Shown here: positions 1 through 37,630 of the stretch, in pieces | Numbering within the stretch: the stretch's first letter is position 1 | Layout of the letters: each line of letters starts with the position of its first letter | Virus record (IMG/VR): IMGVR_UViG_3300017782_000069 | Location: 1-37,630 of that record | DNA length: 37,630 nucleotides | Strand: one strand, 5' to 3' | DNA from: a virus | Notes under the pieces: generated by a model | The model's database searches: none | The model's input: the letters and a program-made list of their open reading frames with translations, nothing else | What the model was told of the DNA's origin: nothing | Made by a program: the position numbers and the translations under genes

Positions 1-123
1 AGTTTCCATTGTTACCCCTTATAAGCCCAAGACCTATCAGTAAGTTTCTCCATCACATCAGACTTTTTCAACGACTGCTTTTTGTTGAATCCATTAGTCT
101 GCCAAGTGCGAATACAAGCCTTC
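1..123. repeat. Terminal direct repeat, left copy
   Basis: These 123 bases are identical to the last 123 bases of the window. The simplest reading is that the sequence is a circular assembly (unit 37,507 bp) with overlapping ends. A physical terminal redundancy of this short length is possible but less likely, because the repeat runs through coding sequence of the leftward early operon. It contains the start codon of the 94-aa protein gene and the remnant 3' end of the replication gene. The repeat stops one base before the altered base of the amber codon at 123-125. Confidence 0.97.
12..122 (-). other. Cut-off 3' end of replication initiator gene, behind an amber codon
   Basis: Reading on in frame past the TAG at 125-123 gives 36 more sense codons and a TAA at 14-12. 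The peptide begins KACIRTWQTNGF. Joined to the upstream end ...NGWKVGRNKMKD it restores the C-terminal motif of phage helix-turn-helix replication proteins (GWKVGxNxMKDWKAAVRTW), with the stop standing in place of the conserved Trp. The restored TAA is two bases from the next start codon (9-7), whose GGGG ribosome-binding site (18-15) lies in this stretch. That spacing is what an intact operon would show. The segment is therefore a recently separated gene end or is reached by amber readthrough. Confidence 0.85.
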
Positions 124-644
124 TAGTCTTTCATTTTATTCCTTCCAACCTTCCAGCCGTTTGATTCATAGTAAGCGAACCACCTGTCAGCATCTACATT
201 GTAACCCTGTTGATTAATGTAACTAACGACTTCATCACGCTGTGGCGGTATATTATTAATTTTATTATTAACCTGTATTATTCCCTTAGAACTTTCTTTC
301 GTGGGGGTAGGGAAATTATTTTCTAGGGGGGTAGGAAAATTTTTGCTAGGGGTATCGCAATTATTTTCTACTATGTAAATGCGTCTTTCTTGTACCCTTT
401 TCGTACCCTTCTCATAAATCTCTTCACGCTGTATGTAGCCAGCATCTTCAAGCGCACCTAACCAATTAGTTATGGACCTATTCTTCACGTCATACAATTC
501 AGCAAAATGTGCATTAGTTGCCCAGCAGTAACCTCTCTCATTACATAACGCTGTTATCTCACCGTACAACAACTTAGCGTTTGCTGGTATTCGATTATCG
601 TACCTTACTGTGGCAGGTATGATTGCATAAAACCCCATGTGCAT
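123..644 (-). CDS. Helix-turn-helix replication initiator/replisome organizer, amber-truncated
   Basis: The 173-residue product starts with a winged-helix-like domain (about residues 5-95: an NAKLLYGEITALCNERGYCW opening, then a recognition-helix-like NRSITNWLGALEDAGYIQRE). This is the layout of phage replication initiator proteins that bind the origin and recruit the host replisome. A polar, Asn/Pro/Thr-rich linker (about 95-135) leads to the C-terminal motif WFAYYESNGWKVGRNKMKD, where the reading frame stops at TAG. In this family the motif continues with WKAAVRTW, and that continuation is present in frame downstream. An AGGAG site precedes the ATG. The gene follows the XRE regulator by one base. 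It is the only replication gene seen here, so the truncation matters. The family assignment is by motif and order, not by search. Confidence 0.75.
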   Translation of the reverse strand: MHMGFYAIIPATVRYDNRIPANAKLLYGEITALCNERGYCWATNAHFAELYDVKNRSITNWLGALEDAGYIQREEIYEKGTKRVQERRIYIVENNCDTPSKNFPTPLENNFPTPTKESSKGIIQVNNKINNIPPQRDEVVSYINQQGYNVDADRWFAYYESNGWKVGRNKMKD

Positions 645-645
645 T

Positions 646-849
646 TTAGAACTCTCCTTCTTTTACGAACTCACTTAAAGTTAAGTTAAAGCCATGTGCT
701 AGCTTCAACATCGTCTCCAGCTCACAATTATTGTGTCTCATCAATCGACTTAAATGTGCTGGGTTAATTTCACAACGCGCTGCAACCACCTTCATTGTTA
801 AGTCATCATAGGCTGCACGTCTTTTTATTGCTCTTTTAAGGTCAAACAT
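646..849 (-). CDS. XRE/Cro-CI-like small transcriptional regulator
   Basis: This 67-aa protein is almost entirely one helix-turn-helix: an RAIKRRAAYDDLTMKVVAARCEI helix pair, the turn INPAHLSRLMRH typical of XRE recognition helices, and the closing LETMLKLAHGFNLTLSEFV seen in Cro/CI-type folds. It has no dimerisation or cleavage domain, so it resembles Cro or a minimal antitoxin-like repressor more than a full CI. It heads the leftward operon, with AAGGAG before its ATG. It faces a divergent promoter containing a palindrome (927-937), which makes it the best candidate for switching the rightward early operon. The target site is inferred. Confidence 0.82.
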   Translation of the reverse strand: MFDLKRAIKRRAAYDDLTMKVVAARCEINPAHLSRLMRHNNCELETMLKLAHGFNLTLSEFVKEGEF

Positions 850-875
850 AATTACTCCTTGTTGTAGAAGTGTCG

Positions 876-904
876 ATTATAATTCAGTGAATAATATATT
901 ACAA
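876..904 (-). promoter_or_regulatory. Leftward early promoter (sigma70-like)
   Basis: On the minus strand TTGTAA (904-899) and TATAAT (881-876) are separated by exactly 17 bases, upstream of the XRE gene whose ATG ends at 849. This should drive the regulator, replication initiator, 94-aa protein, NinB and NinG. The rightward promoter at 920-947 is divergent and 15 bases away, so a protein bound in between could affect both. Confidence 0.7.
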
Positions 905-919
905 CTTGTTAATTAATGT

Positions 920-947
920 TTGCATCTGTCAATGACATCTGTATAAT
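920..947 (+). promoter_or_regulatory. Rightward early promoter with palindromic operator candidate
   Basis: TTGCAT (920-925) and TATAAT (942-947) are spaced by 16 bases. The spacer holds an 11-bp odd palindrome, TGTCAATGACA (927-937), where a repressor would block RNA polymerase. The leader continues through CACACACATAAA to a GCGAGG ribosome site before the ATG at 980. A second promoter at 3188-3215 has the same architecture with a different palindrome. Control by the adjacent XRE protein is inferred from position. Confidence 0.68.
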
Positions 948-979
948 TTAAGTCTCACACACATAAAGCGAGGTATAAT

Positions 980-1162
980 ATGAAAGACTGCAATGATTTG
1001 ACGCCTTATGAGCAGGGCGAGTTTGACGCAGTGCACAACTATGAAGCTGCACTGAATCAGCCAAAAGAATATTACTGGGGCTATGGAGACCAGTATTCGC
1101 GAGAGCAAATTGAAACTGCACGATGCGAGCAGCATCTGCGTGATTGGGGGATACAAGTATGA
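980..1162 (+). CDS. Small hypothetical early protein
   Basis: This 60-aa polar protein, rich in Glu, Tyr and Gln, has no recognised motif. It starts at ATG behind GCGAGG and is the first gene of the rightward early operon. Its stop overlaps the start of the Rad52-like gene as ATGA, implying translational coupling. The repeated aromatic acidic segments (YEAALNQPKEYYWGYGDQYS) suggest a small folded or partner-binding protein. No function can be assigned. Confidence 0.7.
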   Translation: MKDCNDLTPYEQGEFDAVHNYEAALNQPKEYYWGYGDQYSREQIETARCEQHLRDWGIQV

Positions 1163-1554
1163 GCTGGCAAGATATTCAAAAGGGGCTGCGTGCTCCATTT
1201 AAAGCTAATCAGCTGCGCTGGAGACAAGGGCGTGGCGGTATGCAGTTAGCGTACATTGATGCGCGTGACGTAGCTAACCGTCTAGATGAGGTTGTAGGTA
1301 TAGAAAACTGGCAGGACCGTTATGAAGAGGTGTCTGGTCGATTGATATGTTATTTGTCTATACGTGTAGATGGTGAGTGGATTACTAAATCTGATGGCGC
1401 TGGCGATACAAATATCGAAGGCGAGAAGGGCGGCATATCTGATGCGCTTAAACGTGCAGCACAAAAGTTTGGCGTAGGTCGTTACTTGTACTACTTGCCG
1501 AAGAATGCCACTGCAAGCAACTTACCACGGTGGGCTATTCCAGATGTCGTATAG
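1159..1554 (+). CDS. Rad52/22-like single-strand annealing protein
   Basis: This 131-aa protein matches the core of the Rad52/Rad22 family: RWRQGRGGMQLAYIDARDVANRL, then ENWQDRYEEV, the beta strand GRLICYLSIRV, the glycine/acid segment KSDGAGDTNIEGEKGGISDA, and the signature LKRAAQKFGVGRYLYYLP. Family members anneal complementary single strands during phage recombination and replication. It is short and lacks a C-terminal extension. I chose the ATG at 1159 (ATGA overlap with the upstream stop, GGGGG 9 bases upstream) over a TTG at 1144. The exonuclease and SSB genes follow and complete a recombination set. Confidence 0.85.
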   Translation: MSWQDIQKGLRAPFKANQLRWRQGRGGMQLAYIDARDVANRLDEVVGIENWQDRYEEVSGRLICYLSIRVDGEWITKSDGAGDTNIEGEKGGISDALKRAAQKFGVGRYLYYLPKNATASNLPRWAIPDVV

Positions 1555-2302
1555 AGCTGAGTCAGGTCACTGGTATGACCAAGAGGGCGTGCCTGCATAC
1601 ACAACTGTAGGTGCTAATGGTAAAGAACGTAATACAACTTTGCGAGACGCACGGAAGCGTCACCTTGTGCCCAGTGTAACAACTGTGTTGGGGGTGGCTG
1701 CTAAGCCTGCATTAGAAAACTGGAAAGTGGACCAAGCATTACTAGCAGCAGCAACTATGCAGCAGAATGTAGGTGAGCCAGTTGAGATGTTTATGGCTAG
1801 GGCTAAGATGGAGTCAAAGCAGGTAGGCAAGAAGGCTGCCGAACGAGGTACAGAAATACACGCAGACATAGAGCGTGGCTTCCTCGGACAAGGCGTCTCA
1901 GAGGCTTATACAGCCGTTACAGATATACTGGAGTCAATGCACCCAGAAACTAAATGGAGCGCTGAGAAGTCATTTGCGTGCGATTTAGGCTATGGTGGTA
2001 AGATAGACCTGTGTAGTGATAATGGCATCTTTGTAGACTTCAAGACTAAAGATAATCTTGATGGCAAAGACCCGAAGAAATTAGTGTACGATGAGCACGG
2101 TATGCAGCTATCTGCGTATGCACAAGGCTTAGGCGTCACAGACCCAGTGCGTGTATCTATCTTTGTTGATAGGCAGAAGCCAGAGATTGCTCTGTACCAC
2201 GTATGGGATAAAGAATCTCACAAGAAACACGCTGAGATGTTTAACGCGCTTCTAACGTATTGGAAGCTATCTAAAAACTACAATCCGAGTGAGGATATAT
2301 AA
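1544..2302 (+). CDS. PD-(D/E)XK exonuclease, RecB/Cas4-like phage type
   Basis: This 252-aa protein shows the motifs of phage PD-(D/E)XK exonucleases: the N-terminal HLVPSVTTVLG, a GTEIHADIERGF helix contributing a Glu, EKSFACDLGYGGKIDL with the catalytic Asp, IFVDFKTK as the (D/E)XK strand, and HGMQLSAYAQGL with the QxxxY motif. Such enzymes resect duplex ends to feed a single-strand annealing protein, here encoded just upstream. The start at 1544 (MSYRAES...) overlaps the upstream gene by 11 bases. An in-frame ATG at 1505 would add 13 residues unlike the family. The stop overlaps the SSB start as TAATG. Confidence 0.85.
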   Translation: MSYRAESGHWYDQEGVPAYTTVGANGKERNTTLRDARKRHLVPSVTTVLGVAAKPALENWKVDQALLAAATMQQNVGEPVEMFMARAKMESKQVGKKAAERGTEIHADIERGFLGQGVSEAYTAVTDILESMHPETKWSAEKSFACDLGYGGKIDLCSDNGIFVDFKTKDNLDGKDPKKLVYDEHGMQLSAYAQGLGVTDPVRVSIFVDRQKPEIALYHVWDKESHKKHAEMFNALLTYWKLSKNYNPSEDI

Positions 2303-2688
2303 TGAGTATTAATTCAATGGTGTTTACAGGCAACTGCGGAGCTGATATGGAAATCCGCCATACCCCTAAAGGTGTTGCTATTGGAGCTGTAAACGTGGCA
2401 GTTACGTCAGGTTGGGGTGATAACAAAAAGACCACATGGGTAAAGTGTAAGATGTTTAAGGAGCGCGCAGAAAAGCTAGCGCCATACTTAACAAAAGGCA
2501 CGCCTGTTACAATGTCTGGTGAGTTTGTTATGGAAGAGTGGACAGGCAAGGACGGTAATGCACGTTCTATGGCAGTATGTCTGGTTAATAATGTTCACTT
2601 TGCTAGGAAGCAAGAAAGCGCAGCTGCACCAGTATCGCAGCCGCAACAACAGAGCAGTAACTTTGCTGATGATGATATACCATTTTAG
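2302..2688 (+). CDS. ssb: Single-stranded DNA-binding protein
   Basis: This 128-aa protein is a typical OB-fold SSB: MVFTGNCGADMEIRHTPKG, then AVNVAVTSGWGDNKKTTWVKCKMF, the KLAPYLTKGTPVTMSGEF strand and a core ending near residue 105. A Gln/Ser-rich tail ends in DDDIPF, the acidic tip through which bacterial SSBs recruit partner enzymes. It protects single strands during phage replication and recombination and is translationally coupled to the exonuclease (1-base overlap). It ends with TAG, so TAG is an ordinary stop in this genome. Confidence 0.95.
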   Translation: MSINSMVFTGNCGADMEIRHTPKGVAIGAVNVAVTSGWGDNKKTTWVKCKMFKERAEKLAPYLTKGTPVTMSGEFVMEEWTGKDGNARSMAVCLVNNVHFARKQESAAAPVSQPQQQSSNFADDDIPF

Positions 2689-2697
2689 GAGAGTCTT

Positions 2698-2895
2698 ATG
2701 ACTGATTATGAAAAGGCGCTAAAAGACGCGCATGAGCACGCAGATAAAGCCCTCGATAAAGTAGAGGACGCAGCTAAGTCTGCAAGGGATAGATTTAAAG
2801 CATGGCTAGATAAGCCGTGGCGCACAATAACGCAAGGTGAAGCAATACTTGGTGGGGCACTGCTAGTATTGTTCATTATTGTAGCGTCTAGTTAA
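2698..2895 (+). CDS. Small tail-anchored membrane protein, ElaB/YqjD-like layout
   Basis: The 65 residues form an amphipathic charged helix (about 1-38, rich in Lys/Asp/Ala, DKALDKVEDAAKSARDRFKAWL) followed by a short PWRTITQGEA linker and one hydrophobic segment (about 49-62, LGGALLVLFIIVA). The layout resembles the small ribosome/membrane-associated ElaB/YqjD family, but similarity is only by pattern. It lies 9 bases after ssb, with AGGAG before the ATG, and is the last gene of this early block. A role at the inner membrane is inferred; no function is known. Confidence 0.65.
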   Translation: MTDYEKALKDAHEHADKALDKVEDAAKSARDRFKAWLDKPWRTITQGEAILGGALLVLFIIVASS

Positions 2896-2902
2896 CCCCT
2901 AG

Positions 2903-2955
2903 TGGTCAAGAGGACTCCTCTCCTCTATGTGCTGAGCTTGATGCACTCAGGACCA
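2903..2955 (+). other. Candidate structured RNA, three-way-junction shape
   Basis: Immediately after the stop of the membrane protein gene, a closing stem TGGTC/GACCA (2903-2907 with 2951-2955) encloses two hairpins: AGAGG-ACT-CCTCT (2909-2921) and CTGAG...CTCAG (2932-2936 with 2946-2950). No T-run follows, so it is not a simple terminator. It could be an RNA-stability or processing element or a small RNA. An alternative pairing GTGC/GCAC (2929-2932, 2943-2946) competes with the second hairpin. Evidence is base-pairing by eye only. Confidence 0.35.
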
Positions 2956-3024
2956 AAACGCATCATTACCTACACACATATCAGTTATAAATAAATAGCA
3001 CTACTGACTAATCTGTCACGCCAC

Positions 3025-3030
3025 TATAAT
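3025..3030 (+). promoter_or_regulatory. Possible -10 box ahead of minigene
   Basis: TATAAT followed by CTCGCC lies 25 bases before the 35-aa minigene at 3056. Seventeen bases upstream is TACTGA, a poor -35. The A/T-rich stretch 2964-3000 lies upstream. It would make 3056-3173 a self-contained transcript ending at the terminator. Support is weak. Confidence 0.35.
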
Positions 3031-3055
3031 CTCGCCTCAACTACTTGGGGTCGTG

Positions 3056-3163
3056 ATGAACTACATTATTTTATTTACTTTACTGTCGCTAACGCTGATA
3101 GCTATAGATGATTTGGCTGGGCGAAGGCATACAGATAGATACAAGATAGAAAGGGAGCATTAG
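3056..3163 (+). CDS. 35-aa single-span membrane minigene
   Basis: The frame encodes MNYIILFTLLSLTLIAIDDL and then a charged AGRRHTDRYKIEREH tail. It has an N-terminal hydrophobic segment (residues 3-17) followed by a basic/acidic cytoplasmic-type tail, with GGGG upstream of the ATG. Its stop codon lies inside the 5' arm-loop region of the terminator, so translation to the end would run into the hairpin. It is too short to recognise. A small membrane toxin-like or regulatory peptide is one possibility, with no direct support. Confidence 0.4.
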   Translation: MNYIILFTLLSLTLIAIDDLAGRRHTDRYKIEREH

Positions 3164-3173
3164 CTCCTTTTTT
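3153..3173 (+). terminator. Rho-independent terminator
   Basis: The stem GGGAGC/GCTCCT (last pair G-U) has an ATTA loop and a run of six T. It sits 15 bases before the next promoter (3188) and so divides the rightward early region into two transcription units. Confidence 0.8.
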
Positions 3174-3187
3174 ATTGCCATAAACAC

Positions 3188-3215
3188 TTGTAAGTAACGG
3201 TTACTTCTGTATAAT
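3188..3215 (+). promoter_or_regulatory. Second rightward early promoter with 15-bp palindrome
   Basis: TTGTAA (3188-3193) and TATAAT (3210-3215) are 16 bases apart. The perfect odd palindrome AAGTAACGGTTACTT (3192-3206) fills the spacer and touches the -35. The downstream leader, ACACACACAAACGAGG, closely mirrors the leader of the promoter at 920-947. This should drive the small-protein block from 3249 to 5641. The palindrome sequence differs from the one at 927-937, so two different regulators, or one with loose specificity, may act. Confidence 0.7.
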
Positions 3216-3248
3216 AGATGCTATACACACACAAACGAGGAAATAAAA

Positions 3249-3431
3249 ATGGAACTAGATATGTTGGAAATACCAAAAGAAATTTTGGAGCTTACTGAAG
3301 CACAGCAAGCTGTTGTTATGCGCCTTGCAGAAGATGGACACATTTCTGATTGGCTGGAAGGTTTAGAAGCGCTAGAGGATATGGAATACTATCGCGCTGA
3401 GCCAAACCCTGACACTTACGACTTTATCTAA
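3249..3431 (+). CDS. Small acidic hypothetical protein
   Basis: This 60-aa, strongly acidic (Glu/Asp-rich) helical protein has the segment LELTEAQQAVVMRLAEDGHISDWLEGLEALED, which looks like a helix pair. It is the first gene after the palindrome-bearing promoter and has GAGG before its ATG. Small acidic early proteins of phages often bind host factors, but nothing here identifies a target. Confidence 0.68.
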   Translation: MELDMLEIPKEILELTEAQQAVVMRLAEDGHISDWLEGLEALEDMEYYRAEPNPDTYDFI

Positions 3432-3442
3432 GGAGAATAATA

Positions 3443-3724
3443 ATGAGTACGACCAGAGCAACTACTCTTTGTAAAAAACTTAACGCAGCGTTTCCGAACA
3501 TTGGCGCTGTGACGTATGATGAGTTTACTGGTGAGGATAAGGTAAACCAAGATGGTATCTGGCTGCGTGGCAGCGAAGATGTCGATAAGGATGGGCTGCC
3601 ATACTTTGACTATTGGAGCATGACTGGTAGCCAATACCATGCAGATGTTGAGGCAATGGCAGATAAGCATGGCTTCTACTGTGAGCCATATGACGCAGGC
3701 ACATTGATGCTTTGGAGACTATAA
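3443..3724 (+). CDS. Hypothetical early protein, 93 aa
   Basis: A 93-residue soluble protein with an N-terminal helix (TTRATTLCKKLNAAF) and alternating strands with acidic/aromatic residues (GIWLRGSEDVDKDGLPYFDYW). A C-terminal helix-strand (HADVEAMADKHGFYCEPYDAGTLMLWRL) suggests a small alpha/beta fold. I do not recognise it. AAGGAG precedes the ATG and its TAA overlaps the next ATG (TAATG). Confidence 0.7.
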   Translation: MSTTRATTLCKKLNAAFPNIGAVTYDEFTGEDKVNQDGIWLRGSEDVDKDGLPYFDYWSMTGSQYHADVEAMADKHGFYCEPYDAGTLMLWRL

Positions 3725-4182
3725 TGAAAACAGCAATTTTTGGAGATGTAATAGTGCAGCTACCTGATGACTGGAGTGGCTGCATTGCAGAGCTTGAAGA
3801 TAAGCTAAAGGACGCAGCAGTTTATACGTGGCTATGTGAGCACAAAACGTGGCTAGCTGACTGCTTCCCAGAGTGCGCGCAAGACGTGGCGCATGAGTTG
3901 TTAGAGGTGTTATACGCTGATGGTACAGACGCTATGTTTGATGACATGATGACTGATGCTAGAGAGCGTTTTGCAGCTGCAGGGCATAAAGAAGATAAAA
4001 GCCCTGAGTTGTTTTATGAATGTCTAGCTGTACCTAATTTCAAGAAGTATGTGCATGACGCACAAGAGTGGTTAGGTAACAAGTATACCTTAGCTGAGGC
4101 ATATCGTGATTCACTGTATCTGTATCTTGAGAGACGTTTAGAAGATGAGATTATTAGTGAGTTTGGTAAATCTGTTCATTAG
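3724..4182 (+). CDS. Hypothetical early protein, 152 aa
   Basis: An acidic, mostly helical 152-aa protein with several Trp/Cys/His positions in the first half (WLCEHKTWLADCFPECAQDVAHE). Those could bind a metal but do not form a known signature. The start is the ATG at 3724, coupled to the upstream stop; the in-frame TTG at 3712 is not needed. No family was recognised. Confidence 0.7.
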   Translation: MKTAIFGDVIVQLPDDWSGCIAELEDKLKDAAVYTWLCEHKTWLADCFPECAQDVAHELLEVLYADGTDAMFDDMMTDARERFAAAGHKEDKSPELFYECLAVPNFKKYVHDAQEWLGNKYTLAEAYRDSLYLYLERRLEDEIISEFGKSVH

Positions 4183-4191
4183 GAGATTATT

Positions 4192-4410
4192 ATGAAGCAA
4201 GCAATAAGAGTATTAGACCACCTGCAATCAGGTGAAACAATAACGTCACTGCACGCATTTAAAGACTTAGGCATCACTAGATTGGCTGCAGTAATTTATG
4301 ACCTACGTAAAGATGGTCACTTAATCCAAAAGCGTATGATTAGCGTAAAAAATAGGTTCGATGAGAATTGTAGTGTTGCTGAGTATTATCTGGAAGGTTG
4401 TAATGGGTAA
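4192..4410 (+). CDS. Phage helix-turn-helix protein (HTH_39-like)
   Basis: This 72-aa protein reads IRVLDHLQSGETITSLHAFKDLGITRLAAVIYDLRKDGHLI. It is the winged-helix pattern of the small phage/plasmid HTH family in which LGITRLAAVIYDLRK is the recognition helix, followed by a wing ending CSVAEYYLE. It probably binds DNA as an early regulator. AGGAG precedes its ATG and its end overlaps the next gene by 8 bases. Confidence 0.78.
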   Translation: MKQAIRVLDHLQSGETITSLHAFKDLGITRLAAVIYDLRKDGHLIQKRMISVKNRFDENCSVAEYYLEGCNG

Positions 4411-4624
4411 GGGAAGCGCACCACGTCCTATACCAGACCAAAAACGGTATGAGGAAAACTTCGATGCAATCTTTAGAAAGGACAAGCCTAAAGATAAGCC
4501 TAAATCTAAGGCTCAATTGATGCGTGAGATGAGAGCTAGGAGAGCGAAGCAGGGTCTAAAGGAGATGCGTATTTGGGTTACGGAAGAAGAATGTGTCAAG
4601 ATTAATTCCATTTTGAATAAATAG
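4403..4624 (+). CDS. Small basic protein with regulator-like C-terminus
   Basis: The 73 residues combine two pieces. The N-terminal GKGSAPRPIPDQKRYEENFD segment ending in FRK is common in small phage proteins of unknown role. The basic C-terminal part (RARRAKQGLKEMRIWVTEEECVKINSIL) looks like a ribbon-helix-helix strand and helix. The ATG at 4403 lies inside the end of the HTH gene. A DNA-binding function is plausible from charge and pattern but not proven. Confidence 0.65.
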   Translation: MGKGSAPRPIPDQKRYEENFDAIFRKDKPKDKPKSKAQLMREMRARRAKQGLKEMRIWVTEEECVKINSILNK

Positions 4625-4647
4625 TATATACTAGTGCCTAAAACTAG
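4622..4647 (+). promoter_or_regulatory. Palindrome cluster, possible promoter before phosphoesterase
   Basis: The 12-bp palindrome TAGTATATACTA (4622-4633) contains a TATACT -10-like box (4627-4632). It is followed by an inverted repeat CTAGT/ACTAG (4631-4635, 4643-4647) in the 34-base gap before 4659. No convincing -35 is seen at 17 bases. The GCGAGGTAA ribosome site resembles those of the two early promoters' leaders. Confidence 0.35.
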
Positions 4648-4658
4648 CGAGGTAAGCT

Positions 4659-5429
4659 ATGACAAGGCACTTAGTGATACCAGATACGCAAGTAAAACCA
4701 AACCAGCCTGTCGAACATCTTCGGTGGGCTGGCTTGTATGCAGCTGAAAAGAAACCAGACGTTATCATTCATATAGGTGACCACTGGGATATGCCCAGCT
4801 TGTCGAACTGGGATGTGGGCAAGAGGTCATTCGAAGGGCGTAGGTACAAGGATGATATAAAGGCTGGCTTAGATGCTATGGAAGTGTTCTTAGAGCCTAT
4901 TAGGGCAGAACAGAAGCGTTTAATATCTAACAAGAAGAAACAATGGAATCCACGCCTAGTGTTCACTATAGGCAACCATGAGCAGCGTATAGAGCGCGCT
5001 ATCGAAGCAGATGCAAAACTAGAAGGGTTGATAGGCTATGATGACCTAAAGCTGAACGAGCTGGGGTTTGAGGTTTATGACTTCCTAGAAGTAGCAATCA
5101 TAGATGGCATTGCTTACTCACATTACTTCACGTCAGGCATCATGGGCAGACCAGTATCAAGTGCTAGGAATATGTTATCTAAGAAGATGATGAGCTGTGT
5201 CATGGGTCACGTACAAGACAAGGACATTGCTTTTGCACGTAGAGCTGATGGTAAAAACATCTTAGGTTTGTTTGCTGGTATATTCTATCAACACGAAGAG
5301 GACTATCTAACTGCACAGACTAATGGTTCATGGCGTGGTATATGGATGCTCAATGAGGTGAATGATGGCAGCTGCGAAGAGATGCCGATTACACTTGGTT
5401 ATCTACGTAACAGGTATGAGGGTAAGTGA
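4659..5429 (+). CDS. Calcineurin-like metallophosphoesterase
   Basis: This 256-aa protein carries the metal-binding motifs of the superfamily in order: PDTQ near residue 8, IHIGDHWD near 37-44, FTIGNHEQR near 103-111, and MGHVQDKD near 183-190, with a probable further His at YSHYF. These place two metal ions for phosphoester cleavage. Phage members are widespread; substrates may be DNA ends, nucleotides or phosphoproteins and cannot be told from sequence. It lacks any added domain. It lies in the early operon with a start at GCGAGG-spaced ATG and a TGATG overlap with the next gene. Confidence 0.88.
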   Translation: MTRHLVIPDTQVKPNQPVEHLRWAGLYAAEKKPDVIIHIGDHWDMPSLSNWDVGKRSFEGRRYKDDIKAGLDAMEVFLEPIRAEQKRLISNKKKQWNPRLVFTIGNHEQRIERAIEADAKLEGLIGYDDLKLNELGFEVYDFLEVAIIDGIAYSHYFTSGIMGRPVSSARNMLSKKMMSCVMGHVQDKDIAFARRADGKNILGLFAGIFYQHEEDYLTAQTNGSWRGIWMLNEVNDGSCEEMPITLGYLRNRYEGK

Positions 5430-5641
5430 TGAAGAGCGCACTGAAGAAACAAGAAGGCGGTAAGCATTACGATATGCCTATACAGCCTATCGAGTACATA
5501 ACGAAAAACAATCTGCCATACATAGAAGGCAACATTGTTAAATATGCTTCTCGACACAAGAACAAGAATGGGGCTGAAGATATCAAGAAGATTATCCATT
5601 ATTGTGAGCTGTTGTTAGAGTTAGAGTACGGACTTAAATAG
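5429..5641 (+). CDS. DUF3310 family protein
   Basis: This 70-aa protein has the DUF3310 signature: GGKHYDMPIQPIEYI, NLPYIEGNIVKYASRHKNKNG, DIKKIIHYCELLLELE. The family is common in phages, sometimes fused to or annotated as nucleotide kinase partners, and its biochemical role is not settled. The ATG overlaps the upstream TGA; a GTG three bases earlier is the only alternative. It is the last gene before the TATAATCGG motif that opens the late region. Confidence 0.88.
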   Translation: MKSALKKQEGGKHYDMPIQPIEYITKNNLPYIEGNIVKYASRHKNKNGAEDIKKIIHYCELLLELEYGLK

Positions 5642-5643
5642 GA

Positions 5644-5652
5644 TATAATCGG
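5644..5652 (+). promoter_or_regulatory. TATAATCGG promoter-like motif 1
   Basis: TATAATCGG directly follows the DUF3310 stop. Its -10 box ends only six bases before the ATG at 5656, so a transcript from it would be leaderless or nearly so. The -35 region at 17 bases is TTAGAG, a weak match. The motif recurs at 7530 and 11423, and with one mismatch at 25602. Confidence 0.5.
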
Positions 5653-5655
5653 CAC

Positions 5656-5823
5656 ATGATTAGAGTTACTATAGATGACGATATACATGAAGCCGACCTA
5701 GAGTTGATTAACGACTTCGCTCAGGCAATCTCAGACCGTGATTCACTCCTGTTAGAAGAAGTGGTATATTTAGCGCAGCAACGGATTGAGAAATCCTATG
5801 AAGAGACTGAAGTAAGGATATAG
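5656..5823 (+). CDS. Small hypothetical protein before terminase
   Basis: A 55-aa acidic protein, starting MIRVTIDDDIHEADLELIND and ending in a charged helix (VVYLAQQRIEKSYEETEVRI). It has a beta strand followed by two helices, compatible with a ribbon-helix-helix or antitoxin-like fold, but with an acidic rather than basic strand. It was found by reading the gap between DUF3310 and the terminase. No ribosome-binding site is obvious, and the ATG is seven bases after a -10-like box. It ends one base before the GTG of the small terminase gene. Confidence 0.62.
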   Translation: MIRVTIDDDIHEADLELINDFAQAISDRDSLLLEEVVYLAQQRIEKSYEETEVRI

Positions 5824-5824
5824 A

Positions 5825-6244
5825 GTGCGACCCAGTACATTTACACCAGAGTTAGGCGATGACATCTGCAGACGATTAGCAGCTGGAGAGAGTGCTAGAC
5901 AAATCTGTAGGGATGAAGGTATGCCTGCTATGAGCACGTTAATGAAGTGGCTGAATGATAGTGACAAAGTACAGTTTTCGGAGCAGTACGCGCGCGCGAG
6001 GGACTGTCAGGCAGACTTTTACGCAGACGAGATTATAGATATTGCTGACGAGCTGTCAGATGTAGCAGAAGCTGCAGAGCTGGCTAAAGCTAAACTACGT
6101 ATTGATTCACGTAAGTGGAAGGTGGCTAGAATGGCTCCACGTAAGTATGGCGATAAGCAGCAGATAGACCACACATCATCAGACGATACTTTCAAACCCA
6201 CAGTTGTAAAGTTGGTAGCTGAGTATGACAAAGGAAAAGACTAA
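5825..6244 (+). CDS. terS: Terminase small subunit
   Basis: This 139-aa protein begins RPSTFTPELGDDICRRLAAG ESARQICRDEGMP followed by STLMKWL, the homeodomain-like DNA-binding start of many phage small terminases. A central helix (YADEIIDIADELSDVAEAAEL) for oligomerisation follows, then KLRIDSRKWKVARMAPRKYGDK. It recognises the packaging site and loads the large subunit. GTG is used as start. It overlaps the large subunit gene by 20 bases, as expected for a coupled terminase pair. Confidence 0.88.
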   Translation: MRPSTFTPELGDDICRRLAAGESARQICRDEGMPAMSTLMKWLNDSDKVQFSEQYARARDCQADFYADEIIDIADELSDVAEAAELAKAKLRIDSRKWKVARMAPRKYGDKQQIDHTSSDDTFKPTVVKLVAEYDKGKD

Positions 6245-7523
6245 AGAGGTCACAACCAGTGTTAAGCTGCCACATAAGATTGTACAAATCTTTGAAGGTG
6301 AAGCCAGATACAGGTGTGCTTATGGTGGTAGAGGGTCAGCTAAGACACGGTCCTTTGCATTGATGACAGCAGTACGTGGTTACACATGGGCAATGGAAGG
6401 CAAGCAGGGACAAATACTCTGTGCGCGTGAACACTTAAACTCCCTTGATGAATCATCCCTAGAAGAAGTTAAGTCAGCTATACGTGGTGTAGACTTCCTG
6501 AATGACTTCTATGAGCTAGGCGAGAAGTTTATAAGGTCCAAGTGTGGACGCATTAACTATGTGTTCTCTGGTCTAAGACGCAACCTAGACTCCATTAAAT
6601 CAAAAGCACGTATCATCCTATGCTGGGTAGATGAGGCGGAAGGTGTATCTGACACTGCATGGCAGAAGCTAATACCAACGGTCCGTGAAGATAACTCTGA
6701 GATATGGGTAACATGGAACCCTGAGACAAAGCATTCAGCAACGCACAGAAGGTTTAGAGTGCATCCGCCACAGGATATGAAGATTGCTGAGATTAACTGG
6801 CGAGACAATCCATACTTCCCTGATGTGCTAGACAAAGAGCGTCAGCAAGACAAGATAAACAGACCTGACCTGTATGACCACATATGGGAAGGTGAGATGC
6901 TGTTACACGCTGAGGGAGCTTATTACGTAGTAGAGATGCGTGAAGCTGCACATAATGAGCGTATGACTAACGTGCCCTACGACAGCTCTATTGGAGTTAT
7001 AACGGCTTGGGACTTAGGGATGGGCGATAGCACTAGTATCTGGTTTGCACAGATGGTAGGGGCAGAGGTGAGGCTTATAGACTACTATGAGAGTAGCGGT
7101 GTAGGTCTGGACCATTACGCTAAGGTCTTAAATGAGAAAGGCTACATCTACGACCAGCATATATTGCCACACGATGTAAGGGTCAGGGAGCTAGGCTCAG
7201 GTAGGAGTAGATTAGAAACATTAGATAGCTTGGGGGTGCGACCAGTACAGATTGCACCACAATTAAATGTTGATGATGGCATACAGGCAGTAAGGAGTAT
7301 GCTAGGACGCTGCTGGTTCGATGCTGAGAAGTGCGAGCGTGGCATTGATGCTTTGAGACAGTACAGGCGTGAATACGATGAGAAGGGCATGACGTGGCGC
7401 TCAAGACCATTGCATGATTGGACTAGTCACTGTGCTGATGCCATGAGGTATCTAGCTATAGGTTATAGACCCACATCTAACTGGGGTGAGCCTATCAGAC
7501 GAAACCTTCAAGGGATTGTATAA
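6225..7523 (+). CDS. terL: Terminase large subunit
   Basis: This 432-aa protein is the ATPase-nuclease packaging motor. Walker A is GGRGSAKT (residues 34-41). Walker B is IILCWVDEAE (about 130-140). A coupling WVTWNPE motif follows. The RNase H-like nuclease domain starts at ITAWDLGMGDSTSIWFA and carries a late Asp in HCADAMRYLAIGYR. Length and motif spelling match the Terminase_3/PBSX-type group. It lies directly after terS. The downstream genes are not the usual portal and capsid; those are 23 kb away. Confidence 0.95.
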   Translation: MTKEKTKEVTTSVKLPHKIVQIFEGEARYRCAYGGRGSAKTRSFALMTAVRGYTWAMEGKQGQILCAREHLNSLDESSLEEVKSAIRGVDFLNDFYELGEKFIRSKCGRINYVFSGLRRNLDSIKSKARIILCWVDEAEGVSDTAWQKLIPTVREDNSEIWVTWNPETKHSATHRRFRVHPPQDMKIAEINWRDNPYFPDVLDKERQQDKINRPDLYDHIWEGEMLLHAEGAYYVVEMREAAHNERMTNVPYDSSIGVITAWDLGMGDSTSIWFAQMVGAEVRLIDYYESSGVGLDHYAKVLNEKGYIYDQHILPHDVRVRELGSGRSRLETLDSLGVRPVQIAPQLNVDDGIQAVRSMLGRCWFDAEKCERGIDALRQYRREYDEKGMTWRSRPLHDWTSHCADAMRYLAIGYRPTSNWGEPIRRNLQGIV

Positions 7524-7529
7524 AAGTGG

Positions 7530-7538
7530 TATAATCGG
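7530..7538 (+). promoter_or_regulatory. TATAATCGG promoter-like motif 2
   Basis: TATAATCGG sits in the 44-base gap after terL, 29 bases before the ATG of the 1279-aa gene, whose leader contains GGAACT as ribosome site. The weak -35 candidate at 17 bases is TTCAAG. The bases after the box (GCAC) match motif 1 (CAC). Confidence 0.5.
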
Positions 7539-7567
7539 GCACTAAATTACACTCAAATGGAACTCTA

Positions 7568-10500
7568 ATGTCTAAGAAAACAGCAGCTAGCAAACTGATG
7601 GATATGTTCTTTCAGGAAGGTGATTACGACCCACGATATGCTATGCGTAAGTTAGACCCTATAGAAGGCAAGCCTGTTGTTGAGCAGAGACAAGTAATAC
7701 CAGAGAATCCAATAACATTAGAGCAGCTCGAAGGCAGACCATATTTAACTACCATGTCAGACAGGACTGCAGCTGGTGGTTTATTAACTGGCTTCGGTGA
7801 CAAGCAGCTGGGCTACCCTGTTAACCTTACAGGTGGTCAAGACTTCATGAGAGACTTCACACAGAACCCTAACCTATGGGCGTCTGGTGATACAGTTGTG
7901 CCCAAGATGGTTAAGGCTGCAAGAGAGTTAGAAGCAGAGTTTGGGCAGCCGCCAGTATTGATGCCGTGGCGTATGGCTCCAACAGGGTCAGACTTTGCTG
8001 GTATGACTGGCAAGACAATGTTGAGTTATGCAGCTGGTAATATGCCTACTACATTTAAGAAAGAAGTAGATGGCTTTATGAAGCTGTATGTGCCTGACTG
8101 GAAAGGTGTAGATAACCCAGCAAGTGGTGCACAGTTTGATGCGCTGCCAGATGGAGCAAGAAAACAAGTACAGCAGCAGTTAGATAAGCTATTCAGAAAC
8201 AAAGGCGGCACTACGCTGCCACAATCACGCCTAGCTATTGCTGACCAATCGCAGTTGACTGCACCAGTAGGCGGCTTCAAGAACGTAGGGCTAATAGATA
8301 CCTCACAAGACGCACTCCGTGGAGCAGGTAACCCAACATACCCATCAGCTCTAGCAGGTGACTATCTAGGCACGTTAGATACAAACGTAACTGCAATGGA
8401 TTTAAACCCAGCACGCTATGCACGCGCACGCAACCCTGACGGCTCTTTTGTCGAAGGACCAGAAGGTAAGGACTTGTTAAGCACTAAGACAGCTCCTAGA
8501 CGCTCTATGGAAGTAAACTACTATGGTGGGCTATTAGACGAGCCATTGCTGCGTGACTTAGAGGACCGTGGATTTAAGCTAAAGTCTGGTGTGCTCCCAA
8601 CGCTGGCAACATTAGGCGTAGCTGCACAAGGTCTGTTAGGTAGTGAAGAGGCAGATGCAGCTATCATACCTAAGCTAGCACAGACTACGCAGCGAGCTAA
8701 TACTGTGCCAACAGCTAAAGCAGCTGATGCGTATCTAGAAAAACAAGGCGCAACAGGCAAGTCTATAGATTATGGGGCAGGCTTTGGTATCAATGCTAAG
8801 GCTATTAACTATGATGATACGTTTGAGCCATTCGCAGAAGAAGGCTTTACGCCAACGTATGCTAACTCTGCTGATATACCTGAGAACACGTATGGAAAAC
8901 TAGTAAGCACTAATGTTTTGAACGTCATACCGCCTGATTTGCGTGATGATGCAGTGTTAAGTATTGGTAAGATACTAGAGCCTAACGGCATGGCTGTTAT
9001 CCAGACTCGTTCTGCTAGCGCTGTTAATGAGTTGAAAAAGTCTAAGACAGCTATCCCACAAGATGAGCCAGCATCATTCTTAACAAGTAAAGGGTCGTAT
9101 CAAAAAGGGTTCACGCGCGATGAGCTGCAAGGTTATGTGCAGGGCTTACTTGGTGATAACTTTGATGTACAGAAAGTGCCAGCTAAAGACATACCTAACG
9201 GCTCAGCTATATCAGTTAAGAAGCTAAGCCAAGCTGCACCATTAGTTGTTGGTGGTGGGCTACTTGCAGGTGAGGATGCAGATGCAGCTATAGTGCCATC
9301 AGCGCTTAAATCTATAGCCTTAGATGCAATGGCAGAAGTGCCACGTAAAACGCCTACATCATACACTGGCTGGAAGAAAGCATTAAACAAAGCTGGCATC
9401 AAAGATGATGAGCTAAAACAGATGGGCTTCAAGCGTGAGTTTGAGTTTAGGCAGCGGTCACAAGATATCACTAGGAAAGAGGTAGAGGATTTCTTAGCAG
9501 AGAACCAGTACAACATCAGGGAAGAGACGCTTGGGCAGACAAAGTCGTTTGGCGAAGTAGTGCACGACCCAGAGCTAAATACCTACAACGCAGAAATGCC
9601 ATTCATTAGTGACAATGAAACTTTTCATACAAGAGCAGAAGCTGAGGCGTATGTAGCGCGCAACCCAGAGATAATGACTGACTATCAATATGGTCCATAT
9701 ACGCTTACTGGCGCTGAAGGCAATAACTACCGTGAGATATTACTCATGGATGGTCCAGAAGCTGATAAGTATGAAGCTCTCACAGATGAAATGCTTAAAT
9801 TAGAAAATGAAATAACAGATGGCATAGGTGCTCCAAGAGGATATCTGGATAGAGATGTCTTAATGGAATTTGATGATAGTAGCCAGTTTAAAGAGCCTTT
9901 TAAAAGGCTGCAGAAGGTGCGAGAAGAAAGAAACAGGCTGCCACAGCCATTTATACATCAGCACTATGACGATAAAGAAAACATATTGTCACATCTACGT
10001 GTAGCTGACCGTGACCTAGAAGATGGCAGCAGCACGTTGATGGTAGAAGAGATACAGTCAGACTTGCATCAGCGTGGTCAGGAGCATGGGTATGCCAAGC
10101 CAAATGCTTTAGAGGATATCGAGGCGCAACTTAAAAGTGTAAACAGTGAGCTGCAAGCATTGAAATCAAGTGCAGTTACACAGTGGGCTGAAGAGAATAT
10201 GCCTGAAGTTTACAAAAAGGCGTATACCTTTGATGGCAGCATAACTGCGGATGAGTCTACTGCTTTGCGAAGAAAAATGGTCAAGGCATTCGAAGAGGAT
10301 TACAAAAAGCGCACAGGCAAAGATAGAAATGAAGAGTTTGAAAGGCTAGCAGATTTAAGAGACAGTCTAAAAAAACGGCAGCTCAAAACTATGAACGCTG
10401 CACCAGATATGCCATTTAAGTCTGATGACAAGTCTAGCTGGTATGACTTAGCATTTAAGCGCTCACTGATGGAAGCAGCTGATGGTGACTACGACAGCAT

Positions 10501-11407
10501 ATCATTTACTACTGGGCAGCAGCAGGTAGACAGATATGGTGAGTCAGCAGAGGGCGGTGTTAAGACGTTCTACGATAAGACGCTGCCTAATCACATTAAC
10601 AAGTGGGCTAAACAATATGGCGTTAAGCTAGAGCGTAAGCCTATAAGAGTTGGCGAGAAAGATTACAGTGTAGATACGTATGATGATGGCTCATACTATG
10701 TGCGTAATGAAGAAGGCGGAATCATAGAAGATTTCGATAGCCTTGAAGAAGCAGAAGCATACATTAAAAAGCACCATGAGATACAGGATGTATACACACT
10801 GAAGATACCTGAAAAGATGCGTAAGGATATACGCGAGAAAGGTATGCCATTGTTTGCACAGACAGGTTTAACCATTGGGGGTGCAACAGCTGCAAGTGGT
10901 TTGTTATCGCCTAAAGCACAGGCTAACGAGGCTAGAATGCAGGGCTTGCTTAGCGATTCTGAAATGCGTCAAGAGGTGGTAAAAGGTGCTGCAGTAGTGC
11001 CTGATTTAACAGCTGGTTTAGTAGAGCAGTTTGGGCGTGATTTAGTTAACTTTACTGCTGGCACTATAAACCCAGATTATGGAGATATTGCAGAGGGCAG
11101 CGTATTCCCAGTAACTGAGGGTGGCAAGGCTACGTTGAGTAAAGCAGGCGAAGCATTTATGAAGTATGCAGCGCCAACGCTAGCGAAAGGTGTCAATTCG
11201 TTATTAGATTATGAGCCTATAATTGGACCAACAGCGCGCGACCAGATGAAGTTTGTTGCACAGCAGTATGAAAAGCTGCCTGAGTCAGTAAAAGAAGAGG
11301 TCACGCCAAGATTAGGTTATGCAGGTTTGCTAGCTCTCACAGCAGTACCAACTGGCAAGGCAGTAAAGAAAAGCATACAAAAACGTAAAAAAAGTAAACA
11401 ACAGTGA
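7568..11407 (+). CDS. Large mosaic polyvalent-type virion protein with methyltransferase-like domain
   Basis: A 1279-aa multidomain protein. Residues about 55-320 form a phage-conserved block (TMSDRTAAGGLLTGF, GGQDFM, APTGSDFAGMTGKTMLSYAAGN). Residues about 385-550 look like a class I SAM methyltransferase: motif I IDYGAGFG (400-407) and VSTNVLNVIPP (446-456), but no DPPY/NPPY catalytic tetrad. A further conserved block has HLRVADRDLEDG, VEEIQSDLHQRG and FTTGQQQVDRYG (about 805-1000). Three hydrophobic stretches (343-358, 558-568, 1100-1113) end in EEADAA, EDADAA and AQANEA. Such proteins are often packaged and injected to act early in the host; that role is inferred. It lies between terL and the adaptor. 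Confidence 0.7.
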   Translation: MSKKTAASKLMDMFFQEGDYDPRYAMRKLDPIEGKPVVEQRQVIPENPITLEQLEGRPYLTTMSDRTAAGGLLTGFGDKQLGYPVNLTGGQDFMRDFTQNPNLWASGDTVVPKMVKAARELEAEFGQPPVLMPWRMAPTGSDFAGMTGKTMLSYAAGNMPTTFKKEVDGFMKLYVPDWKGVDNPASGAQFDALPDGARKQVQQQLDKLFRNKGGTTLPQSRLAIADQSQLTAPVGGFKNVGLIDTSQDALRGAGNPTYPSALAGDYLGTLDTNVTAMDLNPARYARARNPDGSFVEGPEGKDLLSTKTAPRRSMEVNYYGGLLDEPLLRDLEDRGFKLKSGVLPTLATLGVAAQGLLGSEEADAAIIPKLAQTTQRANTVPTAKAADAYLEKQGATGKSIDYGAGFGINAKAINYDDTFEPFAEEGFTPTYANSADIPENTYGKLVSTNVLNVIPPDLRDDAVLSIGKILEPNGMAVIQTRSASAVNELKKSKTAIPQDEPASFLTSKGSYQKGFTRDELQGYVQGLLGDNFDVQKVPAKDIPNGSAISVKKLSQAAPLVVGGGLLAGEDADAAIVPSALKSIALDAMAEVPRKTPTSYTGWKKALNKAGIKDDELKQMGFKREFEFRQRSQDITRKEVEDFLAENQYNIREETLGQTKSFGEVVHDPELNTYNAEMPFISDNETFHTRAEAEAYVARNPEIMTDYQYGPYTLTGAEGNNYREILLMDGPEADKYEALTDEMLKLENEITDGIGAPRGYLDRDVLMEFDDSSQFKEPFKRLQKVREERNRLPQPFIHQHYDDKENILSHLRVADRDLEDGSSTLMVEEIQSDLHQRGQEHGYAKPNALEDIEAQLKSVNSELQALKSSAVTQWAEENMPEVYKKAYTFDGSITADESTALRRKMVKAFEEDYKKRTGKDRNEEFERLADLRDSLKKRQLKTMNAAPDMPFKSDDKSSWYDLAFKRSLMEAADGDYDSISFTTGQQQVDRYGESAEGGVKTFYDKTLPNHINKWAKQYGVKLERKPIRVGEKDYSVDTYDDGSYYVRNEEGGIIEDFDSLEEAEAYIKKHHEIQDVYTLKIPEKMRKDIREKGMPLFAQTGLTIGGATAASGLLSPKAQANEARMQGLLSDSEMRQEVVKGAAVVPDLTAGLVEQFGRDLVNFTAGTINPDYGDIAEGSVFPVTEGGKATLSKAGEAFMKYAAPTLAKGVNSLLDYEPIIGPTARDQMKFVAQQYEKLPESVKEEVTPRLGYAGLLALTAVPTGKAVKKSIQKRKKSKQQ

Positions 11408-11422
11408 CACCCATAAATTTGT

Positions 11423-11431
11423 TATAATCGG
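11423..11431 (+). promoter_or_regulatory. TATAATCGG promoter-like motif 3
   Basis: TATAATCGG lies in the 44-base gap between the giant protein gene and the adaptor gene, 20 bases before the ATG at 11452 with GGAG between. There is no good -35 at 16-18 bases; GTGACA is 13 bases away. Repetition of the same nonamer in a comparable gap is the main support. Confidence 0.48.
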
Positions 11432-11451
11432 CTGACTTACTGGAGCCAATA

Positions 11452-12144
11452 ATGTCAATATCAACATTTGCAGAGTTAAAGAGCAGTATTGCTGATTTTC
11501 TTAACAGGTCAGACTTAACTACTGTTATACCGTCATTTATCAGTCTTGCTGAGGCGCAGATTAACCGTGATGTGCGTCATTGGCGCATGGATAAAATCAC
11601 CGCAATTAATGCGAACGCTGGTGTTGGTGAGTCTATATTGCCTGAGAACTATCTTGAAACTAACAATGTAGCATGGGCGTTTGATGGCGGACACATGAAG
11701 TCATTAAACTTTGTAACAAACAAGGTATTTGCTGAAAGAAAGTACAATGCACAAGGTACGCTAGGCACGCCTGAAATATTTTCATTTAAAAACAATGCAA
11801 ATGTACCAGCTCATTTTATACAGATATTGCCAGCACCGAGCAGTAGCGGGTTTGTAACAATTGATTACATGGAAAGAGTGCCAGCATTGTCAGACAGCAC
11901 AACAACTAACTGGCTGCTATCAGAAGCACCAGATATCTATTTGTATGGCTCACTATTACACGCTGCACCATATCTGCAAGACGATGAAAGAATTGCTGTA
12001 TGGGCACAACTATATGGCGCTGCAGTTAAGCAGCTTAATGAATCGTCAGAGAAGGGTAAATTCTCACCTGACAGTTTAGGCATGAGAAAGCTAGGCTTAG
12101 ATACTAGCAGGTCTAAACGAGCAAACCACGTTCGCTGGAGCTAA
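11452..12144 (+). CDS. Head-tail adaptor protein, SU10 adaptor-like
   Basis: This 230-aa protein starts with ISTFAELKSSIADFLNRSDL and FISLAEAQINRDVRHWRM, the recurrent N-terminus of podoviral adaptor proteins. It continues with LPENYLETNNVAW, a strand-rich middle, and the helix ASLLHAAPYL-type segment YLYGSLLHAAPYLQDDERIA. Such proteins form a ring beneath the portal and connect it to the nozzle. Gene order adaptor-then-fibres is consistent. Family assignment is from pattern memory. Confidence 0.78.
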   Translation: MSISTFAELKSSIADFLNRSDLTTVIPSFISLAEAQINRDVRHWRMDKITAINANAGVGESILPENYLETNNVAWAFDGGHMKSLNFVTNKVFAERKYNAQGTLGTPEIFSFKNNANVPAHFIQILPAPSSSGFVTIDYMERVPALSDSTTTNWLLSEAPDIYLYGSLLHAAPYLQDDERIAVWAQLYGAAVKQLNESSEKGKFSPDSLGMRKLGLDTSRSKRANHVRWS

Positions 12145-12147
12145 AAC

Positions 12148-13005
12148 ATGGCAACTACTACATATTCATTCAATCTTCCTGTTGTCGGTTCTGACAACGA
12201 TACATGGGGAACAAAGTTAAATGAAAACTGGGACAAGACTGATGACTTGTTTGATGGGACGCTAGGCGTATCAGGTATTGATATAAATGGTGGCTCTATT
12301 GACGGTACGCCTATAGGGGCAGCATCAGCATCAACAGGCGCATTTACTACCATATCTGCATCTGGTGATATCACAGGTAATGTAAAAGGTGAAATAAAAG
12401 CTACAGACGGCACTGTAGTGTTAAACAATGGCACAGATGGCACAGATGCTACGTTTACTGGTGCTGTAACAGGCAATGCTACAACTGCTACTACAACAGC
12501 AACGCCACAAGCATTCAGCGTATCAGGAGATGTAGCAACCTCGGCTGGCGTAGACTTTGATGGCTCAGGTGCAGTTGATTTAGCCGTAACAATTACAAAT
12601 ACTTTGTGGGACAAGATATATCCTGTAGGAAGTGTATACGCTACAACAGATGCTTCATTCGACCCTAACACTTCTTTTTATGGCACATGGACAACATATG
12701 CAGCAGGTAGGGTTTTAGTAGGTCAGGATACAGGCGACACTGACTTTGACACCATCAATGCAACAGATGGTCATAAAACACACACATTGACTGTCGATGA
12801 GATGCCAAGTCACCAACACAACAGTAATGTAATGTCTGAAGATACTAGAGCATACATAGGTGATACTTATGCTTTATCTCATAAAGGTTTAGATATTGGG
12901 TCACACGGCACGCAAGCACCTAAAACATCTAACACAGGTGGTGGTCAGGCGCACAACAACTTGCAGCCATATACTGTTGTAAAATACTGGCGCAGAACAG
13001 GTTAA
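12148..13005 (+). CDS. Tail fibre with collar-type C-terminus
   Basis: A 285-aa fibre subunit. The N-terminus NLPVVGSDNDTWGTKLNENW is a common tail-anchoring segment. A Gly/Ala/Thr-rich repetitive shaft follows (about 40-145, GDITGNVKGEIKA-type repeats). The C-terminal domain from IYPVGSVYATT (about 155) contains FYGTWT, AAGRVLVG, MPSHQH and GGGQAHNNLQPYTVVKYWRR, which marks phage collar/receptor-binding domains. It probably binds the host surface and is trimeric. It follows the adaptor by 3 bases. Confidence 0.88.
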   Translation: MATTTYSFNLPVVGSDNDTWGTKLNENWDKTDDLFDGTLGVSGIDINGGSIDGTPIGAASASTGAFTTISASGDITGNVKGEIKATDGTVVLNNGTDGTDATFTGAVTGNATTATTTATPQAFSVSGDVATSAGVDFDGSGAVDLAVTITNTLWDKIYPVGSVYATTDASFDPNTSFYGTWTTYAAGRVLVGQDTGDTDFDTINATDGHKTHTLTVDEMPSHQHNSNVMSEDTRAYIGDTYALSHKGLDIGSHGTQAPKTSNTGGGQAHNNLQPYTVVKYWRRTG

Positions 13006-13024
13006 TTAACTAAGAGGCAAAACA

Positions 13025-13297
13025 ATGGCAAATCCATTTAAAGGGTCACCAGTAGAACTGCACGGCATGGTCTACGATATGGTCCCAGTAACACTAAATG
13101 ACGGCACGGACAACGTAGGCACTGGTAACATTGCTGTTGGCTTGTACGTAACTAACGCAGGTGATGTATCTTTTGACAATAAAGATGGCGTCACTCGTAC
13201 AGTCACTGTACCTGACAACTTCTATCTTGTGTGTTCTGTTAAGCGCGTTAAATCAACAGGCACTACTGCATCTGGTATTCACGCACTGGTGGTGTAA
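13025..13297 (+). CDS. Spike base-like small virion protein
   Basis: The 90-aa beta-rich protein ends VKRVKSTGTTASGIHALVV and has NIAVGLYVTNAGDVSF and TVPDNFYLVCSVKRV. This is the layout of the small spike base proteins known from gene transfer agents and phages. It would attach the following spike proteins to the particle. An AGAGG site precedes the ATG. The next gene starts directly after its stop. Confidence 0.72.
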   Translation: MANPFKGSPVELHGMVYDMVPVTLNDGTDNVGTGNIAVGLYVTNAGDVSFDNKDGVTRTVTVPDNFYLVCSVKRVKSTGTTASGIHALVV

Positions 13298-15601
13298 ATG
13301 TTAAATTCGGGCGTATCATTACAAAGGCTTGCTACAAAAGCAGGGGTAGGCTTTACCCCAAAGAAACTGTTTTCCAATGGTGAAGCAGGGGTGTGGTATG
13401 ACCCTAGTGACGTTGAAGCATCACTAACTTGGCGTAGGAATCTACTAGAGTATACAGAAAGTTTTGATAGCAGTGCTTACTCTAAAGGCACGAATACAAC
13501 TATAACTGCAAGTCATGCAACCTATATAGATGGCTCTAGTGCGGATAGGGTACAAATGCCTGCTTCAGCAGGTACTTATATTGTGCAGTCTGTTAGTCTT
13601 ACTGCAGGTAAAACGTACACAGTTAGCGCATTCGTAAAAACTAATGGTGCCCCAAACATAGATATAGGGTTTGGCACTTCGATTTCAAGCGGAGTCAGCT
13701 ATGGCGCAACCGCATCAGCTACATCTTCATGGGCAAGGGTGAGCTTCACATATACAGCCGCTTCAACTGCAACTTATTGGGCAGGTATTGATAATCGAGG
13801 TAACACTAGTGCTGTAGATATACACTTGTATGGATTACAGGTAGAAGAAGGCTCTACAGCTACAGAATATCAACCTATCCGTAGCACGTTTGATAATGCG
13901 TTTAAGCAGGCTTTCCCTAAACATACACTGTATCAAGATGAAAAAGGTTTAACGCCTGTAACAGGTTTAGGGCAGTCTGTAGGCGAAATGTTAGATAAGT
14001 CGCAGGGATTGAAGTTTGGTGACGAGTTAGTTGTTAATGGTACATACGATAGCAATATAAATGGTTGGACTGTGCCTTCAGGTTCAGCTTCTACAATATC
14101 TTATTCAAACGGTGCATTAGCGGCAACTAGAGGCAACGAAGCTATAGCTGTGTCTACGCTTTCTACGCCAGTAGTAACAGGAAAAACTTATAGATTAGAG
14201 TTTGATATTGTATCTAAAAGCCATGATGGTGGTTGGGTATATGTAAAATTAAATAGTTTTTTTACATCCCAGAACAGTACCTATGGCAAAAGCACAGGGA
14301 AAAAAATATATACATTTACTGCAACATCAGGCGCAAACGCTATTGAAATATTTGCAGGTGGTATTGGTGTTTTCGATTTTGTAATAGATAACGTATCAGT
14401 AAAAGAGATACAAGGCTCACACGCTACACAATCTGATTCTACTAAACGCCCTGTATTCGCAAGACATCCTGAACGCGGTAGAGTTAATCTGTTAAAGTAC
14501 ACAGAAGAGTTTGATAATGGTTTCTGGTCTAAAAATCAATCTACCGTATCTTCTAATTTAATTGTTGCTCCAGATGGCACAAATACAGCAGATAAAATAG
14601 TTGAAAGCAATACTAATTCAAATCACTATGTGCAAGGTACTGCAACATTAAACGGTACAGCACTAACAGGAACTTGTTATATAAAAGCAGGTGAGCGTAC
14701 ATTTGTTAGGCTAAGAATAAACGGCTCATCAAGCAGTGTTCGTGCGTGGTTTAACCTGTCAAACGGTACTGTAGACAGCGTGGATGCAGGTGGCACAGCT
14801 TCGATAGAAGATGCAGGTAATGGTTGGTATAGATGTCAATTGACAGAAATCAACAACACTACATCTGGCACAGGTGGCTTGCAAGTTTTTTTACAGACAG
14901 CAGGCTCATTTCAAACAAGCTATCAAGGTGATGGCTCATCAGGGGTATACGTTTGGGGCGCACAACTAGAAGAAGCCAACGAAGCTACAGGCTATCAAAA
15001 AGTAGTAGACGATTACGACATTACAGAGAGTGGTTATAAGTCTGTTTACTATCTACAGTTTGATGGTATTAATGACACTATGGCTGTCTCACCAGTTACA
15101 AGCACAGATGCTCCAATAAGTGTGTTTATGGGGCATGATACTGAAGGTAATAGCAGTTCAACAGGGTATTTTTTAGATATAGAAGATGGTCGGTTCTTGC
15201 TTGCAGGCGGAGGTTATTACACTAATGCATCAAGTTGGCAATTCGGTACAAATATAGATGCTACTGCAAAAGGGGTATCTACAGTTGTTTCTGATGGCAC
15301 AAATGCAGACTATCGTAGAGATGGCATAGTTGAACGCACAGGTGTTTTAGGTAACGTGTCTATACAAGGCGCAATAGCTATATTTTCACGTTATGACTAT
15401 ACCACACAGTTAACTAATGGGAATATGTATCAGCTTGTTATACGCGGTGCTACATCAACAGACAAAGAAATAGACCAAGCAGAAGAGTTTGTAGCTATTA
15501 AGACAGGCTTGAAGTCAGAAGTAGTAGGACTAGCTACACTAGACTTAAACTTCGGTGCTAACACATATACAGCTAGGAACAGCAATGGGAGCGTACTATG
15601 A
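13298..15601 (+). CDS. Spike/fibre protein 1 with jelly-roll and LamG-like modules
   Basis: A 767-aa modular surface protein with three units: a carbohydrate-binding-like jelly roll (NLLEYTESFD ... VSAFVKTN ... GLQVEEGSTATEYQP, about 48-200), another (VVNGTYDSNINGW ... DNVSVKEI, about 245-370), and a third starting NLLKYTEEFDNGFW that ends WGAQLEEANEATGYQ (about 395-570). A LamG-like lectin segment follows (YLQFDGINDTMAV onward). Such domains bind glycans on the host surface. The C-terminus LDLNFGANTYTA looks like the start of another module that continues in the next gene, joined by an ATGA overlap. Confidence 0.82.
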   Translation: MLNSGVSLQRLATKAGVGFTPKKLFSNGEAGVWYDPSDVEASLTWRRNLLEYTESFDSSAYSKGTNTTITASHATYIDGSSADRVQMPASAGTYIVQSVSLTAGKTYTVSAFVKTNGAPNIDIGFGTSISSGVSYGATASATSSWARVSFTYTAASTATYWAGIDNRGNTSAVDIHLYGLQVEEGSTATEYQPIRSTFDNAFKQAFPKHTLYQDEKGLTPVTGLGQSVGEMLDKSQGLKFGDELVVNGTYDSNINGWTVPSGSASTISYSNGALAATRGNEAIAVSTLSTPVVTGKTYRLEFDIVSKSHDGGWVYVKLNSFFTSQNSTYGKSTGKKIYTFTATSGANAIEIFAGGIGVFDFVIDNVSVKEIQGSHATQSDSTKRPVFARHPERGRVNLLKYTEEFDNGFWSKNQSTVSSNLIVAPDGTNTADKIVESNTNSNHYVQGTATLNGTALTGTCYIKAGERTFVRLRINGSSSSVRAWFNLSNGTVDSVDAGGTASIEDAGNGWYRCQLTEINNTTSGTGGLQVFLQTAGSFQTSYQGDGSSGVYVWGAQLEEANEATGYQKVVDDYDITESGYKSVYYLQFDGINDTMAVSPVTSTDAPISVFMGHDTEGNSSSTGYFLDIEDGRFLLAGGGYYTNASSWQFGTNIDATAKGVSTVVSDGTNADYRRDGIVERTGVLGNVSIQGAIAIFSRYDYTTQLTNGNMYQLVIRGATSTDKEIDQAEEFVAIKTGLKSEVVGLATLDLNFGANTYTARNSNGSVL

Positions 15602-17211
15602 GTGCATTCAGTGAATTAATAGACTTTACACGCTCTTCTACTGGTACATACTTAGACAGTGTTGTGTATGGCGATGAATTAGTTACTAATGGTACGTTTG
15701 ATACTGACAGTGATTGGGCTAAAGGGACTGGATGGGCTATTAGTGGTGGTACTGCATCTAAAACAGCAGGCACAGGGTCATCAATAGTTTCTACTACTTT
15801 GAGTGGAACAATAGGTAAATCCTATTTGCTTACTTTTGATTTAACTCTTAGCGCAGGTGTTATCAACTCTACATTAGGCGCGTCTGTTACACCTGTTTAC
15901 GACTCTTCTGGTAGTTATGCAGAAATTTTGAAGCCTACTACTACAGGCGCGTTTTACTTTTATGGCAGTGCTGCTTTTGCAGGCTCAATAGACAACGTAT
16001 CTGTAAAAGAAATCATAGGCGGTCAGGGTACAGCAGGCACACCTCTACTTAGAACAGCAGATACTAACGAACCACGCCTAGAGTATGATGCTAGTGGTCA
16101 GCCATTAGGTCTGTTGATAGAAGAGCAGAGAACAAACTTAATTAGTTCAAGTAACTTCAATAATGTTACTAAGGAAAATGTAACTACAGTTAACGATTAC
16201 GCGGTTGCCCCTGATGGAACGAACACCGCAGTTGCAATGTTTGAGACAACAAATAATTATTTTCACAGAGCATACAACACTGCATCTTTTTTAAATGGGA
16301 ACACTTACACGCAAAGCGTTTTCTTGAAATCAATAGGCGGCAGGGCAGGACAGCTTACCATGACTTCTTCTGGATTCGGCACTATTCATGCTAACTTTGA
16401 TTTAGTTAACGGTGTTGTAGGCACAAAAAATAATTGTGAAAGCCAGATTACGCCAGTTGGTAATGGTTGGTATCGTTGCTCTATAACAGCTACAGCAATA
16501 GGCGATTCGGGCGGTGATGCTAGTGTTGTTTCTGTGACATCACCAACAAGCACAAGGTTGCAAAACTATGCGGGTGATACGTCTAAAGGCTTATTAGTTT
16601 ATGGACTGCAAGTAGAACAGGGCGCATTCCCTACATCCTATATCCCTACAAGTGGCAGTACAGTTACTCGTAATCACGATGTTGCAAGCACGACTGCGTT
16701 CAAGTATCACCAAAACAATACACAAGGAACTCTATACGCAGAGTTTACTCCTAACATTAGCAGTACGAGCTATAAAAGGGCGGCTGAGTTTTACTACTCA
16801 AACCTTAGATTTTCTATACAAATGTATACAGGTAAGATAGCTTATTACACGAGAAATGCCGCGAACAGCACAAATAACTCAATAGGTACGCAAAATCCAT
16901 ATACGCCATACCGCACACAAAAATCTGCATTCACAGTGAGTGAAGGCTATGCGGCAAAATCTTCTAACGGCTTAGATGTAGAAAGCGAAACAGATGTATT
17001 GGGTCTAGGCGAAGATAATGTGGTTTTATATATTGGTCAAAATAACGCAGGGGCTTATATAAATGGACATATTAAACACCTGCGATACTTCCCAACTAAG
17101 CTATCTAACGATGAATTAGTAGAACTAACCAAGCCATCATCCTCACCTACAATGAGCCTAACATTTGATGGACAAGCAACCAGTGAATTAGTAGAGGGTT
17201 TACATGACTAA
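15598..17211 (+). CDS. Spike/fibre protein 2, paralogue
   Basis: This 537-aa protein opens FSELIDFTRSSTGTYLDS, then VTNGTFDTDSDW ... DNVSVKEI, then the phage spike-fibre core EPRLEYDASGQPLGLLIEEQ RTNL ... APDGTNTA ... GNGWYRCSIT ... FPTSYIPTSGSTVTR, then a LamG-like end (GTLYAEFTPN ... HIKHLRYFPTKLSNDEL). It is a paralogue of its two neighbours. Its ATG overlaps the upstream stop by 4 bases and its own end overlaps the next gene by 8. It probably recognises host glycans; the sugar is unknown. Confidence 0.85.
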   Translation: MSAFSELIDFTRSSTGTYLDSVVYGDELVTNGTFDTDSDWAKGTGWAISGGTASKTAGTGSSIVSTTLSGTIGKSYLLTFDLTLSAGVINSTLGASVTPVYDSSGSYAEILKPTTTGAFYFYGSAAFAGSIDNVSVKEIIGGQGTAGTPLLRTADTNEPRLEYDASGQPLGLLIEEQRTNLISSSNFNNVTKENVTTVNDYAVAPDGTNTAVAMFETTNNYFHRAYNTASFLNGNTYTQSVFLKSIGGRAGQLTMTSSGFGTIHANFDLVNGVVGTKNNCESQITPVGNGWYRCSITATAIGDSGGDASVVSVTSPTSTRLQNYAGDTSKGLLVYGLQVEQGAFPTSYIPTSGSTVTRNHDVASTTAFKYHQNNTQGTLYAEFTPNISSTSYKRAAEFYYSNLRFSIQMYTGKIAYYTRNAANSTNNSIGTQNPYTPYRTQKSAFTVSEGYAAKSSNGLDVESETDVLGLGEDNVVLYIGQNNAGAYINGHIKHLRYFPTKLSNDELVELTKPSSSPTMSLTFDGQATSELVEGLHD

Positions 17212-18391
17212 GACAGTAACTACAGGTAAAGCCACAGACCTAATCACATTCACTAGGTCTACTACAGGTACATATTTAGGTTCTGATGGTTTACTTAAAA
17301 CTGCTAATACTAATGAGCCTAGAATAGAATATGATGCAGACGGTAATCTAAAAGGCTTGCTGATAGAAGAGCAGAGAAGTAACTTGCTACATCAAAGCGA
17401 AGCATTCAATAATGTCTATTGGGGTAAAGTGCAACTCAACACTCTTAGCAATGGGGTGACTGCACCAGATGGCACAACTGACACAATCACATTGTCTGCA
17501 TCAACTAGCAACGGTGCGTACATAGCAAGGAGTAATCTAGGGTCAGCAGGTCAGGGATACACAGCTAGTGTTTACGCTAAAGCAGGTACGCATGACATCA
17601 TACGCATTACAAATCAATCATCAGGAACAACTGGCGGTTGGTTTGATTTAACTAACGGTACGACACTATCAAGCAACGGTGCTAACAATGTATCACGCAT
17701 AGAGTATGTAGGTAACGGTTGGTACAGATGCAGTAGATATTTTGATAGTTGGATTAACACAAACAACGCATTGCTTTTTGGCGTATCTTTATTAGATGGA
17801 AGCACCCAATCAGCAGTAGGCGACACTGTAAGTCTTTGGGGCGCACAGTTAGAGTCAGGCTCATTCCCTACGTCATACATACCAACATCAGGTAGTACAG
17901 TAACACGCACTGCTGACATAGCTAATGTAAATCCAAGTACATTTGAACTAAATCAGAACGAATCAACCTTGCTTGTATCTGGCACATCTATGCCAACAAG
18001 AGGTGTAGGTACTGTTAAAGAGTTTTGGTGTGCATCTTTACACACAGCCAGTGGTTACGCAAATATGAGGTTTTATTCTGGTGGCGTTGCAAATTCAGCA
18101 GTGCAAGATGCTGTAGGTTTTGATAGCGGTGTTCAGTTTGATGCTACAGGTGCAACTATTTCTCCACCTGTCGAGTTTACTTCTGTACTCGCTATTAAAG
18201 ATAACGATGTAGGGTATGCAAACCAGAGCATGACAGGCGTGAATATAGACACATCGTCTACGTTCAGTGATTTTAATAACTTGCGTATAGGAAGCACAGG
18301 GTCAGGGTCATACCTAAATGGACACGTTAAGTCTGTAAAATACTACCCTGTAAGATTAACAAACAATCAATTAAAGGCATTAACACAATGA
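17204..18391 (+). CDS. Spike/fibre protein 3, paralogue
   Basis: A 395-aa protein with a single copy of the spike core: ATDLITFTRSTTGTYLGSDG, EPRIEYDADGNLKGLLIEEQ, NGWYRCSRYFDSW, LWGAQLESGSFPTSYIPTSG, and a C-terminal lectin-like end (YLNGHVKSVKYYPVRLTNNQL). It is the shortest of the three tandem paralogues and lacks the NGTFD jelly roll. Sequence signatures shared with the upstream gene show duplication and divergence. The stop overlaps the next start (ATGA). Confidence 0.85.
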   Translation: MTKTVTTGKATDLITFTRSTTGTYLGSDGLLKTANTNEPRIEYDADGNLKGLLIEEQRSNLLHQSEAFNNVYWGKVQLNTLSNGVTAPDGTTDTITLSASTSNGAYIARSNLGSAGQGYTASVYAKAGTHDIIRITNQSSGTTGGWFDLTNGTTLSSNGANNVSRIEYVGNGWYRCSRYFDSWINTNNALLFGVSLLDGSTQSAVGDTVSLWGAQLESGSFPTSYIPTSGSTVTRTADIANVNPSTFELNQNESTLLVSGTSMPTRGVGTVKEFWCASLHTASGYANMRFYSGGVANSAVQDAVGFDSGVQFDATGATISPPVEFTSVLAIKDNDVGYANQSMTGVNIDTSSTFSDFNNLRIGSTGSGSYLNGHVKSVKYYPVRLTNNQLKALTQ

Positions 18392-18717
18392 CACATTACT
18401 TAAAGTTTGAAAGCGAAGAGGCAATGCGTACAGCGTTAAGTGCCTATTACTTTGAAGATGATGAGGGCAACAGTGTTCTCTCAACAGGCAACCACGAATA
18501 CGCTATTGATAACATTGGTTCTATCTTTGAGCCAACAGGTGAGACTGAGACTGACGAAGAGGGCAATGAGATACCTCTTATGGGTGCAGTAGAGGGATAC
18601 CATGTAAACTTCTTGGGTGACTTACCAGATAGCCTACAGGCATTTGCTATCGATGCACCTGCTACACCGTATAGAATATTTGCGGCTATGCCAGTATATG
18701 AGGACATTGAAGAATGA
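18388..18717 (+). CDS. Hypothetical protein after spike genes
   Basis: This 109-aa acidic protein begins THYLKFESEEAMRTALSAYY and ends ATPYRIFAAMPVYEDIEE. Small proteins of this kind commonly follow phage fibre genes and may assist fibre assembly or cap the particle, but that is inferred from position alone. It is coupled to both neighbours by ATGA overlaps, so its expression is tied to the spikes. Confidence 0.7.
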   Translation: MTHYLKFESEEAMRTALSAYYFEDDEGNSVLSTGNHEYAIDNIGSIFEPTGETETDEEGNEIPLMGAVEGYHVNFLGDLPDSLQAFAIDAPATPYRIFAAMPVYEDIEE

Positions 18718-19013
18718 ACATCTTAACTACCCTAATCGTAACGGATGCAGACAAGGCATCAGCACAAGGCGTTATAAACGCCCTACATTCCACTGAGGAA
18801 GGCGCAAGCACTCAGGGTGATACATTGTTTAGTGTAGAACTAACTGACGGCACAGATACATTCTGGGCTACTACAGGGTTCTTATATGGCGATGACCTGA
18901 CTGCGTTAATCAATACTGATTACATTCAGTATGCGTGTTTCCCTGCTGATTTAGACAAAGCATTAGAAGCTAACAGCTTAACTAGAGTAGAAGTGGAGTC
19001 TGAGGAAATCTAA
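18714..19013 (+). CDS. Hypothetical protein, 99 aa
   Basis: A 99-aa acidic alpha/beta protein (ILTTLIVTDADKASAQGVIN, then SVELTDGTDTFWATTGF and a helical acidic tail). There is no recognisable motif. It is translationally coupled to the preceding gene and one base ahead of the membrane protein gene, bridging the spike and lysis-like blocks. Confidence 0.7.
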   Translation: MNILTTLIVTDADKASAQGVINALHSTEEGASTQGDTLFSVELTDGTDTFWATTGFLYGDDLTALINTDYIQYACFPADLDKALEANSLTRVEVESEEI

Positions 19014-19014
19014 C

Positions 19015-19221
19015 ATGGACGGTAACAGAGAAGCATTGCTGAAGCTAGAAGCGCATGAGAGAGAATGTGCTGCAAGAATGGAAAACATACAAGACAAGCT
19101 AGGTGTTGTAGATAAGCGTCTTGATATGGGTATGGACAAGTTTAAAAACATCGAGCGCTTGTTGTGGCTTTTGTATCCACTGATTTTAGGGCTAGACATC
19201 ATTGGGCAAAAACTTATTTAA
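19015..19221 (+). CDS. Small coiled-coil membrane protein
   Basis: The 68 residues comprise a charged helix with coiled-coil spacing (ALLKLEAHERECAARMENIQDKLGVVDKRL, about 6-40) and one C-terminal hydrophobic segment (RLLWLLYPLILGLDIIG, about 48-64). This is a widespread phage topology near lysis genes, sometimes annotated holin-like. The context (signal-peptide proteins, 3-TM holin) supports a membrane role, but the precise job is unknown. Confidence 0.68.
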   Translation: MDGNREALLKLEAHERECAARMENIQDKLGVVDKRLDMGMDKFKNIERLLWLLYPLILGLDIIGQKLI

Positions 19222-19840
19222 GGCTGCACTGTTATTGGTATCAAGTTTAGCGTTAGGCACAGAGCAAGAAGGCAGCCTAAACACTAACAACGAAAACAGC
19301 ACAGTGAACAGCAACAATGTTACTACTGATGAGAGCACGACTAATACTTATCAGGGCGCTGGCGCAGCATCAAAAATACCAGTAGGTTCAGCTATTAGCC
19401 CTAGTATGCAATCGTCAGGTATGGAGACGTGTTTAAAGGCAGCAGGCAGCTCCATACAGACAGTTGGCTTCGGATGGTCTAGTGGTAAGTATGTATTAGA
19501 CAAAGACTGTACACGTAGACGTGACGCGGCTCTGCTGGACAAGTTTAATATGAAGGTGGCAGCCATCAGTATGATGTGCCAGTCAGTAGATGTCTGGAAA
19601 GCCATGTTTTCTGCTGGTACGCCATGTCCAGTAACAATAGGTGGCAAGTTGGTAGCAGGTAGGCGCAGCTATTTAGTAATGATGCAGAACCCAGAGTTAC
19701 ACATACCTGATTATGGACCAGATACAGAAGATTACTACAACACAATGTTAAACATAGGGGCGGAGCAAACAGATGAAGAAAGCGATAATAGGAGCATTAG
19801 CGATATGTTCCGTAGCAGCAAACAGCGACCAGCTAACTGA
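19202..19840 (+). CDS. Predicted secreted protein 1 with signal peptide
   Basis: The 212-aa protein starts at TTG with a signal-peptide-like MGKNLFKAALLLVSSLALG. A Asn/Thr/Ser-rich low-complexity stretch follows (about 22-50), then a conserved-looking domain with CLKAAGSS, KDCTRRRDAALLDK, MMCQSVDVWKAM and GTPCPVTIGGKL, containing at least four cysteines that could pair outside the cytoplasm. It overlaps the upstream membrane gene by 20 bases and the next secreted gene by 68. The export and start codon are predictions; the function is unknown. Confidence 0.65.
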   Translation: MGKNLFKAALLLVSSLALGTEQEGSLNTNNENSTVNSNNVTTDESTTNTYQGAGAASKIPVGSAISPSMQSSGMETCLKAAGSSIQTVGFGWSSGKYVLDKDCTRRRDAALLDKFNMKVAAISMMCQSVDVWKAMFSAGTPCPVTIGGKLVAGRRSYLVMMQNPELHIPDYGPDTEDYYNTMLNIGAEQTDEESDNRSISDMFRSSKQRPAN

Positions 19841-20615
19841 TTTAGTCAATACATCTAATGCTATAGTTGACCAGATTGACCGTGGCATCATGCTAGTAGG
19901 TGCTGCAACAGAATACGCATACGTAGGCGATGGTATGTCAGACGGCACGTTATCTACATCTGCACACATCTCTGCACAGCAAGTTACAGCTTATAACAAC
20001 GCACTATCCAACTTTAGCACGTATCTGCCCTATGGCAGTGTTGAGGCTGTATTGCAGCAAGCGGCTGCAACAGAGCTAGAGCTTATGGAAGATAGCGTAG
20101 AAGTGTTCACAACTGCTGTTATTGAGATGAGCACCACTATACAAGTAGCTGAGATGGCTGATGAAAGCGTTGGCAACCCAGCTGAAGAAGAACAGGTACA
20201 AGAATTTGTTGCACAGAACGAAGAAGTGCTGATGATATCTCAGGATACAGTAGATTCGTACAATGACAGTATAGATTCTATCGAGGAGCACGCTAATAAA
20301 GCTGCTGGGTACATTGCCGTGGCTGCAAATGAGGATGCTGTAGCGTTTTTAGAGCAAGGCGCTGTAAATAACAACGCTGTAGCAGAAGAAGCGACCATAA
20401 CTTACAGTGCAGAGCAGCAATGGGTGTCTATGAAGTGGGCAAACACTAATAATGCGACTGCTGTATACCTAAATGGACAGAATTTTGGCTTAGATATGTA
20501 TGTAGACCAAGAAACAGTGCTATATGCAGGTGCTGAGTCAGAGTTTTACCTAACTGGACCAACTGCGTCTGGCTATGATTGCTTCATGTATGAGATAGGA
20601 TGTAGTTTTGATTGA
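19773..20615 (+). CDS. Predicted secreted protein 2 with signal peptide
   Basis: A 280-aa acidic protein beginning with a short signal peptide (MKKAIIGALAICSVAANS, likely cut near residue 16-18). Long Ala/Glu/Val-rich helical stretches (about 60-205) follow, then a strand-rich C-terminal domain with two cysteines (SGYDCFMYEIGCSFD). GGAG precedes the ATG. The gene lies over the end of secreted protein 1. Periplasmic, envelope or virion-surface action is possible. I do not recognise the family. Confidence 0.68.
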   Translation: MKKAIIGALAICSVAANSDQLTDLVNTSNAIVDQIDRGIMLVGAATEYAYVGDGMSDGTLSTSAHISAQQVTAYNNALSNFSTYLPYGSVEAVLQQAAATELELMEDSVEVFTTAVIEMSTTIQVAEMADESVGNPAEEEQVQEFVAQNEEVLMISQDTVDSYNDSIDSIEEHANKAAGYIAVAANEDAVAFLEQGAVNNNAVAEEATITYSAEQQWVSMKWANTNNATAVYLNGQNFGLDMYVDQETVLYAGAESEFYLTGPTASGYDCFMYEIGCSFD

Positions 20616-21084
20616 TGATACAGAGCTGAAGATTGGCAACACGTCATTTAAGGGTGTGTGGATAGGCATAGTGCTAGCAATTGGTACATCAATTGGTGGT
20701 ACAGTTTGGACTGCTTCTAGTTTATACTCAAGGCTAGAGTCAGTGGAAGCTGTAAGCATACCTGATGTTGAGCCTGTTACTGAAAGAGTCACGCTAATCG
20801 AGCAAAGATTAGAGGACAACGATGTAGGGCAATTAAAGGGTAATTTAGCGGCTTTAGGCACTAACCTTGAAACTATATTAGAGCAGCAAGAAAAGCTGTT
20901 AGAACTCAAATCTGACGTCTCTAGGCTAGAGAAAGATATAGAAGCCATGAGAAGCACTGTAAAGCAGGCAGAAATCGTCAGTAACAGCTTAGGTGACGTA
21001 AGTGAACGAATTAAAAAAGTCGATTTAGAAATAAATAATTTGTGGGATGGGCTCGACTACGTAACGAGCAATCCATTGAGGTAG
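20608..21084 (+). CDS. Single-span membrane protein with coiled coil
   Basis: This 158-aa protein starts at TTG and overlaps the upstream gene by 8 bases. Residues about 15-37 (FKGVWIGIVLAIGTSIGGTVW) are one transmembrane segment. A long heptad-rich region follows (LIEQRLEDND ... LEKDIEAMRSTVKQAEIVSN). An N-in, C-out topology of this type is shared with inner-membrane spanins, but the charge pattern does not prove that. It sits just before the holin gene. Confidence 0.68.
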   Translation: MIDDTELKIGNTSFKGVWIGIVLAIGTSIGGTVWTASSLYSRLESVEAVSIPDVEPVTERVTLIEQRLEDNDVGQLKGNLAALGTNLETILEQQEKLLELKSDVSRLEKDIEAMRSTVKQAEIVSNSLGDVSERIKKVDLEINNLWDGLDYVTSNPLR

Positions 21085-21086
21085 AT

Positions 21087-21461
21087 ATGTGGCAATCATT
21101 AGTTGGACCTATAGCTAATTTAGCTGGTGGCTATTTCAAGAACAAAGCGGAAGAGAAGCAGGCTAAGCATGAGGCTAAGATGAGCGTTATTAAGAGTGAC
21201 GCTGATTGGGAGTCTAAGATGGTTGATGCTTCGGCTAGCTCGTGGAAGGATGAATTTTGGACGCTAGTGCTATCTGTGCCTGTCTTTATGATTGGCTACG
21301 CCATTGTAGTAGATGACGTCACAGTTATTGATAGGGTAGAAAAAGGCTTTATCGCATTATCTGGGCTGCCTGAGTGGTATCAATATTTACTGTTTATAGC
21401 TATAAGCAGTAGTTTTGGTATCAAGGGTGCAAGTAAGCTGATGAATCTAAGGAACAAATAA
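21087..21461 (+). CDS. Holin, three-TM gene-transfer-release type
   Basis: The 124-aa protein has an N-terminal amphipathic part (PIANLAGGYFKNKAEEKQAK), WESKMVDASASSWKDEFW, and hydrophobic segments at TLVLSVPVFMIGYAIVV and YQYLLFIAISSSFGIKGASK. The order KDEFWTL ... LSGLPEWYQYLL ... GIKGASKLM matches the holin family named for gene-transfer-agent release. It would permeabilise the inner membrane to release the endopeptidase encoded at 35216. The ATG at 21087 follows GAGGTAG. Confidence 0.8.
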   Translation: MWQSLVGPIANLAGGYFKNKAEEKQAKHEAKMSVIKSDADWESKMVDASASSWKDEFWTLVLSVPVFMIGYAIVVDDVTVIDRVEKGFIALSGLPEWYQYLLFIAISSSFGIKGASKLMNLRNK

Positions 21462-23257
21462 TGGCAACAGTACCATTTGACATACCAGCAGGTGTTGTAC
21501 GGCACGGCACAGACAGCGAGTCAGCAGGTCGATGGCGTGATGTAAATTATGTGCGCTGGGAAAACGGCTCGCTGCGTCCTATAGGTGGCTGGCACGCACG
21601 CGAAGATAGAACTGACACAGCAAACACGGTAGAAGTAACACTAGGCACAAATGTGAAAGCGCGTGCAGCGTTAGCGTGGAAAAGCACATCAGGCACAGCG
21701 TGGATTGCTGCAGGTAGTTTCAACAATCTATTCAGCATTAATGAGGCGGGTACAGTAACAAGCATATTAGCTTCTACTATATCAGGAGCTACTGATGGCG
21801 CTGCAGAGAATGTTGGTTATGGTAAATATCTATACGGCAAGGGTTTTTACGGTGAGCCACGACCTACGTCTGGTGTTTTAGGTGATGGCAGCACATGGTC
21901 GCTAGACAGCTGGGGTGAGTACCTCGTAGCAGTAAATTCACATGACGGTGTTTTGCGTCAGTGGACTTTGACTGGCACTGCAGACCAAATTAGCACAACA
22001 GACACAGCTTTTCCTGCTAATAACGACAGCGTGGTAGTAACAGAGGAAAGATTCTTATTTGCGTTAGGCGCTGATAACGACCCTGCTAAAATCAAATGGT
22101 GTGACCGTGAAGATAATACAACATGGACACCATCTGCCACAAATGAAGCTGGCGACATTATATTAGACACAGTTGGCAAGATACAGCTAGGCTTACAGGT
22201 GCGCGGTAGAACGCTTATTTTAACTACAACAGATGCTCACGTAGCAACTTACAGTGGACCACCAGCAGTATATGGTTTTGAAAAAGTAGGCAGCAATTGT
22301 GGCGCTGTTAGCCGTCACTGCGCTGTAGCACATGAGCAAGGTGCATTCTGGATGGGCACTAATGGCTTTTATTTTTATGACGGTCAGTCTGTACGTGATA
22401 TACCGTGTGACGTGCAAGATTACGTGTTTAAAGGGATGAACTTTGAGCAGCAGGGTAAAGTATACGCTGTCAAAAACAGTAGGTTTAATGAGATATGGTG
22501 GTTTTATCCAAGCACATCTACTGCTGAAAACGACAGGTACGTGTATTACGATTACAAAGAAAATCACTGGGGTATAGGTATATTAGACAGGACCGCAGGT
22601 GTTGATGCTGGTGTGCACAGAACGCCTATATGGTTTTCTGCTACTGGTAAAGTATATGACCACGAAACAGGTTATACACATGAGCACACTGATAACGGTG
22701 AGCAAGTGTTTAGTTATGCTGAGTCAGGACCAGTAGAAGCAGGGCAAGGTGAGCGCATAATAAATGTGACAAAAGTTATCCCTGACCACAAAGCGCAAGG
22801 TGAGCATAACTTAGTTTTTAAAACACGAAACTATCCTAACGACCCTGAGACAACGAAGGGACCATTTAGTGCTATATCACCTACAAATGTGCGACTACAG
22901 GGCAGGCAGTTTAGGCTGCGAATCGACCCTAATAGCAAGCAAATTAATTACACTGAGTTAGCGGAAGAAGCATTAAAAGTAAGTGTTAGAAAAGCTAGTC
23001 CATACTCAGATGTATATATAAATGGTAGGCATATATTAGATATCTCTAACGATGGAAATGTTAGCGGAGCTGACGCTGTAGCTATTCTCGCACATGGCGC
23101 AGGCACACAAAGCTACGACTGGATAACAAACGAAGTTATTCCATATACATTGGCTAATTATCCAGAAACTGCAATAGTGTTTGACGTAACCTACAACACG
23201 CAAGATTGGACGTTAGGCAACCTAAAATTAGAAACTAAGCTAGGCGGAGCTAGATGA
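21461..23257 (+). CDS. Tail nozzle/P22 gp10-like protein with calcium-loop insertion
   Basis: A 598-aa beta-propeller-like protein (PFDIPAGVVRHGTDSES, WRDVNYVRWENGSLRPIGGW) of the P22 gp10/nozzle group that closes the portal and forms the short tail. The C-terminal family pattern, RQFRLRI then DWTLGNLKLE, is split here by about 90 residues (about 488-578). These include LDISNDGNVSGADAVAIL, a 12-residue dockerin/EF-hand-like loop with D527, S529, D531, G532, V534 and D538 in calcium-binding positions. Ca2+ binding and any role in tail-spike attachment are inferred. It starts at the holin stop (TAATG). Confidence 0.82.
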   Translation: MATVPFDIPAGVVRHGTDSESAGRWRDVNYVRWENGSLRPIGGWHAREDRTDTANTVEVTLGTNVKARAALAWKSTSGTAWIAAGSFNNLFSINEAGTVTSILASTISGATDGAAENVGYGKYLYGKGFYGEPRPTSGVLGDGSTWSLDSWGEYLVAVNSHDGVLRQWTLTGTADQISTTDTAFPANNDSVVVTEERFLFALGADNDPAKIKWCDREDNTTWTPSATNEAGDIILDTVGKIQLGLQVRGRTLILTTTDAHVATYSGPPAVYGFEKVGSNCGAVSRHCAVAHEQGAFWMGTNGFYFYDGQSVRDIPCDVQDYVFKGMNFEQQGKVYAVKNSRFNEIWWFYPSTSTAENDRYVYYDYKENHWGIGILDRTAGVDAGVHRTPIWFSATGKVYDHETGYTHEHTDNGEQVFSYAESGPVEAGQGERIINVTKVIPDHKAQGEHNLVFKTRNYPNDPETTKGPFSAISPTNVRLQGRQFRLRIDPNSKQINYTELAEEALKVSVRKASPYSDVYINGRHILDISNDGNVSGADAVAILAHGAGTQSYDWITNEVIPYTLANYPETAIVFDVTYNTQDWTLGNLKLETKLGGAR

Positions 23258-25236
23258 GCTACCAAAACAGACCACCAGCGCTAGCAGGCAATGTCAATAC
23301 ATGGGCTGAGCGCCTGAATGATTGGCTTGTACGCAATAAGTCTAAGCTAGGGTATTACTTGGCTGGTCAGTCTGCTGCAGAAGAAGGCGTTTTGTTGTGG
23401 GACAGAGATAACAGTAGATTAGTAGTATCGTCTAATGGGTCATGGGTTGCAGTGTCTGGCGGTGGCGGCAGCATAACAAATTATCTACGCGATGATGCTG
23501 ATGACTCTACTAACTTTAGACTTACAATGGGTGGGCTTACAGTAGACACAGACACTTTGTACGTTGACAGCACTAATCATGAAGTTGGCATAGGCACTAC
23601 AGACCCATCTGAAAAACTTGAAGTTGTAGGCAATGTTGAAGCTACAGAGTTTATAGGTGATTTGCGTGGAGCGGTAGTATTTAAGGCGAAAGCAGGTGAG
23701 GCTCTTACTAAAGGCAATGTCGTTTATATATCAGGAATATCTGGTAACACCACAGTAGTAAGTAAAGCTAGAGCTGATGACGCAGCTAAGATGCCAGCGT
23801 TTGGCTTAGCAGCGAAGACTGTGTCTATCAATGCAGCGCTAGAAGTTTACACGTTTGGCACTTTATCTGGTTTAGACACTAGCAGCTTTACAGAAGGAGA
23901 CGAGCTGTTTGTGCAAGCAGGCACAGCTGGTGGCTTAGTAGCAACTGCACCAACAGGCGAAGGCGCGCAGATACAAAAGATGGGAAAGGTTACAAGGTCG
24001 CACGCATCGTCAGGCACTATCAAGATTATGGGTGCAGGTCGGACAAATGCTACGCCTAACTTGAATAATGGTAATTTTTTCTTAGGCAATGTTAATAACA
24101 TAGCAACTACCGCATCATTTTCGCAAGAAGTAAGTAATTCAACAACAGGCAAGGCAAACAAATCAGGTGATACATTTACTGGCGATGTCATTATTAGCGG
24201 TACAAATAACTTAGAAGTAGGAGAGCTTCATTCAGTTACTGGCAGTAGAAATGTTGTTAGTGGTTATGACAATACAGTATCTGGCAGCAACAATAGCGTT
24301 TCTGGACAAGATAATAGTGTTAGTGGTGATGTGTCTTTAGTTACTGGCTACGCAAATGTTATAGGCTCTAGTGGCAATAGAGGTATAACTGCAGGATACA
24401 ACAACTACAACTATAGCCAAAATAGTATAATAGTAGGCAACAGTAACAACACTAGCTCTACTGGTCATAACTCTATAGTAGGTGGATATAACAACTCAGC
24501 AAGCGGCAATCATTGCCTTGCTGTTGGGCATCAATGTCAAGTTGGCTCTGCAACAAAGTGGTTTTCTACTGGCTTAGGTTATCAAACGCAATCACTTGGC
24601 ACTGCTAGTTTCACAGGTGGTAGGTCTACATATGACGGCTTAGTAAAATATACCCGAGTAGATGCAGATGCAGGGTTTGCTTTTGGTACTGGAAATCATG
24701 TATTTGCAAATGCACCAAGCAGTATTGCGCTAGGAACTTTAACACATTGTGGTGAAACTTCACCTGCTACTGGCGTTACAGCAGCACAGTCTATGGCTAT
24801 AGGTTACAGGTCAAAAGCCTATAAAGACAACAGTTTTGCAGGTGGTAACCAAAGTTACTCCTTCGGTGATACATCGTTTTCATTTGGTAATGGTGCAGTA
24901 GCTAGTAATGGTTTTTCAAACATTGCACTAGGTAGAGGTATTACAACGCCTGTTAGTGGTGGCTCAGCTACTACTATTGGAGCTGTAAGTGTAGGTCAAT
25001 TCAATGAGTATGCTGTAACAACAGCGCAGCACTTTAGTGTAGGAACAGGTACAGGTGACGGCTCACGATACACGTCAATGTATGTTGGTCCACGCTCTAG
25101 CGCAGATAGTGGTATAGTTATGCGAGCGCTAAAAGATTCAGCTAACTACGCAAATGACAGCGCTGCTGCGACTGGGGGCGTGCCATTAGGCGGCTTGTAT
25201 AGAAGCAGTGGTTACGTAAAGATTAGGATGACATAA
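23254..25236 (+). CDS. Tail fibre with YadA-head-like repeats
   Basis: A 660-aa protein with an N-terminal tail-anchor (RPPALAGNVNTWAERLNDWL), GIGTTDPSEKLEVVG typical of fibre chaperone-linked segments, a central beta region, and many short repeats about 330-480 (VSGSNNSVSGQDNSVSG, VGNSNN, IVGGYNNSASG, LAVGHQ) like the left-handed roll of YadA heads. A C-terminus ends YRSSGYVKIRM. These features suggest a trimeric adhesin-like fibre. The start overlaps the nozzle stop (ATGA). Confidence 0.85.
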   Translation: MSYQNRPPALAGNVNTWAERLNDWLVRNKSKLGYYLAGQSAAEEGVLLWDRDNSRLVVSSNGSWVAVSGGGGSITNYLRDDADDSTNFRLTMGGLTVDTDTLYVDSTNHEVGIGTTDPSEKLEVVGNVEATEFIGDLRGAVVFKAKAGEALTKGNVVYISGISGNTTVVSKARADDAAKMPAFGLAAKTVSINAALEVYTFGTLSGLDTSSFTEGDELFVQAGTAGGLVATAPTGEGAQIQKMGKVTRSHASSGTIKIMGAGRTNATPNLNNGNFFLGNVNNIATTASFSQEVSNSTTGKANKSGDTFTGDVIISGTNNLEVGELHSVTGSRNVVSGYDNTVSGSNNSVSGQDNSVSGDVSLVTGYANVIGSSGNRGITAGYNNYNYSQNSIIVGNSNNTSSTGHNSIVGGYNNSASGNHCLAVGHQCQVGSATKWFSTGLGYQTQSLGTASFTGGRSTYDGLVKYTRVDADAGFAFGTGNHVFANAPSSIALGTLTHCGETSPATGVTAAQSMAIGYRSKAYKDNSFAGGNQSYSFGDTSFSFGNGAVASNGFSNIALGRGITTPVSGGSATTIGAVSVGQFNEYAVTTAQHFSVGTGTGDGSRYTSMYVGPRSSADSGIVMRALKDSANYANDSAAATGGVPLGGLYRSSGYVKIRMT

Positions 25237-25565
25237 TGGCTATTACATGGGATATCAAAGAGTTAAAAACTAACGCAAATAATGGTGTTAATTATGTGCT
25301 TTATTTTGCGTGGGATGAGGAAGTTACTGGTGAAGGCTTAGAGTCTAGAAGCTATCATGGTTATTATGATGCTTTTATTGAATACACGCCAGACCCAAGC
25401 GCAGAGGGTTACACGGCATTTAACGACCTCACTAAGGACCAAGTTATAGGATGGGTAAAAGCCTCGTTAGGCAGCGAACAAGTGGCTACAATAGAGGCTG
25501 CTATAGCCACACAAATTGCAGACAAAAAACAGCTGCAAGGTCCTATAGCGATGCCGTGGGAATAA
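25236..25565 (+). CDS. Fibre-adjacent conserved small protein (DUF7936-like)
   Basis: The 109-aa protein (ITWDIKELKTNANNGVNYV, ... AYTA FNDLTKDQVIGWVKASLG, ... IAAQI-type helix, ending GPIAMPWE) resembles small proteins that follow phage fibre genes and may act in fibre assembly. It is coupled to the fibre by a one-base overlap. Function is inferred from position and family habit. Confidence 0.72.
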   Translation: MAITWDIKELKTNANNGVNYVLYFAWDEEVTGEGLESRSYHGYYDAFIEYTPDPSAEGYTAFNDLTKDQVIGWVKASLGSEQVATIEAAIATQIADKKQLQGPIAMPWE

Positions 25566-25601
25566 GATAACCTTATTATTAAGTCATACAACAGATTATG
25601 G

Positions 25602-25610
25602 TATACTCGG
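25602..25610 (+). promoter_or_regulatory. TATACTCGG promoter-like motif 4
   Basis: TATACTCGG (one change from TATAATCGG) lies in the 50-base gap before the GNAT-like gene. Its -10 ends eight bases before the ATG at 25616. The 17-base -35 position is TTAAGT. A small hairpin AATAAG/CTTATT (25561-25577) lies just upstream over the previous stop. Together they suggest a boundary for a new late transcript. Confidence 0.42.
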
Positions 25611-25615
25611 AGCCT

Positions 25616-25981
25616 ATGACAATAGACCAAGAACTAGAAAGATGTCGTGAATGGATTGAGTCAGCGTTAGCCTTCAGTGGTGGTACGCATGAGTTTAGCG
25701 ACATCGTAGAAGGCATACATAGTTTAAGGTATCAGTTTTGGGCTGCAGAGCGTGGATGCGCTGTAACTGAGATTATAGTTTATCCTAGAAAGCGTGTACT
25801 CCATGTGTTTCTAGCAGGCGGTGAGATGGACCAGATATTAGACATGGAAAGCTCAGCTGCTGAATTTGCAAGGCAACAAAATTGCCACGGTATGTCCTTA
25901 GCAGGGCGTAAAGGGTGGTCTAAAGTTTTGAAAGATTACGGTTGGAACGAAGCGTTCACAACACTATCGAAGGAGTTATAG
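25616..25981 (+). CDS. GNAT-fold-like protein of unknown role
   Basis: A 121-aa protein, IDQELERCREWIESALAFSG, GTHEFSDIVEGI, FWAAERGCAVTEIIVYPRKRVLHVFLAGG, MSLAGRKGWSKVLKDYGWNE. The order of strands and helices matches a class of small phage acetyltransferase-like (GNAT-fold) proteins, but the usual acetyl-CoA pyrophosphate-binding (Q/R-x-x-G-x-G/A) motif is not clear. It may be structural or a modified enzyme. I chose ATG 25616; a longer start at 25598 would lie across the -10-like motif. Confidence 0.62.
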   Translation: MTIDQELERCREWIESALAFSGGTHEFSDIVEGIHSLRYQFWAAERGCAVTEIIVYPRKRVLHVFLAGGEMDQILDMESSAAEFARQQNCHGMSLAGRKGWSKVLKDYGWNEAFTTLSKEL

Positions 25982-25982
25982 T

Positions 25983-26429
25983 ATGGCTGGCGGTAAAGGC
26001 GGTGGTCAAACCACCACATCAGACATTCCAGAGTGGGCAAAAGAGCCTACAAAGCGCAACTTAGCAAGAGCTGAGGCAGTGCAACAAATTGGTTACCAGC
26101 CCTATATGGGTCCTGATTTAGCTGCATTCAATCCAACACAGCAATCTGCCATGCAAAGCCAGCTAGACGCTGCACAAGCATTTGGCTTGTCTGGTCCGCA
26201 AACAGCCTTAGCTGATATGCCACCCCCACAAGAGTTTGCTGGCGGCATCCGTGGATACAGCGCATTCCCATTATTTGAGCAAGCACAACAAGAGCTAGCT
26301 GCTAGGGACCCAGAAACACAGGCGCAATATGACGCATTGTTTGGCAACCCTGTACCAACAGGTGGTGATGATATTTCTTCTTTCTACAATACGCCAATGG
26401 AAAGACGCTTCAGAAAATTTTCTAGTTAA
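25983..26429 (+). CDS. Internal virion/ejection-type protein, small 1
   Basis: The 148-aa protein starts AGGKGGGQTTTSDIPEWAKE and contains YQPYMGPDLAAFNPTQQSAM, a recurrent sequence of phage internal proteins located just before the larger ejection proteins. It is Gln/Ala-rich and probably packed in the capsid. Two bases separate it from the GNAT-like gene. The function, injection or core scaffold, is inferred from the neighbourhood. Confidence 0.75.
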   Translation: MAGGKGGGQTTTSDIPEWAKEPTKRNLARAEAVQQIGYQPYMGPDLAAFNPTQQSAMQSQLDAAQAFGLSGPQTALADMPPPQEFAGGIRGYSAFPLFEQAQQELAARDPETQAQYDALFGNPVPTGGDDISSFYNTPMERRFRKFSS

Positions 26430-26440
26430 AGGTATTTAGC

Positions 26441-27175
26441 ATGGCTAATGCAGCAATGGGCGGTCAGCCCAACATAATGCAAGGCGCAGCACAGGGTATG
26501 CAAGTAGCAGGTCAAACTGCAGCGCAAGGCACACAATACAGACCATTAGCTGTACAGGCTGGTCAAGTAGCTGGTGCGGACCTAAGCGCGTACACTAACC
26601 CCTATGAGACACAGGTTGTTGACCAATCACTGGCAGATATGGAGCGTGCACGACAAATGCAGCAAAACGTGTCTGACTTCCAGATGGGTCAAGCAGGCGC
26701 TTTTGGTGGTTCGCGTCACGGCATAGCACAAGCAGAGTCTAACAGAAACTTTTATGACCGTGCAGGTGCAATGGCTAGCGGTCTAAGACAGCAAGGATTC
26801 CAGCAAGCACAGAACTTAGCAGGTCAAGATATACAGCGTACATTGCAGGCTGATTTAGCTAATCAACAGGCTGATTTAACAGGCGCAAGTCAAAGACTAG
26901 CTGCAGGCGGTCAATTGTCTAACATTGCTAACTTAGGCTTTGGCATGGGTCGTGACATACAGGCTGACATTATGAAGCAAGGCACGCTACAGCAGCTAAT
27001 GCAGCAACAGTTAATTGACGCAGGTAAGCAGCAGTTTGAAGGCTATGTAGGTAGACCTATGGATACTATTGGCATACTTTCACAGGCGTTAGGTGCTTCA
27101 ACTATTCCGCAGTCACAGCAAACTAGAAAAGACCACGGCTTGTTTGACTACCTAACAATGTTTGGCATGATGTAA
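26441..27175 (+). CDS. Internal virion/ejection-type protein 2
   Basis: A 244-aa Gln/Ala/Gly-rich protein (LSAYTNPYETQVVDQSLADM, QAGAFGGSRHGIAQAESNRNF, LANQQADLTGASQRLAAGG). TNPY and AFGGSRHG are landmarks of a family of podoviral virion proteins near portal/ejection genes. Probably helical and packed inside the head. It is separated from the previous gene by 11 bases with an AAAGG site. Confidence 0.75.
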   Translation: MANAAMGGQPNIMQGAAQGMQVAGQTAAQGTQYRPLAVQAGQVAGADLSAYTNPYETQVVDQSLADMERARQMQQNVSDFQMGQAGAFGGSRHGIAQAESNRNFYDRAGAMASGLRQQGFQQAQNLAGQDIQRTLQADLANQQADLTGASQRLAAGGQLSNIANLGFGMGRDIQADIMKQGTLQQLMQQQLIDAGKQQFEGYVGRPMDTIGILSQALGASTIPQSQQTRKDHGLFDYLTMFGMM

Positions 27176-27188
27176 TAGAGACTTAAAT

Positions 27189-27611
27189 ATGACCATACCT
27201 TTAGACCCTACAATGTTAGCAGCACTATTACAATCTGGACCAGCAGCGTCTACAGCTGCTTCAGCCTTTCCGACCATGCCAGTTTCTGCCATATCGCAGG
27301 CTCCAGCACAATTAGCAGCACAACAAGCTGGTGGCATTAACAACATTAGTAGTGCGCTTAGCGGCATGGGCGCAACCCCATCAGCGGCATCATCACCTAC
27401 AACTGGCGGATTAAGTGGTCTAGGCGGCATGAGTCAGCCAAGCAGCTTTGGAGATAGATTGGCTAAAGTAAATGCAGAAACCCCACAGCATCATGCACTA
27501 GTAGCATCTAACGCACAGTATGTTCCATTAGAAGCGCCTAGAACAAACCCATACGCGCCTACAGCGCCATCTAGTTTATTCGATATGTTGAAAAGTATGT
27601 ACGGAGCTTAA
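27189..27611 (+). CDS. Internal virion protein 3, low-complexity
   Basis: A 140-aa protein rich in Ala, Ser, Gly and Pro (MLAALLQSGPAASTAASAF, SSALSGMGATPSAASSP). The C-terminus is a short helix, PSSLFDMLKSMYGA. It has no family signature. It sits in tandem between virion genes, and low-complexity composition suggests a flexible or disordered linker protein in the particle. Confidence 0.68.
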   Translation: MTIPLDPTMLAALLQSGPAASTAASAFPTMPVSAISQAPAQLAAQQAGGINNISSALSGMGATPSAASSPTTGGLSGLGGMSQPSSFGDRLAKVNAETPQHHALVASNAQYVPLEAPRTNPYAPTAPSSLFDMLKSMYGA

Positions 27612-27612
27612 T

Positions 27613-28716
27613 ATGAGCCTGTTAGACAGATTAAGTGCACCACAGACCTTAGAGCAAAAACTACAGCAGCAGATGTATGGTGGGCAAGCGCCTATCGTAG
27701 AGCGCAGCGAGTACAGTCGTAACTTACCGCCTGCACCTGCACAAGCACCTGTACAAAAGCCCAGCTTTTTCCAAAGCGCGCGCGCAAAGCTAGCTGACCC
27801 TGCTTACAGGGCGCAACTAGCATCTGCATTTAATACTATGCGTATGAACCCTGACCCATCTGTTTCACAGCGTGCGTTAGATATGTCATCTGCAAACCAA
27901 ACAGTACAGTATTTAGAGCAGCAAGGGCACTCACAGTTAGCACAAGCAGTAAGAGCAAACCCAGCATTAGCAACAGATGCTATGAAGTCTATTATTGGCA
28001 CTAATTACGCCAAACAATCGTCTGGCATACAAACTGACCCTAATACTGGTCAACAGTATTTTACAGAATATGACCCTAACACAGGTGCAGGTAAGCGTGT
28101 TGATGTAACTGGAGCTATTGGCGAAACACCAGCGGAAAAAGCGCAGCGAGAAGCAGACCAAGCATTTAGGTTAGCTGATGTAGATGATGCACGAACGCGC
28201 GGTGTAGAAATATTTGACTCTTCAGAGCAGATAGGGCGCTCTATTGCTATGATGAAGCAGGCTAGGGATTTGGTGGCGCAAGGCGATGTTGCTACAGGTG
28301 TAGTTGAAAGATTTTTACCAGCATTCACTGCTAACACTGCGTTATTTAGAAGTATCCGCACCTCATTAGGTATTGATGTTATCAACAGCGCAACATTTGG
28401 CGCGTTAAGTGAGGCTGAATTAAACCTAGCATTAAGCAAAGACATACCAGACAGCTTAGAAGGACCAGCGCTAGTTGAATATCTTGATAAAAAGATACAG
28501 GCGCAAAACAAGTTATATCGTGAAATGACGAAGAAAGCGCGCTACTTACAAAGCGGTATATCATTAAGTGATTACATGAAAGAAACTGCTGCACAAGTGC
28601 AAGAAGGCTACGATACTTTAGCAGCATATCCTATTGGCGACCCTGATATGACTTATGCGATATGGAACGAGATGACAGGGGATGATAGAAAGGCTTACTT
28701 AAAGGCTGACAAATAA
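27613..28716 (+). CDS. Internal virion protein 4
   Basis: A 367-aa protein with a Gln/Pro-rich N-terminus, a repeated helical middle (SQRALDMSSANQTVQYLEQQ), the segment PNTGQQYFTEYDPNTGAGKR and a helical C-terminal half (IGRSIAMMKQARDLVAQGDV ... FLPAFTANTALFRSIRTSLG ... LSDYMKETAAQVQEGYDT). Such proteins are found beside ejection/transglycosylase genes in podoviruses. No catalytic motif is visible. Its stop TAA overlaps the next ATG. Confidence 0.75.
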   Translation: MSLLDRLSAPQTLEQKLQQQMYGGQAPIVERSEYSRNLPPAPAQAPVQKPSFFQSARAKLADPAYRAQLASAFNTMRMNPDPSVSQRALDMSSANQTVQYLEQQGHSQLAQAVRANPALATDAMKSIIGTNYAKQSSGIQTDPNTGQQYFTEYDPNTGAGKRVDVTGAIGETPAEKAQREADQAFRLADVDDARTRGVEIFDSSEQIGRSIAMMKQARDLVAQGDVATGVVERFLPAFTANTALFRSIRTSLGIDVINSATFGALSEAELNLALSKDIPDSLEGPALVEYLDKKIQAQNKLYREMTKKARYLQSGISLSDYMKETAAQVQEGYDTLAAYPIGDPDMTYAIWNEMTGDDRKAYLKADK

Positions 28717-30566
28717 TGGCGCAAACTAAGCAGCAGATATTAGATAAATATAAGCCTAAAGTTGAGCCTACTGCTCCTGTTGAGTCACAACGTGCACGTA
28801 CAGCAGCACAAGGTTTGACGTTTGGTTTTGCTGATGAGGTAGAAGCATTTATTAGGTCTGGCTTTTCTGACAAACAGTATGATGAGATACGTGATGAGTT
28901 GAGAGCTAAAGTTACTGCTTATAAAAAAGCTAACCCAGCTGAAGCGTTAACATACGAATTAGCAGGCGCACTTGTTCCCTCTATTGCACTATCAATGACA
29001 GGTTTTGGCGCACCAGCAGGTGGGGCTAACTTAATGCGTACTGGCAAGGTTTTATTAGGTGAGTCAGCAGCATCTGCAATAGGTTACAGTGAAGGTGATT
29101 TAAGTGCTAGTCAAGGTCAGCTAGAAGCGCTAGGTAACACAGCGCAAGGCGTTGGGTTTGGTGCAGTTGTAGAAGGCGGTGTTAGGTTAACTGGTCCAAT
29201 ATTTGGCAAGGTTATTAACTTTGTGCGCAAGAAGTTTGGCGATAAGGCAGACAATGCAGTACAAGCTGAATTATTACGACTTGTAGAAGAAACAGGCAAG
29301 TCTGTAGATGAGGTCATAGCAGATGTAGCTGAAGGGCGCATCATGGCAGATAACATGACACTAGTTAATTCAATTAAAGCTATGGTTAACGAAGGCGGTT
29401 TAACTAAAGCTGAAATACTAGCATCATCTGCAGGTAGAGCAGCATCAACACGCACTGCTGCACAGGAAGAGTTAAAAGGCGCTTTAGCACCACAGTTTCA
29501 AGACCCTAATGTTATCCGTGCTATGAAACAGTCTGACGAACAGATAAAAGCACAGGAGCGCAAGGGCTATCAAGAAGTGTTTGAAGGTGGCGCTGCTGTA
29601 CCAGCTAGTCTGCAAGAGCAAATGCTCAGCGTCATACAAAGAATGCCACAAGCAGCTGATGAGCTAGTTAGTATATATCGTGCAAGAAACATAGTACCAT
29701 TGTTTAAAAAAGCAGATGATGGCAGCATAGAGTTTGTGCGCACGCCTAGTTTAGAAGATGCTGAAATATTGCGCAGAACTTTAAAAGATATATCTAAGGG
29801 ACAGTTTGATGCTGGTCGCGGCACAATGGGCGAAATTGTTAGCGACTTAGAAAAATCTTTAAAAACACCGATAGACGCGGCTTCTCCAGAACTTGCATCA
29901 GTTAGGCAACAGTTTGCAACAAATAGCACTGCCAGAAATGCCTTTAATCTTGCGCGCAACAAAGCGCTAACTATGAATGTAGATGAGCTGTCTTACATAA
30001 TAGAGCAAATGGCACCAGAGGCGCTAGAGGCATTCAGAGCTGGTGCATTAGACGCTCTTAACAATCAGGCTAGAAAGAGTGGTGTAATGCTAAGAGATTT
30101 AGCAAATGAAGATAAACAAATAGGTGCTGCATTACGTGTTATACTGCCACCACAGCAAGCAGATAGTGTGTTGGGTGCAGTAGGAAGAGCAGCAGAGGCT
30201 ACTCAAGTTGCTCAACGTGTTAGACCTGAGTTTGGCTCACCTACACAAGCACTGCAGCGACAGCAAGAGAAAATGGGTTCACGAGTTTCAGCAGAAGATG
30301 CTTTAAGAGGCTCGCAAGGTGATATGTTCTCATTGATAAGAATACTTAGAGACACTATACCATCAGGCAAAGGTTTATCTGATGAGCAAATGCTACAAGT
30401 AGTTAAGGTCTTATTTGGCGAGGACCCAACACTAGTAGAGACAGCCCTTAAAGATAAGCGTGCATTAGGCAAGTTATTACGTAAAGCTGAAGCAGCTGTT
30501 AGCACTTTGGCTACTGGCGCTAGAACAGGCGCAGTACAGCAAGCTGCACAACCAGCTGGACAATAG
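28716..30566 (+). CDS. Internal virion/ejection protein 5, large
   Basis: A 616-aa helical protein. The N-terminal RTAAQGLTFGFADEVEAFIR followed by ELAGALVPSIALSMTGFG contains an amphipathic/hydrophobic region that could insert in a membrane. The middle and C-terminal parts are Ala/Glu/Leu-rich helices ending in a disordered Gln-rich tail. These features match ejection proteins that leave the capsid with the DNA. No lytic transglycosylase motif was seen. It ends 8 bases before the portal gene. Confidence 0.75.
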   Translation: MAQTKQQILDKYKPKVEPTAPVESQRARTAAQGLTFGFADEVEAFIRSGFSDKQYDEIRDELRAKVTAYKKANPAEALTYELAGALVPSIALSMTGFGAPAGGANLMRTGKVLLGESAASAIGYSEGDLSASQGQLEALGNTAQGVGFGAVVEGGVRLTGPIFGKVINFVRKKFGDKADNAVQAELLRLVEETGKSVDEVIADVAEGRIMADNMTLVNSIKAMVNEGGLTKAEILASSAGRAASTRTAAQEELKGALAPQFQDPNVIRAMKQSDEQIKAQERKGYQEVFEGGAAVPASLQEQMLSVIQRMPQAADELVSIYRARNIVPLFKKADDGSIEFVRTPSLEDAEILRRTLKDISKGQFDAGRGTMGEIVSDLEKSLKTPIDAASPELASVRQQFATNSTARNAFNLARNKALTMNVDELSYIIEQMAPEALEAFRAGALDALNNQARKSGVMLRDLANEDKQIGAALRVILPPQQADSVLGAVGRAAEATQVAQRVRPEFGSPTQALQRQQEKMGSRVSAEDALRGSQGDMFSLIRILRDTIPSGKGLSDEQMLQVVKVLFGEDPTLVETALKDKRALGKLLRKAEAAVSTLATGARTGAVQQAAQPAGQ

Positions 30567-30574
30567 GAGATAAC

Positions 30575-32638
30575 GTGGAAGCTAAACCATTATCAGAAAG
30601 AGATATACAGTCTATTGCACAATCAGCAGTAGAAAACTGCGTTGATTTCGTAGAGTCTGAAATAGCGCCATCTCGTATTAAAGCTCAAAGATATTATGAG
30701 GGCGAGGTAGATATTGGTGAGGAAGAAGGACGCTCTACTATTGTAGCTACTAAAGTGCGTGACATTATACGCTCTATTAAGCCTAGTCTGATGAGAGTAT
30801 TCTTGCAGACAGACAGAGCTGTTGAGTTTATACCTAGCGGTCCTGACCACGTACAGTTTGCTGAGCAAGCTACAAAGTTTGTTAACTACAAGTTTGAAGA
30901 GCTAGGTGGTTATAAGGTCCTAGCAGACGCAATACATGACGCTCTACTGAAAAAGAACGGCATTGTTAAGGCGTACTATGACACAACCGTAGAAGGCGAG
31001 ATATACGATTTTAACAACCTTAACGACATGGAGTTTACTGCTATCGTTAATGACGATGGCATTGAAGTTGTTGAGCACGTTACGCGCATGGAGATTGAGA
31101 TTGACCAGATGGGCATGGAGATGGAGTCACCTAGACATGATTTAAAGGTGATGCGTTCTGCCGAGATGGGTGATATAAAGATTGAAAGCGTACCGCCTGA
31201 AGAGTTTTTTGTTGACGCAAGTGCTCGTAACTTAGAAGATGCCTACGCTGTATGTCACAGAACAGATATGCGCGTTGGTGACCTTGTAGAGATGGGCTTT
31301 GCGTTTGAGGATGTAGTTGAGCTTGGCAATATGGATGACTCTGGCTCATTTGCTGATTTGGAAGATTTCACGCGCACAGGTTATGTTGATACGCATGACG
31401 ATGATGAGCAAGACCTGAGTATGCGCAAGGTTATGGTTACTGAGCTATACATCAAGATGGATGTTGATGGCACAGGCGTACCACAGCAACACAGACTTTT
31501 ATTAGGTGGTGACAACTATAAGGTGCTTGATGTAGAAGAGTACGGTCATTTACCATTCGCAGTGTTCGAGGTTGACCCTGAGCCACATACATTCTTTGGC
31601 ACAAGTGTTGCAGACCTTATTATGAATGACCAAGACAGTGCTACAGCATTGTTGCGTGGTGTTCTTGATAACATTGCATTAACGAACAACCCACGAACTG
31701 AAATATTAGACGGTTCGGTAAACATTGATGACGTTTTAAATAACGAAATCGGTGGTGTTGTACGAGTGAAACAGAATGGGTCTATACAACCTTTGACTGT
31801 TCCATTTGTTGCTGGACAAACATTGTCAGCCATACAGTATTACGACCAAGAGATTGAGAATAAGACTGGCATATCTAAAGCTAGTCTTGGACTGAATCCT
31901 GATGCTCTGCAGGCTAAGACTGCAACAGCTGTAATGGCTACCATGCAAGGTGCAGCAAGTCAGACTGAAATAATGGCTAGAAACTTAGCGGAAGGCGGTG
32001 TCACGCAGTTGTTTAAACTACTACTTAAACTGGTTGTAGAAAACTGCGATGAAGAGACTATAATGCGCGTATCAGGCAATAACTACGAGCCGATTGACCC
32101 ACGCAGCTGGGACAAGAAGATGGACGTTAGCGTTAACGTAGGGCTTGGTACAGGGCAAGAGGACCAGAAGCAGGCTGCACTAGCTCAGGCACTACAGATG
32201 CAGATGCAGATATTCCAAGCATATGGTGTAGGCAATGGCATGGTTAGTCTAACTAACATACGTAACACATTAGCTGATATGCTAGCCATGAATGGTTTGC
32301 GTAACTCTAATCGTTACTTCCAGCCTATGGATGAGCAGATGGAAGCGCAGTTGATGCAGCAGCAAGAGATGCAGAAAGCACAGCAGCCACCACAAATGAC
32401 GCAGCAAGATGCGTACATACAAGCTGAACAGATTAAAGCGCAAGCGAAGGCGCAAAGTGACATGGCTAAAGTGCAGTTAGATGCACAGAAAGCGATGGCA
32501 GATGATGATTTAAAGCGTGACCAAATGGACCAAGATTTATTAGTAGATGCAGCTAAGATTCTTGGGCAGTATGGTACGGCTGTTGATGTTGCTGCAGTTA
32601 AGACAGCACAAGCAGCACCCAGACAACCTAACGGATAA
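30575..32638 (+). CDS. Portal protein
   Basis: A 687-aa protein starting at GTG after AGGAGATAAC. VRDIIRSIKPSLMRVFLQTD, FVNYKFEELGGYKVLADAIHDALLKKNGIVKAYYD, PPEEFFVDASARNLEDA, GTSVADLIMNDQDSATALLRG and NPDALQAKTATAVMA are landmarks of the P22-like/SU10-like podoviral portal. A Gln/Met-rich helical barrel follows. Dodecamers form the DNA gate. It lies between ejection proteins and scaffold. Confidence 0.9.
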   Translation: MEAKPLSERDIQSIAQSAVENCVDFVESEIAPSRIKAQRYYEGEVDIGEEEGRSTIVATKVRDIIRSIKPSLMRVFLQTDRAVEFIPSGPDHVQFAEQATKFVNYKFEELGGYKVLADAIHDALLKKNGIVKAYYDTTVEGEIYDFNNLNDMEFTAIVNDDGIEVVEHVTRMEIEIDQMGMEMESPRHDLKVMRSAEMGDIKIESVPPEEFFVDASARNLEDAYAVCHRTDMRVGDLVEMGFAFEDVVELGNMDDSGSFADLEDFTRTGYVDTHDDDEQDLSMRKVMVTELYIKMDVDGTGVPQQHRLLLGGDNYKVLDVEEYGHLPFAVFEVDPEPHTFFGTSVADLIMNDQDSATALLRGVLDNIALTNNPRTEILDGSVNIDDVLNNEIGGVVRVKQNGSIQPLTVPFVAGQTLSAIQYYDQEIENKTGISKASLGLNPDALQAKTATAVMATMQGAASQTEIMARNLAEGGVTQLFKLLLKLVVENCDEETIMRVSGNNYEPIDPRSWDKKMDVSVNVGLGTGQEDQKQAALAQALQMQMQIFQAYGVGNGMVSLTNIRNTLADMLAMNGLRNSNRYFQPMDEQMEAQLMQQQEMQKAQQPPQMTQQDAYIQAEQIKAQAKAQSDMAKVQLDAQKAMADDDLKRDQMDQDLLVDAAKILGQYGTAVDVAAVKTAQAAPRQPNG

Positions 32639-32643
32639 ACGAT

Positions 32644-32907
32644 TTGAATATAAAAGATAAAGCCAGCCGAGCACGCGCGCTGGCGCAAGACGAAACCTTT
32701 ATGGAAGTCTTGTCACAGATTCGAGAACGACAAACTAGTGTGTTCTTGGACAGCGGAGCATCAATAGATGCTATTAAAGACGCGCATGACATTGTACGTG
32801 CGCTTAACTGTATCGAAGATTACTTCAACACTGTATTTGCAGACGAGGCAATCTACGATAAGAAAGAAGAGAAAGGAGCAGCACCGTGGAAACGACTGAA
32901 ACTTTGA
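32644..32907 (+). CDS. Small hypothetical protein after portal
   Basis: An 87-aa helical protein (MNIKDKASRARALAQDETFM, IRERQTSVFLDSGASIDAIK DAHDIVRALNCI). It starts at TTG five bases after the portal stop. It has the pattern of small head-assembly helpers near portals and is coupled to the scaffold gene by a 22-base overlap. No recognised catalytic motif. Confidence 0.72.
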   Translation: MNIKDKASRARALAQDETFMEVLSQIRERQTSVFLDSGASIDAIKDAHDIVRALNCIEDYFNTVFADEAIYDKKEEKGAAPWKRLKL

Positions 32908-33911
32908 ATGATGGCAGCATAGAAAGCGCCATAGCGAGTATGATACAACCTGAAGAGCCAGAACAGATTGAAGAAGAAGTTTCTGAAGAACCTGAAGAGG
33001 AGACTGAAGAAGCCACTCTGGAGCAAGATGAAGAAGGCGAAGAGGAAGTTGAGGACGAGCTCCCTGATGAAGATGACGAAGAGTCAGACGAAGAATCAGA
33101 TGAGGATGATGGAGAATCCGAAGAGGACGAAGAAGATACTGAGCAAGCTGAGTCACAGGCACAAACTTTCACCGTCAAAGTTGACGGCAAGACCGAGATT
33201 GTTACCCTAGATGACCTCAAGCGTGGATACAGTGGTCAACAATACGTCCAAAAGGGTATGCAAGAAGCAGCTGAAGCTAGGAAACAAGCTGAAGATGTTT
33301 ACTCTGCCCTATTGCAAGAGCGACAGAATATTGCTCAGCTATACCAGCAGGCACAAGAAGGCACGTTGGCTACGCCACCTGTTGAACCAGCAAGAGAACT
33401 GTTTAACACAGACCCAATTGGCTACATGGACGCTAAGTTAAAGTACGATGAGCAGCTAGAGTCGTACACGAAGCAGATAAAGCAAATGGAAAGTGTGACT
33501 AAGCAGCAAACTCAGGCTGAGGAAGCAGCGAAGCAAGCCTACCTGCAGCAAGAGATGGTTAATCTACAAAAGGTTATCCCTGACTTTGCAGACCAAGACA
33601 AGGCTTCTGCTATTAAAGAGAAGATTCTAGTTTCAGGGACGCAAGTTTATGGATACGAGCCAGATGAGATTGCGAACGTAATGGACCACCGTGCGATACG
33701 TGTATTGCATGACGCCATTAAGTATCAAGAGATTATGTCTGGTAAAAAGGCTGCCGAAGAGAAGGCTAAGCCTGCCAAGCGTAGAAAACGCCCTGTGAAG
33801 GCTGGTGCTAAGAAGAGTAATTCAAACGCTCAAGTACGTAAGAAGCAACGACAAAACTTATCCAAGTCAGGCTCCATTGAGGATGCTATGGCTTTAATTA
33901 TGGAAACTTGA
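32886..33911 (+). CDS. Scaffolding protein
   Basis: This 341-aa protein has a very acidic disordered N-terminus (about 20-90, runs of Glu/Asp such as DEEGEEEVEDELPDEDDEE), a strand-rich TFTVKVDGKTEIVTLDDLKR segment, Gln/Ala-rich coiled helices (about 130-230) and a basic C-terminus (KPAKRRKRPVKAG). That is a scaffold layout: acidic interior-exclusion part, coiled coil and a positively charged capsid-binding end. It starts with GTG, overlaps the upstream gene, and directly precedes the capsid gene. Confidence 0.85.
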   Translation: METTETLNDGSIESAIASMIQPEEPEQIEEEVSEEPEEETEEATLEQDEEGEEEVEDELPDEDDEESDEESDEDDGESEEDEEDTEQAESQAQTFTVKVDGKTEIVTLDDLKRGYSGQQYVQKGMQEAAEARKQAEDVYSALLQERQNIAQLYQQAQEGTLATPPVEPARELFNTDPIGYMDAKLKYDEQLESYTKQIKQMESVTKQQTQAEEAAKQAYLQQEMVNLQKVIPDFADQDKASAIKEKILVSGTQVYGYEPDEIANVMDHRAIRVLHDAIKYQEIMSGKKAAEEKAKPAKRRKRPVKAGAKKSNSNAQVRKKQRQNLSKSGSIEDAMALIMET

Positions 33912-33921
33912 GGACACTATT

Positions 33922-34860
33922 ATGGCACAAGTAGGAAACACTTTTGACACCTATGATTCAGTAGGTATTCGCGAGGACTTATCTGATGTAATTCACAACA
34001 TTACTCCAGATGAAACTCCTTTTTACTCAGCTTGCAAAAAAACTAAAGCTAAAAGCACTTTAGTTGAATGGCAAACAGACACTTTGCGCAGCTCTGCAGC
34101 TAACGCACATATTGAAGGTGATGAAACAGCCTTTAATGCAGTAACTGCAACAACTCGACTGAACAACCGCACGCAAATCTTCAAAAACGCTGTAGTTATT
34201 CCTGATACAGATGAAGGCGTAGACAAGGCAGGTCGTAAGCAAGAAATGGCATATCAAACTCTTAAAATTGCTCGTGAGCAAAAGTTAGATATTGAGAAAG
34301 CTCTTTTTGCTAACAACGCTGCTGCGGCAGGTTCAAGCACTGCTGCTCGTGAGCTTGGCGGTCTAGGTGCGTGGGTTAAGACAAACACTAACAAAGGTTC
34401 TGGTGGTGCTGATGGCGCTATCGGTGTAGCACGTACAGATGGCACTGACCGTGACTTCGACCAAACTCAGTTTGACGATGTTATGCAGCAAATCTGGACT
34501 TCTGGTGGTAACCCAGACCGTGTATATCTTTCACCTGTAAACATGAATGCAGCACTAGGTTTTGTTGGTAACAACAACCAGCGCTCACACGTGCAAGCTG
34601 GTGACGAGAAGGTTGTTAAGTCACTAGACGTTTACGTAACTCCGTGGGGTACTGTTGAGTTTGTACCTAGCCGTGAGTGCCGTGGCGATGATGTATACAT
34701 CCTACAGAATGATATGTGGGAAGTTGCTGTTCTACGTGGAACTAAAAACACTGAGATGGCTAAGACTGGTGATGCTACTAAGCGTCAAGTAGTTACTGAG
34801 CTAACTTTGTGCGCGAAGAACGAAGCATCTAGCGGTGGTGTGTTTGACACTAACGGTTAA
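33922..34860 (+). CDS. Major capsid protein, SU10-like
   Basis: A 312-aa protein beginning NTFDTYDSVGIREDLSDVIH and NITPDETPFYSACKKTKAKS, with AGRKQEMAYQTLKIAREQKL, YLSPVNMNAALGF and a C-terminus with VLRGTKNTEMAKTGDATK. These are hallmarks of the SU10 major capsid group (HK97-type fold). It forms the icosahedral shell around the scaffold. It is followed by a strong terminator, so its transcript can end there. The GAGG site precedes the ATG. Confidence 0.92.
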   Translation: MAQVGNTFDTYDSVGIREDLSDVIHNITPDETPFYSACKKTKAKSTLVEWQTDTLRSSAANAHIEGDETAFNAVTATTRLNNRTQIFKNAVVIPDTDEGVDKAGRKQEMAYQTLKIAREQKLDIEKALFANNAAAAGSSTAARELGGLGAWVKTNTNKGSGGADGAIGVARTDGTDRDFDQTQFDDVMQQIWTSGGNPDRVYLSPVNMNAALGFVGNNNQRSHVQAGDEKVVKSLDVYVTPWGTVEFVPSRECRGDDVYILQNDMWEVAVLRGTKNTEMAKTGDATKRQVVTELTLCAKNEASSGGVFDTNG

Positions 34861-34881
34861 TTGTTAGTTTGTAGTACAATC

Positions 34882-34910
34882 AAGGGGTGGCTACGGCTGC
34901 CCCTTTTTTT
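34882..34910 (+). terminator. Strong rho-independent terminator behind capsid gene
   Basis: AAGGGGTGGC/GCTGCCCCTT form a 10-bp stem (two G-U pairs) with a TACG loop closed by C-G, the very stable UNCG-type tetraloop. Seven T follow (34904-34910). It lies between the capsid gene and the 98-aa gene, so downstream lysis gene expression needs readthrough or another promoter. Confidence 0.88.
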
Positions 34911-34922
34911 ATGGAGATTACA

Positions 34923-35219
34923 ATGGCTAGAGAAATTGATGAGAAGGTTCATTACGATAAAGATGGACGTCACTTTACAGTCGAAAGGCGCTTTGATGTT
35001 TCTGATGACCTGCACAGGGCTAGAGTGCTTAGAGACGCTCAGGCAGGCACAACAGGCGAAAACAGGCTAGTAGGCACAATACCAATGCACTTAGTTAATG
35101 AGTGGATGAAAGAGGCTGGTGTTAGCCCTAGTGATAACGCAGCGCGTGCAGAAATATTGAAGAAGAAGATATTGTCTGGCGAGTTTGATAAATTCAGAGT
35201 ATGGAAGGGCACGTTTTGA
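34923..35219 (+). CDS. Hypothetical post-capsid protein
   Basis: A 98-aa protein (AREIDEKVHYDKDGRHFTVE, DVSDDLHRARVLRDAQ, GTIPMHLVNEWMKEAG, EFDKFRVWKGTF) of a type often found after the capsid gene in SU10-like phages. It is basic/acidic mixed and cytoplasmic. The ATG at 34923 has GGAG upstream; an in-frame GTG at 34887 would begin inside the terminator. No function is recognised. Confidence 0.75.
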   Translation: MAREIDEKVHYDKDGRHFTVERRFDVSDDLHRARVLRDAQAGTTGENRLVGTIPMHLVNEWMKEAGVSPSDNAARAEILKKKILSGEFDKFRVWKGTF

Positions 35220-35569
35220 GTTATAAATATTTTACACTTGATGAGTTTAACTGTCAGGAGACTGGCAAAAACGAGATGAAGCCAGAGTTTTTAGAGAAGC
35301 TAGATGAGCTTAGAGAGCGTTGTGGTTTTAGTTTCCGTATAACTAGCGGTTTTAGGTCGGTTAAACACTCTATAGAGGCGCGTAAGGCAAATGGTGGTGG
35401 AACCCATACCAAAGGTATAGCTGCCGACATATACGTCTCAAACGGTCAGCAGAAGGCTTCTATTATACGTCATGCTGTGGAGATGGGCTGCTTTAATGGA
35501 ATGGGTCTGGCAAAGACATTCGTCCACGTAGATATACGTGAAGGCGAGCCAGTTATGTGGAGCTATTAA
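35216..35569 (+). CDS. M15-family zinc endopeptidase (endolysin)
   Basis: A 117-aa protein (TTG start) of the D-Ala-D-Ala carboxypeptidase/L-Ala-D-Glu endopeptidase M15 group. YFTLDEFNC opens the fold; ITSGFRS precedes GGGTHTKGIAADI, which places zinc ligands at H64 and D71; FVHVDI gives the third ligand H104. It cuts peptidoglycan peptides during lysis after the holin acts. The TTG at 35216 is supported by GGAAGGG; an ATG at 35201 is possible. The stop overlaps the stop of the minus-strand mini-gene. Confidence 0.88.
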   Translation: MSYKYFTLDEFNCQETGKNEMKPEFLEKLDELRERCGFSFRITSGFRSVKHSIEARKANGGGTHTKGIAADIYVSNGQQKASIIRHAVEMGCFNGMGLAKTFVHVDIREGEPVMWSY

Positions 35570-35715
35570 CGCTTTTTCTTGGCAGTCTTTGCAGCTTTTT
35601 TGAATGATTTAGCTGTGGGTCTGCCTTTAGTGCCAGCTTTGCGCATTGTCTCACCTGAGCCAGATTTAATGCGTTTACGTTTAGCGTGAATGTTTGCGTA
35701 TAAGCCTTTAGGCAT
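35566..35715 (-). CDS. Very basic 49-aa mini-protein
   Basis: Starts MPKGLYANIHAKRKRIKSGS and contains 18 Lys/Arg of 49 residues, ending AAKTAKKKR. This spelling is familiar from small phage proteins of unknown function. It overlaps the next mini-gene as TAATG. The positive charge suggests nucleic-acid binding or a role in packaging or capsid interior. It is convergent with, and overlaps, the M15 endopeptidase gene at the stop codons. Confidence 0.72.
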   Translation of the reverse strand: MPKGLYANIHAKRKRIKSGSGETMRKAGTKGRPTAKSFKKAAKTAKKKR

Positions 35716-35825
35716 TACTTTTTCTTCCTATAAGATACTTTTTTACCAGTTTTCTTGGCTGCTTTCTTAGCTGCTGCCATACCTTTCTTCGTATATGAAT
35801 ACTTTTTTCCAGCTACATTTGGCAT
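35715..35825 (-). CDS. Very basic 36-aa mini-protein
   Basis: Reads MPNVAGKKYSYTKKGMAAAK followed by Lys repeats: 14 Lys/Arg of 36. It is histone- or protamine-like in composition and similar in spelling to other phage YSYTKKG mini-proteins. AGGAG lies in the stop of the upstream gene. Binding nucleic acid is an inference from charge. Confidence 0.72.
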   Translation of the reverse strand: MPNVAGKKYSYTKKGMAAAKKAAKKTGKKVSYRKKK

Positions 35826-35834
35826 ATGAGTCTC

Positions 35835-36113
35835 CTACCACTTAGATTTATTTGCCCAATATGCCGCAGACATCTTACCTTTTGCAATGTTCTTAGCATG
35901 GCGAGCTTTGAATGATTTACGTCTTGCTTTCTCTGCTGCTGTCTTTGGGTTCTTACCAGCACCAGAAACACCTTGCTGTCCATAGCGTATAGTCTTTACC
36001 TTGCCGCCTGATTTAGCGACAACAACGTGTGATTTAGTAGGATGATTGGGCGTTCTCTTTGGCTTGTTATAACCAGAAACACCTACCCTAGCTAATCTTG
36101 GGTCTTTAGCCAT
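35835..36113 (-). CDS. Basic 92-aa conserved phage protein
   Basis: KDPRLARVGVSGYNKPKRTP, NHPTKSHVVVAKSGGKVKTI RYGQQGVSGAGK and KSFKARHAKNIAKGKMSAAYW form a conserved spelling in many podoviral genomes. Its role is unknown; the basic, beta-strand-containing middle suggests a virion or DNA-associated protein. It lies downstream of a minus-strand terminator and its own GGAG ribosome site directly follows that terminator's T-run. Confidence 0.78.
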   Translation of the reverse strand: MAKDPRLARVGVSGYNKPKRTPNHPTKSHVVVAKSGGKVKTIRYGQQGVSGAGKNPKTAAEKARRKSFKARHAKNIAKGKMSAAYWANKSKW

Positions 36114-36122
36114 ATTCGCTCC

Positions 36123-36148
36123 AAAAAATTCCCTGCCCGAAAGCAGGG
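36123..36148 (-). terminator. Rho-independent terminator of leftward operon
   Basis: On the minus strand CCCTGC-TTTCGG-GCAGGG (36148-36131) is followed by AATTTTTT (to 36123). It terminates the leftward early operon after the 76-aa gene. The ATG of the basic 92-aa gene lies only 10 bases further, so the three basic genes depend on leakage or on an unseen promoter. Confidence 0.8.
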
Positions 36149-36164
36149 TAAAGGGAGATTAAAA

Positions 36165-36395
36165 CTAATGCATTTCAGGGTGCTCTAAGCGCAGCTGCTC
36201 TTCTGTTGGGGGTTCTTTCAGCTTAGTTATCTCAGCTTCCATCTCTTCCCAAAGAGCGATAATTTCTTCGCGCGCATAGTTTTGTGCACCTTCATACACA
36301 GCCGATTGTAACACATTTATGAGTTTGTCCTTAATGTCATGTAGACCATTTGACTCTACTCTATCGAACATGATACCTAACGTACTGTCTTTCAT
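36165..36395 (-). CDS. Hypothetical acidic protein, 76 aa
   Basis: A 76-residue protein, MKDSTLGIMFDRVESNGLHD IKDKLINVLQSAV, with an acidic coiled helix (EEIIALWEEMEAEITKLKEP). No family signature. It is the last gene before the leftward terminator and follows the NinG-like gene by 8 bases. Confidence 0.7.
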   Translation of the reverse strand: MKDSTLGIMFDRVESNGLHDIKDKLINVLQSAVYEGAQNYAREEIIALWEEMEAEITKLKEPPTEEQLRLEHPEMH

Positions 36396-36403
36396 ACTAC
36401 ACC

Positions 36404-36793
36404 TCAGTTGTAACTGATTGGGTCATACTTCTCGTCAGCGTCCATTTTTTTCAATTCTTCGCGGTAGTGTTTTGATATCTCAGACCGCAGCTTTTTGTTA
36501 GTTGGCATTAGGACTTGCCACTTCTCCCTTAACATATCCATGTGACCTTTACCTAACTTGCTTTCTAGCCAAGAGGTAAACTCAGTCGGATTCTCTGTAA
36601 ACTTTCTATGACAGTAGTGGCACAAACATATGGCATTGTCTAAAGACCACCTAACAGACTTAGCTGCCCTGCCAAATATGTGTGCACACTCCATCCTTCC
36701 ATCGACCTTGCAGCAGTGCTCACAGACATGGTTGGCTTTCTTCCTAACCACATCACTAAACCACTTGTCAGCTGCATCACGTTTTATCGCCAT
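36404..36793 (-). CDS. NinG/Rap-like HNH-zinc protein
   Basis: A 129-aa protein with C24xxC27, C36-A-H38, the segment NAICLCHYCHRKFTENP (C56, C58, C61, H62), consistent with a zinc-stabilised HNH/beta-beta-alpha-metal fold as in lambda NinG (Rap), a recombination endonuclease. RDAADKWFSDVVRKKANHVC opens it as in NinG relatives. It overlaps the NinB-like gene by 17 bases. A stand-alone HNH nuclease is the alternative. Confidence 0.78.
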   Translation of the reverse strand: MAIKRDAADKWFSDVVRKKANHVCEHCCKVDGRMECAHIFGRAAKSVRWSLDNAICLCHYCHRKFTENPTEFTSWLESKLGKGHMDMLREKWQVLMPTNKKLRSEISKHYREELKKMDADEKYDPISYN

Positions 36794-37235
36794 TTATCTC
36801 TTCCTTAGATGGGAACGGTATATTCAATCCCAAGTCAGTTGCCAGATGCCTAATTATAACATTTGCTACCTGTGTGACCTCATCACTTTTTAACGCAGTA
36901 GTAGAGCGTCTTTTTTCAGGATACATAGCAGTTTGCACCTCTAGCCATATAACGTCTTTTACACGCTCCCACGTCCACGGCATACCAATTGCTTTAGGCT
37001 TCTTTGTTTCCTTGTCACGCAGCAGGCTTTTAATCGTGTACTCATATCCTGCATCATTACAGGCTTCAGCTATCATGCGACAAAACTTGTGTATAGCGTT
37101 ATTCTGCTGCCCAGTACGCTGCTTGCCTGTGGATAACTTTATAGTCAGGTACTTATTGTCTAAGTACAAGTCATTAACTAAGCGCATAGCCTGACCATAG
37201 CTAGCGTCACTATTAACAATAAATTCTTTATTCAT
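36777..37235 (-). CDS. NinB-like recombination protein
   Basis: A 152-aa protein with GKQRTGQQNNAIHKFCRMIA, PWTWERVKDVIWLEVQTAMYP, STTALKSDEVTQVANVIIRHLA and INIPFPS-like ending GLNIPFPSKEE. This order matches phage NinB/YbcN (lambda Orf), a single-strand-DNA/SSB-associated recombination mediator. The ATG at 37235 overlaps the previous stop by ATGA; an ATG 18 bases earlier is less fit. It sits with NinG as in lambda. Confidence 0.78.
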   Translation of the reverse strand: MNKEFIVNSDASYGQAMRLVNDLYLDNKYLTIKLSTGKQRTGQQNNAIHKFCRMIAEACNDAGYEYTIKSLLRDKETKKPKAIGMPWTWERVKDVIWLEVQTAMYPEKRRSTTALKSDEVTQVANVIIRHLATDLGLNIPFPSKEEINGDKT

Positions 37236-37516
37236 AGCTTTTTCCTCAACCATTTCTGTGAAATTATATCTGCCCTAGTTTCTAACAGGTCCCAGATAGA
37301 GGCGCGCGTTGGCGCCTTTTTAACTCTGAGCAGCTGCCCACTAGGGCGTAAATCCTCATCAGTACAAACCTGCCTGCCAGACAGCCTTGTTACCATTGTG
37401 TTTCTTTTGAGCCCTACGTACTCTGCGTACTCCTCGTAAGTGTAAGACTCACCGTTTTTAAAATGTCCATCTGTTCCAACAAACTCAATAAACTTCGTGT
37501 TTCTATGAGTTTCCAT
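37232..37516 (-). CDS. Hypothetical DNA-binding-like protein before NinB
   Basis: The 94-aa protein (HRNTKFIEFVGTDGHFKNGE, YTYEEYAEYVGLKRNTMVTRL, ... ISQKWLRKKL) has a likely helix-turn-helix at YAEYVGLKRNTMVTRLSG. It is a candidate regulator of the leftward operon. Its start lies two bases beyond the TAA that would close the full-length replication gene across the circle junction. GGGG precedes it. Confidence 0.7.
   Translation of the reverse strand: METHRNTKFIEFVGTDGHFKNGESYTYEEYAEYVGLKRNTMVTRLSGRQVCTDEDLRPSGQLLRVKKAPTRASIWDLLETRADIISQKWLRKKL
37300..37321 (+). terminator. Plus-strand terminator-like hairpin inside antisense gene
   Basis: AGGCGC-GCGTTG-GCGCCT followed by T (37317-37321) reads as a rho-independent terminator on the plus strand, lying inside the minus-strand 94-aa gene. 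It could stop late rightward transcripts before they run into the leftward promoter region. Six-base stem and five T give moderate strength. Confidence 0.4.
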
Positions 37517-37630
37517 TGTTACCCCTTATAAGCCCAAGACCTATCAGTAAGTTTCTCCATCACATCAGACTTTTTCAACGACTGCTTTTTGTTGAATCCA
37601 TTAGTCTGCCAAGTGCGAATACAAGCCTTC
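37508..37630. repeat. Terminal direct repeat, right copy
   Basis: Identical copy of bases 1-123. Together they show that the window closes on itself. If physical, it would be a short direct terminal repeat; as an assembly overlap it identifies the complete circular unit of 37,507 bp. Confidence 0.97.

Follow-up and report, generated by a model that had tools for sequence, protein, structure and literature searches.

The replication initiator gene of the metagenomic phage IMGVR_UViG_3300017782_000069 is interrupted by a premature amber codon, which we consider most probably (probability about 0.68) to be a real, recent and probably loss-of-function allele in a mixed phage population. One G-to-A change on the coding strand would turn an invariant tryptophan, Trp174, into TAG and thereby remove the final helix of the protein's C-terminal module. 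The window, meaning the whole stretch of DNA that was analysed, is 37,630 bp long, and its ends overlap by 123 bp to give a circle of 37,507 bp. It represents the circular genome of a tailed phage, which seems to rely on the host replisome and has a single winged-helix replication initiator. Encoded within it are terminase subunits, a portal, a scaffold, the major head protein, tail proteins and an endolysin, together with an Erf-like annealing protein, an exonuclease, SSB, and NinB- and NinG-like proteins. An earlier note on this DNA had described the initiator as the only replication gene, and this fits the annotation of the approximately 50 ORFs, in which no polymerase, helicase or primase was found, nor an integrase. 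The window contained neither tRNA genes (ARAGORN) nor Rfam matches. The features relevant to the initiator and to the contig ends were as follows:

126–644, minus strand: initiator as assembled, 173 aa, comprising the winged helix, a linker and helices 1 and 2 of the C-terminal module
123–125, minus strand: premature amber TAG at residue 174, TGG in relatives G001–G004
15–122, minus strand: 36 in-frame post-amber codons, conserved in relatives, encoding the rest of the last helix and a variable tail
12–14, minus strand: normal terminator TAA, 2 bases ahead of the next ATG in the circular genome
37232–37516, minus strand: next gene after the initiator, 94 aa, with no family match
1–123, no strand assigned: left copy of the 123 bp shared by the two ends, attributed to the assembler k-mer
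37508–37630, no strand assigned: right copy of the 123-bp terminal overlap, from comparison of the ends

Translation confirmed how the earlier note had described the locus: the frame of the initiator ORF (123–644, minus strand) stops at TAG, a further 36 codons continue in frame to a TAA, and the next gene begins 2 bases on. The 173-aa translation ends in NGWKVGRNKMKD immediately before the stop, and base 124 of the plus strand is the middle base of the coding-strand TAG. Past the amber the frame reads KACIRTWQTNGFNKKQSLKKSDVMEKLTDRSWAYKG, followed by TAA at 14–12; residues 174–184 of this read-through product constitute the last helix, with invariant R179 and W181 inside it, and the variable tail comes after. 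The next ATG lies at base 9 in circular coordinates (37516 − 37507) and is preceded by AAGGGG, which resembles a ribosome-binding site of its own. An internal restart producing a separate C-terminal fragment was rejected on inspection, as the in-frame ATG in the tail gives only about 13 residues. All other genes of the window appeared undisrupted, the amber being the only nonsense change and the only in-frame TAG that was detected.

Comparison with relatives placed the change on a strongly conserved codon. The closest relative was G001, with 97 % nucleotide identity (first 3 kb), followed by G003 (94 %), G002 (93 %) and G004 (71 %). All four carry TGG at the amber site and encode a full-length protein of 210–211 aa, which upholds the proposal that TGG had become TAG at a conserved Trp. 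The window and G001 do not differ from circular base −73 through 123 (197 bases); their first mismatch is at 124 and the next is at 135. The two next-closest relatives keep the frame after the amber with mostly silent changes, and by this sequence comparison the post-amber codons are real coding sequence. A DNA pattern allowing C or T equally at base 124 matched 23 viral contigs, every one of them with C. When a protein motif was used without requiring the Trp, W was present in 135 of 135 distinct family members and a stop in the window alone, a lone 'Q' match in this count being an unrelated protein. Some of the 135 loci had first been collected by peptide patterns that include W, and the 23-contig DNA scan is therefore the cleaner test. 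Judged against all of these relatives, the amber is derived, a tip mutation.

Conservation also extends beyond the stop. Aligned with its homologues as the earlier note had proposed, the restored protein produced neither of the opposing outcomes: relatives run past MKD, and the downstream codons are conserved. These alignments bear on the idea that the truncation is tolerated, with the 173-aa protein sufficient and the C-terminal helix dispensable in this lineage. The winged helix is whole and no further gene of the window is disrupted, as such a reading would have it, but W174, R179 and W181 are invariant both in 24 full-length proteins and in 69 diverse C-terminal modules, no homologue ending at or before the MKDWKAxVRTW motif was found (the tail beyond the motif was at least 14 residues among those found, 14 being the shortest), and the codons after the stop have not decayed, with zero changes relative to G001. 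We therefore regard a sufficient 173-aa protein as very unlikely.

As assembled, the protein retains an intact N-terminal HTH_36 winged helix (PF13730, 40.2 bits against a cut-off of 25, residues 18–71) and lacks the complete module ending MKDWKAxVRTW, its ORF stopping after MKD. The module is present only on read-through of the TAG, and the read-through protein matches phrog_19658 over residues 4–202. In AlphaFold2 models (mean pLDDT 71.6 and 72.1, with block means of 79–90 across the module), the N-terminal part folds as a winged helix, and the C-terminal module is small, with two helices and a hairpin ahead of a final helix that begins at W174; as modelled, the stop deletes this final helix and the tail. 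From its sequence relationships, the C-terminal module is a widespread, unnamed replication-associated module. Two PHROG families of unknown function, phrog_15768 and phrog_28809, matched it in 69 of 69 members, and a PDB sequence search gave no significant match. The pattern PxxxEVxxYCxERxNxVDAxxFxDxYxSKGWxVGRNKMKDWKAAVRTWE lies at 93–248 (minus strand) in the window and also in loci L002–L186. On both phage and bacterial contigs the module is fused to many differing N-terminal sequences, and 411 relatives were present in genome contigs.

The nearest characterized counterparts are DnaD/RepA-type winged-helix initiators and helicase loaders. The likeness consists of the N-terminal winged helix itself, of weak fold matches for the N-terminal domain (the DnaD N-domain 2v79 and initiators 4pql and 4pt7, none with an E-value below 0.001), of matches to PHROG replication initiation families including the DnaD-like phrog_186, and of weak matches of the module to the DnaD-like phrog_8489 in 10 of 69 members. 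The difference lies in the C-terminal module, for which there was no credible Pfam or NCBIfam family, no DnaB_2 match and no match in a fold search against the PDB. Deletion of the C-terminal region of Staphylococcus aureus DnaD results in loss of ssDNA and PriA binding, whilst tetramerisation is kept (PMC4909229). A truncated initiator that behaved analogously would still bind DNA yet not engage the replication machinery.

The amber also coincides with the point at which the circular contig was opened. The contig ends match over exactly 123 bp and extension to 124 bp fails; base 124 therefore directly follows the repeat, in agreement with what the earlier note had reported. The same note had guessed at a contig k-mer of 123; this gained support, since 123 is also the highest k in the MEGAHIT setting '--k-list 23,43,63,83,103,123' documented for JGI data (PMC6081815, PMC6243002), and we infer k=123 for the assembly of this record. 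The circular relatives G002 and G004 have end overlaps of 141 bp and 99 bp at other places, and their break-point regions are only 67–80 % alike. Given that the overlap equals the documented k and that the overlaps of the circular relatives differ from it, the 123-bp repeat is best explained as made by the assembler, and a biological terminal repeat was rejected.

A joint graph of the window and G001 at k=123 contained forward branches at 37 of 37,507 positions, base 124 among them. The position of the break could be arbitrary, in which case it would land on a forward branch about 0.1 % of the time (0.2 % in both directions) and on base 124 about once in 37,507. A contig opened by a bubble should start with the (k+1)-mer that ends in the variant base; here that is 1–124, ending in the amber T. 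The break therefore falls on a branch that this graph predicts, which we regard as good indirect evidence that the sample probably also held an intact version, probably a G001-like strain. The suggestion that two alleles had caused the break is thus supported, with one refinement: base 124 is indeed a branch, but a C/T polymorphism within a single strain is not required, as an identical graph would result from a sister strain of the G001 type that coexisted in the sample and carried C at 124.

An error of sequencing, amplification or assembly could in principle yield the same contig, the true phage codon being TGG and the T stemming from damage, PCR or a consensus step. Damage and PCR very commonly produce C-to-T changes, the amber is the sole nonsense in the window and falls exactly at the contig break, and the contig of the closest relative likewise has one G-to-A nonsense. 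Nevertheless, a strain with C at 124 would branch from G001 at 135 instead, and the retained k=123 path would need T in 124 overlapping 124-mers, which should be beyond one faulty read of Illumina length. On balance, we consider such an error unlikely.

Derived changes were polarized against the outgroups G002 and G003. Of the derived coding changes on the window branch, 222 were synonymous, 40 were missense and 1 was nonsense; the corresponding counts for the G001 branch were 230, 39 and 1. The expectation without selection is 27–45 nonsense changes per 222 synonymous, and with 1 observed, nonsense alleles are evidently strongly purged as a rule. The private nonsense change of G001 is Trp222 TGG to TGA at position 3207 of L099 (G001), in the homologue of the window virion structural gene at 21461–23257, which is otherwise 99 % identical. 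That the two sister contigs each have a single Trp-to-stop change of their own, and in different genes, is as expected of recent harmful alleles or of damage, and not of recoding. A further in-frame TGA, at position 10722 of L099 (G001), is situated in the homologue of the window gene at 13298–15601, a fast-diverging tail protein with 48 % identity, and may mark a gene that is split in two instead of a nonsense allele. That gene belongs to a region, 13298–18391, of three tandem genes that all match one tail family, phrog_5939; it is the fastest-diverging part of the genome relative to the three closest relatives (protein identity 31–73 %), whereas most window genes outside it exceed 90 % identity in at least one of them. 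Elsewhere, window 7568–11407 encodes a protein of 1279 aa that matched neither Pfam nor PHROG families; three relatives have it at 54–86 % identity, and it was not found in G001.

Genome-wide recoding of TAG, which the earlier note had dismissed, was excluded by the 11 other genes that are conserved in relatives and terminate in TAG, and by the absence of an encoded tRNA. The example it had given, ssb (2302–2688), does terminate in TAG. Phages with reassigned TAG, such as phAss-1 (PMC10607447), share the presence of an in-frame TAG inside a conserved gene; the window differs in its single in-frame TAG, its 11 TAG terminators, its lack of tRNA genes and its relatives with TGG.

Local readthrough is a separate matter. 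Host amber suppression or a leaky TAG might supply enough full-length initiator for the allele to be near-neutral or conditional, and this would suit the intact codons beyond the stop and the fact that TAG is the version on the contig path. A TAG followed by A, as here, also counts as a relatively leaky context in E. coli. Set against this are the 11 conserved genes that terminate in TAG, the lack of any tRNA in the window and the occurrence of TAG at initiator codon 174 in no relative, and we judge functional readthrough to be decidedly unlikely. A specific form of it, in which the amber is the commoner allele, maintained by a host amber suppressor such that phage replication is conditional on a host tRNA, appears very unlikely indeed.

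We accordingly favour a recent and probably loss-of-function allele segregating in a mixed population. If DnaD-type proteins are a guide, the C-terminal module would probably make the contact to the replication machinery of the host. Most likely the sample also contained phages in which the codon is intact, belonging either to the same strain or to a G001-like sister, so that the assembler would have opened the circle at this point. The amber allele itself may have had a modest true frequency, or may have been kept up temporarily by complementation in mixed infections. Counting against a loss-of-function allele is that the contig path carries the amber. If bubble removal by MEGAHIT keeps the deeper arm, the amber would have been more frequent than the intact codon, an unexpected state for a disrupted gene that is presumably essential.

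Classical laboratory amber mutants in phage replication genes include those in lambda O and P. The present allele resembles them as a single-base TGG-to-TAG change in a replication initiator, with intact relatives and an intact remainder of the genome; they were selected in the laboratory, in contrast to the window allele, which comes from a metagenome consensus. Literature searches on nonsense variants in metagenomic phages and on bubbles in assembly graphs found little.

These results indicate that the consensus sequence of a metagenomic phage can include a broken, essential-looking gene, and that the opening point of a circular contig can mark strain variation. As the window and its 97 % identical relative each carry one, in different genes, a lone nonsense codon in a contig of this kind calls for read evidence before it is interpreted as truncation or recoding. 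Should the amber prove both common and functional, it would represent a natural case of suppressor-dependent phage replication.
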